From NCBI GenBank assembly GCA_012837735.1, contig DUQP01000030.1, positions 1-48,673 of the forward strand: DNA of 48,673 nucleotides. The letters are read 5' to 3'. Each line of letters starts with the position of its first letter. Position 1 is the first letter of the stretch. Origin of the DNA: Bacillota bacterium (GTDB lineage Bacteria; Bacillota; Sulfobacillia; UBA3575; DUQP01). Made by a program: the position numbers and the translations under genes. The notes under the pieces were generated by a model. The model worked only from the letters and a program-made list of their open reading frames with translations. It ran no database searches and had not been told where the DNA came from. Below are positions 1-48,673 of this stretch, one piece after another.

Positions 1-10
1 CCTGGCAAAA

Positions 11-26
11 CCCCCCCCCCCCCCCC
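11..26. repeat. 16-base poly-C tract
   Basis: An uninterrupted run of sixteen C lies just beyond the 3' end of dusB, close to the window edge. The rest of bases 1-97 holds no gene; it contains an imperfect dyad at about 35-53 (GTGCACAA then TTGTACAC). The C run could be a slippage-prone tract or a sequencing or assembly artefact. Confidence 0.9.
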
Positions 27-97
27 ATCCACTGTGCACAATTTTGTACACAATCACCGACATTATACCACACCCGCGCCACGCTGCAAAGCATTTT

Positions 98-1060
98 TTA
101 TCCTTGCTGGGCTAAGGCCCAATCCAGCGCGCGCTCCATCTCCTCCCTGATACAAGCGGCGTTTACCAAACGTCTGGCTTGGGCGGCATCATGAAAGCCC
201 TTTAAGTACCATGAGGCATGTTTGCGCATCTGGCGGACGGCCACCGCTTCCGGAAAATCATCGCAAAGCAATTTTAGGTGGCGCTTGGCCATGGCTATGC
301 GTTCTGGGCATGATGGCGATGTTAAGGGAGTACCGTTCAGCAAGGCGGCCGTTTGCTGGAAGATCCATGGATTACCCAGTGCCCCGCGGGCAATCATCAC
401 ACCAGCACAACCCGTTTCCGCCAGCATGCGCATGGCGTCTTGTGGTGTAAAGACGTCGCCGTTGCCTATCACAGGGATCTGCACCGCGTCCGTCACTTGA
501 CGGATAATCTCCCAATCTGCCTGGCCGGTATAGAATTGGGAGCGGGCGCGACCGTGCACCGTCACCGCTTGGGCACCAGCGGCTACGACCAACCGGGCGA
601 TCTCAACTGCGTTTACCGACTGTTCGTCCCAACCCTTGCGCATTTTCACCGTGACAGGAATTGAGACGGCATTAGCCACCGCAGAGACGATCTCTGCCAC
701 GATGTGAGGTTGTCGCATTAAGGCAGCTCCATCACCATTACGAACGATCTTTGGTGTTGGACAGCCCAAGTTGATATCAATCACATCTGCCCCCAGGTCT
801 TCCGCTATTTTTCCGGCCCTTGCCAACACATCCGGTTCGTGACCAAAAAACTGCACGGCAACGGGTCGTTGGGCATCACATATCGCAATTAACTCCCGGG
901 ATCGTCTGTTTCCGTGGCATAAAGAGCGCGCACTGACCATTTCCGTTCCCACCATGCCTGCCCCTAGTTCCCTCACCAGGAGCCTGAATGCCCGATTAGT
1001 CACACCCGCCATCGGTGCCATCACAACTGGAGGGTCAATCGTTAGATTGCCAATTTGCAC
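98..1060 (-). CDS. dusB: tRNA-dihydrouridine synthase DusB
   Basis: This FMN-dependent enzyme reduces specific uridines in the tRNA D-loop to dihydrouridine. The 320-residue length is normal for the family. The N-terminal FMN-binding motif MAPMAGVTN is at residues 14-22, the catalytic Cys100 sits in NLGCPTPK, and the conserved VKMRKGWD, VHGRAR and ARGALGNPW segments follow in order through the TIM barrel; the C-terminal RKHASWYLKG is typical of DusB. The start is GTG, preceded by AGGGGTG. In B. subtilis the dusB homologue (yacF) follows the folP-folB-folK genes; here it is on the same strand but about 20 kb further downstream. No promoter was recognised. Confidence 0.96.
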   Translation of the reverse strand: MQIGNLTIDPPVVMAPMAGVTNRAFRLLVRELGAGMVGTEMVSARSLCHGNRRSRELIAICDAQRPVAVQFFGHEPDVLARAGKIAEDLGADVIDINLGCPTPKIVRNGDGAALMRQPHIVAEIVSAVANAVSIPVTVKMRKGWDEQSVNAVEIARLVVAAGAQAVTVHGRARSQFYTGQADWEIIRQVTDAVQIPVIGNGDVFTPQDAMRMLAETGCAGVMIARGALGNPWIFQQTAALLNGTPLTSPSCPERIAMAKRHLKLLCDDFPEAVAVRQMRKHASWYLKGFHDAAQARRLVNAACIREEMERALDWALAQQG

Positions 1061-1112
1061 TGCACCACACCCCTATTCGCTATGCCGGCCATTATACCTC
1101 ATTGAAGACAAA

Positions 1113-1136
1113 CAAAAAAGGGGCCCCACCGGCCCC
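1113..1136 (-). terminator. Rho-independent terminator after the ferritin-like gene
   Basis: On the minus strand GGGGCC, a 5-nt loop and GGCCCC are followed by six T. It lies between the end of the 1147-1581 gene and the dusB start, so dusB is probably transcribed separately or by read-through. Confidence 0.8.
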
Positions 1137-1146
1137 TTGTTTCCAG

Positions 1147-1581
1147 TTATTTATTCTTGCTAATAAAAAGGCCTTGCAGCATTGCCAGGTGTTGTTGAGT
1201 ATCATGGGCAATGCCAGCCAATAACGCACGCGTTTGGTCATCCAGCGGGTTTGCCAGCGCTTGTTCGTAAGCCCGCAAACCAACGTCTTCCTCCTGATAC
1301 ACTTTTCGCAGGACTTGCCCGGGATCAGCAAATGAGGCGCCAATGGCATTCCTGAAAGCTATCAGATTCGGGATGCTGGCATGCGTAATTATCCCGCCGA
1401 GGCTCCGGATATACTGTTCGATCATCTCCGCGTATCGGCCATGATCCCGGCGCAAGCTCTCCAACTCCCGTTTCAATCTTCCGGTGCGCCCAAAACCCGC
1501 TAGAAAACCGTAATAGCCATGCGTTATTCGTTCACTTTTCCAAAGACGGTTCAGGATTCGGACAGTCTCCTTGTCGCACAT
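1147..1581 (-). CDS. Ferritin-like four-helix-bundle protein (DUF2383-like)
   Basis: A 144-residue all-helical protein with no signal peptide. The C-terminal half (helix with EEDVGLRAYEQAL, then a helix with HDTQQHLAML) resembles the PA2169/DUF2383 ferritin-like families, but I cannot place a complete metal site, so the function is unknown. The reading frame is open back to 1668, but that extension overlaps the nuclease gene; the ATG at 1581 has GGGGG eight bases upstream, while the ATG at 1587 is only two bases from it. The nuclease gene ends 49 bases upstream, so the two may be co-transcribed, closed by the terminator at 1113-1136. Confidence 0.6.
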   Translation of the reverse strand: MCDKETVRILNRLWKSERITHGYYGFLAGFGRTGRLKRELESLRRDHGRYAEMIEQYIRSLGGIITHASIPNLIAFRNAIGASFADPGQVLRKVYQEEDVGLRAYEQALANPLDDQTRALLAGIAHDTQQHLAMLQGLFISKNK

Positions 1582-1630
1582 GCGCATATCCCCCGGCAGT
1601 AGTGTGCCGCCGGGAAACAAGGCTATGCAT

Positions 1631-2068
1631 TCAGTGTACCAGGGGTTCCGTACCGTCACTACCCACATCGTCCGGCGGGATGGCAGCTAACTCCATGACT
1701 TCGTCAGTAGCATAGATTGAGGCTCGAAAACGTAGTGCCAAAGCGATGGCATCGCTCGGTCGGGAATCAAATTCTACCTGCTCCGAACCGATTTGTACTG
1801 TCATTTTCGCAAAAAATGTTCCGTCGCGCAGATCAGAAATGGTGGCTGCCACGACATTCCCATCCAGGTGCAATAAAATATTGTAGAGCAAATCGTGCGT
1901 CATTGGACGCGGTGGCTTTATTTCTTCCAAGGCTAACGCAACCGAACTGGCCTCAAGCGCCCCGATCCAAATCGGCAACACCCGCGCTTCGTTCACATCA
2001 TATAACAAAACCACCGCTAAACCCGTGTTAGCGTCCACCCCTACTTTTTCCACTCGCAACCGAACCAT
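1631..2068 (-). CDS. Bifunctional nuclease family protein (DUF151/BFN)
   Basis: A 145-residue protein with the full BFN domain (PF02577): LPIWIGALEASSVALALE near residues 31-48, the PRPMTHDLL segment, and the SRPSDAIALALR signature near 102-113. Family members have been described as nucleases acting on RNA and DNA in plants, and the domain also sits beside UvrB/UvrC modules; the bacterial stand-alone role is not settled. The ATG start is preceded by GGAGAGG. The last residues (acidic, ending PLVH) are variable in the family. Confidence 0.9.
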   Translation of the reverse strand: MVRLRVEKVGVDANTGLAVVLLYDVNEARVLPIWIGALEASSVALALEEIKPPRPMTHDLLYNILLHLDGNVVAATISDLRDGTFFAKMTVQIGSEQVEFDSRPSDAIALALRFRASIYATDEVMELAAIPPDDVGSDGTEPLVH

Positions 2069-2150
2069 ATTACCTCTCCTTCACACTGCAGACAGGGGTC
2101 TTCAAAGAAAAACAGTATGCCGCGATCCTTCGTCCTATGTTAGAATTCAG

Positions 2151-2175
2151 AAAAAGACGCCCCAAAAAAGGGGCG
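2151..2175 (-). terminator. Terminator after ptb
   Basis: CGCCCC, six A and GGGGCG form a short GC-rich hairpin flanked by T runs on both strands. On the minus strand the hairpin is followed by TCTTTTT, so it can end the butyrate operon; it could also work in the other direction. Confidence 0.75.
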
Positions 2176-2198
2176 CCTTTTTGGGCGGTTGCTCAATG

Positions 2199-3110
2199 CT
2201 AGGCTCTGGAAACCAAAGCGGCCGCCGCGATCGACAGCATCTTGGAAAGCGGCGTGTCGGCCCGCGAGGTGAGCACGATCGGTTTTGCAGCACCCATAAC
2301 AACCCCTGCCAATGTCGAATTGGCGAAATAGACCAATGACTTGGACAAGATGTTGCCAGCCTCAATATCCGGGACAATTAAAATGTCAGCCTGTCCGGCT
2401 ACTGGGCTGCTAATCTTCTTATGTTTAGCAGCTTCCATGTTCACAGCATTGTCCAATGCCAGCGGGCCGTCTACTAGCCCGCCCTTGATCTGACCCCGGT
2501 CTGCCATTTTGGTCAACGAAGCTGCATCAAGGGTAGCGGGCATTGCCGGATTGACAAGTTCCACCGCCGCCAGCAAGGCTACCTTAGGTTCCACAATACC
2601 CAAACCATGGGCCAATTCGATGGCGTTCTGAACAACAGTGGCCTTTTGCTCCAACGTGGGAGCGATAGCGATCCCGCCGTCGGAAACCATGACCAGGCGA
2701 TCGAACGTCGGTACATCAAAAATACCAACATGAGTCAAGAGCCGGCCCGTACGCAAGCCTATTTTTTCGTCAAGTACTGCCCGCATTAAATCAGCCGTCT
2801 GCAACATACCCTTCATGAGCACGTCCGCTTTGCCTTCCCTGACCAGGCGCGTGGCCTCACGGGCAGCTTCTTTGGGATTTGGCTGATCAACCAGTTCCAC
2901 CCCATCCAGGGATAAGCCCACCTGGTCGGCCAACTGTTTTATTTTTTCAACCGCGCCCACCAGGATCGGGGTTGCGACCCCCTCTTCTGCGGCAAGCCGC
3001 ACCCCTTCCAGTACCTCGGCATCCTCCGCTGCTGCCACAGCAATCTTTACTTCCGGCAATTGGCGTGCCTTTTCCAAATACGGCGCAAAATGTACGATCT
3101 GTTGTTTCAT
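2199..3110 (-). CDS. ptb: Phosphate butyryltransferase
   Basis: Converts butyryl-CoA and phosphate to butyryl phosphate and CoA, the step before butyrate kinase. The 303-residue protein has the PTA/PTB fold throughout: the LMKGMLQTADLMRAVLD segment in the middle, SDGGIAIAPTLEQK, and the C-terminal VPDIEAGNILSKSLVYF motif characteristic of Ptb. Codons TTG-ATG-ATG open the frame; the second ATG at 3110 has the best distance from GGAGGG. The buk gene ends 35 bases upstream, so the pair is co-transcribed. Substrate breadth (butyryl versus isobutyryl or isovaleryl) cannot be read from sequence. A second phosphotransacylase of another fold, PduL, is encoded 5 kb away. Confidence 0.94.
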   Translation of the reverse strand: MKQQIVHFAPYLEKARQLPEVKIAVAAAEDAEVLEGVRLAAEEGVATPILVGAVEKIKQLADQVGLSLDGVELVDQPNPKEAAREATRLVREGKADVLMKGMLQTADLMRAVLDEKIGLRTGRLLTHVGIFDVPTFDRLVMVSDGGIAIAPTLEQKATVVQNAIELAHGLGIVEPKVALLAAVELVNPAMPATLDAASLTKMADRGQIKGGLVDGPLALDNAVNMEAAKHKKISSPVAGQADILIVPDIEAGNILSKSLVYFANSTLAGVVMGAAKPIVLTSRADTPLSKMLSIAAAALVSRA

Positions 3111-3145
3111 CATCAACCCTCCATTCGCATCATCGCCGTCACTTA

Positions 3146-4219
3146 TTATTCGTATTCGAGCGCCTCTTCCTCGCCCCGCAGAACGCGCAGGCCCCCAAAC
3201 GCCAGTGCTTCCATTTCCTCCTCACCCGGAACCACTTCAACGGGGGCGATGAATGCAACCCGCTCAACGATCAGGTCCACGAACCGCTGGGAGTAAGCGA
3301 TTCCACCGGTAATAATAATTTTATCCACTTTGCCTTTCAAGACGGTTGCCATGGCCCCAATCTCCTTGGCCACGTTATATGCCATGGCCTCAAATACCAA
3401 TTTGGCTTTTTCGTTTCCTTCCTCAATCATCCGTTCTACATCACGCATATCCTTTGTGCCAAGGTGCGCAAAAACCCCACCCCGCCTGTAAGCCAAGTCC
3501 AACATTTCCCGTTCTGTGTATTCGCCTGAAAAACACATTTTAATCAGCTGGTTGGACGGCAACGTACCGCAGCGCTCTGGGGAGAACGGCCCCTCTTCAT
3601 TCGGCATATTTACATCTATCGCACTGCCTTTGCGGTGAGCGCTGACTGAAATGCCGCTGCCCAGATGTACAACTACGAAATTGAAATCCGTGTTCCGTTT
3701 GCCATATTTTCTGGCCACTTTATGGGCCGCCGCGCGCGAATTCAAAGCATGCCAGAGACTTAACCGCTCCATATTCGGCAAAGCCGCCACCCGGGCCACC
3801 GGTTCAAACTCATCCACGGAAACCGGGTCCACGATGAAAGCAGGGATGCCATGTTCCTTGCCCAAGTTAAAGGCAATCAGAGATCCCACACTGGACGGAT
3901 GGTCACTGCGCGGCCGATACAGCACATCGTCCGCCAACTGCTGGTTGATGCGGAATGTTCCGCCCGGCACGGGCTTGGTCGGCCCGCCCCGCCCAACTAA
4001 AGCGGAAAAATCAGTGACTTCATAACCTTTTTCCGCCAAGAAATCGGTCACAACCTTCATGCGGTAATCATATTGGTCAACCGCCCGAGGGAATTCCAGC
4101 AGGTCTTCGGCCGGGTGATCCAGGCTTTCCCGCAAAACGCATTCCTCGTTTTCAAATATGGCAATCTTTGTCGATGTTGCTCCAGGATTAATCACTAAAA
4201 TGCGGAATATCTCGCTCAC
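3146..4219 (-). CDS. buk: Butyrate kinase
   Basis: Transfers phosphate from butyryl phosphate to ADP, giving ATP and butyrate. This ASKHA-fold kinase of 357 residues has the N-terminal phosphate loop NPGATSTK (residues 11-18), the HLGSGISVSAH motif in the centre and the C-terminal ITGGIAYS nucleotide motif. Length and motif spacing match Buk rather than acetate kinase (about 400 residues). A TTG at 4225 is only three bases from AGGAGGG, while the GTG at 4219 is nine bases away and gives an N-terminus like known Buk proteins, so GTG is preferred. The gap to acd upstream (112 bases) is longer than elsewhere in the operon and carries a 13-mer that recurs at 7405. Confidence 0.94.
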   Translation of the reverse strand: MSEIFRILVINPGATSTKIAIFENEECVLRESLDHPAEDLLEFPRAVDQYDYRMKVVTDFLAEKGYEVTDFSALVGRGGPTKPVPGGTFRINQQLADDVLYRPRSDHPSSVGSLIAFNLGKEHGIPAFIVDPVSVDEFEPVARVAALPNMERLSLWHALNSRAAAHKVARKYGKRNTDFNFVVVHLGSGISVSAHRKGSAIDVNMPNEEGPFSPERCGTLPSNQLIKMCFSGEYTEREMLDLAYRRGGVFAHLGTKDMRDVERMIEEGNEKAKLVFEAMAYNVAKEIGAMATVLKGKVDKIIITGGIAYSQRFVDLIVERVAFIAPVEVVPGEEEMEALAFGGLRVLRGEEEALEYE

Positions 4220-4276
4220 CCTCAATTGCCCTCCTAAAAATAGTTTGCAGCGTGGATTTTCAAAATGAGTTCGGCA

Positions 4277-4289
4277 TGGGAAACGGGAA
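4277..4289. repeat. 13-mer shared with 7405-7417 (copy 1)
   Basis: TGGGAAACGGGAA occurs here between acd and buk and again at 7405-7417 upstream of another minus-strand gene. Similarity extends weakly upstream (a CTG triplet on the minus strand). It may be a shared regulatory site. Confidence 0.4.
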
Positions 4290-4331
4290 ATTCAGTTTAT
4301 AGTTCTTTAGAAAACAATCATTTCCTTTCTG

Positions 4332-5459
4332 CTATTCCCGTAAAAGCGCGTTTGCGATGATCACCCGCTGGATTTCCGACGTCCCTTCATAAATCTCAGT
4401 AATCTTGGCATCCCGGTAAAGACGCTCTACCACGTAATCTTTGCTATAACTGTATGCCCCATGAATCTGCATGGCATCACTGCTTGTTTGGACAGCAGCA
4501 CGCGAAGAAAAAAGTTTGCACTGTGCCGCCGCGCGACTGATATCAGTGCCATCTTCCAGTAATTGAGCGGTGCGATATGTTAACCAACGCGCAGCCTCCA
4601 AGCGGGCCGCCATCTCCGCGATCAACCACTGCGTGGTCTGGAACTGGGCAATTGGTTTGCCGTATGCCGTCCGCTCCCTGGCATAGCGCACAGACGCATC
4701 CAACGCCGCCTGGGAAATGCCCACACCCTGCGCAGCGACCGCTAATTTACCGACGCTGATGGTCTGAAGAAGAATCCGGAAGCCATCGCCCTCCCGACCC
4801 AGCAAATTATGCGCCGGCACCCGCACATCGTCCAATACCAGTTCTGCCGTTCCGGTACCGTGTAGACCAAGCTTATCTTCTTGCCGTCCTGGCTGCCAAC
4901 CGGGGCTGCCGGCTTCCACGATAAAGGCGCTGACCTTGCCATCCGCTCCTTTGGCGAAAATCACCCCCGCATCAGCGACAGTGGCGTGGGTGATGAATGT
5001 TTTTGTGCCTGCCAACACATACTGTTGCCCATCACGCACCCAGCGCGTCATTAATGCCTTCGGGTCAGAACCAGTACCAGCCTCAGTAAAGGCGAAACAC
5101 CCGATTTTTTCCCCTTGCACCAACGGTTTCAGATAGCGCTGTTTTTGTTCCTCAGTTCCAAACCGCAGTATCGCCTCCTGGGCCAGACCCTGTACGGACA
5201 CTAAGACACCGACGGACATCGACGCCCGCACCAACTCTTCCACTGCCAGGACATACGCCACATAGCCGGCTCCCAAACCCCCATATTCCTCCGGGAACGG
5301 CACCCCAAACAAACCATGGGCGGCCATCTCCTGCCACAAATCCCGCGGGAAAATATCAGTACGGTCAATCTCCGCCGCCCGTGGCAGCACGCGACTATGC
5401 GCAAACTCCCGCACACCCTCTTGAATTGCTATCTGGTCTTCCGTGAATGCAATTGCCAC
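4332..5459 (-). CDS. Short-chain acyl-CoA dehydrogenase (butyryl-CoA dehydrogenase type)
   Basis: An FAD-dependent acyl-CoA dehydrogenase of 375 residues. The CFAFTEAGTGSDPKAL segment (about 124-139) contacts FAD and substrate, the C-terminal YEGTSEIQR holds the likely catalytic base Glu358 where butyryl-CoA dehydrogenases have it, and LYRDAKI precedes it. Downstream buk and ptb make butyryl-CoA dehydrogenase/crotonyl-CoA reductase the most likely role, but branched-chain or glutaryl substrates cannot be excluded. No etfA or etfB is in the window, although this enzyme class needs an electron-transfer flavoprotein. GTG start with GAGGAGGAG seven bases upstream; 17 bases after the ferredoxin-type aldo/keto reductase. 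Confidence 0.9.
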   Translation of the reverse strand: MAIAFTEDQIAIQEGVREFAHSRVLPRAAEIDRTDIFPRDLWQEMAAHGLFGVPFPEEYGGLGAGYVAYVLAVEELVRASMSVGVLVSVQGLAQEAILRFGTEEQKQRYLKPLVQGEKIGCFAFTEAGTGSDPKALMTRWVRDGQQYVLAGTKTFITHATVADAGVIFAKGADGKVSAFIVEAGSPGWQPGRQEDKLGLHGTGTAELVLDDVRVPAHNLLGREGDGFRILLQTISVGKLAVAAQGVGISQAALDASVRYARERTAYGKPIAQFQTTQWLIAEMAARLEAARWLTYRTAQLLEDGTDISRAAAQCKLFSSRAAVQTSSDAMQIHGAYSYSKDYVVERLYRDAKITEIYEGTSEIQRVIIANALLRE

Positions 5460-5476
5460 CTTCGTTCTCCTCCTCG

Positions 5477-6433
5477 TTAAATCAGCCGAATTGCGAACTC
5501 TGGGCAGGCCGGACTACAGTATCCGCATTGCAAACACAGCCCATGATCCACTCTCGCCTTGCTCTCCTCAACCCGCAAAGCGCCGTTAGGGCAGGCTTCC
5601 ACGCATTGCCCGCAACCTTTGCAAAATTGCGAGATGAGCAATTGCTTGCTCGTTCGCCGCGGAGATTGTTCCTGACCATCCATAGTGATCTGACCTGAAA
5701 AAATGCGGTAATCATATTTCAGTTCTTCCTCTTTAACCACTCCCACCGCCAAAGACACCATCCCGGGCAAAGCGCGCACATAATTGATCGCCGCCACGGC
5801 TTCCTCGATCAGGTGCCCCCCTGCCAGGACCTTCATCGCATATACCCCTTTGCCAGCCTGAGCAGCTTTGGCGATTGCTGCTTCCATTTCTGCCCGCGTC
5901 CCGTTAATGATTCCCATCCCCATCTTATTGATGATCGGAAAAACAATATCAATCTCATCCTGCTCAGCAGCCGCGCATGTAGCTGTAACGGAATGGGTGG
6001 AGATTCCCACCGCCCGTACATAACCTTTCTGCTTGTAATCCAATAAACACTCCAACGCCCCGGCGCGCTCAGCAAATACCTCCCCGCCCACCCGGGCAGC
6101 ATGCAAGTGGTAAATATCAATGTAATCCCGCTTCAATTCGCGTAATGACTGCTCGACAGAAGCCTGCATCGCCTTGTAATCCGAGGCCATGCTCTTCGTC
6201 GCAATCACCACCTGGTCACGGTCAGCTCCTTTGAATGCCTCGCCAATGTAGCCTTGAGTCTTATACATTTCAGCCGTATCAAAGAAATTAATTCCCAGCT
6301 CAAACGCCTGCCGCATTAACTTAGCGCTGTTTTGCAAAGACAGGTTTGCCTGGAGTGGACCGAGCGGAAGCGCCCCAAAACAAAACTCACTGACCATCAG
6401 TCCGCTCCTGCCCAGTTGTCTTCGCTTTAGCAT
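5477..6433 (-). CDS. Aldo/keto reductase fused to a 2[4Fe-4S] ferredoxin domain
   Basis: Residues 1-250 are an aldo/keto reductase TIM barrel with the catalytic tetrad visible: Asp52 and Tyr57 in FFDTAEMYK, a Lys near 81 (VIATKS) and a His near 113 (IYHLH). Residues 271-310 carry two CxxCxxCxxxC clusters, as in a bacterial 2[4Fe-4S] ferredoxin. Many clostridial genomes carry this fusion, usually called predicted oxidoreductase; no defined substrate is known to me. It is the first gene of the unit with acd, buk and ptb, which suggests it moves electrons to or from the acyl-CoA step. ATG start with GGGAGGAAGG. Confidence 0.88.
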   Translation of the reverse strand: MLKRRQLGRSGLMVSEFCFGALPLGPLQANLSLQNSAKLMRQAFELGINFFDTAEMYKTQGYIGEAFKGADRDQVVIATKSMASDYKAMQASVEQSLRELKRDYIDIYHLHAARVGGEVFAERAGALECLLDYKQKGYVRAVGISTHSVTATCAAAEQDEIDIVFPIINKMGMGIINGTRAEMEAAIAKAAQAGKGVYAMKVLAGGHLIEEAVAAINYVRALPGMVSLAVGVVKEEELKYDYRIFSGQITMDGQEQSPRRTSKQLLISQFCKGCGQCVEACPNGALRVEESKARVDHGLCLQCGYCSPACPEFAIRLI

Positions 6434-6461
6434 GATCCTTCCTCCCTTGGCTTCGCAAAGA

Positions 6462-6497
6462 TAAAAGAAAAGCCTACCGAAAGAAACTTCGGCAGGC
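6462..6497 (-). terminator. Terminator between the solute-binding gene and the butyrate unit
   Basis: GCCTGCCGAA and TTCGGTAGGC form a 10-bp stem with one mismatch on the minus strand, followed by TTTTCTTTTATC. It ends the 6536-7372 gene, whose stop is 39 bases upstream. No clear promoter for the aldo/keto reductase lies after it. Confidence 0.85.
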
Positions 6498-6535
6498 GTT
6501 TCAGGTGTCCTTCTCCCCAGTGGCTGTTCCTGATT

Positions 6536-7372
6536 TTAACTGGGCGGTTCAAGCAAATACTGTCGGCAGAGGCGGGCAATGGTGCCGTCCGCTTGCAGTT
6601 CTACAATCACTGCATCTACCTTTTCACGCAGTTCATCTGCACCCCGTGACACCGCCATGGCCGGATCATCCGGAATCAGGGGCACAGGCGGGCAAACTCT
6701 CAGCCCGAGTCCCGCCAGCAAGGCTTCCGGGGGCGCGGCGGTTACCAGCAAAAGGTCACAACTTCCGGTAGCAATGGCTGCCAAAGCATCTTGCATCCCG
6801 TCAAAACTATGTAGTTCCAGTGGACCGTCCCCTTTTTGTTTCACTGCCCTTAGCCATTCCTCCTGCGTACTACCGCTTAGAACAGCGATACGGTATGAGC
6901 GCAAATCGCGCCAATCGCCGACAGAAATAGTCTGCGTTTGAGAACACACGATATGATCACCGATCGGGTAGTAGCTTTGGGTAAAGTCAACCCGTTCTGC
7001 TCTCTCTGGAGTCGGTCGCAGACATGCCACGGCCAGATCCGCCTCGCCACCCTCCAAAAAATCCAACAGCTTTTCAAAAGGAACGTCCTGGATTTCGGCT
7101 GTCACCCCAAGGCGCAGGGCCACCTCCTGCACCAGGTCGATATCAAACCCCCGTAATTGCCCCTGTTCGAGATATTCAAACGGTGGATAATCAGCCGTTG
7201 TCACGATGCGCAGGACTCCGCGCTGCTGGACGCCAGGCCAATCCCCTGTCTGTGGAAAGAAAGTTGGCCACATCCAAAATACAATTATCGCCACCACTGC
7301 AATTATCAACAGAATCAATAACAAGCGGGGCCATTTCGCCCGCCTTCTGTATAGAGCAGTCAACCATATCAC
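6536..7372 (-). CDS. Membrane-anchored amino-acid-type solute-binding protein (SBP_bac_3)
   Basis: Residues 1-12 are basic, about 17-37 form one hydrophobic anchor, and the rest is a complete family-3 periplasmic-binding domain: GVLRIVTTADYPPFEY, GFDIDLVQEVALRLG, the FDxLxxxLxxGxxD-like segment FEKLLDFLEGGEAD, and RAERVDFTQSYY. There is no lipobox Cys, so the protein should stay tethered by its N-terminal helix. No permease or ATPase gene is adjacent, so it may serve a distant ABC transporter or act as a sensor. GTG start with AGGAGG eight bases upstream. Confidence 0.85.
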   Translation of the reverse strand: MIWLTALYRRRAKWPRLLLILLIIAVVAIIVFWMWPTFFPQTGDWPGVQQRGVLRIVTTADYPPFEYLEQGQLRGFDIDLVQEVALRLGVTAEIQDVPFEKLLDFLEGGEADLAVACLRPTPERAERVDFTQSYYPIGDHIVCSQTQTISVGDWRDLRSYRIAVLSGSTQEEWLRAVKQKGDGPLELHSFDGMQDALAAIATGSCDLLLVTAAPPEALLAGLGLRVCPPVPLIPDDPAMAVSRGADELREKVDAVIVELQADGTIARLCRQYLLEPPS

Positions 7373-7396
7373 CCCCGCTTCCTCCTAAAGTCGATT

Positions 7397-7425
7397 ATTA
7401 TGCTTGGGAAACGGGAATATGACAG
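7397..7425 (-). promoter_or_regulatory. Possible promoter of the 6536-7372 gene, with the 13-mer in its spacer
   Basis: On the minus strand CTGTCA, 17 bases and CATAAT match the sigma-A consensus at four and five of six positions. The spacer contains the second copy of the 13-mer TGGGAAACGGGAA (7405-7417, plus-strand reading), a position where a bound protein would block RNA polymerase. Confidence 0.4.
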
Positions 7426-7432
7426 GCACAAC

Positions 7433-8167
7433 CTATCCATACAGGAACTGCAGAGATAACATCAGGATAACTCCCAACATCACCGCAAATGTAGCTAGCC
7501 GCTCATTCCCCGCCCCATGCGATTCCGGAATGAGCTCGTCCGACACCACATATATCATGGCACCGGCGGCCAGGGCAAAACCAAAAGGCAAAAAAGCCCG
7601 GCCGGCATCGCCGAGCAAAAACCCGCCCCAGGCGGCGACCGGCTCCACCATGCCCGTAAGAAGGGTATAAATGAGGATACGCCACCAGGGCATCCCCTGT
7701 TCGTGGAACGAAGCCGCCACAACTAAACCCTCCGGAGCATTGTGGGCGCCGATTGCCAATGCCAGCGGCAATCCGCCTCCGGCCGCATATCCAAGACCAA
7801 CGGCGAGACCCTCGGGGAAATTGTGCAGTGCAATCGCAATGGCGATGATTAGACCACGCCGAAAAAGACGGCCATCATCATTTTGTTTGTCGAGTGCCGA
7901 AGCGCGATGGATAGCCGGGATGATCCACTCCAACAGTCCGAGGATTACGGCCCCCACCGACAAACCAACCAATACCAGCCAGAATGGACCAACCTGCAAA
8001 GCCGGCAGCAATAGACTGAAGCTGGCGGCAGCAATCATCACCCCGGCAGCAAAGCCCAACAGCCCATCGCGCACCCAAGGAGGCACTCGCCGCATCAGGA
8101 TGAGCGGCAAAGCTCCTAATCCAGTAGCCAGTCCCGCAAGGGAACTCGCCAAAATTGCCTCAAACAA
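7433..8167 (-). CDS. ZIP family metal-ion transporter
   Basis: A polytopic membrane protein of about 244 residues with about eight hydrophobic segments. It carries the two ZIP metal-site helices HNFPEGLAVG and HNAPEGLVVA, and a variable, charged loop (KQNDDGRLFRR) between the third and fourth segments, as in ZupT/GufA-like transporters of zinc, iron or manganese. The frame is open from a GTG at 8182, but GGAGGTG lies inside that stretch, five bases before a TTG at 8167, so TTG is the likelier start. It stands between the pduL terminator and the solute-binding gene. Confidence 0.9.
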   Translation of the reverse strand: MFEAILASSLAGLATGLGALPLILMRRVPPWVRDGLLGFAAGVMIAAASFSLLLPALQVGPFWLVLVGLSVGAVILGLLEWIIPAIHRASALDKQNDDGRLFRRGLIIAIAIALHNFPEGLAVGLGYAAGGGLPLALAIGAHNAPEGLVVAASFHEQGMPWWRILIYTLLTGMVEPVAAWGGFLLGDAGRAFLPFGFALAAGAMIYVVSDELIPESHGAGNERLATFAVMLGVILMLSLQFLYG

Positions 8168-8218
8168 TCCGGCACCTCCCACCCTAGCGTGCCCAAAGGA
8201 GGAATGGACCCATTACAG

Positions 8219-8244
8219 AAAAAAAGGCCCCCTCGTGGGCGGCC
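8219..8244 (-). terminator. Terminator after pduL
   Basis: Minus-strand GGCC-G-CCC, loop ACGA and GGGGGCC form a 7-bp stem with one bulge, followed by seven T. It is 15 bases past the pduL stop. Confidence 0.8.
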
Positions 8245-8258
8245 CAAATTTGTGGCAC

Positions 8259-8840
8259 TTAATCACTTACACCCAGAATCACCAATTCATCTCCGTTACA
8301 CAAAGCAGCCCCGTTGGCCTCATCCGTATCTATATGGCACTCCAGGATGAAGCTATCACGCACCCGCACCAATACTTTCCGGAACACCGCCGGTCGCTCA
8401 GTATTGGCCACCACATCCACGAAATCGCCATCCTGCAAACCCATTGCCTGGGCATCTGCCGTACTCATATGGATGTGACGCATAGCGGCAATTACGCCCT
8501 CAGTAAGATCCAGGGCGCCCTGCGGGCCTTCCATTCTAATCCCCGGGCTAGCAGCGATATCCCCGGATTGACGCACCGGTGGCCTGACGCCCAATACAAA
8601 TCCGTCTGTCAAAGAAATCTCCACTTGGCTACTGGCCCGGGTCGGACCAAGCACCCGCACTTTTTCCAGTTTGCCTTTCGGTCCCACCAGCACCACTGTT
8701 TCCTCAGCCGCAAACTCGCCCGTTTGGACCAGATCCCGGTATGGCGTCAGTTTGTGGCCGGCACCAAACAAAACCTCCACATGTTCCTGGGTTAAATGAA
8801 CATGACGATTAGATATGCCTACCTTTACCTTCCCCAACAT
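8259..8840 (-). CDS. pduL: Phosphate propanoyltransferase PduL
   Basis: PduL-type phosphotransacylase (193 residues) interconverts acyl-CoA and acyl phosphate. Both family halves are present with the zinc-binding His motifs: SNRHVHL near the N-terminus, MRHIHMS in the middle and ECHIDTDEANGA near the end. The frame reaches 8879, but the ATG at 8840 has AAGGTG five bases upstream and fits known N-termini. There is no encapsulation peptide and no microcompartment gene nearby, so it probably works in the cytosol with acetyl- or propionyl-CoA. It is monocistronic, between a promoter at 8889-8917 and a terminator at 8219-8244. Confidence 0.93.
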   Translation of the reverse strand: MLGKVKVGISNRHVHLTQEHVEVLFGAGHKLTPYRDLVQTGEFAAEETVVLVGPKGKLEKVRVLGPTRASSQVEISLTDGFVLGVRPPVRQSGDIAASPGIRMEGPQGALDLTEGVIAAMRHIHMSTADAQAMGLQDGDFVDVVANTERPAVFRKVLVRVRDSFILECHIDTDEANGAALCNGDELVILGVSD

Positions 8841-8888
8841 TTCAACACCTTCTTCCCAATAAACTGTCGGGCCCAGCACACCCCTTTC

Positions 8889-8917
8889 AGGATAGATTAG
8901 CCATATGAAAAAATCAA
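8889..8917 (-). promoter_or_regulatory. Likely sigma-A promoter of pduL
   Basis: TTGATT, a 17-base spacer and TATCCT on the minus strand, about 49 bases upstream of the ATG; both hexamers match four of six consensus bases. Confidence 0.45.
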
Positions 8918-8926
8918 GCTGGTTCC

Positions 8927-8955
8927 TTCAAAAGGCCGCCTGAGCGCAGGATAAT
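8927..8955 (+). promoter_or_regulatory. Possible promoter of the 9006-9950 gene
   Basis: TTCAAA, 17 bases and GATAAT on the plus strand, ending about 50 bases before the ATG. The -10 is good and the -35 moderate. Confidence 0.35.
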
Positions 8956-9005
8956 CCCCGTGCATTGCGAAACATTTTCATAGATTGAATATTGGAGGTG
9001 CTACC

Positions 9006-9950
9006 ATGGATTGGCGAAGACACTTTTCTCTTGGTCTTGTGCATTACGCAGCTTTCCCAGAAGTGATCCAAGGGAAGGGACCAATCGTCGACACCCTGCG
9101 CACCGTTCTGTGCGATAATTTTTTTGACGCCGTGGAGTTGACCTGGGTACATGATGAAGCCGACAAAGCCGCAGTAGCAAAACTCTTACCCTTATCCGGT
9201 TGCCAGACGCTTTTCTCCGGTGGTCCGGCTTTCCTGATTGGTGGTGCCAATCTATCCGCTTTAAATCAGACTGAACGCCAGGCGGCCGTCGCCACTGCCT
9301 GTGACCTGGTCGATCAAGCGCTCCGCTTCGGCGCCCAAAGCCTGATGGTGATCAGTGGTCCTGACCCCGGTCCCGCCCTCCGGCCGGCTGCCAAGGAAGC
9401 GTTGGTCCTTTCTTTGCAAACAGTGGCTGGGTATGCAGCGGAAAAAAGCAATGACAACTTTATGATCACAATAGAGCCATTCGACCGGGAAATACATCGC
9501 AAACAGCTGCTCGGTCCAACAATCGAGGCCATCGAGATCACAAGAGCCGTCCGGGCCAAAACCCCCAACTTCGGCCTCACCCTTGATCTCTCTCATATGA
9601 CACAGCTCGGTGAAGATCCAATCGCCTCGCTAGCTTTGGCAGGGGACTGCCTGGCTCACGTTCATCTCGCCAACTGCGTGATAGCCGATCCGGAGCACCC
9701 GCTATGCGGAGATCATCATCCCCGCTTTGGGCATCCAGATGGGGAGATTGATGTGACTGATCTAACAGAATTCTTACGGGCCCTGGCGGACACGCCGTTC
9801 ATCAACAGAGGCGGTTGGAGAGGTACCCGCCCAGTGGTGAGCCTGGAAGTAATTCCACAACCCGGCGAGAACGTTTGGCTCAATCTCGCCCACAGCAAAC
9901 GCGCATTTCAACTGGCCTGGGCAATGGCTCAGGATGCTTACGGCGCATGA
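9006..9950 (+). CDS. Sugar-phosphate isomerase/epimerase-like TIM-barrel protein (AP endonuclease 2 superfamily)
   Basis: A 314-residue protein of the xylose-isomerase-like TIM-barrel superfamily. Candidate metal ligands appear in the expected order: Glu in ITIEPFDRE, Asp and His in LTLDLSHM, His in AHVHLANC, and Glu in VVSLEVIPQ near the C-terminus. The substrate is unknown; relatives include sugar epimerases, isomerases and myo-inositol enzymes. GGAGGTG precedes the ATG at 9006 by five bases, which rules against the upstream ATG at 8985. It is one of the few plus-strand genes in the first 42 kb, transcribed alone, divergent from pduL. Confidence 0.75.
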   Translation: MDWRRHFSLGLVHYAAFPEVIQGKGPIVDTLRTVLCDNFFDAVELTWVHDEADKAAVAKLLPLSGCQTLFSGGPAFLIGGANLSALNQTERQAAVATACDLVDQALRFGAQSLMVISGPDPGPALRPAAKEALVLSLQTVAGYAAEKSNDNFMITIEPFDREIHRKQLLGPTIEAIEITRAVRAKTPNFGLTLDLSHMTQLGEDPIASLALAGDCLAHVHLANCVIADPEHPLCGDHHPRFGHPDGEIDVTDLTEFLRALADTPFINRGGWRGTRPVVSLEVIPQPGENVWLNLAHSKRAFQLAWAMAQDAYGA

Positions 9951-9958
9951 AAGAATAG

Positions 9959-9980
9959 GCCGCCCCGTTCTTGGGGCGGC
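9959..9980. terminator. Bidirectional hairpin between convergent genes
   Basis: GCCGCCCC, a 6-nt loop and GGGGCGGC form a perfect 8-bp stem between the plus-strand gene ending at 9950 and the minus-strand gene ending at 9980. U-tracts are poor on both sides (TACCTTT and CTATTCTTTC), so efficiency is uncertain. Confidence 0.6.
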
Positions 9981-10549
9981 TACCTTTGCATGAAAGCCTT
10001 TCCGGCCTCCTGGGCTTCAAACAGGGCGTTTGGATGCTGTTCGATTTGCCCTGCCCAATCAATGCCGGGATAGAATAAAGAACCCTGATAAGAAAAATTC
10101 ATCACCGTGAAAAAAACCCTCACCACTGCCCGCGCATGATCGAAAAAGCGCGGGTTTTTCATGCCAGCGGCACAAAGGAAGAAACCCCGCCGATCCTCCG
10201 CCCTGGTGACGATCGGTTGCTTGAGAACATATTTGGCCACCCAGAAACACTGAAACCGGTCAATGAATGCCTTGAGTTGTGCCGGTACGGAGGCAAAGAA
10301 AATGGGTGCCGCAATCACGATCCGGTCAGCGGCCAACACCTTATCATACAACATTTGCATATCATCCTGGAGCACACAACAACCACTTCGCGCACAACGG
10401 CCACATGATTGGCATGGCCGAATGTCGAATTCGGTCAAGACCACCTTATCGACTTCCTCTGCTTGGCGCGCTCCCTGCAAGAAAGCATCCAACAGTCGCT
10501 CCGTGTTACCGTTTCGGCGTGGGCTGGCAGCTATCCCTAGCAGGCGCAT
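9980..10549 (-). CDS. Flavodoxin-fold NAD(P)H/FMN oxidoreductase with an iron-sulfur Cys motif (ISF-like)
   Basis: A 189-residue flavodoxin-fold protein. The FMN phosphate loop is SPRRNGNTERL (residues 9-19), and Cys46, Cys49, Cys52 and Cys57/58 (CQSCGRC then GCC) match the compact motif of iron-sulfur flavoproteins of anaerobes, which bind a [4Fe-4S] cluster. APIFFASVPAQLKAFIDR is the conserved flavin-side loop. The role is probably electron transfer or detoxification of oxygen species or quinones. ATG start with AGGGTG; only nine bases after the small gene upstream, so the two form an operon. Confidence 0.82.
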   Translation of the reverse strand: MRLLGIAASPRRNGNTERLLDAFLQGARQAEEVDKVVLTEFDIRPCQSCGRCARSGCCVLQDDMQMLYDKVLAADRIVIAAPIFFASVPAQLKAFIDRFQCFWVAKYVLKQPIVTRAEDRRGFFLCAAGMKNPRFFDHARAVVRVFFTVMNFSYQGSLFYPGIDWAGQIEQHPNALFEAQEAGKAFMQR

Positions 10550-10558
10550 AGCTACACC

Positions 10559-10753
10559 CTACTCCAGTACCCCTGCCTCACGGTACAGGTTATCGATCGT
10601 GTCACGCACCCTTTGCCATTCTTCAGCGTGTAAATACAACTCCTGCCCACTGCCAGCAAGCGTTATCCGCCATCCATAACCGCGCGCATTTTCAATTTTG
10701 ACTGAAAGACGAGTCCCCGGCACCTTTACTTGCTTGGCATTTTGAATAGCCAT
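10559..10753 (-). CDS. Small conserved-looking protein of unknown function
   Basis: A 64-residue soluble protein, not recognised. It is rich in charged residues and looks like a short beta-sheet (VKIENARGYGWRITLAG) followed by a helix (AEEWQRVRDTIDNLYREAG). Two starts are possible: ATG at 10768, 11 bases from GAGGAA, or ATG at 10753, six bases from a run of seven G; the second is used here. It lies nine bases upstream of the ISF-like flavoprotein and probably shares its transcript. Confidence 0.55.
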   Translation of the reverse strand: MAIQNAKQVKVPGTRLSVKIENARGYGWRITLAGSGQELYLHAEEWQRVRDTIDNLYREAGVLE

Positions 10754-10934
10754 CAAAGGCCCCCCCATCAGCTAGGATGTTCCTCCCACAAAATGCCTTA
10801 GATATGTGATTTCGCTACCGCACAGCTTCCATCCTGCCCCGAATGTCCGGCTAATGGCAGGGAAAAGCAGATCAGCGTTGAAAGAAGCAACATTGTGTGC
10901 TGTGAGCCCAAACGACACATTGAGGAGGATAAAT

Positions 10935-11399
10935 ATGTGCGATTGCTGTTGTGGACACAAAACGGACTCCCAGGAACGGGCCATCTGGTTCTTCCGGCAA
11001 GGATACAACTGTGCTGAATCCGTGCTTTTAGCTCTCTCTGAAGCGTGGGATCTGAAAAACGAACTCATTCCCGCCGTCGCAACCGGATTTGGCGGTGGGA
11101 TGGGCAGTACCGGCGCAACTTGCGGTGCCGCTACCGGCGCATTGATGGCGATCGGCCTGCGTGGCAATCGGCAACTGCCGGACGATCTGGAGACTAAAGA
11201 CAAAGTGAGCGGACAATGCAAACAGTTTCTACATCGCTTTCTTAACGAGTGCGAACACCTCAACTGCCGGGACCTGACAGGAGTAGATATGGGCAACTCT
11301 GAGGATCGGGCACGTTTTCTGGCAGAAGGAATGCGCGAGAAATGTTGTGAGCCACTGTTGCAAGCTGCCGTCCGGTTTGCCTCGGAAATCGTTGCTTAA
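10935..11399 (+). CDS. C_GCAxxG_C_C family redox-type protein
   Basis: A 154-residue Cys-rich protein of the C_GCAxxG_C_C family (PF09719). It shows a Cys-rich start (CDCCCG), GYNCAESVL at about 23-31, the signature CGAATGALMAIGL after GMGSTGAT, a Cys pair around ECEHLNC, the LTGVDM segment and a C-terminal CC. Such proteins are widespread in anaerobes and are presumed redox or metal binding; the biochemical role is undefined. The frame is open from 10806, but GAGGAGG is six bases before the ATG at 10935. It is divergent from the small gene at 10753 and ends with a strong terminator. Confidence 0.85.
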   Translation: MCDCCCGHKTDSQERAIWFFRQGYNCAESVLLALSEAWDLKNELIPAVATGFGGGMGSTGATCGAATGALMAIGLRGNRQLPDDLETKDKVSGQCKQFLHRFLNECEHLNCRDLTGVDMGNSEDRARFLAEGMREKCCEPLLQAAVRFASEIVA

Positions 11400-11413
11400 G
11401 TGGGTTAACCATT

Positions 11414-11449
11414 AAGCCGCCGACCTGCCAAGCAGGTGGCGGCTTTTTT
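11414..11449 (+). terminator. Strong terminator after the C_GCAxxG_C_C gene
   Basis: AAGCCGCC and GGCGGCTT enclose an inner ACCTGC/GCAGGT stem with a three-base loop, followed by six T on the plus strand. The opposing minus-strand gene stops at its edge. Confidence 0.9.
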
Positions 11450-11739
11450 CACTTCCGGTGTGACGATTCGGGAGTAATATCGATCCCCTTGAACTTTAGA
11501 TACACGCCGGCCCCCAAAATTGCTATACCAGGCACACCCACAAAAATACTAAAAACCGGCCAACCAAACTTGAAGCCAAGGTAAGCCAGGACCAAGAAAA
11601 CAGCCCCGTTCATCATTAAGAACCTGGACAAGGGTGGATAGTTGTAGCCTTCCGGCTTCTTTTCAGCCTCCACGGGCTCTTCCTGTTCTTCCTCCAGCTC
11701 GTCATCCACCCGCTCTTGTTCCTGATTCAGGTCCGTCAT
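11449..11739 (-). CDS. Small membrane protein with acidic N-terminus, unknown function
   Basis: A 96-residue protein, not recognised. Residues 1-35 are strongly acidic (a Glu-rich stretch), and two hydrophobic segments follow at about 42-60 and 64-82 with a short polar turn, suggesting an N-in/C-in hairpin in the membrane. The tail is basic. The frame extends to 11817, but the ATG at 11739 has a GGGGGTGAAGG site just upstream and lies downstream of a TATAAT promoter. It is divergent from the zinc-ribbon gene at 11882. Confidence 0.6.
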   Translation of the reverse strand: MTDLNQEQERVDDELEEEQEEPVEAEKKPEGYNYPPLSRFLMMNGAVFLVLAYLGFKFGWPVFSIFVGVPGIAILGAGVYLKFKGIDITPESSHRK

Positions 11740-11790
11740 TCGGCCTTCACCCCCTTTGCTTACCTGGTATATTTCTCCGGTTATGACAAC

Positions 11791-11817
11791 ATTATAGCAG
11801 AAGTAACAAAAATACAA
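11791..11817 (-). promoter_or_regulatory. Likely promoter of the 11449-11739 gene
   Basis: A perfect TATAAT (11791-11796) on the minus strand with TTGTAT 15 bases upstream; the spacer is short. It lies about 50 bases before the chosen ATG and supports that start. Confidence 0.45.
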
Positions 11818-11881
11818 GGATTTATTTAAAGAACGGCGAACTGCGATTCAAGATAGCCAACAAAAGGGGGAATATGGCTAT

Positions 11882-12496
11882 ATGGTAGAATGGTCCACGA
11901 ACGCCCCGCAAGGGAAAACGGATATCGCCATTCCATACTTGGGACCCAAGGTACCTGCCTGCCCCATATGCCGTACGACAGAAAAACTTGATGAAGTATC
12001 GAAAATGCAAACCTCCCGAGAAGAAGAAGGCGAGGAAATCACTTACCGTTGCCCGGCATGTGGATTGCAGCTCGCCATATTTTTCTATGATAGCAACAAG
12101 CGACTGCCAGATTGGCAACCGATGCAGGGGGTCACCCGCGGTCAGATTCTTGCCCGCATCCTGGCGCAGTCCGTGCGCCTGTCAAAGCGCGGGGAAGAAG
12201 TATTAGCAAAATCGCGGGCATTTTTCACTGCTGATGATGAGAAGGTTTATGCCAGTGAAATCCAAGATTATTGGAACGATTTTGTATCACTGTTCCGGCG
12301 TTTTTACCGTGGTTTGAAACCTTTGCCTACCTGGGTGGAGGATTTGCGGCGTCGTGATCTGCAGGGCGCCCGAGAGGAATACCGCAAACACCCGGATTTG
12401 CGGGAACGCATTTCGCTCGCCGAAGAAGCATTAATGGACGCTGTCAAACCGAGTTGGATGGAAATTAGAGCTTTCCGCATGTTTAGGAAGGATTGA
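11882..12496 (+). CDS. Zinc-ribbon protein of unknown function
   Basis: A 204-residue protein, not recognised. CPIC (about 27-30) and CPAC (about 57-60) make a four-Cys zinc ribbon, with a 26-residue acidic insert between the knuckles. The remainder is helical and charged, with SEIQDYWNDFVSLFRRFYRG and a basic tail, possibly nucleic-acid or protein binding. AAGGGGG lies about 12 bases before the ATG, a long spacing. The 3' end overlaps the convergent solute-binding gene by 14 bases. Confidence 0.6.
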   Translation: MVEWSTNAPQGKTDIAIPYLGPKVPACPICRTTEKLDEVSKMQTSREEEGEEITYRCPACGLQLAIFFYDSNKRLPDWQPMQGVTRGQILARILAQSVRLSKRGEEVLAKSRAFFTADDEKVYASEIQDYWNDFVSLFRRFYRGLKPLPTWVEDLRRRDLQGAREEYRKHPDLRERISLAEEALMDAVKPSWMEIRAFRMFRKD

Positions 12497-13742
12497 GTTT
12501 TTCTGGGCTGCACAGACCAGCTTCCAGATCCCGCGCAGCGATTTTGCCCAGCCAGAAATCCCGTACCATTTCCTGTGGCAAAGACTTATCTGCGGGCCCT
12601 TGCCAAAGCGCAGGGCCCGTTAGCGTCCAGGTCAAACCCGCCGGCTCAGGACACCAAGCTGGCAACAAAGCTTTTTGGCTGGCTGCCCAATCGCTGGCCG
12701 CCCGGCTGAGATGCCGGGCCAACTCCGCGCATACCCGCAAGTGACCATCATCACGCCCAGGCCCATGAAAAACGAAATAGGCGCTCGCTTCCACGCGCGC
12801 CACAGGCCGCCCGCCGCGGGGGTGCGGCGGAGGAAGCAAAATGGTCGCTGGCCATCCTTCCGCATGACAACAATGAGCGGCCAACCAGGGACCAGCCCCT
12901 GCCAAAATTGCCGTGCGGCCATTTTTGTAACATACTAAAGCTTTCTCGTTGTTTTGCCCTTCCAGCCTAAGCAGGCCCTGGTCACGCAGACCGGCCAACC
13001 AGTGTGCCGCTAAACGCAGGCGCATCCGCACATGAAATGACGCGTCCGGATGGTCGATTTTTGCCGGTATGGCCAGTGCCGCCAGGATGTCGCAAAAAAC
13101 CTCCTCGCCATCATTCAAAATCGTCACCGGTATATTGCTTGCCTTTAACATTGCTAAGACCTGCAGGGCAGATTCCCAATCCCAACCCTCATTTACCAAA
13201 ACAGAGGTGTCTATGCCGGCTGTTTGCAATATGGTTTGGTTGGCAAGCCACGCTCGCAGTCCTAACCAGCGCGGCCAGCAAATGGGTTGAGCGCTGGCCT
13301 CTGGGGACGGAAACCAACTGGCCAAATGGTAGCCCGCCCGCTCTTCTGCAGCAAAATATGGCCAAGCCGGGAGCAACTGCTGGCTGACCGCTGCTATGGA
13401 AGACTGCCAAGCGTCGGGAGTGCCATATATGTCAGGCGGATTGCTGGTTTGGAGAGATTCAGCCAAAATTCGCTCACCCTCTCCAAACGGCAAAAAGCGA
13501 ACAGCCACCTTTACATTTGGCCATTGAGCCTCAAAGTGAGCCACAGCGCTCTGGAAAAACTCCATGTATCCTGGGCCCGGGAAACGATAATCCCATAGCT
13601 GGATTTGATATTGGCAGTTAGGGTCTATTTCGGCGTGAGGATCAAATCCCAACTGCTCAGGCTGATGGCCACTGTACAGAAGCCAGGCACCTCCAACCAG
13701 AAACACCAACAACATTAACCAGATCGCTTTTTGCCTTGGCAC
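12483..13742 (-). CDS. Membrane-anchored extracellular solute-binding protein, family 1
   Basis: A 419-residue ABC-type binding protein of the sugar/oligosaccharide class (SBP_bac_1). Residues 6-23 are a hydrophobic N-terminal signal or anchor with no lipobox Cys. Typical family elements are IQLWDYRFPGPGY (beta-1 with an aromatic site), FEAQWPNVKVAVRFLPFGEG, NPPDIYGTPDAW, and AILAGAGPWLAAH near residue 285. No permeases or ATPase are adjacent, so the transport partner is unknown. GTG start with AGGAGG eight bases upstream. The L,D-transpeptidase gene ends 13 bases upstream, so the two are probably one operon. Confidence 0.82.
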   Translation of the reverse strand: MPRQKAIWLMLLVFLVGGAWLLYSGHQPEQLGFDPHAEIDPNCQYQIQLWDYRFPGPGYMEFFQSAVAHFEAQWPNVKVAVRFLPFGEGERILAESLQTSNPPDIYGTPDAWQSSIAAVSQQLLPAWPYFAAEERAGYHLASWFPSPEASAQPICWPRWLGLRAWLANQTILQTAGIDTSVLVNEGWDWESALQVLAMLKASNIPVTILNDGEEVFCDILAALAIPAKIDHPDASFHVRMRLRLAAHWLAGLRDQGLLRLEGQNNEKALVCYKNGRTAILAGAGPWLAAHCCHAEGWPATILLPPPHPRGGRPVARVEASAYFVFHGPGRDDGHLRVCAELARHLSRAASDWAASQKALLPAWCPEPAGLTWTLTGPALWQGPADKSLPQEMVRDFWLGKIAARDLEAGLCSPEKLNPS

Positions 13743-13755
13743 CCCACTGCCCTCC

Positions 13756-14412
13756 TCATTTCAAACCCAACAGAATCAGAACATTGGCGTCAGCAATCCC
13801 GTCCACGGTGAGACCATAGCAGCACTCCAACTCGCGTACGGCCATTTCCGTTTGGGGACCGAACCGGGCATCCGCCTTACCAGGATCAAACCCGGCACCC
13901 CGGAGCGCAAATTGCAACACCACAATCTCCTGACCGATCTGCCCTGGCCGGTAACACCACTGGCGCAATGACTCCGGCAGCGGTCCAGTGATGATTAATG
14001 GTGTGCCAATCGGCACCAGGGGATACAACTCTTCCACATCTCTGTTTTGCATACGCAAACAACCGGCGCTGGCCGCCTGGCCAATCGACCCGGGCTTATT
14101 TGTGCCATGGATGCCGTAAATTCCCCACGGCACATTAAAGCCCATCCACCGGGTCCCAAATCCACCTCCCCAGTTCAGGCCTTTGCTGGTTATTTTCCAC
14201 TCTCCCACCGGAGTGGGGGTTGAACCTTTGCCAATTGCCACCGGAAATTGTCTCACAGTCTGACCATTCTCATATAAAGTGATCGTGCGCTGTTCCAGAT
14301 CGACCACCAGCATTTTTGTGCTTTCATCCGCCCAGGCGAAACCGGGCATCACTATTGTAAGCAAGATAGCTAGCAGCGCGCTACACGCCACCAACCTAAT
14401 GCCCCCAGGCAT
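13756..14412 (-). CDS. L,D-transpeptidase with C-terminal peptidoglycan-binding domain
   Basis: A secreted cell-wall enzyme of 218 residues. Residues 1-28 are a signal peptide. The YkuD domain follows, with the catalytic motif spread over IHGTNKPGSIG (His102) and SAGCLRM (Cys118). From about 160 a peptidoglycan-binding repeat is visible (VVLQFALRGAGFDPGKADARFGPQTE). The enzyme would form 3-3 cross-links or attach peptides to peptidoglycan, possibly in the spore cortex or in stress. ATG start with a run of six G upstream; first gene of a pair with the solute-binding protein. Confidence 0.92.
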   Translation of the reverse strand: MPGGIRLVACSALLAILLTIVMPGFAWADESTKMLVVDLEQRTITLYENGQTVRQFPVAIGKGSTPTPVGEWKITSKGLNWGGGFGTRWMGFNVPWGIYGIHGTNKPGSIGQAASAGCLRMQNRDVEELYPLVPIGTPLIITGPLPESLRQWCYRPGQIGQEIVVLQFALRGAGFDPGKADARFGPQTEMAVRELECCYGLTVDGIADANVLILLGLK

Positions 14413-14485
14413 AAAAATCCCCCCGTAATGCTAGATCCCTGCCTACACCTGAATCTTTATGTCTGCTCAGGGGAACAATAGAACA

Positions 14486-14504
14486 GGCCCCGCGAAGCGG
14501 GGCC
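14486..14504 (-). terminator. Hairpin after the Lon-family gene
   Basis: GGCCCCGC and GCGGGGCC with a 3-base loop, 20 bases past the protease stop. The minus-strand tail is TGTTCTATTG, a weak U-tract; a stronger T run lies on the plus-strand side. Confidence 0.55.
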
Positions 14505-14524
14505 AGGTGTTTTTTATGGCAGAC

Positions 14525-16924
14525 TCAACTGTCTTTCCCGAACCGGGCCAGCGCTTCCGCCATTTCCTGCAAACGAGCGTTCACCTTGCCATTGATGGAA
14601 TCCAGCGGGTATTGGCCATCCGGACCAGCCTCCCCCGCTGGCACCCCCGTCAATATTTCGATCCCTTCTGCAATCGTCCGTACCGGGTAGATGTGGAACA
14701 AGCCGGCGCGTACCGCTTCCACCACCTCCGGTTTAAGCATCAATTCATCCACGTTCTGATGGGGAATGAGCGCTCCCTGCTCGCCGGTCAGGCCGCGCTG
14801 CTTGCAAACAGCGAAAAATCCCTCCACCTTCTCATTTACACCGCCGATGGGTTGTATTTCACCCCTTTGATTCACTGAGCCCGTAACAACCAATCCCTGT
14901 TTGATTGGCACATCACTGATACTGGACAGCAAAGCATATAATTCAGCGCTAGAGGCACTATCACCATCTACTTCTTCGTACTGTTGCTCGAAACAAATGC
15001 TGGCCGAGAGCGCCAAAGGCCTTCCCTGCGCGTACATCGCCCCCAGGTACCCGCTCAGAATTAATACTCCTTTGGAATGAATCTGCCCGCTCAATTCAAT
15101 CTCGCGCTCGATATTGATCACGCCTTTTTCACCCATAAAGGTGCGGGCCGTAATCCGAGCCGGTTTACCAAATCGGTAGTCGCCCAGATCCAAAACGGCC
15201 ACCCCGTTCACCTGCCCAACCACTGCTCCCTGCACATCAACTAGAATCTTCCCCTGCTGAATCAGCTCTTGGAGCTTTTCTTCGTACCGGTTAGAGCGGT
15301 AGACCTTCTCTTCCAAAGCATGGTCCACATGCTGGGCCGTCACCACAGTGGAGCCGTCTGTTTGCGCCCAGCTGTTCGCCTCGTAAAGCAACTCCACAAC
15401 ATCGTTGAAACGGGTGGAAAGCTTATTCCGATTCCCCACCAGCCTGGAACTATATTCTACGATCCGGGCTACCGCCTCTTTGTCAAAGTGAAGCAAATTT
15501 TCTCTGATGCAAAATGCCGAAATGAAAGCGGCATAAGCGGCAATATTCTCTGCGGAGTATTCCATTTCATTATCAAAGTCGACACGCACCTTAAAAAACT
15601 TGCCAAAGTCTTCATCAATTTGGTTCAAAAGCTGGAACACCAAAGGCGTGCCAATCATTACTACCTTCACATCGAGCGGGATTGGTTCTGGCTTCAGGCT
15701 CGTCGTGGGAACCATCCGTGCGTATTCACCGATGTTCTCAATCCGGGCCTCCTTGTTTTTCAAGGCACGCTTCAAAGCCTCCCAAGAGAGGGGGTTAGAC
15801 AATACGTCCTTTGCCTGGAGAATGAGATAACCCCCATTCGCCCGGTGAATGGCGCCGGGACGAATCATAGTGAAATCAGTTGCCAAAGTCCCCATTAAGT
15901 TGCGGTATTCTATGCTACCAAACAAGTTGTAATAAGTGGGATTGGTCTCCACCACAACCGGAGCCCCGACACCTTTTTCCTGCCCAACGAAAAAGTTGAC
16001 CTCATAGCGGCTGAATTCCCTCTTTTGGAATCCCCAGGGTAGGGCCAATCCTTCCTTGCTGCTCTCTTCTTCCCGAAACCAACTCAGGTTCCGAACCACA
16101 TCTTCCTTGTACCCATCCAAGTATTCCTGGACGGACTGGTGGGAACTGAATAGCTCCCGCACTCGCTGTATGAGTGGGTCAATGGCATAGCTAGCTACCC
16201 GTTTTTTTAATTCTTCAATCTCTTTTTGGGCCTGTTTTTCCTTCGCCCTGACTCTCCGCACTGCATCGGTGACCAAATCCTGCAATTTCCTGCTGCGTTC
16301 TTCCAGGTCACGGCGCTGCGCCACCGATAAAGCCAGGTATTCCTCCTGCCCCAGCGGTTCGCCGTTCTCCTGAATCGGGACTGTCATCACTCCGGAACTC
16401 GTTCGCTTCAAAGCAAAACCCTGTTGGCGGGCGGCCTCCTCTGTTTGGTTCAGAATTTCCGCACTATCGCGTTGGAGCCGCCGGGCAATCGCATCTTGTT
16501 GCTCCTGATATTCCTCGCTGGCGAAAGCGCGCGGCAGTTCCGCCCTGATATCCCGCAACAATTCCTCAATTGCGCGCGCAAACACCAACCCCTGCCCTGC
16601 CGGCAACCATAACGCCAATGGTTGGCTGGGATCGTTGAAATTATAAATGTAACACCATTCATCTGGGGTGTCCTGAAGGGCTGCCACCTCCTTTACCGCA
16701 TGTCTGGCGTAAGTGGTGCGACCTGTACCGGTTAAGCCGGAAACATAGATGTTATAACCGGGATGTCGCACTCGCAACCCAAATTCCATGGCCCGCACTG
16801 CCCGTTCCTGGCCGATGATTCCGCTGCTCAGTGGCTCTACTTCCGCCGTACTGTGGAAATTGAACTGGCTGGCATCACATACCCTTCTAACCTCCGCCGG
16901 ATCAAGTCTACGGTGCTTACTCAC
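14525..16924 (-). CDS. Lon-family ATP-dependent protease (AAA_32/LonB-like, YcbZ/LonC type)
   Basis: A 799-residue protein with an N-terminal AAA_32-type ATPase (Walker A GLTGTGRTT at about 63-71), a long charged coiled-coil region (about 120-270), a second nucleotide-binding part with the RPGAIHRANGGYLILQA segment, and a C-terminal Lon proteolytic domain. The catalytic dyad is Ser656 (GDSASSAE) and Lys699 (GGVNEK), the same 43-residue spacing as Ser679-Lys722 of E. coli Lon; the usual Pro before the Ser is Asp. It lacks the Lon N-terminal substrate domain. GTG start with GGGAGGATGTG. Stand-alone gene between the coaX terminator and its own hairpin. Confidence 0.9.
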   Translation of the reverse strand: MSKHRRLDPAEVRRVCDASQFNFHSTAEVEPLSSGIIGQERAVRAMEFGLRVRHPGYNIYVSGLTGTGRTTYARHAVKEVAALQDTPDEWCYIYNFNDPSQPLALWLPAGQGLVFARAIEELLRDIRAELPRAFASEEYQEQQDAIARRLQRDSAEILNQTEEAARQQGFALKRTSSGVMTVPIQENGEPLGQEEYLALSVAQRRDLEERSRKLQDLVTDAVRRVRAKEKQAQKEIEELKKRVASYAIDPLIQRVRELFSSHQSVQEYLDGYKEDVVRNLSWFREEESSKEGLALPWGFQKREFSRYEVNFFVGQEKGVGAPVVVETNPTYYNLFGSIEYRNLMGTLATDFTMIRPGAIHRANGGYLILQAKDVLSNPLSWEALKRALKNKEARIENIGEYARMVPTTSLKPEPIPLDVKVVMIGTPLVFQLLNQIDEDFGKFFKVRVDFDNEMEYSAENIAAYAAFISAFCIRENLLHFDKEAVARIVEYSSRLVGNRNKLSTRFNDVVELLYEANSWAQTDGSTVVTAQHVDHALEEKVYRSNRYEEKLQELIQQGKILVDVQGAVVGQVNGVAVLDLGDYRFGKPARITARTFMGEKGVINIEREIELSGQIHSKGVLILSGYLGAMYAQGRPLALSASICFEQQYEEVDGDSASSAELYALLSSISDVPIKQGLVVTGSVNQRGEIQPIGGVNEKVEGFFAVCKQRGLTGEQGALIPHQNVDELMLKPEVVEAVRAGLFHIYPVRTIAEGIEILTGVPAGEAGPDGQYPLDSINGKVNARLQEMAEALARFGKDS

Positions 16925-17045
16925 TTTTTCACATCCTCCCAGGGCACAAATGTCCTGCCGTGCCTATTGCAATTCGCTATTTTCGAAAAGTTGTACATAT
17001 AAGCTTCGCATTGTCGGAAACATCTCCTGCCCCCGGCTCCGGCAG

Positions 17046-17074
17046 AAAAAAACGGGCGACCGGCTTGGTCGCCC
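17046..17074 (-). terminator. Terminator of the cofactor operon after coaX
   Basis: GGGCGACC, a 5-base loop and GGTCGCCC form a perfect 8-bp stem, followed by G and seven T on the minus strand. It is flanked by A/T runs on both sides and lies eight bases past the coaX stop. Confidence 0.92.
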
Positions 17075-17081
17075 AAAAAAG

Positions 17082-17852
17082 TCAATGCGCTTTGTTTCGT
17101 TCATATATCACGCGTAACCCATTAATGGTAAGCAGGAGATCAACTTCTTGAATGGTCTTGGATTCACTTGCTATTAAGCTCGCCAAACCACCGGTGGCGA
17201 TCACCTTGGCAGGACAGTCCATTTCCCGCCACATCCTGTGCACCAGTTCATCCACTTGGCCCACAAAACCATACAAAATCCCGGCCTGCATGCTTTCCAC
17301 AGTGTTCTTACCGATTACGGAACGCGGCTTGGCAAGTTCCACCCGCGGCAGCTTGGCGGCATGTCTGAACAGCGCTTCCGTGGAAATGCCGATCCCGGGA
17401 GCGATTGCACCACCCAAATAACAGCCGTCCTCTGAAATGGCATCTAACGTTGTGGCGGTTCCGAAATCCACCACAATCAACGGTCCCCCATACTTTTCCA
17501 GCGCCGCTACAGCATTTACGATCCTATCTGCCCCGACCTCACGCGGGTTATCATACTTGATATCTATGCCCGTTTTCACACCCGGCCCGACCACAAACGG
17601 TTCCACGCCTAAAAAAACCCTTGCCATCTCTTCAAACACCGGCATTAACGGGGGCACAACGGAGGCAATTATTACGCCAGCGAAGCCCGTGATGGCAAAA
17701 CCATCGAAGGATAGTAAATTCCGCAAGGTCATGCCATATTCATCCGCAGTCCCTCCGCGGAGGGTTGAAAGCCGCCAACATTTTAACAAATCCCAATCAC
17801 GAAAGACCCCAGCCACAATATTTGTGTTGCCGATGTCAAGCGCGAGGATCAA
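17082..17852 (-). CDS. coaX: Type III pantothenate kinase
   Basis: CoaX phosphorylates pantothenate, the first step of coenzyme A synthesis. The 256-residue ASKHA-fold protein has the N-terminal phosphate loop DIGNTN (residues 6-11), the [11 protein letters not shown] motif, [10 protein letters not shown] and GGAIAPGIG. The start is a TTG nine bases after GGAGG; the only nearby ATG runs into a stop after two codons, so TTG is well supported. The stop of the upstream ECF gene ends one base before the start, and the SD lies inside that gene, so the two are translationally coupled. In B. subtilis coaX directly follows ftsH; here it ends the cofactor operon. Confidence 0.95.
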
Positions 17853-17853
17853 A

Positions 17854-18543
17854 TCATGTCACCTCCTTCTTGCGCACAGCGATCAAAGGCCGGCAAATCA
17901 GTACCACCACCAGTGTCGCCACTAACACCTCCGGGATCCCATGGAGCACCCCGATCCCCAAAGCGACCTCGCCCGGTAGATATCCTCGCCAGACAATGAG
18001 GGTCAAAACCCCAACTGTGTTCGTTAGGGTCCCCACTATCGCTGCTAGAGCGGAAGAGACATCACGTCCGCGCAAATATTTAAATGCCAAGTAGCCGGCC
18101 AATACTCCCAAGACAACCGCGACCACAAATGCCAGTATGGTGTTTTGGCCCGCCCCAGAAAAAGAACCCACGGCCTGGTAACCAACGACAGCAAACCCGA
18201 GCCCCAGCAATGCTGGCAAAAATGTGCGGGCATTATAGTGGCTCGTTACCCGATAGGCATAAAAAGCCAAGACGCCAATCAAGATGCGGGGTAAAAAGGC
18301 AATTAGAGGATCACTGAAGAACGGCGCTCCCGGTCGCAAAAAACTAAACAGACCAAATATAAAACCCACGAAGGCTCCTGCCGCTGGCCCTTCCAGAATA
18401 CCCGCCAGAATCACCGGGACATGCATGATCGTGGCATGGCCGGCCGGGGTCGGGACTGGGATGAAGCCCAAAACCGGTACAGCGCCCATAATAATGCAAA
18501 TTGCTCCCAGCACACCGGAAATCACCAGTTTGCGAGTTGTCAT
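17854..18543 (-). CDS. ECF transporter S component, possibly for pantothenate
   Basis: A 229-residue integral membrane protein with about six hydrophobic helices. [22 protein letters not shown] and the following [16 protein letters not shown] are the hallmarks of energy-coupling-factor substrate-binding (S) subunits of the PF12822 group, which includes the pantothenate binder PanT. Specificity is inferred only from its coupling to coaX one base downstream. The shared energizing module (EcfA, EcfA', EcfT) is not in the window. ATG start with GGGAGG. Confidence 0.8.
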
Positions 18544-18604
18544 TCCCTATTCCTCCCATTCCAGCTCCTCATGTCAAGGATGCCGGTCGTTTGGCTTACG
18601 CCTG

Positions 18605-19582
18605 TTACTGAGATTGGTTTTTGCGACAGTCCCCGGCGGCAGGAATCCCAGCCAGCTCGGTGGCTGCTTCAACCGCACGCACCACAGCTTGTCCAAGCAC
18701 CTCACTCGCCAACGCCCCAATTGCCAATACATCTCCTTCTTTAGCGCCTGTGGAAAGCGCAAAAACCGTATCACCGTCCAGCAGTGTATGGATTGGGATG
18801 ATGGTCCGCGCCAAGCCGGCATGGGCCATCCGCGCGACAAGATTGGCTCCCTCTTTCGTCAAGGCGGCATCAGTCGCCACAACCGCCAAAGTGGTGTTGC
18901 CCCCAATTGAACTTGTTGCAGCCCCCCCTTCTTTGATCACTTTCATAGTGTCAAGGAACTGTCCTGTGGTGTGGTCGCGAGCTCCCGCCACGATGCCGCC
19001 ATGAGGACGCCAAACATCGCCCAGACAGTTCACGGCCACCAGGGCTCCCACGGTCACCCCGTTTGGCAATACCTCGGCCCACGAACCCAAACCACCTTTC
19101 ATGGCATAAGCAAGACCCAATACCTTGCCGACGGTCGCCCCTAAACCAACTCCCACATTCCCTTCCGCCACCGGGGCTTGCGAAGCGTTCTGGCAAGCCT
19201 GCCAGCCCATAGCACGATCAGGACGCACGCTGGCATCACCCACGCCAAGGTCAAACAGGACTGCCGCCGGCACTATGGGCACCTTTGCAATGCCAGTATC
19301 AAAGCCCCGGCCTTGCTTTTCCAAATAATCCATCACGCCGCCGGCAGCATCTAATCCAAAGGCACTGCCGCCCGTCAGGAGGAGCGCATGCACCCGCTCA
19401 ACCAAGCGCACGGGTTGCAGGAGATCCGTTTCGCGAGTGCCCGGTGCCCCCCCGCGCACATCGATCCCAGCCACAGCTCCGTTTTCGGTTAAAATGACTG
19501 TGCAGCCGGTGAGAGCTTTTTCATCTCCAGCATGCCCCACCTTGATACCGGGCACGGATGTGATGCTCGGCCGCCTGTCCAT
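18605..19582 (-). CDS. P1 family (DmpA/NylC-like) N-terminal-nucleophile peptidase
   Basis: A 325-residue member of peptidase family S58/P1, the group with DmpA aminopeptidase and NylC nylon-oligomer hydrolase. Visible family motifs are VPGIKVGH near the N-terminus, GGAPGTRETDLL, LTGGSAFGLDAAGGV and GAKEGDVLAIGALA. These enzymes cleave themselves to expose a Ser or Thr nucleophile; GGNTT puts the expected cut at Asn229-Thr230. GTG and ATG starts are three codons apart; the ATG at 19582 is six bases after GAGGTG. It lies between bioY and the ECF gene; its link to vitamins is unknown, and hydrolysis of an amide or beta-alanyl bond is only a guess. Confidence 0.87.
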   Translation of the reverse strand: MDRRPSITSVPGIKVGHAGDEKALTGCTVILTENGAVAGIDVRGGAPGTRETDLLQPVRLVERVHALLLTGGSAFGLDAAGGVMDYLEKQGRGFDTGIAKVPIVPAAVLFDLGVGDASVRPDRAMGWQACQNASQAPVAEGNVGVGLGATVGKVLGLAYAMKGGLGSWAEVLPNGVTVGALVAVNCLGDVWRPHGGIVAGARDHTTGQFLDTMKVIKEGGAATSSIGGNTTLAVVATDAALTKEGANLVARMAHAGLARTIIPIHTLLDGDTVFALSTGAKEGDVLAIGALASEVLGQAVVRAVEAATELAGIPAAGDCRKNQSQ

Positions 19583-19620
19583 TCCTCTCACCTCACGCCA
19601 TTATTCGTTCTCTGTTGCAA

Positions 19621-20202
19621 TTATCCTTTCCGCGCTGGCTTAACCACCCCCGGCAACCACTTGACCCGTCTGACAGTTAGGGCAATCACCCGCCCAGCCA
19701 ATAATGCCTTGATCAAATCAAACAGGATGAAGGGGAAAAAGCATAATTCCATGACCCGCCAGGGAGTAACAGCTTGACCCAAATAAAAATTCATAATGAA
19801 ATAAAAATAAGGCAGACCAACAATATAAGGGGCAACCACACCCAGAACAGTGGCAACTTGATAGCGGAGCTCACCATGCCGGTGGGCCAGCAACCAGCCA
19901 GTCAACCAGGCGGCCAATATGAAGCCGGGGATAAACCCAAATGTGGGTTGGAGGAGATACGCCGGTCCCCCAAAAGGAGGGCGGTGGAACACCGGTACCC
20001 CAAACAGGCCAATCAGAGTATAAAGGCCCATGCTGATGGCGCCTATCCTGGGGCCAAGGAGCCCACCGGCCAAAACGGCGACAAACGGTAACAGGCTGAA
20101 GGGCACTAGGGCGGCACTACCAAACCTTAGTAATAATGATCCAAGACAAGCTAAAGCCGCAAAACAGGCGGCCAAAACAAGCTCCCGGGGAGCTAGAGGC
20201 AT
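19621..20202 (-). CDS. bioY: Biotin transporter BioY (ECF S component)
   Basis: A 193-residue protein with six hydrophobic segments and the BioY pattern: PFSLLPFVAVLAGGLLGPRIG near residues 34-54, then LYTLIGLFGVPVF and GPAYLLQPTFGFIPGFILAAW. It binds biotin and passes it through an ECF module encoded elsewhere, or works alone at low efficiency. The ATG follows the TAG stop of birA with no base between, so translation is coupled to birA. The two together form a biotin uptake and use module. Confidence 0.92.
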   Translation of the reverse strand: MPLAPRELVLAACFAALACLGSLLLRFGSAALVPFSLLPFVAVLAGGLLGPRIGAISMGLYTLIGLFGVPVFHRPPFGGPAYLLQPTFGFIPGFILAAWLTGWLLAHRHGELRYQVATVLGVVAPYIVGLPYFYFIMNFYLGQAVTPWRVMELCFFPFILFDLIKALLAGRVIALTVRRVKWLPGVVKPARKG

Positions 20203-20982
20203 CTATTCATCTTCCTTTCCAGCACTCAGTGATACATCTCCCGCCCGCACAATCCGGCGTCCTGCATCTGTCATCAGAATCAAAGCACCATTTTGATCAA
20301 TGTCAAGCGCAGTCCCTTGCCAGGGAAGAGTGCCTTCCACCAAATCGGTCACTCTTACCACTTGCCCCAGCATGCAGCAGTGGGCCCGCCATAACTGCAA
20401 CAAACGGTCAAAACCATCTTGGCGCACTTCTTGATAGTCTTTATCCAGTTGCTCTAAGACCGACTCCAGGAGCGCTCGGCGGTTCCACGGCCTGCCGAGC
20501 ATCAGGCGTAAGGAAGTGGCCCAATCAGCCAACTGCGGGGGAAAATCCGATAAAGTATGGTTCACATTGATGCCAATCCCAACCACAACGTGTTTTATTT
20601 CCCTACCTTCGCTCTGAACCTCCGCCAGGATCCCGGCCAGCTTCTTGCCATTCGCCAGCAAGTCGTTCGGCCATTTGATGGTGGGAGCAAAACCCGTCAT
20701 CCGGCTGATCCCCCGTACTAAGGACACCGCGCTCACCAATGTCAGGAGCGGTATTTGTGGCAGCGACAACTCTGGTCGTAGCAGCACCGAGAACCAAAGC
20801 CCTTTTCCGGGCGGCGACTCCCATCCCCTGCCATGACGCCCCCGGCCTGCCATTTGCTGTTCCGCCCAAACGACAGTCCCCTCTTCAGCGCCGCTGCCCG
20901 CCAGCTTGCGCAACACAATGTTAGTAGAATCAACTATATTTTTATATATCAAGGGATGTCCTATTTTCACAGCTCCCCACAT
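20203..20982 (-). CDS. birA: Biotin--[acetyl-CoA-carboxylase] ligase, monofunctional BirA
   Basis: Joins biotin to the Lys of carboxylase carrier proteins through biotinyl-AMP. The 259-residue protein has the biotin/AMP loop AGRGRHGRGWESPPGKGLWFS region at about 45-65, KWPNDLLANGKKLAGIL at about 103-119 and GIGINVNH. It lacks the N-terminal winged-helix domain of bifunctional BirA, so it should not act as a repressor. The ATG at 20982 overlaps the 3' end of folK by 16 bases; a GTG at 20970 is an alternative. A small SH3-like C-terminal domain ends at the stop that abuts bioY. Confidence 0.93.
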   Translation of the reverse strand: MWGAVKIGHPLIYKNIVDSTNIVLRKLAGSGAEEGTVVWAEQQMAGRGRHGRGWESPPGKGLWFSVLLRPELSLPQIPLLTLVSAVSLVRGISRMTGFAPTIKWPNDLLANGKKLAGILAEVQSEGREIKHVVVGIGINVNHTLSDFPPQLADWATSLRLMLGRPWNRRALLESVLEQLDKDYQEVRQDGFDRLLQLWRAHCCMLGQVVRVTDLVEGTLPWQGTALDIDQNGALILMTDAGRRIVRAGDVSLSAGKEDE

Positions 20983-21485
20983 CCCCAGGCCAGTTTTCCA
21001 AACGGTTGCACACCATCTCGGCCGGCGACTTGTTCTGCCAGGGCCCGGACCGTCATATTCCCCCCGGGCAACACCAAATCCGGTGCAATCTCTGCCAAGG
21101 GTAGCAACACAAACGCCCGTTCACGGAGCCGGGGGTGTGGCACCGTCAACTCCGGAGTGGCGATCACTTGATCCCCGAACAAGAGGATATCAATATCAAT
21201 TGTGCGGGGACCCCAGACAATACTGCGCCGGCGCCCCAGACTTGTTTCAATTGCCGCTGTTTCCGCCAGCAGCCGGATTGCTGACAACCTGGTCTGGACG
21301 GCCACAACCGCATTCAAAAAGGGCGGTTGGTCAACGTATCCTACCGGCACCGTCTCGTATACTGGCGATAACATTACCACTCGCAAATCGTTCACGTCCA
21401 TTAAAGCCCGTACCGCCCGTTGCAGGTAAGATTGTCTGTCGCCCACGTTTGAGCCCAAGCCCAAAAAAGCCATTATGTCACTCAT
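20967..21485 (-). CDS. folK: 2-amino-4-hydroxy-6-hydroxymethyldihydropteridine pyrophosphokinase
   Basis: Transfers pyrophosphate from ATP to the pterin alcohol in folate synthesis. The 172-residue protein has FLGLGSNVGDR at the N-terminus, SPVYETVPVGYVDQPPFLN (substrate loop) and the signature GPRTIDIDILLFGD, followed by VPHPRLRERAFVLLPL. The ATG overlaps the folB stop by eight bases (ATGAGTGA), and its own end overlaps birA. The folB-folK order is as in B. subtilis. Confidence 0.95.
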   Translation of the reverse strand: MSDIMAFLGLGSNVGDRQSYLQRAVRALMDVNDLRVVMLSPVYETVPVGYVDQPPFLNAVVAVQTRLSAIRLLAETAAIETSLGRRRSIVWGPRTIDIDILLFGDQVIATPELTVPHPRLRERAFVLLPLAEIAPDLVLPGGNMTVRALAEQVAGRDGVQPFGKLAWGCGEL

Positions 21486-21861
21486 TCTGTTTTCTCCGTC
21501 GCAATATCTCCACCCCCACCTCAGCCACCTGGGCGGCCAGCGGTGGTCGTGTTTTCACCAACCGCACCCACACCCAACATATTTCTGGGAACGCGGCCAA
21601 TATTGCCCGGGAAATCGACTCCGCCAATGTTTCAACCAGCTGCTTGGGACTGCTTGCCACCACATTTGTGGCCACATCAATCACTGCCCCATAATCCACC
21701 GTAAGCGCCAGGTCGTCCTTTTCCGCGGCTGGCAAGAGACTGTTCACACCCAGCGTGATATCAACCTTGAATGGCTGACAATGCATCTGTTCCTGTGGCA
21801 AGACGCCATGTTTGCCGTTCAGCAACAGCCCTTTGATGACAATCCGGTCTTCCCTTGGCAT
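21478..21861 (-). CDS. folB: Dihydroneopterin aldolase
   Basis: Cleaves dihydroneopterin to 6-hydroxymethyl-dihydropterin and glycolaldehyde. The 127-residue length is typical. DRIVIKGLLLNGKHGVLPQE opens the protein and contains the conserved G-x-x-G-V-x-x-x-E active-site segment; VDYGAVIDVA and LVETLAESISRAIL follow. The frame stays open upstream into the formate-channel gene, so the ATG at 21861 with AGGGGTG upstream is used. It is 11 bases from the formate channel and overlaps folK. Confidence 0.93.
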   Translation of the reverse strand: MPREDRIVIKGLLLNGKHGVLPQEQMHCQPFKVDITLGVNSLLPAAEKDDLALTVDYGAVIDVATNVVASSPKQLVETLAESISRAILAAFPEICWVWVRLVKTRPPLAAQVAEVGVEILRRRKQNE

Positions 21862-21872
21862 GCCCACACCCC

Positions 21873-22763
21873 TCACTGTGACAATTGCCGGGCAGACACG
21901 GAGCGGGCCCGGGGCAAGGTGCGATATGCAAACCAATACAGACAACCAACGAAGAAGGCCCCGCCAACCACATTGCCGATCGTAACGGGCAGCAGATTGT
22001 GCACCAAAAAGCCATCCCATGTCAAATCTGCAGTAGTTGCCGCCAACTCTGCCGGGGCAGCAACCGCACTAAGCAGCTTGGACTTGAGCAAAATGCCCAT
22101 CGGGATGAAATACATATTGGCAATTGAGTGTTCAAACCCACTGGCCACAAACGCCATAATCGGAAAGAATATTGCCAGCATCTTGCTCACCACATCTTTG
22201 GCGGCAGTGGCCAACCAGACTGCTAAACAGACCAACCAGTTGCAGAGCACACCACGCGCCAATGCCTCCCCAAAACCGAGTTGCACCTTGTCATTGGCGA
22301 TCATCAGGGCCTTTAATCCCAGTGCACCCTCACCCGTTTTCCAAAGCCCTGTTGCCAGCACCAACAACACGATCAGCATTGCGCCCAAGAAGTTGCTTCC
22401 ATAGACAATGCACCAGTTGCGCAGCATCGCTCCCCAGGACACCTGTCCATCCAGACAACCCATCACGATCAAGTTGTTGCCTGTGAATAGCTCTGCGCCA
22501 CCGACCACTACCAACATCAGCCCCAAGGAGAAAGCCGCTCCAAACAGCATCTTGGTGATCCCTGTCCCCACGAACGCAGGAGCATCAAATGTGACGATGG
22601 TGGCCAATTGGGCTCCAAATGCGATGTAACTCCCTGCCAGGACACCGAGGATGAGCAGCGCTCCCCAATCAGCTGTTGCTTTCTGGCAAGCCCCACTGAT
22701 CATGCGTTGCGCAATTTCGGGCGGAGTATATGTGTCTGACTGTTGGGGAGGGGCACTGTGCAT
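21873..22763 (-). CDS. Formate/nitrite transporter (FNT) family channel
   Basis: A 296-residue membrane protein of the FocA/NirC family with six long hydrophobic segments. Characteristic stretches are GVLAGSYIAFGAQL in helix 1, GAELFTGNNL (the broken-helix 'omega-loop' region of FNT proteins) and GNVVGGAFFVGCLYW near the end. It would conduct formate, possibly nitrite or hydrosulfide. Its place between folP and folB, four genes after fhs, argues for formate supply or disposal. ATG start with AGGGAGTG; 11 bases from folP and 11 from folB. Confidence 0.9.
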   Translation of the reverse strand: MHSAPPQQSDTYTPPEIAQRMISGACQKATADWGALLILGVLAGSYIAFGAQLATIVTFDAPAFVGTGITKMLFGAAFSLGLMLVVVGGAELFTGNNLIVMGCLDGQVSWGAMLRNWCIVYGSNFLGAMLIVLLVLATGLWKTGEGALGLKALMIANDKVQLGFGEALARGVLCNWLVCLAVWLATAAKDVVSKMLAIFFPIMAFVASGFEHSIANMYFIPMGILLKSKLLSAVAAPAELAATTADLTWDGFLVHNLLPVTIGNVVGGAFFVGCLYWFAYRTLPRARSVSARQLSQ

Positions 22764-22774
22764 TCTATCACTCC

Positions 22775-23605
22775 CTAGTCCTGCCAGCCACGCACCACAG
22801 CGTCAGCCATTTTGGCCACACGCTTCATGGCCAGCACGTCATGTACTCGCACCATATCACAGCCGCCTGCAATGGCCAGCGCGACTGTGGCAGCCGTTCC
22901 TTCCAAACGTTCTGTAACCGGTAAATCCAATACCTTGCCGATGGTACTCTTGCGCGACGCGCCCACCAATAGCGGCAAAGAAAGGTCTCTCAATTCCGCC
23001 AGCCGCCGCAACATTGTGAGATTATGGCCGGCAGTCTTCCCGAATCCAAAACCCGGATCCACAACAATCTTGTCCCGGGAAATCCCAGCTTCTAAAGCCA
23101 AATGGACGCTCGTTTGCAGGAACCCTTTCACCTCATTGATCAGATCAGCATAGCAGGGGGCAACCTGATTATGCATAATCACAACCGCGGCATTATGTCT
23201 GGCAACTACCTGCGCCATTTGGCGGTCTGCCCGCAGCCCCCAGACATCGTTGATCATCGCCGCCCCGGCCTTGAGAGCTCGCTCTGCCACTTCAGCGCGG
23301 AACGTGTCCACAGATATCGGCACAGGTAATTCCGCCGCCAATCGCTCTATTACCGGTAAGATGCGCGATATTTCTTCTTCCACACTGACCGGGCAGTGCC
23401 CGGGACGGGTGGAAAAGCCCCCCACATCGATGATGTCAGCTCCCTGAGCCACCATTTCCCACGCCCGCTCAATCGCTTCCGGCGCCGTCAAAAATCGCCC
23501 GCCGTCGAAGAAAGAGTCAGGTGTGACATTCAGAATCCCCATAATATATGTTCTTTTGCCGATCTCCCACTGCGCTTCACCGCAGCGCAAAATGTTTGCC
23601 GCCAT
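22775..23605 (-). CDS. folP: Dihydropteroate synthase
   Basis: Condenses the pterin pyrophosphate with p-aminobenzoate; the sulfonamide target. The 276-residue TIM barrel shows GILNVTPDSFFDGGRF at about 23-38, GADIIDVGGFSTRPG (pterin and PABA site), SVDTFRAEVAERALKAGA, INDVWG, DPGFGFGKT and the terminal RVHDV. The ATG lies about nine bases from GGGAGA. It is three bases after folE, so the two are coupled. Confidence 0.95.
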   Translation of the reverse strand: MAANILRCGEAQWEIGKRTYIMGILNVTPDSFFDGGRFLTAPEAIERAWEMVAQGADIIDVGGFSTRPGHCPVSVEEEISRILPVIERLAAELPVPISVDTFRAEVAERALKAGAAMINDVWGLRADRQMAQVVARHNAAVVIMHNQVAPCYADLINEVKGFLQTSVHLALEAGISRDKIVVDPGFGFGKTAGHNLTMLRRLAELRDLSLPLLVGASRKSTIGKVLDLPVTERLEGTAATVALAIAGGCDMVRVHDVLAMKRVAKMADAVVRGWQD

Positions 23606-23608
23606 TTA

Positions 23609-24172
23609 TCAACGTCTCCCTTGCAACAATGACATAGCTTCTGCCCGGGAAGCGTCGTTTTTTAAAAAAAGGCCCCGGACTGCCGAGGTAATCGTTAAAT
23701 GTCCGGGCTTCTTGATACCACGCATACTCAAGCACAGATGCTCCGCCTCCACCACGACCAACACCCCATGCGGACACACCTGAGCCATGATCAGGTCAGC
23801 GATCTGACTGGTCAAGCGTTCCTGCAATTGCGGGCGTTTGGCATAATGCTCTGCCACCCGCGCTAATTTGCTCAAACCCGTCAATCGTCCTTTCTTGGGC
23901 AGATAGGCAATGTGGGCCCGACCGATAAATGGCAACAGGTGATGTTCACAGATGGAATAAAAGGGAATATCCTTGACAATCACCATCTCTTCATGGTCTT
24001 CATTGAAATGCACTACCAGCTCCTGCGCCGGGTCAGCATTTACCCCGGAAAAGATCTCCTCATACATATCGGCCACACGCCTGGGCGTATCCCGCAGTCC
24101 CTCTCGCTCCGGGTCTTCGCCGATGGCCACTAAAATCATTCGAATTGCTTCTTGAATCTTATGCTTATCCAT
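23609..24172 (-). CDS. folE: GTP cyclohydrolase I
   Basis: Makes 7,8-dihydroneopterin triphosphate from GTP, the first step of folate synthesis. The 187-residue protein has the zinc motif [10 protein letters not shown] with its Cys and His, [29 protein letters not shown] and the second zinc Cys in HLCLSMRG. Type I, zinc-dependent (FolE, not FolE2). The ATG has AGGGGGCAGG upstream, 10 bases after fhs. Confidence 0.96.
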
Positions 24173-24182
24173 TTCCTGCCCC

Positions 24183-25880
24183 CTAGAACAGCCCTACTAT
24201 ATTCCCTTCCTCGTCCAAATCGATATTCATCCCGGCCGGTTGGGACGGCAACCCAGGCATTGTGCGCATAGCACCCAACAACGGATACAAGAAACCAGCC
24301 CCTACCGAAGCCCGCACTTCGCGCACAGGAACGGTAAACCCGCACGGACGCCCCTTCAATTTCGGATCATGGGAAATGGACAAATGCGTCTTGGCCATGC
24401 ATATGGGCAGTTTATCAAATCCCAACTCCGTGTAAAGTTTGATCTGTTTGTTGGCAGTCGCGCTATATTCCACACCATCAGCACCATAAATCCTGCTGGC
24501 GATAATCTCAATCTTGTTTTTGATGGGCAAATCAAGCGGATATAGGAACCGGAACTGATTATCCTGCTCTGTGGCCCGCACCACCGCCTTCGCCAGATCT
24601 TCACCGCCCGCACCGCCCCGAGCCCAAACACGGCTTAAAACGGCATCTGCGGCACCGGCGGCCAAAGCCCGTTGGCGGATATAATCGATCTCATGCTCCC
24701 GATCAGTATCGAAGTGATTGATGGCGACCACCACCGGGACACCATGCAGGCGCACGTTTTCAATTTGTTTCTCAAGATTTTCGCATCCTTTTTCAAGCGC
24801 CTCCATATTATCAGCAGCCACTAGATCTTTGTCCAACGGCTTCCCGGGCACTACCTTAAAGGCCCCTCCGTGCATTTTCAGCGCCCGCACCGTACAGACC
24901 AAAACTGCCGCATCTACTTTCAGACCACTATAGCGGCATTTGATATTAAACATCTTTTCCGCGCCGATATCGGCGCCAAAGCCAGCTTCGGTAACGACAA
25001 AGTCAGCCAATTTGGAGGCAATCTGGTCAGCCAGAATAGAGCTGTTGCCATGCGCTATGTTAGCAAACGGCCCCGCATGAACAAACACCGGGGTGTTCTC
25101 AATCGTCTGGATCAAATTTGGTTTAATGGCATCTTTCATCAACACAGCCATGGCTCCGGCACAGCGCAAATCCTCTGCTGTCACCGGTTGCCCCTGCCTT
25201 GAGTAACCGACTACGATCCTTCCCAACCGCTGCCGCAAATCCGCCAGACTATCAGTCAAGGCCAAAATCGCCATGACCTCCGAGGCAACCGCAATATCGA
25301 AACCGGTTTCTCTGGGGATCCCGTTCTGTGCTCCCCCCAACCCTACGACGATTTGACGCAAAGCGCGATCGCTAACGTCTACTACCCGAGGCCAGGTAAT
25401 ACTGAACGGATCAATGTCCAACTTATTGCCGTGCAACAAATGCGCATCCAGAAAAGCAGCCAACAGGTTGTGTGCCAAGCTTACCGCATGCACGTCGCCG
25501 GTAAAATGCAAGTTGAAATCTTCCATTGGCACGCATTGGGAAAAACCTCCTCCGGCTGCCCCGCCTTTGATTCCAAATACTGGCCCCAACGATGGCTGAC
25601 GAATACAGTTGATGGTCTTTTGGCCGATTCTATTTAGAGCTTGTCCAAGTCCGATGGTAGTGACTGTTTTGCCTTCGCCGAGGGGGGTGGGAGTAATGGC
25701 TGTGACCACAACGTATTTGGCATCCGGGCGATCTGCCAACCGATCTTTTGCCTGCAGAGAGACCTTCGCTTTGTACCTACCGTACAGTTCAATCTCATCT
25801 TCCTCCAGCCCAATGCGAGCAGCGATCTCTGTGATCGGCAACATCTCTGCGTTCCGTGCAATTTCCAGATCGCTTTTCAC
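24183..25880 (-). CDS. fhs: Formate--tetrahydrofolate ligase (10-formyl-THF synthetase)
   Basis: Makes 10-formyl-tetrahydrofolate from formate, THF and ATP, a step of the methyl branch of the Wood-Ljungdahl pathway and of purine and formyl-Met synthesis. The 565-residue protein has the P-loop [27 protein letters not shown] and [15 protein letters not shown] at 25898 opens the frame, but the GTG at 25880 is seven bases after AAGGGGG and gives the usual KSDLEIA start. First gene of the eleven-gene operon. No other Wood-Ljungdahl genes are in the window, so acetogenesis is not shown. Confidence 0.96.
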
Positions 25881-25922
25881 CAAATTTCCCCCTTGCAATA
25901 AAATTTAATTTTTCTTTTCTTG

Positions 25923-25952
25923 TTTGTACCCCAACATCCTTCTGCTTGTCAA
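25923..25952 (-). promoter_or_regulatory. Promoter of the fhs-to-coaX operon
   Basis: A perfect TTGACA, 18 bases and TACAAA on the minus strand, just past the stop of the upstream gene and about 43 bases before the fhs GTG. No riboswitch-like fold was recognised in the short leader. Confidence 0.55.
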
Positions 25953-25958
25953 GCAAAG

Positions 25959-27032
25959 CTATTTGCGGCTGCGCAGATGCCATTGCCAGTGCTTTTGGGC
26001 TTGAAAACGCATGATTCGGTAAGCGGTTTGGTCGGCCACCGCCACGAATACATCGCCCTTAGCGCTCACCCAACATTGCTCAAGCAAATTGATGCCTGGC
26101 TCACTCGCCGGGCTAGTTATGCTACCAAGGTATCTACCGTGCGCGTCATATCGTGCCACCCAAGTTTGGGTGCCCCGGCGCGGCATGACATGCAGGTAAA
26201 TCACTCCCTGCTCATCCAGGCCCACCAGGCGTACATCCGGTGCCAGACCGTTTTCCTGAGCTGGGACAGAAATCGGTAGTTGTAGCGTACGCCCCAGCCT
26301 ACCGGCAGCATCAACTACAGTCACTTCTTGAACATAGCATTCCGCCCCTGGCAAAAGAGCCCCTTCAAGATAAATGCTGCCGTCCCGCGCCACGCCTAGA
26401 CCCCCATCGGCCAAGCCAATCTGTCCTATACCAGCATCCTTGTGGTAAGCAACGGAAAAAAAGTACTGGGGCTGATCGCCAATCTTAAACTTGAAAAGTT
26501 GATGCTGATACCCGCTTGCCTCAATCAGTGTCCGCCGCAAAACGATTTCCCTCGGCCTGCGGCCTGCCGCCAGTGCCTCCCCGCTAATGGCAATCGTCTC
26601 TTTAGTGCTACCCACATCATCCCTGCTCAGCACAGCCCCGGCCTCATTCAGTGTGATCAGCTGGCGTCCCCGCCCATCCCACACCACAAGCAAGTCCCCG
26701 GTGAGAGCCAAATCGGAGTAAAACGGCGCCCCCGTTACAGGCAATGCCAAGGCCGTCCCGGTATTCCCTGGGGAGGTTAGTTCTTTTATCAGCAGCCTGT
26801 GGTGAGCTTGATCAAGCAGGAAAAAACGGTCATTTCCACAGGCTGCAGCCGGCGGCCCCCACTTGCCACCATCCTGCCCAATGCTCCAGCCGCAACCTTC
26901 TCCCCACGGCAATTCCCACCAGATCTCTCCTTGATATGTAATCGTCCGCTCGCCTTGCACCATGCTCACACAGACCAAAACCAGTACGGCTAACAAGAGC
27001 ACAAACCGCTTAGCGTTTCGAGGAATCCCCAT
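25959..27032 (-). CDS. Secreted protein of unknown function, possible beta-propeller
   Basis: A 357-residue protein, not recognised. Residues about 10-27 form a signal peptide (FVLLLAVLVLVCVSMVQGE). The mature part has repeated beta-rich units with endings such as GTALALPVTGAPFYSDLAL, DGRGRQLITLNEAGAV, VDAAGRLGRTLQL and YDAHGRYLGSI, which look like NHL or WD-type propeller blades of about 50 residues. The frame extends to 27095, but the ATG at 27032 has GGGGTG upstream. It lies between the M16 peptidases and the cofactor operon on the same strand. Confidence 0.65.
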   Translation of the reverse strand: MGIPRNAKRFVLLLAVLVLVCVSMVQGERTITYQGEIWWELPWGEGCGWSIGQDGGKWGPPAAACGNDRFFLLDQAHHRLLIKELTSPGNTGTALALPVTGAPFYSDLALTGDLLVVWDGRGRQLITLNEAGAVLSRDDVGSTKETIAISGEALAAGRRPREIVLRRTLIEASGYQHQLFKFKIGDQPQYFFSVAYHKDAGIGQIGLADGGLGVARDGSIYLEGALLPGAECYVQEVTVVDAAGRLGRTLQLPISVPAQENGLAPDVRLVGLDEQGVIYLHVMPRRGTQTWVARYDAHGRYLGSITSPASEPGINLLEQCWVSAKGDVFVAVADQTAYRIMRFQAQKHWQWHLRSRK

Positions 27033-27059
27033 CTCCTCACCCCCTGCTTGCACAAACTG

Positions 27060-27081
27060 GCGGGGCCCATACAGGCCCCGC
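27060..27081 (-). terminator. Possible weak terminator after ymfH
   Basis: GCGGGGC and GCCCCGC with an 8-base loop, between the M16 peptidase stop and the secreted-protein start. The following minus-strand sequence (CAGTTTG) is not a proper U-tract. Confidence 0.4.
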
Positions 27082-27126
27082 ACATCGTTTGTCAATTAAT
27101 ATTCAATTGGCAAGGGGTTCATGCCG

Positions 27127-28416
27127 TTATTCCGGCCAGATTATCGACACGGCCATATTCTCAGGCACTAAATGCTCAACCAGCCGGTCATGCACTTCCT
27201 TGAGCGTAACACTGGCCAAAACCTCTGGATACACGAACAAGCTTGTGCCGCGGAAATGATAATCATTGAATAGATAAGCCACTTCATCCAGTCGATTCAG
27301 CAAATGCAACAATTCGCCGGTCGTCTTGTTGCGGACCCGGGCGAAGTCTTTGATATCAAGTCCGTCGCTGGTCTGAGCGGCGGCGATTCCACCTGTAACC
27401 AACTCAATCAACCGTTCCGGGTCCCTAGTCTCTCCCCCTAGCACAGAAAGCGCAAAGGTCGCCCCGTTCATGTAATGGGCGGAAAAACGCTGATCGATCA
27501 GCCCTTGCTCGTAAAGTGTGGCATATAATTGCGAACTCTTACCGAACAGCATCTCCAATAATATGCCGGTCACGATTTCGCGGCGCAAATTGGCAGTCGG
27601 ATCTGCCCCTGGCGCACCATCCTTGAACCCTAGCTTTAGAATCGGCTGGGAGACTACCATTTTTTCTTCGATGCGAGATTGATAGCATGAGCCAGGTTCG
27701 GATGGGAAAAGACGTTTGATCGGTGCTTGCGGCTCATAACCTCTGGGCGATAAATCCCGTTGCACCGTCGCCAGCACCTGGTCAGGATCTAAATCCCCAG
27801 TAGCAAACAACACCATATTGCTGGGATGATAAAAAGTGCGATAACACTTTTGTAGCAATTCCGCATCGATTTCCTGAATCGATGCCACCGTCCCGCCGAT
27901 ATCAACCCTGGCCGGATGGTGATGGAAGATCGCCTTCATTAAATTTGAGGAGACCCGCCAGCGGGGACTATCCTCATACATACGCAATTCCTGCTCAATA
28001 ATGCCTTTCTCCTTGGCCACGTTTTCCGGCGTAAAGAAAGGGTTTTGGACAAAATCCAAAAGCGTCTCAAGACAAGGATAAAAGTTTTCCGTACAGGAAA
28101 ACAGATATGTCGTGGCCTCATAATTTGTGTAGGCGTTGCAAGCTGCCCCCAATTCCGCAAAATGGTCAAAGACATTGCCATCGGGCTCCTCGAAAAGTTT
28201 ATGCTCCAGGAAATGTGCAATGCCATCCGGAACCCGCAAAGGGGCCTGTGTCCCGGGCACGATAAATTCCCGATCCACAGAACCATATTTGGTGGCAAAT
28301 GTGGCATAATTTTTCTTGTAGCCCCGCTTGGGCATCACCCACACCTGTAATCCAGCCGGTTCAATCACATCATAGTACAGATTTTCGCCCAAGAGCTGGC
28401 TCGTGATTTTATGCAT
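27127..28416 (-). CDS. M16 family zinc peptidase, YmfH type (catalytic subunit)
   Basis: A 429-residue M16 (pitrilysin) peptidase. The inverted zinc motif HFLEH (HxxEH) is in GIAHFLEHKLFEEPDG, with the third ligand Glu further on in GIIEQELRMYEDSP; the pattern matches B. subtilis YmfH and the AlbF-like group. The ATG at 28416 is six bases after GGAGGTG; the frame extends to a GTG at 28425. It overlaps the preceding partner by eight bases. The pair probably forms a heterodimer that processes a peptide, unknown here. Confidence 0.88.
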   Translation of the reverse strand: MHKITSQLLGENLYYDVIEPAGLQVWVMPKRGYKKNYATFATKYGSVDREFIVPGTQAPLRVPDGIAHFLEHKLFEEPDGNVFDHFAELGAACNAYTNYEATTYLFSCTENFYPCLETLLDFVQNPFFTPENVAKEKGIIEQELRMYEDSPRWRVSSNLMKAIFHHHPARVDIGGTVASIQEIDAELLQKCYRTFYHPSNMVLFATGDLDPDQVLATVQRDLSPRGYEPQAPIKRLFPSEPGSCYQSRIEEKMVVSQPILKLGFKDGAPGADPTANLRREIVTGILLEMLFGKSSQLYATLYEQGLIDQRFSAHYMNGATFALSVLGGETRDPERLIELVTGGIAAAQTSDGLDIKDFARVRNKTTGELLHLLNRLDEVAYLFNDYHFRGTSLFVYPEVLASVTLKEVHDRLVEHLVPENMAVSIIWPE

Positions 28417-29719
28417 TTTGGCCACCTCCGTCCTCGCTGGCTGGAACCGGTCCGTGGAGGAAATAAATCGTATCCAATTCCAGCGGTGTCACCGCCCGTA
28501 CCACATCGTCCTTACTGACACGTGACAACGCCGCACAATGTTCTTCCAGGCCAATGGTGATGCCATTCACATCGGCCTCCATTTGTGCGGCAATCAATCC
28601 CCCCGGCGAATCAATCAGTTCGCGATAGTGATTCAGAAGCCCGCGTTTAGTATATTCCAGCTCATCATCAGAGATTTGGCCGCTCTTGATCGCCTCCACC
28701 TGCGCTTTAATGATGTCTAGCGCCTGGTCAAAATTGCGGGCGTCTATGCCGGCCCCAATCACGATCAGGCCCTTGCTGCCCTCTAAACGGGAGAACGCGT
28801 AATAGGCTAAACTGGCCTTTTCACGCACGTTCTGGAACAGCTTCGAATGGGCAAATCCTCCCAAAATGCCGTTCGCCACTTGCAGCCCGAAATAATCGGG
28901 TGATGTGCGCGGCACGTGGGTGCGAAAACCAAGGTGCAATTTGCCCTGCCCGATATCTTGCACTTCATCCACCATGCGCACAGCGGCGACTGATGCCTCC
29001 ACAGATGGGCCCGGGATTGGGAAAGGATTGCTGCGCTGTAAGCGGGCCAGCCAGGGGCGGCACCATGCTTCCACTTCTGCGGGCGTCACATTTCCAACCA
29101 CATACAGATCACATGGGCTCTCTGCCAGCACTTGTTGATAAAAAGCATATAAACCGGTGGCATCGATCTCATCCAGGTCAGCCACCCTGCCATGGGCGAT
29201 CAGAGCAAAGGGTTCATTTTTGCACATCTCCTCTATACAGCGCACCATGGCGTAGTTCATCTTGTCATTCACAAGCCCCTTGATATGCCTGCGCAAGGCC
29301 TCTTTCTCCTGCGCAACGTATTCCTCCTGAAAAGCCCCGTTTGTGGAGACTGGATCCTGCAAAATATCAAATAAAACGCCCATCCCCTCTTCCAGCAGCC
29401 TGCCCCGGTCAGGCACCGTCGGGGGATCCGTCAGATCGGCGCTCAGGACGATCATCTGGCGCTCGCCAATTTTGCTTACATCGGCATTGAAAACAGATCC
29501 GTATAACTCCTCCATTTTGGTCATCACTGCCCGACTTGTGGGCAAAGAACGGGATCCCCTCCGTAATACCCAGGGCAAAAGAGCGGTTTTAGTTACTTGT
29601 TGCTCTTGCAACGGCCGGCATATGACCAATCTGAGCGAGAGTGTCTTGAACTTCTCGGTTCTATAAACGTGCATGCGCACCTGTTCATTCAATGTACGAA
29701 CGATAAATTTATTACCCAC
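28409..29719 (-). CDS. M16 family peptidase-like protein, YmfF type (non-catalytic partner)
   Basis: A 436-residue M16-fold protein that lacks the HxxEH motif: the position reads GSRSLPTSRAVMTKMEELYG. This fits YmfF, the inactive partner of YmfH. The central segment LGFRTHVPRTSPDYFGLQVAN and the SFPYYxR-like KASLAYYAFSRLEGSKGL are typical of the M16 C-terminal domain. A TTG at 29752 opens the frame, but GTG at 29719 is six bases after GGGGGG. It is cotranslated with the active partner. Confidence 0.85.
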   Translation of the reverse strand: MGNKFIVRTLNEQVRMHVYRTEKFKTLSLRLVICRPLQEQQVTKTALLPWVLRRGSRSLPTSRAVMTKMEELYGSVFNADVSKIGERQMIVLSADLTDPPTVPDRGRLLEEGMGVLFDILQDPVSTNGAFQEEYVAQEKEALRRHIKGLVNDKMNYAMVRCIEEMCKNEPFALIAHGRVADLDEIDATGLYAFYQQVLAESPCDLYVVGNVTPAEVEAWCRPWLARLQRSNPFPIPGPSVEASVAAVRMVDEVQDIGQGKLHLGFRTHVPRTSPDYFGLQVANGILGGFAHSKLFQNVREKASLAYYAFSRLEGSKGLIVIGAGIDARNFDQALDIIKAQVEAIKSGQISDDELEYTKRGLLNHYRELIDSPGGLIAAQMEADVNGITIGLEEHCAALSRVSKDDVVRAVTPLELDTIYFLHGPVPASEDGGGQNA

Positions 29720-29797
29720 TTCTTTCCCCCCAACCTGAAGAAACCAAGACAATCAGCCATATTGTTGCCATTCCAGCTCGATGTCACCCGTTCTGGT

Positions 29798-29816
29798 GCG
29801 GGATTCCCGCTTTTTT
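29798..29816 (+). terminator. Short hairpin with T-run on the plus strand
   Basis: GCGGG, ATT and CCCGC followed by six T on the plus strand, adjoining the PHP gene stop. No plus-strand gene ends here, so it might act on antisense transcripts or simply be the 3' structure of the PHP mRNA. Confidence 0.35.
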
Positions 29817-29819
29817 ATT

Positions 29820-30632
29820 TCAATCATGCCACGAAACCATTTCTCGCCGCCGGCGCCGAAAAGTCGCTATTTTTTTGTACCCAGCCTCCCTGGCCATGTG
29901 CATTGCTAGTTCCAGGTCGCGTCCCACATCCTCCGGGCGATGGGCATCTGATCCAAATGTGATTGGTACATTTTGTGCAAAAAGAGCCGAGAGGATAATT
30001 TGGGCCGGGAAAACCTCCTGCACCGGGTAGCGCAGGCCCGAAGTGTTGATTTCAACCGCCACCCCACCGGCCCGACAGGCAGCCGCGAATCTTTCTGCAT
30101 GCCCTGCCAGGCCATTGGGCAGCCGGTAACCAAATTTCTTAATCAGGTCACAGTGCCCGATAATATCAAACAAACCGCTGGTGGCCGCCTGGCAGACTAT
30201 ATGAAAATACTCTTCATAAATGTCTGCTATATCACGCCGGCTATATTCTTCATCATCAGCCAATATGTCAAATGCCCAATCCCCGATTTGGTGGACTGAT
30301 CCAATAACATAATCAAGCGGAAACGGCCTTAACAAAGACCGCACCCTTTCGCACCAACCGGGTCGGTAGTCTACCTCCACCCCGATCAGAATTTCCGGTT
30401 GCGCAGTTTCCCTTTGTAATTCTTGCACCGCTCTTATGTATTCCCTGAACCCAGCCATCGTTGGCACTGCCCAGCGGGGATCCCGGTGCGCCATAGGCAA
30501 GAAATATTGCGGAAAGTGGTCTGAAAAGCCCATTTGTTGCAAGCCGACCGCTTGCGCTACTCGCACATACTCCTGTATCGTACCTTCCGCGTGCCCGCAG
30601 GCCTTTGTGTGAATATGGAGATCTACCAGCAT
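29820..30632 (-). CDS. Histidinol-phosphatase-type PHP domain protein
   Basis: A 270-residue PHP-family phosphoesterase. The N-terminal metal motif DLHIHTKACGHAEGT, GFSDHFPQY, GVEVDY, GSVHQI, GHCDLIKKFG and the closing FGSDAHRPEDVG provide the His/Asp/Glu ligands expected for a trinuclear site. It matches the HisJ/HisK histidinol-phosphatase subfamily, but no other his gene is nearby, so the substrate is not proven. ATG start with GGGGGGTG. It lies just after the ftsH terminator. Confidence 0.85.
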   Translation of the reverse strand: MLVDLHIHTKACGHAEGTIQEYVRVAQAVGLQQMGFSDHFPQYFLPMAHRDPRWAVPTMAGFREYIRAVQELQRETAQPEILIGVEVDYRPGWCERVRSLLRPFPLDYVIGSVHQIGDWAFDILADDEEYSRRDIADIYEEYFHIVCQAATSGLFDIIGHCDLIKKFGYRLPNGLAGHAERFAAACRAGGVAVEINTSGLRYPVQEVFPAQIILSALFAQNVPITFGSDAHRPEDVGRDLELAMHMAREAGYKKIATFRRRRREMVSWHD

Positions 30633-30649
30633 GCTATAACACCCCCCGG

Positions 30650-30690
30650 GAAAGAAAACGCCCGCATCTGCCGGCGCAGTCTTGGGGCGT
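30650..30690 (-). terminator. Terminator after ftsH
   Basis: ACGCCC and GGGCGT enclose an inner CTGC/GCAG stem, followed by TTTCTTT on the minus strand. It lies 26 bases past the ftsH stop and 18 bases before the PHP start, so the PHP gene needs read-through or its own promoter. Confidence 0.82.
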
Positions 30691-30715
30691 CTGGCACAAT
30701 TATTCTTCCATCCCC

Positions 30716-32545
30716 TCAGTCAACTTGCTCTTCTGCTGGATCGGCGAGAAGTTCTCCATTCAAAAGTTGTTCTAATTCATTTCCTTCCAGTGTTTCCCGT
30801 TCCAGAAGCGTGAGAGCGATCCGGTGCAACTTTTCATTGTTCTCGCTCAGTATCTGTTTTGCCTTATCATAGCAAGACATCACGATCGTGTTTACCTCGC
30901 GATCGATTGCGGCCGCGATCTCTTCGCTATAATTTCGATCACGAATGATGTCCCGACCCAGAAATGGTGAATCCATCTTGTGCCCAAATGTCAAGGGGCC
31001 CAGTTTTTCACTCATGCCAAATTCAGTGATCATTTTTCTGGCCATTTTCGTGGCTTTTTCAAGATCGTCCTGGGCACCGGTGCTAATCTCAGAAAAAATC
31101 ATTTCCTCTGCCGCGCGACCTGCTAAAGCGACCGTGATGCGGTCTAAAATCTCTTCCTTGGTGATAAGGTACTTGTCTTCTATCGGCAGTTGTAAGACAT
31201 ACCCTAAAGCAGCGCCCCTGGGAATAATGGAAACCTTATGCACAGGGTCAGTATTATCGAGCAACTTAGCGACTAAAGCATGGGCAGCTTCATGAAAAGC
31301 CACGCTGCGCTTTTCTTTCTCGCTGATCAACCGGCTTTTGCGCTCAGGCCCGGCAATGACGCGATCAATCGCCTCTTCCATCTCCTCCATCGAAAGGTGC
31401 TTTTTCCTCCGCCGAGCGGCAAGCAGGGCCGCTTCATTAACCATGTTCGCCAAATCGGCCCCCGTAAAGCCTGGTGTGCGCCGCGCCAGGATAGCCAGAT
31501 CCACATCCTCCGCCAAGGGCTTGTTACGAGCATGCACCTTCAAGATCTCTTCTCTGCCTTTGAGATCCGGCCGATCGATCACGATCTGGCGGTCAAAGCG
31601 GCCTGGGCGCAACAAAGCAGGATCCAGCACATCCGGCCGGTTAGTGGCAGCGATAATGATAATTCCTTCATTAATGCCAAAGCCGTCCATCTCGACCAAC
31701 AACTGGTTTAACGTCTGCTCCCGTTCATCGTGGCCCCCGCCATAACCCGCGCCGCGCTGACGCCCCACGGCGTCGATTTCGTCAATGAAAACAATGCAGG
31801 GAGCGTTTTTCTTGGCTTGGTCGAACAAATCCCGCACCCGGGACGCACCCACGCCCACGAACATCTCGACAAAATCTGAACCACTGATACTGAAAAACGG
31901 GACACCTGCTTCTCCGGCCACGGCCCGCGCCAACAACGTCTTGCCTGTGCCAGGAGCGCCGAATAACAGTACGCCCTTTGGAATCCTTGCTCCCAGTTCA
32001 ACATATCTTTTCGGGTGTTTCAAAAAGTCAACTACTTCTTGCAATTCTTCTTTAGCTTCGTCCACGCCAGCCACATCATCAAATGTCACTTTATTCTTAT
32101 CATCAGTATGCAACCTGGCCCTACTTTTGCCGAACTGCATAACGCGGTTGCCGCCACCCTGGCTTTGCTGCATGATGAAGAAAAAAGCACCTACTACCAG
32201 TATCACCGGCAAAAGGGTGGTTAACAAGGCCGTCCACCAAGGTGGAGTCGGAGGGGTTTCAACAGTTGTCGCCACCCCTTTGTCTTGCAATACCGTGTAA
32301 AGGGCCGGGTTGTTTGCCGGTATGGTTGTTTCGAACTCCGTGCCGTCTTTCAGCTTGCCCTTTACCTCTTGTTCGCCAATGATGACCACACTTTCAATGC
32401 GGTCTTCCTTTAGGTGAGCAAGAAATTGGGTATAGCTAATCTCCTCCGGAGCATGATGAGCCTTCAAGCTCCAGTACTGAGCTATGGAAATCGTCAAAAA
32501 GAGCAAGAGCAGATAAAACGTCAGGCTACGAAAAAACTTGTTCAC
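30716..32545 (-). CDS. ftsH: ATP-dependent zinc metalloprotease FtsH
   Basis: A membrane-anchored AAA protease of 609 residues that degrades membrane and regulatory proteins. Two N-terminal transmembrane helices are visible (about 7-24 and 104-125) around an extracytoplasmic domain. Walker A GAPGTGKT is at 196-203, Walker B VFIDEIDA near 252-259, the second region of homology ends in PGRFDRQ, and the zinc site HEAAH is at 418-422. GTG start with GGAGGG nine bases upstream. In B. subtilis hprT lies between tilS and ftsH; here only 89 bases, holding the promoter, separate them. Confidence 0.97.
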
Positions 32546-32600
32546 CTAACCCTACCCTCCTTCCTGAGCGTAGGTGTGGCATTCAAATACAGACTTACTT

Positions 32601-32629
32601 ATTGTAGCACAACAAATTGGAACTATCAA
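32601..32629 (-). promoter_or_regulatory. Sigma-A promoter of ftsH
   Basis: TTGATA, 17 bases and TACAAT on the minus strand; both hexamers match five of six or nearly so. It lies about 55 bases upstream of the GTG, in the tilS-ftsH gap. Confidence 0.65.
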
Positions 32630-32634
32630 CAAAT

Positions 32635-34095
32635 CTAGTCTGCGGAGGAACTTGAGGGCGAATTCAGCTGTAAAACAATTATTTTTTGGCTCTCTGGCCC
32701 CACTTTCACCCTTTCATCAATCTGATAACCGGCTAACCACACAATACCCCTTTGATCCAGGCAAACCGGGATATTATTCCGCATTCTGTGCGGAACCTTG
32801 CTGTCCACCAAAAAATCCTGCAGTTTTTTGCTTCCTCCCTGGCCCAATGGCCGGAAACGATCCCCGGGCAATCTGCTCCTCACCACCAGCGGCAGTTGCA
32901 CACTGTGATAATCCAAAACAGCCATTTGTGGACAGGCTTTTGCTTGCACCCATTGCAAAGCTCGACCAGGGGGGAATACTCTAATTTCCGCTTTGATGAT
33001 GACTCCCCCAGGTAGCTCCAATCTGCCCGGGATGGGTAGCTGGGTAACCGGAATACCCGGGGCGGAAATCCTGTGTATATCCAAAAACACCAACCGTTTG
33101 GCTTCTCTTTGTATTATAATTCCGTACGGCAAGCTGATTTCTTCGCCAGTCTGACCATGCTCCAACAGCCGCACCACATTTTCCACGTGCACCGCCTGCA
33201 GCGATTTACCTGTAGAAGCCTTTTGAAAAGCCATTCTTACCATGCGCCGGAGCAGCGAGCGAGGGGCCGCCTGCATTCTTAACAAATCAAATGCCTGCAA
33301 AACCTCCTGCTTATCATCCCGCAGCTCAGCTGCCTGAAGATTATTCCACGCTAATTCGTTCAAGAAATCTGCCTCTTCCCGGCATAGATCAGCCAACCGC
33401 ACCGCCGCTTCCTGAAAGCGAGCATTATATTCTTTTTCCAGGTGTGGGATCAGTTCCAGCCTGATCTTGTTCCGAGTGTAGATTCTTTTTTCGTTCGAAC
33501 TGTCTTGCCTGGACGACAGGCGGTGCTGTCTGAGGTATTCCGTAATTTCCCCCTTAGACACCCACAGCAGGGGGCGAATCAGCCGATCTTGCAGCACCGG
33601 CTTCATTCCTCCCAGACCATCTAGCCCCGTCCCGCGCAGAAACCGGAATAACACCGTCTCAGCTTGATCATCCCGGTGATGGCCAAGCGCGATCTTATTT
33701 GCCCCGCAATTCTTCGCCATCCAGTGCAAGCATGAATAGCGCAACCGGCGCGCCGCCACTTGTATAGATTGCCCCCAAAGATGCGCAAAGAACCCAACAT
33801 TTATGCTTGCAAACATAACAGGTATTTGTAATTGAGCGGCCAACTCCCGCACATAATCGGAATCAGCCAGGGCTTCTTCGCCCCGTAACAGATGGTTGAT
33901 GTGGGCCGCTTGCAATTGATAGCCAAACTCCTGCTGCAAAGTCCAAAGAGCATGCAACAGTGCGCTGGAATCTGGTCCGCCAGAAACGGCCACCAATACC
34001 AGTTCGCCCGCACGCACCATTTTGTGGATTTGCAATGCACGGCGTACTTTGGCTAACAATTCCACCACCTCTGAAAGATACTTCGCGACTGTCAC
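32635..34095 (-). CDS. tilS: tRNA(Ile)-lysidine synthase
   Basis: TilS converts the wobble C of tRNA-Ile(CAT) to lysidine. The 486-residue protein has the ATP-pyrophosphatase loop SGGPDSS near its N-terminus, AHINHLLRGEEA, ALGHHRDDQAETVLFRFLRG, GLGGMKPV and the C-terminal TilS domain with RSRLPGDRFRPLGQGGSKKLQDF. The frame is open to 34197, but that part contains the spoIIE terminator; the GTG at 34095, with AGGTAGAGGG upstream, fits TilS N-termini. A TTG 13 codons further is possible. Sits between spoIIE and ftsH, as in B. subtilis. Confidence 0.93.
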   Translation of the reverse strand: MTVAKYLSEVVELLAKVRRALQIHKMVRAGELVLVAVSGGPDSSALLHALWTLQQEFGYQLQAAHINHLLRGEEALADSDYVRELAAQLQIPVMFASINVGFFAHLWGQSIQVAARRLRYSCLHWMAKNCGANKIALGHHRDDQAETVLFRFLRGTGLDGLGGMKPVLQDRLIRPLLWVSKGEITEYLRQHRLSSRQDSSNEKRIYTRNKIRLELIPHLEKEYNARFQEAAVRLADLCREEADFLNELAWNNLQAAELRDDKQEVLQAFDLLRMQAAPRSLLRRMVRMAFQKASTGKSLQAVHVENVVRLLEHGQTGEEISLPYGIIIQREAKRLVFLDIHRISAPGIPVTQLPIPGRLELPGGVIIKAEIRVFPPGRALQWVQAKACPQMAVLDYHSVQLPLVVRSRLPGDRFRPLGQGGSKKLQDFLVDSKVPHRMRNNIPVCLDQRGIVWLAGYQIDERVKVGPESQKIIVLQLNSPSSSSAD

Positions 34096-34107
34096 CCCTC
34101 TACCTGC

Positions 34108-34134
34108 AAAAAAAAGTGTGGCTGCAAGCCACAC
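34108..34134 (-). terminator. Terminator between spoIIE and tilS
   Basis: GTGTGGCT, TGC and AGCCACAC form an 8-bp stem followed by eight T on the minus strand. It ends only 13 bases before the proposed tilS GTG, so tilS must rely on read-through or on a promoter inside the spoIIE end. Confidence 0.9.
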
Positions 34135-34162
34135 GACAGCAAAATGGGATTGGGGAGCTGGG

Positions 34163-36295
34163 CTACGGGTAACGTAGACCGCCACTCTTTTTTTCAAGCC
34201 GACACACCAATACCGTCATGTCATCGTCGTTCCCACGTGCCACTGCCGTTTGCAGGAGGTGATCCGCAATCAGCTGTGGCCGGCGGGAACTGAGTTGTTT
34301 CAAGGCAGCGGCAATCTGTTCATCTGCACCCTCTTGACCAGGGATGATGCCATCGCTGCATAATACCAGCACATCACCCGCACAGATGTTCCTGTGCATG
34401 CTTTCGATTTCCAGATCTTGCAGGATCCCGACCGGAAGTGAAGCTGCCTTAATCGTCATCACTTCTTGGCCACGCAACAAGAAACTGGCAGGGGCCCCGA
34501 TCTTTACTAACTCTATTTCACCACTACCCAAATCGAGTACCGCCAAATCCAATGTGGCGAAAATTTCCTCCGGAGAACGCAATAGCAGCACAGAATTAAT
34601 AATCTGCACAGCCAATTGTGGCTCCACTCCGCTGGCCAGAAGCTGGTCAAGTAAGGCCAAAGCGGCCCTGCTTTCCTGGGCGGCCCTTTCGCCAAAACCC
34701 ATCCCATCACTGATGGCCATCAGCAAATGTCGGTCCGATAGCCTTTTCATCAAATAACTGTCGCCAGAAGCACGTCCGCGCTCACGGGCTCGTCGCGCCA
34801 CCCCGGTTTGGACCTCCCAGCCCACAGACGCCGCATCAGCAGGTTTGACGTTCTGATCCACCTCTTTGGCCAATATTTTTAATATGCGGGCCAATCCCTT
34901 CAGTTGCCATTCCACCAGTCCCTTCCCTTGCGTCAATCGTTGTCGCCAACGGTGCTCTGACTGCCACCTGTCCAGTAAGTGATCCAGGGCAGCCTGCAAG
35001 TCAGCCTGTCTATGACATTCCCCCGTGAAACTTAGCGGTTTAGCCATTTGTCGCGCCCAGATCAAAGTAGTCAAAAAGCGTTGGGTTTTTGTCCTTTCTC
35101 TTTCCCAGCATCTTTCGTATTCCCCGCAGCCCCGGCAAACCAAAGCCATCATCCCTTGCTGCAGGCCCGCCACTCCTTTTGCTTCATCTGCTCTTGCAGT
35201 GGTCGCCGCGGTCTGGGCAAACGAGACCGCCAATTCCTCGCACACAGCGGCAAAATTACGCAGGCGTTGTCCCGCTTGAGAGGTCGCTACCGGCGCAGCC
35301 CGCTCATTTATTGGGATAGGCTTAATGAGGGTCACACCGTGCAAGAATTCACCCGGCACAACCAGCAAAATCGCACTCGCCAACAAGGCTGCATAAAAAA
35401 AGTCCAATGTCATGCCAGCGCTTTCAAAATAAATGGAGGCAATCAATCCGCCGAGCAAAAACCCCAGCATACTACCCACCCTTCCCAAGCTATTGAAAGC
35501 ACCGGCGATTATCCCGCCGCAAGCCAGGGAAATCAACGGTAATGAGGTGACAGCAGAGCCCAACCCATAGGCTAAACCTGTTACGACGCCCGCTGCTGCT
35601 CCATAGGCTGATCCCAACGCAAAAGCGAATGCCAACGTCAATGCCGCCCCGGCAACCATCTGCCACACAAACGGTCCTGTACGCACATCCGTCAAGCCGA
35701 TTACGGCACTGGAAGCCAAAGCAATAATGACCATCCGCTGTCTTTGTCCATCGTCTTCATCCTGGGCGCAGACTATGATCAGCCCTTGATATAGCAGATA
35801 GGCCATAAAAAATGCTAAAACCGCTTCCATGCACACTGAAACTAACTCAAACGCGGAAAACGTGTTCCATAATAACGCCCCACCCTGGACAAGCAAAAGA
35901 CTGGCAGCCGCTAAACCAGCCGCCATCCACACCGAGCCCCGGAACCGGGGGGAACGGTTGAGAGCTAGTATGGCGCCGAAGCATAACAACGCTGTCACAA
36001 CCCGACTTCCGGAAAGAACCAGCAGTCCTCCTCCGGTTACTCCCACCGTCGCCGGCAACAGGTACTGCGGCCACATTACGCCCACCGCGGCCATGAAAGC
36101 CGGCCCCATCGGTGCCAGGGTTGCCAAAAATGAAGAGCGCCCCAGTAAAACCCCCGCCACCACGATGGTTAATATGAAATGCCACCCGGTGACACCTTGC
36201 CGCCACCACCGGCTAAGAACTTTTCCAGATTCACCCTCCGCCCTTTGTCTTTGCCAAGCAGGATATCCGGTTTTATACACAACCCACCGCTCCAT
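34163..36295 (-). CDS. spoIIE: Stage II sporulation protein E
   Basis: SpoIIE dephosphorylates SpoIIAA to activate sigma-F in the forespore and interacts with the division ring. The 710-residue protein has an N-terminal region with about ten hydrophobic segments (about 37-310), a central regulatory part with a CRGCGEYERCW Cys motif, and a C-terminal PP2C phosphatase domain. The latter shows SDGMGFGERAAQESRAALALL, VLDLGSGEIELVKIGAPASF, LPVGI, LVLCSDGI and NDDDMTVLV, which supply the metal-binding Asp residues. The ATG has only a weak GAAAG as SD. The promoter at 36314-36346 has sporulation-type features. Confidence 0.96.
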   Translation of the reverse strand: MERWVVYKTGYPAWQRQRAEGESGKVLSRWWRQGVTGWHFILTIVVAGVLLGRSSFLATLAPMGPAFMAAVGVMWPQYLLPATVGVTGGGLLVLSGSRVVTALLCFGAILALNRSPRFRGSVWMAAGLAAASLLLVQGGALLWNTFSAFELVSVCMEAVLAFFMAYLLYQGLIIVCAQDEDDGQRQRMVIIALASSAVIGLTDVRTGPFVWQMVAGAALTLAFAFALGSAYGAAAGVVTGLAYGLGSAVTSLPLISLACGGIIAGAFNSLGRVGSMLGFLLGGLIASIYFESAGMTLDFFYAALLASAILLVVPGEFLHGVTLIKPIPINERAAPVATSQAGQRLRNFAAVCEELAVSFAQTAATTARADEAKGVAGLQQGMMALVCRGCGEYERCWERERTKTQRFLTTLIWARQMAKPLSFTGECHRQADLQAALDHLLDRWQSEHRWRQRLTQGKGLVEWQLKGLARILKILAKEVDQNVKPADAASVGWEVQTGVARRARERGRASGDSYLMKRLSDRHLLMAISDGMGFGERAAQESRAALALLDQLLASGVEPQLAVQIINSVLLLRSPEEIFATLDLAVLDLGSGEIELVKIGAPASFLLRGQEVMTIKAASLPVGILQDLEIESMHRNICAGDVLVLCSDGIIPGQEGADEQIAAALKQLSSRRPQLIADHLLQTAVARGNDDDMTVLVCRLEKKSGGLRYP

Positions 36296-36313
36296 CTTTC
36301 GAACTATGACCTA

Positions 36314-36346
36314 ATGTTAGCGCATATTCTGCCTCTATTTTGTCAA
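36314..36346 (-). promoter_or_regulatory. Candidate Spo0A-controlled promoter of spoIIE (21-bp spacer)
   Basis: A perfect TTGACA (36341-36346) and TAACAT (36314-36319) on the minus strand are separated by 21 bases. In B. subtilis spoIIE and spoIIG use sigma-A promoters with over-long spacers activated by Spo0A. The -35 overlaps TTTGTCAAAG (plus-strand 36339-36348), 8 of 10 to the 0A box TTTGTCGAAT. The leader to the ATG would be only about 12 bases. Confidence 0.5.
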
Positions 36347-36387
36347 AGCAAGGTGTTGCATCCCCTCACTCGCCCGCATTTAGCGAC

Positions 36388-36416
36388 AAAAATGCCCGGG
36401 GGCAATCCCCCGGGGC
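36388..36416 (-). terminator. Terminator after the Spo0E-like gene
   Basis: GCCCCGGGGG, ATTG and CCCCCGGGC form a GC-rich stem (one bulged base) followed by ATTTTTG on the minus strand. It isolates the Spo0E-like gene from spoIIE. Confidence 0.8.
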
Positions 36417-36485
36417 TTAAACTATTACTTCATGGAGGGCTGGGAACAACCTCAGTGCCATGTCAACCCAAAAACCCGCGTTTCG

Positions 36486-36650
36486 CTAGGCTATTGTTTT
36501 GTAGTATTCATTCAGCAATTGATCCAGTTTCTTGCTCACTCCCAGCAACCTAACATCATGCAAAGACATTTCTTGAGCCATAGTTTGCAAAACCGTCCGC
36601 ATTTCGTCAATCTGCCGCAGAACTTCTTGAGGTTTTCCTGACATTAACAT
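36486..36650 (-). CDS. Spo0E-like aspartyl-phosphate phosphatase (small ORF)
   Basis: A 54-residue protein found by reading the spoIIE-GH73 gap. It is one helix-turn-helix hairpin: a first amphipathic helix with QEVLRQIDEMRTVLQTMAQE, then GVSKKLDQLLNEYYK. The SxxLDxxLNxYY pattern is the signature of the Spo0E family (PF09388), which removes phosphate from Spo0A~P and so delays sporulation. ATG start with GGGAG six bases upstream; a second ATG lies at 36644. It has a promoter at 36689-36717, a full Spo0A box at 36727-36736 and its own terminator. Confidence 0.85.
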   Translation of the reverse strand: MLMSGKPQEVLRQIDEMRTVLQTMAQEMSLHDVRLLGVSKKLDQLLNEYYKTIA

Positions 36651-36688
36651 GCCCTACTCCCAACATTTAGTGTAGTTTCAACAAACCC

Positions 36689-36717
36689 ATTACAGCATAT
36701 AGCATACCGGTAGTCAA
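36689..36717 (-). promoter_or_regulatory. Sigma-A promoter of the Spo0E-like gene
   Basis: TTGACT, 17 bases and TGTAAT on the minus strand; both hexamers match five of six consensus bases. The expected start is about 30 bases before the ATG. Confidence 0.65.
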
Positions 36718-36726
36718 TGGCCGTAA

Positions 36727-36736
36727 TTTGTCGAAT
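36727..36736. promoter_or_regulatory. Spo0A box (0A box)
   Basis: TTTGTCGAAT on the plus strand is a complete match to the usual 10-base Spo0A-box consensus. Its centre is about 50 bases upstream of the predicted start of the Spo0E-like gene. Seven-base TGTCGAA cores also occur by chance in coding DNA, so the context carries the weight. Confidence 0.55.
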
Positions 36737-36784
36737 TCTAGCACCTATTTTCATCCACCGTTTATTGCCGTCAGCTACCCGTCT

Positions 36785-37498
36785 TCAACGAGCTCTTTTC
36801 GCACCGGGCGGGATTTCAAGGAATCTCCGGCGCGCCCCATCCACCAGAGCCTCCAAGCGCAGCTCATTAGCCAGCACAGTACACCTGCGCAAGTAATTTG
36901 GATCAGTAGCATATGGGTATTTACATTCGGTTAGCAAAGCTTGCAGATAGCGCAGAGGTTTAGCCTGATACTTTAGCGCTGGTGCAAAAACGTTATTTGT
37001 CAGCAGTCTGCCGCGATCTTGAAAACAATCTGCGATGCTATCATACACCTTAAATTTAGCTCTCATGGCTCGCCGGCGACCCGCTATTTGTTCCCACGTA
37101 TCTACTTCAATGAATCGTCCCTGCCCATGCCACTTCACCCCAAATAGATTGTTTGCTTTCGCCAAGACCCCTCGCCCAAAATTTGATTCATGTGCCGCTT
37201 GCACCAATGTTGTCACAGCAGGTATGCCAGTCGTGATTTCCAAAGCCAGCGCTGGCTCCATTAACCGGCAGATAAATGCCAAACGTGCCAACAAGCTTTT
37301 CGTGCGCGGACCAACCACACCATCTGCCGCCAGACCATAAAATGTTTGGATTTGGATAATCGCCTTTTCCATTTCCTGGTCAAAAATTGGGGCTTCCGTT
37401 AATGCGATGACAGGTGATAAAAATTGTCCAACCAGATTAATTTGACGCTTAATGTTCAGGATATCCGGACCCTGTTCACCCTTTTTGATCGCTATCAA
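36785..37498 (-). CDS. Peptidoglycan-binding plus glucosaminidase (GH73-type) cell-wall hydrolase
   Basis: A 237-residue protein. Residues 1-75 are a peptidoglycan-binding domain (FDQEMEKAIIQIQTFYGL then DGVVGPRTKSLL). The rest is a mannosyl-glycoprotein endo-beta-N-acetylglucosaminidase domain: AAHESNFGRGVLAKANNLFGVKW with the catalytic Glu in HESNFG, then FKVYDSIADCFQDRGRLL. There is no signal peptide, so it may act in the mother cell or be exported otherwise, for example in cortex or septal wall remodelling. The start is a TTG directly after GAGAGGGG, a very short spacing, because an in-frame stop lies just upstream; no better start was found. Confidence 0.85.
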   Translation of the reverse strand: MIAIKKGEQGPDILNIKRQINLVGQFLSPVIALTEAPIFDQEMEKAIIQIQTFYGLAADGVVGPRTKSLLARLAFICRLMEPALALEITTGIPAVTTLVQAAHESNFGRGVLAKANNLFGVKWHGQGRFIEVDTWEQIAGRRRAMRAKFKVYDSIADCFQDRGRLLTNNVFAPALKYQAKPLRYLQALLTECKYPYATDPNYLRRCTVLANELRLEALVDGARRRFLEIPPGAKRAR

Positions 37499-37663
37499 CC
37501 CCTCTCATATATTCGTCATCTTATTCTGTCACCTGCAAATTGTTTCACAGTCCTGGTAATAGCCCTAACACAGGAGCCAGTTATGTAGCATCCACTCCTG
37601 CCGAACGCTTCCTGAGGCACTTGAATATTATGTAGCAGCAACTGCGAAAGGAGGACGATTATT

Positions 37664-37765
37664 ATGGCACAAGGGGGTTTCTTTGGCGGTTCGGGTGGGT
37701 GGTCCCAGGAGATTGCCTTTGTGTTGTTCCTGATCCTGATCTTGTTGCTCTTGAGCGATGACTAA
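37664..37765 (+). CDS. YjcZ-like glycine-rich mini membrane protein
   Basis: A 33-residue ORF on the plus strand. It has a Gly-rich start (MAQGGFFGGSGGW), one hydrophobic helix (IAFVLFLILILLLL) and an SDD end, the layout of the YjcZ family of small sporulation-associated proteins. AAAGGAGG lies nine bases before the ATG, and a hairpin with a poor U-tract follows 22 bases after the stop. The family link is by composition only. The 165-base gap upstream (to 37498) has no other gene. Confidence 0.72.
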   Translation: MAQGGFFGGSGGWSQEIAFVLFLILILLLLSDD

Positions 37766-37787
37766 AACTTTGAGGCCACCATCAGTC

Positions 37788-37816
37788 GGGCTCCCTCAAT
37801 TGGGGGGCCCTTCTCT
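37788..37816 (+). terminator. Terminator after the YjcZ-like gene
   Basis: GGGCTCCC, a loop of TCAATTG and GGGGGCCC (one G-U pair) followed by TTCTCTT on the plus strand. Confidence 0.7.
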
Positions 37817-37844
37817 TGTAAAGCTGCTGCGTCACCACAGAAAC

Positions 37845-37879
37845 AAAAAGCCCCGGCACTACACAATTAGTACCAGAGC
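37845..37879 (-). terminator. Terminator of the tRNA operon
   Basis: On the minus strand GCTCTGGTAC, a 10-base loop and GTGCCGGGGC pair over 10 bp, counting G-U pairs, followed by five T. It is just past the 3' end of tRNA-Lys. Confidence 0.7.
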
Positions 37880-37887
37880 TTAAAGCT

Positions 37888-37963
37888 TGGTGGGCCATAA
37901 AGGAATCGAACCTTTAACCTTGCGATTAAGAGTCGCCTGCTCTGCCAGTTGAGCTAATGGCCC
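37888..37963 (-). tRNA. tRNA-Lys (CTT)
   Basis: 76 bases including an encoded CCA. Acceptor GGGCCAT pairs with ATGGCCC, the anticodon loop is CTCTTAA between GCGA and TCGC, and the T-loop is TTCGATT. Last gene of a three-tRNA operon. Confidence 0.95.
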
Positions 37964-37995
37964 ACAAATATATAACCCCTCAGGGTTTATCATCA

Positions 37996-38072
37996 TGGTA
38001 GCGGCGGCTGGATTTGAACCAGCGACACTACGGGTATGAACCGTATGCTCTGACCACCTGAGCTACGCCGCC
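37996..38072 (-). tRNA. tRNA-Met (CAT), elongator
   Basis: 77 bases with encoded CCA. The anticodon stem-loop TACGG-TTCATAC-CCGTA and acceptor GGCGGCG match the elongator tRNA-Met of Bacillota rather than the initiator. The first acceptor pair is G-U. The lysidine-modified tRNA-Ile2, which also has CAT, cannot be fully excluded but is less likely. Confidence 0.92.
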
Positions 38073-38076
38073 AAGT

Positions 38077-38153
<77 letters not shown>

Positions 38154-38183
38154 GTAAACAAATTTCCGCAATGAGCAACTCTT

Positions 38184-38212
38184 ATTATACAAAATTGCCT
38201 TAACCAATGCAA
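38184..38212 (-). promoter_or_regulatory. Sigma-A promoter of the fMet-Met-Lys tRNA operon
   Basis: TTGCAT, 17 bases and a perfect TATAAT on the minus strand, ending about 30 bases before tRNA-fMet. Together with the terminator at 37845-37879 it defines a complete transcription unit. Confidence 0.72.
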
Positions 38213-38246
38213 GTAACCGGTGTCGCTCATAGCGGCGCACTCATAG

Positions 38247-38780
38247 CTAGCCGAAAAAATAGTTACAAATGATAATAGATGCTACGATACCGGCAAAATT
38301 TGCCGCCAAACCGACTTGGATAGCATAGCGGGTTTTATACACCCCGATAGAAGAAAAATACAAGGCCATAATATAAAGAGTAGTGTCGGCACTGCCCATG
38401 ATCGTGCCACTCAAAAGGCCAATGAAGGAATCCGCACCATATTCTCGCATTAAATCGACGGCCATTCCCAAAGCAGCCGGTCCTGAAAGCGGCCGCACCA
38501 CCATTAAAGGTAAGACTTCACATGGTACTCCCAACCAATTCAAGATGGGATTGGCCAACCCGGCCAAGAACTCAAGTGCTCCGGAAAAACGGAAGATCGC
38601 AACCGCCATATAAACCGCCACCAAATACGGCAGCAATTTGACGGCGATCCAAAAACCCTCTTCCGCCCCTTTCACAAAAGTATCAAATACTCGCACCCCA
38701 CGCAAAAAACTTGTTACAAACACTAGCAACAAAAAAACCGGGATGATCCATTCCGCCATTGTTGTCAAAAACGCGTACAC
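38247..38780 (-). CDS. spmB: Spore maturation protein B
   Basis: A 177-residue membrane protein with about five hydrophobic helices. It has the SpmB/nucleoside-gate pattern: PYLVAVYMAVAIFRFSGAL, VPCEVLPLMVVRPLSGPAALG and MGSADTTLYIMALYFSSIGV. SpmA and SpmB are needed for dehydration of the spore core in B. subtilis and are mother-cell proteins. GTG start with AAGGGGG; it follows spmA by 12 bases. Downstream is the tRNA operon promoter. Confidence 0.94.
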   Translation of the reverse strand: MYAFLTTMAEWIIPVFLLLVFVTSFLRGVRVFDTFVKGAEEGFWIAVKLLPYLVAVYMAVAIFRFSGALEFLAGLANPILNWLGVPCEVLPLMVVRPLSGPAALGMAVDLMREYGADSFIGLLSGTIMGSADTTLYIMALYFSSIGVYKTRYAIQVGLAANFAGIVASIIICNYFFG

Positions 38781-38792
38781 TATCGGACCCCC

Positions 38793-39380
38793 TTACGCCT
38801 GAAACGGGCTCCGCCGTTTTCTGATCAGCCAGTCCAATATGATCGCAACGAGCGTCGAAACCGCTGTCGCAAAGAGAACCGTGGGGAGAATCTGCGTGGC
38901 GTCTTGTGAGCCAGCAGAGGCCCGCAATGCAATTAAGGTAGTTGGCACAAGGGTTACGCTGGAAGTATTGATCACCAAAAATGTACACATGCTGTTAGTG
39001 GCGGTGTCTGGCCGGGGGTTGAGGTCCTGCAACTGCTGCATAGCCTTTAAACCGAAGGGCGTCGCCGCTGACCCCAGGCCAAACAGGTTGGCAGTAAAAT
39101 TTAGCATTATTGAACCGTACGCCGGGTGGCCTGGCGGTATTTCCGGAAAAAGGGGGCGCAAAACAATCTCCAAAACCCGTGATACCCGTTCCAGCAAGCC
39201 TGCTTCTTCAGCCAAACGAGCCACGCCCAGCCAAAGCACGATAATGCCCACGAAATCTAGCATCGTGCTAACCGCTTGTTCTGTTGCCCCTACTGCCACC
39301 CCGACAATCTGATCAATTTGTCCGGTGACAGCCGCAACCGCAATCCCCGTCACAACCAGGAACAAGAACACGATATTCAT
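38793..39380 (-). CDS. spmA: Spore maturation protein A
   Basis: A 195-residue membrane protein with gate-domain helices. Typical SpmA stretches are FPEIPPGHPAYGSIMLNFTANLFGLGSAATPFGLKAM (about 80-116) and TFLVINTSSVTLVPTTLIALRASAGS. The frame reaches 39401, but the ATG at 39380 is six bases after GGGAGGGG. It is 50 bases downstream of the acyltransferase-like gene and immediately precedes spmB. Confidence 0.94.
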   Translation of the reverse strand: MNIVFLFLVVTGIAVAAVTGQIDQIVGVAVGATEQAVSTMLDFVGIIVLWLGVARLAEEAGLLERVSRVLEIVLRPLFPEIPPGHPAYGSIMLNFTANLFGLGSAATPFGLKAMQQLQDLNPRPDTATNSMCTFLVINTSSVTLVPTTLIALRASAGSQDATQILPTVLFATAVSTLVAIILDWLIRKRRSPFQA

Positions 39381-39430
39381 TGTTTTCCCCTCCCAAGCCA
39401 TCGCTAGATGCTATGGCCCGGAAGAGCCCC

Positions 39431-40135
39431 TTAGAAGCACGAACTGAATGCTTGCACTATGAACAATACCGTGAGGAAAACCGGCTGGTGCAATAAATAA
39501 ATCACCAGTGTGTGCTGGCCAAGGAAAGACAGCCAGGAAGACCCCGGGAAAACCCGGATGAAGCTCCTTTTGGTGGGATATAGTATTCGCCCGGCCCAAA
39601 CGCCCAGCAGGTAAACACCTATCCAGGGGAACAATGGGTAAAAATCATAAGAACGAAAAGAAGCGGTTGTAAGGCCAAGAGGAAACAGCATCTGGCAGTT
39701 GCCCTGCCAGGCCGGAAAAAATAACTGTCCCACCGCTATGGCGACCAACCCCAACACCAGCAGCCAACCGCTGGGCACCCGCGCCCAAAGCGGATATAAT
39801 ATCATGCTCGCCCCAAGAAAGTGCAAAATGCCCCATTTAATATATAGATCGGGAATCACCAAAAATGTGACCAGAGTGATTACCAACCCCCAAAACATGA
39901 TAATCAACCCACGGCGCACGTTGTTGCGGCTGAACGTGCTGCTTACACCAGCCACGACAATGAACATGGTGCCGGCTATTTTCCCGATATAGTACCAGAA
40001 ACCCGCCCGGTAATCGACCGGTACAGCCATGAAATCACTCAGATCCACCACAAAGTGAAAAGCCATCATGAGCAGCAAAGCAATTGCCCGCGCCAAATCG
40101 ATTTCCAATACGCGGCCTTGTCGCACCGCACCCAC
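39431..40135 (-). CDS. Membrane acyltransferase-like protein (DUF1624, heparan-alpha-glucosaminide N-acetyltransferase group)
   Basis: A 234-residue protein with about seven hydrophobic helices and no soluble domain. LEIDLARAIALLLMMAFHFVVDL near the N-terminus carries the conserved His in the first helix, and GTMFIVVAGVSSTFSRNN, KWGILHFLGASMIL and LGQHTLVIYLLHQPVF are all typical of the DUF1624 group. The frame extends upstream through tRNA-Leu to 40300, but AAAGGGG nine bases before the GTG at 40135 gives the likely start. The acyl target is unknown; a sporulation role is possible because spmAB follow. Confidence 0.85.
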   Translation of the reverse strand: MGAVRQGRVLEIDLARAIALLLMMAFHFVVDLSDFMAVPVDYRAGFWYYIGKIAGTMFIVVAGVSSTFSRNNVRRGLIIMFWGLVITLVTFLVIPDLYIKWGILHFLGASMILYPLWARVPSGWLLVLGLVAIAVGQLFFPAWQGNCQMLFPLGLTTASFRSYDFYPLFPWIGVYLLGVWAGRILYPTKRSFIRVFPGSSWLSFLGQHTLVIYLLHQPVFLTVLFIVQAFSSCF

Positions 40136-40156
40136 CAGCGCCAACCCCTTTATAAC

Positions 40157-40186
40157 AAAAACGCCCGAGTGCAACTCGGACGGGCG
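40157..40186 (-). terminator. Terminator after tRNA-Leu
   Basis: CCGAGT, TGC and ACTCGG with outer CGC/GCG pairs, followed by five T on the minus strand. It is 15 bases past the tRNA 3' end. Confidence 0.78.
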
Positions 40187-40200
40187 ATACGAAACATATT

Positions 40201-40288
40201 TGGTGCCGGGAGCGGGACTCGAACCCGCACGGAGAGATTCCCCGATGGATTTTAAGTCCATTTCGTCTACCAGTTCCGACATCCCGGC
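40201..40288 (-). tRNA. tRNA-Leu (TAA)
   Basis: 88 bases with a long variable arm and encoded CCA. Acceptor GCCGGGA pairs with TCCCGGC, and the anticodon loop is CTTAAAA between ATGGA and TCCAT. It begins 11 bases after the stop of the S1-domain gene, with no terminator between. Confidence 0.96.
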
Positions 40289-40299
40289 AAATCTCGGCA

Positions 40300-40716
40300 T
40301 TACCAGAAGCTGCGCCCACGACCACCTCGTTTGGAATCTGCCTGCTTGCGCAAATCTGATTGCTTTTCATCGCTTTCTTTCAGAAATTTGGCCAGCCGGT
40401 CTTCAAACGATGCCAGTTGACCACTGCCGCGCCGGTCACGTCGATCTCGAAAGTTACGCCGCGCGGAACTACCTGGTTGCGCCTGTCTGATTGATAATGC
40501 TATCTTATCATTCTCTCCAAAGGAGAGAACCTTAACCTTCACACGGTCATTTTCTTTTACATAATCTTCAATGCTCTTAACATAGGCATCAGCAACCTCA
40601 GAAATATGGACAAGCCCAGTCTTACCATTGGGCAACTCAACAAACGCCCCAAAGCTTGTAATTCCGGTTATGACGCCTTCAACAATGCTCCCCACCTGTA
40701 TTGGTGCTGATGACAC
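40300..40716 (-). CDS. S1 RNA-binding domain protein (YabR/general stress protein 13 type)
   Basis: A 138-residue protein. Residues 8-78 form one S1 domain (GSIVEGVITGITSFGAFVEL, GKTGLVHISEVA, VKVKVLSFGENDKIALSIRQ). The tail is strongly basic and Arg-rich (RRNFRDRRDRRG, RGGRGRS). In B. subtilis yabR lies between divIC and spoIIE, so the position is conserved. The start is a GTG nine bases after GGAGG. It shares a promoter and terminator with tRNA-Leu. Confidence 0.93.
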   Translation of the reverse strand: MSSAPIQVGSIVEGVITGITSFGAFVELPNGKTGLVHISEVADAYVKSIEDYVKENDRVKVKVLSFGENDKIALSIRQAQPGSSARRNFRDRRDRRGSGQLASFEDRLAKFLKESDEKQSDLRKQADSKRGGRGRSFW

Positions 40717-40760
40717 TTAGATATTCCTCCCGAGCGGTTTACACCAATTTTCACGTTTCA

Positions 40761-40790
40761 TTATATATTAGGCAGAAAAAAAGTGTCAAT
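40761..40790 (-). promoter_or_regulatory. Fully consensus sigma-A promoter of the S1 protein/tRNA-Leu unit
   Basis: TTGACA, 18 bases and TATAAT on the minus strand, both hexamers perfect. The leader to the GTG is about 40 bases. It is the strongest promoter found in the window. Confidence 0.8.
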
Positions 40791-40808
40791 AGCGCGACAT
40801 CAGGCCAA

Positions 40809-41216
40809 TCAGTGGGTATTCTTTCTTATGATAGGAGCATCTGCGACTTCGCTGATTGATGAGTGCGACCTTTTTCCACTTTCAGTTATGATTTCTACAT
40901 CCCCAATCGCATAAGGAATTTCGCCCTGCCGAATCATTCCCAGTTCTTCACGCGCAAGCTGCTCAATATAGGAATCTGTGTGGAGTCTTTCTATCTCGTT
41001 ATGCAGGATCTCTTGTTGCTGGCGGGCCGCAGTCAAGGATTGCTCAACAGCTCGCAAATCCTGCCGTAACTGCCAAAGCTGGAACTCCTGACCAGCAATA
41101 TTGATTAGATTGTAAGCCAAAAAGCAACACAAAAGCAATCGTGCCCAATTTAACCGTCTTGTGCGGCCGGCATCCTTACCCGTACTGGGCTTGTCCCGTT
41201 CATTTTTTATTGGCAT
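40809..41216 (-). CDS. divIC: Septum formation initiator, DivIC/FtsB type
   Basis: A 135-residue bitopic membrane protein of the cell-division machinery. The basic N-terminus (about 1-24) is cytoplasmic, LLLCCFLAYNLINI (about 27-41) spans the membrane, and a coiled coil follows (FQLWQLRQDLRAVEQSLT, then QQQEILHNEIERL) with the family motif YIEQLAREELGMIRQGE. The ATG at 41216 overlaps the 3' end of the HTH gene by 17 bases and has a weak SD, so it is probably translated by coupling. Position next to yabQ and yabR is conserved. Confidence 0.92.
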   Translation of the reverse strand: MPIKNERDKPSTGKDAGRTRRLNWARLLLCCFLAYNLINIAGQEFQLWQLRQDLRAVEQSLTAARQQQEILHNEIERLHTDSYIEQLAREELGMIRQGEIPYAIGDVEIITESGKRSHSSISEVADAPIIRKNTH

Positions 41217-41460
41217 TTGACGCAGCTTGCCCATCATCTTCACCAGCACTCTCAGTAGCGATGCCAAGTGGATCACTAATCAGGACAATGACCACCTGGT
41301 AGCCTTTTTTGCGCGCTCTGTGATAAAGAACACCGACTGTACCGGCGCTTAGACCCAACTGTACTGCGATTTCCTCATTAGTCCAACCGAGCTCCTTTAA
41401 GGCCACGACCTGTCGTTCGCGGAGGCTCAATTTTTCTACACCGCGTATCTCCACTTGCAT
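41200..41460 (-). CDS. Small sigma-region-4/LuxR-like HTH protein
   Basis: An 86-residue protein. Residues 10-50 form one helix-turn-helix (LSLRERQVVALKELGWTNEEIAVQLGLSAGTVGVL) close to sigma-70 region 4 and LuxR-type DNA-binding domains. A short hydrophobic stretch (YQVVIVLISDPLG) and an acidic tail follow; no sigma region 2 or receiver is present. It sits between yabQ and divIC, where B. subtilis has nothing. ATG start with AGGGGG. It overlaps divIC and has its own -10 box flanked by direct repeats. Confidence 0.72.
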   Translation of the reverse strand: MQVEIRGVEKLSLRERQVVALKELGWTNEEIAVQLGLSAGTVGVLYHRARKKGYQVVIVLISDPLGIATESAGEDDGQAASNANKK

Positions 41461-41474
41461 GTGGGAGCCCCCTG

Positions 41475-41499
41475 TTTACATATTATATACAATTTACAT
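41475..41499 (-). promoter_or_regulatory. Promoter and direct-repeat candidate operator of the HTH-divIC unit
   Basis: A perfect TATAAT (plus-strand ATTATA, 41482-41487) lies between two TTTACAT repeats (41475-41481 and 41493-41499) set 18 bases apart. A weak -35 (CCGACA) is 15 bases upstream. The repeats could be bound by the HTH protein itself. Confidence 0.45.
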
Positions 41500-41559
41500 A
41501 CGTGTCGGACGTTCTTCGTTAATCCCTGCGCTCTTTCCTGCTTTTGACAACTAAAAATT

Positions 41560-42054
41560 TTAACTCCGCTTCCTTATGAAATAGATCCACCTTTTTATAC
41601 CGACCCCCAAATGTCTGCCTGCCCTGCTAAGCGCAACGATGGGCAGCAAGATTAATCTCCTGAGGAAACGAAACGGTATTAGCACCATCGTCAATAATCT
41701 GAGCAGTAGAAGTATCCCAGACCATAATCGGCACAAAAAAACGCGCATGCTTTTCAAACCGGCAGTAAACAGTGCCAGCAGCGCATGACTTGCCAGGAAA
41801 TAATAGAGGATCAAACCAAGCGACATTGCCAGTAGCACGTATAAACGTACCTCTCCCCAGTTCCCCAGCAGTAAAGCGAACAAAAGCAAAGAAGCTGCTA
41901 AACCACAAAACAATAGATCTTCCAGGCCAGCCAACCAGCCTCTTGGCCTGGTGATATGGCGGAAGGCCCGGTAAAAATCGAAAGAAACGCCCAGCGCTAT
42001 GCCGGCCAATGTAAAAACTGAAAAAACGTATATTTGCAGATCCAAAGGAAGCAT
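41560..42054 (-). CDS. yabQ: Spore cortex biosynthesis protein YabQ
   Basis: A 164-residue membrane protein with four to five hydrophobic helices, an Arg-rich loop after the second helix (FYRAFRHITRPRGWLAGLEDLLF) and a basic C-terminus. In B. subtilis YabQ is a mother-cell membrane protein required for cortex formation. The ATG lies two bases after the yabP stop, so the pair is cotranslated. Confidence 0.9.
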   Translation of the reverse strand: MLPLDLQIYVFSVFTLAGIALGVSFDFYRAFRHITRPRGWLAGLEDLLFCGLAASLLLFALLLGNWGEVRLYVLLAMSLGLILYYFLASHALLALFTAGLKSMRVFLCRLWSGILLLLRLLTMVLIPFRFLRRLILLPIVALSRAGRHLGVGIKRWIYFIRKRS

Positions 42055-42056
42055 TG

Positions 42057-42341
42057 CTACTTAAGCAGTTTCTGCCAGAATCCTTGCCCGCGCCCTTTGC
42101 CTCGCTCGGCACTGCTATATTGCACGCCGTGAATCATTCCGGTAACAGCAAAACAACCGGATTCCAGATCAAGTTGCCTAATATTGAGATCCTCTCCCCG
42201 TAACGTTAATGTCCCTAAAATTGTACCCAGTGTTATTTCCCGGTCATCAAAACTCTCCACATGGAGAACACCTTCCACCTCCACCTGCTCACGGTCAGCA
42301 ATAATTAGCCGATGTTGCCCAGAAACGATTTGCTCCCCCAC
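42057..42341 (-). CDS. yabP: Sporulation protein YabP
   Basis: A 94-residue protein of the YabP/YqfC family: QHRLIIADREQVEVEGVLHVESFDDREITL and TLTLRGEDLNIRQLDLESGCFAVTG, a compact beta-sheet fold. YabP is made under sigma-E and its family partner YqfC has a role in the spore coat or cortex. The frame opens at a TTG (42374), but a GTG at 42341 is six bases after GGAGGAGGG. The upstream gap carries a possible sigma-E promoter. Confidence 0.92.
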   Translation of the reverse strand: MGEQIVSGQHRLIIADREQVEVEGVLHVESFDDREITLGTILGTLTLRGEDLNIRQLDLESGCFAVTGMIHGVQYSSAERGKGRGQGFWQKLLK

Positions 42342-42376
42342 ATTGCTCCCTCCTCCGGGAAGGCCTTTTTGCAATG

Positions 42377-42403
42377 GTTATGTTTTTTTATAATGAACTA
42401 TTC
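42377..42403 (-). promoter_or_regulatory. Possible sporulation-type promoter of yabPQ
   Basis: GAATA, 16 bases and CATAAC on the minus strand resemble sigma-E/sigma-G promoters (-10 CATA-type). A perfect TATAAT also occurs on the plus strand at 42389-42394 and could serve nuoA with a long leader. Both are weak inferences. Confidence 0.3.
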
Positions 42404-42433
42404 CTAGCACCTTGGGGCTGAAACCCTCGCCCG

Positions 42434-42474
42434 TTGTGAAAATTGGCATGGTGCGAATATTGCCAATTTCATAA
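42434..42474. promoter_or_regulatory. Long inverted repeat in the yabP/nuoA intergenic region
   Basis: TTGTGAAAATTGGCA (42434-42448) and TGCCAATTTCATAA (42461-42474) are inverted repeats with one indel and one mismatch, around a 12-base loop. No U-tract follows on either strand, so it is not a terminator. It may be an operator or an mRNA leader hairpin for the nuo operon. The outer ends resemble Rex half-sites but are too far apart for one Rex site. Confidence 0.6.
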
Positions 42475-42513
42475 AAGAGCGCCACTTTTGCTGTTTAGGC
42501 AGGAGACAATCAG

Positions 42514-42528
42514 AGTATCCCGAATACT
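42514..42528. promoter_or_regulatory. Short dyad AGTAT-N5-ATACT before nuoA
   Basis: A perfect 5-bp inverted repeat around CCCGA, with a third AGTAT at 42543-42547 that overlaps a possible -10 (TATTAT). It could be a second regulator site, but it is short. Confidence 0.3.
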
Positions 42529-42589
42529 ATGATGAATTAGCGAGTATTATGTCGGTCTGACCTAGAAAGCGGAAGGAGAAGGAAGGAAA

Positions 42590-42943
42590 TTGAGCGATTT
42601 TACCAAAATTGCCTTTTTTATGTTCTTTGGGATCGCATTCGTTTTTGGTAGCATGCTGGTAGTCCGGCTGCTTTCAACATCAAAATATGACCCAATTAAG
42701 TCTTTGCCGTACGAATGCGGCATGGATACAATCGGGCCGACTTGGATTCAATTTCAAAACAATTACTTTATGTATGCGTTGCTTTTTTTGGTTTTTGATG
42801 TGGAAACAGTCTTCCTTTTTCCTTGGGCGATCCGGTTCAGTCAATTGGGACTAATGGCCTTTATAGAAATGGTATTGTTCGTCGCCATGTTATTGCTTGC
42901 TCTTTGGTACGCCTGGAAAGAAGGGGTATTGGAATGGTCATAA
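42590..42943 (+). CDS. nuoA: NADH-quinone oxidoreductase subunit A
   Basis: A 117-residue membrane subunit of complex I with three helices. The conserved loop [10 protein letters not shown] near residues 40-49, [11 protein letters not shown] after helix two, and a final tryptophan-rich helix are as in NuoA. TTG start after a purine-rich GGAAGGAAA. First gene of the operon; nuoB overlaps its end by 10 bases. Confidence 0.95.
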
Positions 42944-43458
42944 CAAACGACAAGCCCATGGATGAAACGGAAAATCTAAAGAATAACGTCTTGCTGGCGC
43001 GGGTGCAAGATGTCCTTAATTGGGGGCGGAGCCGTTCTCTCTGGCCGGTTACTTTCGGATTAGCCTGCTGCGCGATCGAAATGATGGCTACCGGGCAAGC
43101 GCGCTACGATCTGGCCCGGTTTGGCTATGAGGTCTTTCGGCCTTCGCCACGTCAAGCCGATGTGATGATCATAGCGGGAACGATCTCCAAGAAAATGCAA
43201 CCGGCCATTGAGCGCATCTATGCGCAAATGCCAGAACCGAAATGGGTGATTGCCATGGGTAGTTGCGCCATCAACGGGGGTTTGTTCGCCCGGTCATATG
43301 CGATCGTGCCCGGAGCGGATATATTTTTGCCGGTGGATGTCTATATACCTGGCTGTCCACCCCGGCCGGAAGCGCTGATTGACGGCTTTCTAAAACTGAA
43401 AAGCCTAATTGAGAACCCGCAAAAAGCTATGGCAAACAGGGGTGTCGGCGGTGCCTAA
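42934..43458 (+). CDS. nuoB: NADH-quinone oxidoreductase subunit B
   Basis: A 174-residue soluble subunit carrying cluster N2, the last iron-sulfur centre before quinone. Its four ligands are visible: Cys45 and Cys46 (GLACCAIE), Cys111 (GSCAING) and Cys141 (PGCPPRPE). The ATG at 42934 is seven bases after AAGGGG; the long frame upstream overlaps nuoA. NuoB links NuoD and the membrane arm. Confidence 0.96.
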
Positions 43459-43927
43459 AATGTCGATCATAACCATGCTCAATAAAGAATTTGACACCCA
43501 GATTGTGAAAAAAGAAGCAGGCCATGAATTGCGTTTGGAAGCGCCCGTGAACTTATTGCCCAAATTGTTCATGGCGTTAAGGGATCATCAGGTATCCTGC
43601 GACTATTTCGCAGGCGCCACCGCCGTCGAATATGATGATCACTTTGAACTGATATATCAATTGTCACCTGTACGGGATTACTTGGGACGTATCACCGTTA
43701 CGATATCCTGCCGGATAGAAAAAGAGCAGGCCTGTGCGCCCTCTGCGACCGCTTACTGGCGCGGGGCCAATTGGCATGAACGCGAAATATTTGATATGTT
43801 CGGGATAAAGTTCACGGGCCATCCGAATCTGGAAAGGATCCTGCTCCCGGACAATTTTTCCGGCCACCCTTTAAGGAAGAATTTCCCGCTCGGCGGGCTG
43901 GATAAAGGGGGGCAAGGAAATGACTGA
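43451..43927 (+). CDS. nuoC: NADH-quinone oxidoreductase subunit C
   Basis: A soluble subunit of 158 residues. The characteristic segment [40 protein letters not shown] spans about 105-145. GTG at 43451, six bases after GGGGTG and overlapping nuoB by eight bases, is preferred to GTG 43442 and ATG 43460. It joins NuoD at the base of the peripheral arm; the two are separate proteins here, unlike the fused NuoCD of E. coli. Confidence 0.92.
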
Positions 43928-45017
43928 AAAACGTGAACTAGTACTGAATATGGGGCCCCAGCACCCCAGCACACACGGCGTTTTTCGTGTCATCTTGCAA
44001 ATGCAAGGGGAAACGGTGACAGATGCCAAGCCCGTGATCGGCTACTTGCATCGCGGGTTGGAAAAATTAGCTGAACACAGCACGTGGCAGAACGTGATAC
44101 CTTTAACTGACCGGCTTGATTATGTCGCCGCCATGTCCAACAACCTGGTTTACGCCAGGGCCGTAGAAAAACTCCTGAGGATTGAACCTCCAGAACGAGC
44201 CCAATTCATCCGCGTGATCATGGCAGAATTGAGCCGGATAGCTAGTCACCTAGTCTTTCTGGGAACATTTGGTCTTGATTTGGGCGCCTGGACAGCCATT
44301 GTCTTCTGCTTCAATATGCGCGAGAAAGTACTCGACCTGTTTGAGGCAGTATGTGGGCAGCGTATGACCTTCAGTTATATCCGGTTTGGCGGCGTCGCTG
44401 CTGATCTGCCAGATGGCTTTGTTGAGCAAGCCCAAAAAGTCATGACCAGCCTGAAAGAGGGCATGCAAGAACTGGCGGACCTGATTAATGGCAACGAAAT
44501 CTTTTTGGCCCGCACAAAAGGTGTAGGGCCATTGGACTCGCAAGTTGGCTTGGAGTACGGGGTGAGCGGTCCCATAATCAGGGCTTCTGGCGTGCCGTTT
44601 GACCTGAGAGTTTGCCGGCCATATGAGATCTATGACAGACTCTCTTTCACAGTCCCCCTTGGCAAACAAGGGGATTGCTATGACCGCTTCCGCGTTCGGT
44701 TTGATGAGGTACTAGAAAGCATTTCGATTATCGAGCAGTGTTTGGAATTGATGCCGACCGGGGAAACGACCGCCAAGCTGCCCCGCCGTTTACGGCCCCA
44801 GGCTGGCCAGGCTTACGCGTCTGTGGAAGGGCCGCGCGGTGAGGTGGGTTGTTTGGTAGTGAGTGATGGGTCCGAGCATCCTTACCGTTGGTGGATTAGA
44901 TCAGCAGCCTTTGCCAACATCTCCGTACTGCCCGAAATAACCCGGGGAACGAAGTTGGCCGACATGGTGGCCATTTTAGCAAGCATCGACTTAGTGATGG
45001 GCGAGATAGACCGCTAA
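43920..45017 (+). CDS. nuoD: NADH-quinone oxidoreductase subunit D
   Basis: A 365-residue subunit that forms the quinone site with NuoB. N-terminal [28 protein letters not shown], the [11 protein letters not shown] segment and the final DLVMGEIDR are typical. The Cys pairs of [NiFe]-hydrogenase large subunits are absent, so it belongs to complex I. ATG with AAGGAA; overlaps nuoC by eight bases. nuoE, F and G do not follow; nuoH does after 13 bases. Confidence 0.96.
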
Positions 45018-45030
45018 GGAGGTAAGCAAC

Positions 45031-46062
45031 TTGACAGCTGATTGGCTCATCTCCCTGGGAACAGGGGTGAGAAACATAGTGGTATCGCTGGGCATCAGCG
45101 ATCCATTCACAGATTATGTGATGACCATCCTGGCAGCGCTGGTGCTCATGGCAGTGCTGGGGATGGTGGCCTTGTACGGTGTCTACGCAGAACGGCGCAT
45201 AGCCGGATTTATTCAATATCGTCACGGTCCAAATCGGGTTGGGCCCCATGGCCTTCTGCAGGCCGTCGCGGATGGAATCAAAATGCTTAGCAAAGAGGAT
45301 TTGATTCCCAACGGCGCTGACCGGACCGTGTTTCGCCTGGCGCCATATATCGTGTTCACGCCGGCCATGATGGTGTGGGCGGTGCTTCCGTTTAGCAAAT
45401 ATGTAGTGGCAGTGGATCTTAACATCGGACTGCTTTATGTCATAGCCATTGTTTCCGTCGCCACATTGGGTTTGCTGATGGCTGGGTGGAGCTCAAACAA
45501 CAAATACTCTTTGCTTGGGGCAATGCGGTCTGTTGCACAAATGCTGAGCTATGAATTGCCGCTCGTGTTTTCTATCCTGGGTGTGGTCATGTTGGCCGGT
45601 TCCATAAACTTGAGTGCCGTGGTTGAGGCCCAGACTCGAGTCTGGTTCATCATTCCCCAGTTCCTCGGTTTCATCATTTTCATCATTTCCGCCACTGCGG
45701 AGCTTAACCGCCTCCCCTTCGACCTGGTTGAGGCGGATTCGGAACTGACAGCGGGAGCTTTTACCGAATACTCCGGGATGCGCTGGGGCATATTCTTCGC
45801 CGCCGAATACGCCAATATATTCGCTGTTTCTGCCTTGGCCACAACTCTCTTTCTGGGGGGATGGCATGGACCCCTGCTGCCGCCATACGTTTGGTTTTTC
45901 ATTAAGACCTGCACAATGATGTTCTTTTTTATTTGGATGCGGTGGACATTCCCCCGGCTACGCATTGATCAATTATTAAACCTGAGCTGGAAGGTTTTAT
46001 TGCCATTATCGATTCTCAACATTCTGTTGACCGGTACCGCTTATTTTTTCTTTTTTTTATGA
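45031..46062 (+). CDS. nuoH: NADH-quinone oxidoreductase subunit H
   Basis: A 343-residue membrane subunit that closes the quinone chamber. About eight helices are visible, with [21 protein letters not shown] (about 52-72), the EDLIP loop and [24 protein letters not shown] (about 226-249). TTG start eight bases after a perfect AAGGAGG. The last codons are almost all T (FFFFL), a homopolymer tract. Confidence 0.96.
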
Positions 46063-46095
46063 GTTTGCTACTGGTAGAGCTGGGAGTGATATCAT

Positions 46096-46527
46096 TTGTT
46101 CGGTACAGGGTTGGTAAAAGGGCTTTGGATAACACTGCGCAGTTTTTTTCGCCCCAAAATAACGGAATTATACCCTGAGCAAAGGCCTCAATTGGCAGAG
46201 CGGGTGCGCGGACCAATTCAGCTCCAAGCTGATGGCTGCGTAGCTTGTGGGGTTTGTGCCAAAGCGTGCCCCGTGTCTGCCATCACCTTTATCACGGCAC
46301 GAGATCCGGAAACAAAAAAAAGTCGCTTGCTCAAATACCAGGTTGATCAAGGTTTGTGCATTAATTGTGGCTTTTGTGTCGAGCAGTGCCCTATCGGTGG
46401 ACTTACCCACAGCAAGGAATTTGAACTTGCCTGTTACCGTAGGGAAGATACGATCCGGGTTCTGTTCGACCGCGCAGCTGAAGAACAACGTGGCGAACGA
46501 TCGGGTTTGAGCGAGGTGAGCGCTTAG
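46096..46527 (+). CDS. nuoI: NADH-quinone oxidoreductase subunit I
   Basis: A 143-residue ferredoxin-like subunit carrying clusters N6a and N6b. Cys48, 51, 54, 58 (CVACGVCAKAC) and Cys88, 91, 94, 98 (CINCGFCVEQC) are the ligands. TTG start nine bases after GGGAG. Its stop overlaps nuoJ by one base (TAGTG). It is the electron entry point next to any missing input module. Confidence 0.94.
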   Translation: MFGTGLVKGLWITLRSFFRPKITELYPEQRPQLAERVRGPIQLQADGCVACGVCAKACPVSAITFITARDPETKKSRLLKYQVDQGLCINCGFCVEQCPIGGLTHSKEFELACYRREDTIRVLFDRAAEEQRGERSGLSEVSA

Positions 46528-47018
46528 TGGTCTGGGCATTTTGGCTAGTAGCTGCCATCATAATCGTTTCTGCCCTTGGGGTGGTTGGATTCGCGAATCT
46601 CATCCATAGTGCGCTCGCACTGGCTGCCACCTTCCTCGCGGTGGCCATACTTTATCTGTTTTTGGCAGCCGAATTTGTGGCCGCTATGCAGGTACTTATT
46701 TATATTGGAGCTGTGGCGGTACTGATCGTGTTCGGTATCATGGTGATCAACCGATCCGGCATGCAGCTCAGCAACCCGTCCGGCAAAACCGTATTAGGGG
46801 CTTTTGTCGTGGCGATAGTGACAATGGCAGTTCTGTTGCTGGGGATCCTTAACCACAATTGGCCTGTAACGCAACAGAATCCGCCCGACGACACGATTGC
46901 GGTCATGGCTGATTTAGTGTTTAACCGCTTTTTGATCCCCTTTGAGATAGCGGGTTTGTTGCTATTAGTTTCTGTAATCGGCGCCATCCTGCTTGCTAGG
47001 GAGGTGAGGCAACGGTGA
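46527..47018 (+). CDS. nuoJ: NADH-quinone oxidoreductase subunit J
   Basis: A 163-residue membrane subunit with five helices. The conserved third helix reads FLAAEFVAAMQVLIYIGAVAVLIVFGIMV (about 51-79) and carries the pi-bulge region of NuoJ. GTG start, one base shared with the nuoI stop, eight bases after GAGGTG. It sits under the quinone channel and links to NuoK. Confidence 0.94.
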   Translation: MVWAFWLVAAIIIVSALGVVGFANLIHSALALAATFLAVAILYLFLAAEFVAAMQVLIYIGAVAVLIVFGIMVINRSGMQLSNPSGKTVLGAFVVAIVTMAVLLLGILNHNWPVTQQNPPDDTIAVMADLVFNRFLIPFEIAGLLLLVSVIGAILLAREVRQR

Positions 47019-47323
47019 TCACCCTTCAGCATTATCTGGGCTTGGGGGCCGTCTTATTTGCCATCGGTTTGTTCGGCACGCTCAGCAAACGCAATGTCAT
47101 CGGCATCCTGATGGGGGTGGAATTGATGCTGAACGCGGCCAACTTGAACCTGGTCGCCTTTGCGCGTTTCGTTACCCCGCTGGAAATCACCGGCCAAGCC
47201 TTCGCCCTTTTCACTATTGTTATTGCGGCAGCGGAGGTGGCAGTAGGGCTAGCAATTGCAATCTTGCTCTTCCGCCGCCGGGGAACGGTCAACGCCGATG
47301 ATTGGAATCTATTGAGATGGTAA
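47015..47323 (+). CDS. nuoK: NADH-quinone oxidoreductase subunit K
   Basis: A 102-residue membrane subunit with three helices and the two conserved Glu residues of the proton path, one in LMGVELMLNAANLNLVAF and one in AAAEVAVGLAI. GTG start, overlapping nuoJ by four bases (GTGA). Length is typical. Confidence 0.95.
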   Translation: MITLQHYLGLGAVLFAIGLFGTLSKRNVIGILMGVELMLNAANLNLVAFARFVTPLEITGQAFALFTIVIAAAEVAVGLAIAILLFRRRGTVNADDWNLLRW

Positions 47324-47339
47324 AAGGTAGGTGCTAAAC

Positions 47340-48673
47340 ATGACGGCATACGCCTGGTTGGTACCATTGCTACCATTAATGGCGTTTCCAGTAATCATTT
47401 TCCTCACTGGCCGGAATCGGCTGCTATCGGCGGCAATCGCGATTACTCTCATGGGCGCAGCGTTTCTGCTTTCGCTCATGATCGCAGTGGAGTGGCTGGC
47501 AAATCCCATCACTCATGAATATGCCTGGTCCTGGATTAAGATCGCCGGGTTAGAAATTGAGATGGGGGTTTTGCTTGACGGCATCTCTGTCATGATGCTG
47601 GCCACGGTCAGCCTGGTCGCTCTGCTGGTGCAGATCTATTCCCTGGGTTATATGCGCGATGACCCCGGCTTTAGCCGTTACTTCGCTTACCTGAGCATTT
47701 TTACTTTTTCCATGTTGGGACTTGTGATCGCCAATGACTTTTTGCAATTTTACGTGTTCTGGGAACTAGTTGGTCTTTGCTCATATTTGTTGATCGGTTT
47801 TTGGTTTGCCAAACCCCTGGCAGCTCAGGCAGCCAAGAAAGCCTTTGTAACAACCCGCGGGGGAGATTTTTTCTTGCTGTTAGGTATTCTCATTCTCTTC
47901 CTGGCTACCGGCAGTTTTAACTTCCGCGAATTGGCGGCCAACGTGAGCCTATTGCCAGGCGGGGCATTTCTCGCTCTCACCGCCCTCCTGATTTTCATGG
48001 GGCCAGTCGGCAAGTCCGCGCAGTTTCCATTCCACGTTTGGTTGCCAGACGCGATGGAAGGCCCCACACCGGTGAGTGCCTTGATCCACGCTGCCACCAT
48101 GGTGGCAGCAGGCGTTTACCTGATAGCGCGCACGTTTTTCCTATTCGCCGCCTCTCCGGTGGCAGCGGAAATTGTGGCGTATGTGGGGGGGGTCACAGCC
48201 ATATTTGCGGCCACCATCGCCCTCACGCAATTTGATATCAAACGCATTCTCGCTTACTCAACCATCAGCCAATTGGGATACATGGTCATGGCGCTGGGCG
48301 TTGGCGGGTTCACGGCCAGCATGTTCCACTTGATGACGCATGCCTTTTTCAAGGCCCTGCTCTTTTTGGCAGCCGGGAGCGTCATCATTGGGTTGCACCA
48401 CATTCAAGACATCCGTCAGATGGGCGGGCTTTGGCGCCGCATGCCCATTACTACTGCCACATTTCTGGTTGGTGCCCTGGCGCTCTCCGGGATCTTCCCC
48501 TTCAGCGGGTTTTGGAGCAAAGATGCCATTTTGGCCGCGACTTTGGAGTCTGGACACACCCTGTTATATGTTGTTGGGAGCTTCGTGGCGTTTTTGACCG
48601 CACTATATATGTTCCGACTGTTCTTTATCGCCTTCACAGGCCCAGAGGGCAAACACCGGGCTCACGAGACTAG
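47340..48673 (+). CDS. nuoL: NADH-quinone oxidoreductase subunit L (3'-truncated by the window)
   Basis: The first 444 residues of the largest antiporter-like subunit; NuoL proteins are about 620-650 residues. The frame stays open to the last base. FYVFWELVGLCSYLLIGFW (about 139-157), FHVWLPDAMEGPTPVSALIHAATMVAAGVYL (about 234-264) and KRILAYSTISQLGYM (about 301-315) show the discontinuous helices and proton-channel residues. ATG with GGTAGGTG upstream. nuoM and nuoN are expected just outside the window. Confidence 0.95.
   Translation, partial: MTAYAWLVPLLPLMAFPVIIFLTGRNRLLSAAIAITLMGAAFLLSLMIAVEWLANPITHEYAWSWIKIAGLEIEMGVLLDGISVMMLATVSLVALLVQIYSLGYMRDDPGFSRYFAYLSIFTFSMLGLVIANDFLQFYVFWELVGLCSYLLIGFWFAKPLAAQAAKKAFVTTRGGDFFLLLGILILFLATGSFNFRELAANVSLLPGGAFLALTALLIFMGPVGKSAQFPFHVWLPDAMEGPTPVSALIHAATMVAAGVYLIARTFFLFAASPVAAEIVAYVGGVTAIFAATIALTQFDIKRILAYSTISQLGYMVMALGVGGFTASMFHLMTHAFFKALLFLAAGSVIIGLHHIQDIRQMGGLWRRMPITTATFLVGALALSGIFPFSGFWSKDAILAATLESGHTLLYVVGSFVAFLTALYMFRLFFIAFTGPEGKHRAHET

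Follow-up and report, generated by a model that had tools for sequence, protein, structure and literature searches.

A predicted Spo0A box in the promoter of a spo0E-like gene and a probable direct negative feedback on Spo0A in a Bacillota bacterium

Introduction

Entry into sporulation depends on the speed and the extent of the rise in Spo0A~P. In B. subtilis, the Spo0A-activated sigma-A promoters of spoIIG and spoIIE are marked by a long spacing between the Spo0A box (0A box) and the -10 hexamer. The core of the 0A box is TGTCGAA (PMC3485338); activation is associated with Spo0A sites located 5' of the -35, repression with sites that cover the promoter and the start (PMC4168254). Spo0E contains an SxxxD motif, and the function of the B. 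subtilis protein depends critically on its aspartate (PMC11115286). In the same organism the route described from Spo0A~P to spo0E is an indirect relay, in which abrB is repressed by Spo0A~P and spo0E by AbrB (PMC4214203; PMC3269414), and deletion of spo0E did not abolish pulsing (PMC3269414). The Spo0E of C. difficile (53 aa; PMC11115286) is regulated through RstA binding according to the searched text of that paper, which contains no discussion of transcriptional feedback. In the literature searched, no paper was found that describes a spo0E-like gene as directly controlled by Spo0A, a search that does not establish priority.

Here we describe a spo0E-like gene from a Bacillota bacterium, located in a contig of 48,673 nucleotides that was analysed over its whole length (the window). 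The predicted sign of its regulation is that of the B. subtilis Spo0A-AbrB-Spo0E loop, in that more Spo0A~P would give more Spo0E, but where that loop is relayed via AbrB, the box found here points to a single direct step.

Results and Discussion

The spo0E-like gene, its product and its neighbours

The gene and its surroundings are as follows.

34163..36295, minus strand: spoIIE (PF19732 and PF07228), downstream neighbour, a separate unit with its own box
36395..36414, minus strand: intrinsic terminator separating the spo0E-like gene from spoIIE, with a stem of 8 GC pairs, a 4-nt loop and a T-rich tail
36486..36650, minus strand: spo0E-like gene, 54 aa, ATG start, with a second possible ATG two codons in
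36657..36661, minus strand: GGGAG, probable ribosome binding site read from the sequence, 6 nt 5' of the ATG
36785..37498, minus strand: GH73 glucosaminidase with a PG-binding domain (PF01832, PF01471), upstream neighbour, co-directional

An earlier note on this DNA had described a 54-codon ORF with the signature of Spo0E phosphatases between spoIIE and a GH73-type gene, followed by a terminator, and had proposed a profile search with PF09388. All of this holds: the ORF contains SKKLDQLLNEYY, both neighbours are matched by Pfam profiles, the terminator is present at 36414-36395 with its 8 GC pairs and then a T-rich stretch (fold of the region -20.6 kcal/mol, with a z of only -1.4), and the protein matches PF09388 (SpoOE-like) over profile positions 2-42 of 42 with 38.2 bits (E 1.4e-9), the curated cut-off being 23 bits. 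It is the sole PF09388 member above the cut-off in the genome.

In an alignment of 49 sequences, this protein and 48 homologues drawn from other genomes, the only columns without variation are S39 and D43, the two residues that define the SxxxD signature. The protein is otherwise divergent, with no more than 38% identity to any aligned homologue, and a PDB sequence search with it returned one chance match and nothing else. An AlphaFold2 model (mean pLDDT 88.6) is a two-helix antiparallel hairpin with helices at 6-27 and 33-53. The B. anthracis Spo0E-type phosphatase 2c0s ranked fourth in a fold search with this model (TM 0.76, 0.9 A over 44 columns, E 1.8), a match that carries no significance because helical hairpins are too common. 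The protein thus resembles the Spo0E/YisI/YnzD phosphatases (PF09388) in family profile, length, SxxxD motif and a predicted hairpin like that of 2c0s, and differs from them in its divergent sequence, in the direct 0A box in its promoter and in that its activity is predicted. With C. difficile Spo0E it shares size, the SxxxD motif and the expected docking on the Spo0A receiver. These features suggest that the product is a Spo0E-family antagonist of Spo0A~P, presumably acting as a phosphatase.

A Spo0E-fold protein might instead hold Spo0A and so prevent its activation, or act on other partners as well, rather than being chiefly a phosphatase, and this would leave the transcriptional loop discussed below the same. 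C. difficile Spo0E, which is described as binding both Spo0A and RstA and preventing Spo0A activation (PMC11210211; PMC11115286), provides a precedent, and the low identity to all aligned homologues is in keeping with it. Both signature residues are kept, however, and the aspartate is the one critical in B. subtilis (PMC11115286), which makes this alternative rather unlikely.

Because the GH73 neighbour, with its end at 36785, runs in the same direction, the 0A box described below is not part of a divergent gene. Among the matches listed for 154 genomes of the class, a survey in which short genes can be missed, a spo0E-like gene and spoIIE share a contig only in this genome. The two were rejected as a conserved pair, and their adjacency, being private to this genome among those matches, carries no weight.

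A Spo0A box upstream of the spo0E-like gene

The region upstream of the gene contains the following elements.

36689..36697, minus strand: extended -10, TGC TGTAAT (TGTAAT at 36694-36689), of an N17 promoter, read from the sequence
36701..36706, minus strand: alternative -10 TATGCT, N22 after TTCGACA, a match of only 4/6 at spoIIG-like spacing
36712..36717, minus strand: -35-like TTGACT of the N17 promoter, read from the sequence
36727..36735, plus strand: 0A box TTTGTCGAA, exact match, TTCGACAAA on the gene's strand

The predicted Spo0A site, TTTGTCGAAT on the plus strand at 36727-36736, has the core TGTCGAA with T/A flanks. It is a perfect box 77 bp upstream of the ORF with its centre near -49 of the transcription start predicted from the N17 promoter, in agreement with the earlier claim of a complete box about 50 bases before the expected start; its orientation, TTCGACAAA on the gene's strand, was absent from that claim. 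There is no second perfect 0A box adjacent to it. The TTGACT-N17-TGTAAT hexamers reported earlier are likewise present, with a TGC extended -10 in addition, and an automatic promoter scan had missed them because it accepted only -10 hexamers with A as the second base. Read along the gene's strand, the order is TTCGACAAA-TTACGGCCA-TTGACT-N17-TGTAAT, and then GGGAG.

This arrangement resembles the spoIIG and spoIIE promoters in having a TTYGACA box in the same orientation, upstream of or at the -35, and N22 to a -10-like hexamer. It differs from them in that this hexamer (TATGCT) is weak and a separate TTGACT-N17-TGTAAT promoter overlaps; the layout of a box at the -35 with N21-22 to a good -10 is clear in relatives and at spoIIE. 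The working promoter may be box-N22-TATGCT, with TTCGACA serving as the -35, rather than TTGACT-N17-TGTAAT. The weakness of the N22 hexamer counts against reading the site as an activating one, as does the N17 promoter, which might need no activator.

Placement of the box in the genome

The frequency of the box is uninformative by itself, and the evidence is its position and its recurrence in relatives. The window contains three perfect TTTGTCRAA sites against 1.2 expected, a number reached by 12 of 100 shuffles, and there is no enrichment over the genome (37 matches against 35 for the reversed control pattern). At 37 sites per 1.55 Mb, the chance of one in a 120-bp upstream region is approximately 0.003, and a perfect box is found at three of the four genes that could be named beforehand, spo0E-like, spoIIE and spoIIGA. 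At the fourth, spo0A, the matches are imperfect (AGTCGAA and CGTCGAA). The elements at the other two genes are as follows.

36339..36347, plus strand: spoIIE 0A box TTTGTCAAA, in the same orientation to its gene as the spo0E-like box
36319-36314, minus strand: spoIIE -10 TAACAT, N21 after the box on the gene's strand
C18:11027-11035 (L049:1501-1509): spoIIGA perfect 0A box, upstream of the PF03419 match at C18:10076-10936

All three boxes read TTYGACAAA on the strand of their gene, in the same orientation, and the distance from box to -10 is N22 (TATAAT) at spoIIGA, N21 (TAACAT) at spoIIE and N22 (TATGCT) at the spo0E-like gene. The spoIIGA promoter is TTTGACA-N22-TATAAT, and at spoIIE the complement of the box, TTTGACAAA, doubles as the -35 (window 36314-36347). 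The genome encodes Spo0A in one copy with receiver and DNA-binding domains (Spo0A_C 156 bits) and has four AbrB-domain genes.

The box could be a chance match in front of a gene transcribed constitutively from the N17 promoter, as the unremarkable counts in the window and in the genome would allow. Given the low expectation per upstream region, the presence of a box at each of the spo0E-like, spoIIE and spoIIGA genes argues against this, as does the recurrence of the 0A core in other families described next, and we consider a chance match highly improbable.

Recurrence of the 0A core before spo0E-like genes

Over-represented 7-mers were ranked, without reference to any motif, in the 200 bp before PF09388 matches in a class set (72 genes, 31 genera) and in a phylum set from outside the class (70 genes, 62 genera). 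TGTCGAA was the top-ranked 7-mer in the class, above the ribosome-site words (10 of 31 genera, 1.66 expected), and again in the independent phylum set (18 of 62 genera, 1.30 expected), where the P of ~5e-15 comes from a simple model and the matches are the best-scoring ones rather than a random sample; genera are not independent in either set. Counted by family with this genome excluded, 17 of 53 families have the core, whereas 300 dinucleotide shuffles gave 2.6 on average and never more than 7. Upstream of spo0E-like genes the core is 4-fold (class) and 17-fold (phylum) as dense as elsewhere in these loci, and the reversed word is nearly absent from the upstream regions examined. In the class loci TGTCGAA occurs 11 times in 14.4 kb upstream of spo0E-like genes and 8 times in 5.6 kb upstream of spoIIE, as compared with 6 times in 22.6 kb upstream of other ORFs. 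The A variant of the box, TGTCAAA, was not enriched upstream of spo0E-like genes in either set, and about 70% of the genera are without the exact core upstream of the sampled gene.

Among the genomes compared, the family is represented by this genome alone and its order by one other genome, which has a degenerate box, CCGACA-N21-TATAAT, before a weak spo0E-like match. A search of genome contigs with back-translated patterns of SpoIIE and of the 54-aa protein confirmed no close relatives. The pairing of box and spo0E-like gene across spore-forming families suggests that a direct self-limiting loop may be common rather than an accident.

Promoter spacing and the sign of regulation

The spacing between box and -10 was scanned allowing at most one mismatch in the box and requiring at least 5/6 in the -10. 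The spoIIE promoters of the class served as a positive control, and 11 of 30 loci gave a match; every one had a spacing of N21 or N22, although all spacings from 12 to 33 were scanned. Among spo0E-like promoters the N20-22 layout was found in 10 genera, against a shuffle mean of 0.55 and maximum of 3, the N20-22 range having been chosen in the light of known promoters and of individual cases noted beforehand. When -10 matches are averaged over all genera as a function of their distance to the box, no significant peak appears (P 0.7). One spo0E-like promoter (L085) has TATGAT at N22, and its box and a near-box are 10 bp apart. Activation by Spo0A~P is favoured because some spo0E-like promoters match the spacing of spoIIE.

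The opposite sign would arise if Spo0A~P bound the box and repressed the gene, creating a double-negative, and so positive, feedback that could serve as a commitment switch. The box is near the promoter, in relatives it occurs in either orientation and at varied distances, and the N17 promoter appears capable of functioning on its own, all of which would fit a repressor. However, the box has the same position, at the -35 or 5' of it, as the boxes of the activated spoIIE and spoIIGA promoters in this genome, and a Spo0A site 5' of the -35 is associated with activation (PMC4168254); repression is accordingly quite unlikely.

A direct feedback loop

Under activation by Spo0A~P, the loop would have three steps. 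Rising Spo0A~P would bind the 0A box just upstream of, or replacing, the -35 of a sigma-A-type promoter; binding would switch on the spo0E-like gene, as at spoIIG and spoIIE; and the Spo0E-like protein would dock on the Spo0A receiver and remove the phosphate, closing a direct negative feedback. We regard such direct Spo0A-to-Spo0E feedback as probable, with the binding, activation, phosphatase activity and dynamic effect all predicted from sequence. The earlier note had proposed that Spo0A~P controls, next to spoIIE, a phosphatase that acts on Spo0A~P. The boxes at spoIIE and spoIIGA and the enrichment of the 0A core strengthen the proposed control; the position next to spoIIE is not conserved and no longer contributes.

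An antagonist switched on by the regulator that it inactivates would cap, delay or pulse the rise in Spo0A~P. It is conceivable, though we hold it only tentatively, that the direct loop occurs widely among spore-formers, perhaps as the ancestral state, and that B. subtilis acquired its AbrB-relayed loop by later rewiring. If many spore-formers use the one-step loop, models of sporulation timing based on B. subtilis would not be directly transferable to much of the phylum. The direct loop is open to testing in a culturable member through the mutation of a few bases.

Other Spo0A boxes and Spo0E-like genes

The genome is only 1.55 Mb in size (94.9% complete), keeps spo0A, spoIIE and spoIIGA, and has no close relative among the genomes compared. 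Elsewhere in it, a perfect 0A box is located ~50 bp before a SpoVT-like AbrB-family gene (L059:1501-1509; G000:C36:20662-20670), and two perfect boxes 55 bp apart (L055 and L056; G000:C29:37946 and 38001) are flanked by a pair of converging ORFs, one of which is decarboxylase-like. In the window, two more TGTCGAA cores are found within the near-palindromes CCAATGTCGAATTGG and CGAATGTCGAATTCG (2309-2323 and 10419-10433, respectively).

A second Spo0E-like ORF of 63 aa, containing SQALDELI, is present on another contig (L002:1471-1659; G000:C58:14191-14313), scores 17.4 bits, under the Pfam cut-off, and adjoins a rubrerythrin-like gene. In one family and a neighbour of it the 0A box abuts GAAGGAWAT, which is like a sigma-H -35 (L144, L147, L149, L156, L161, L162 and L172), and the spo0E-like genes of this group may be under both Spo0A and sigma-H. 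Two further genomes, G156 and G305, have ten and thirteen Spo0E-like matches, respectively, several of which are 52 aa long, score identically and lie on different contigs, so that the family may be spreading.
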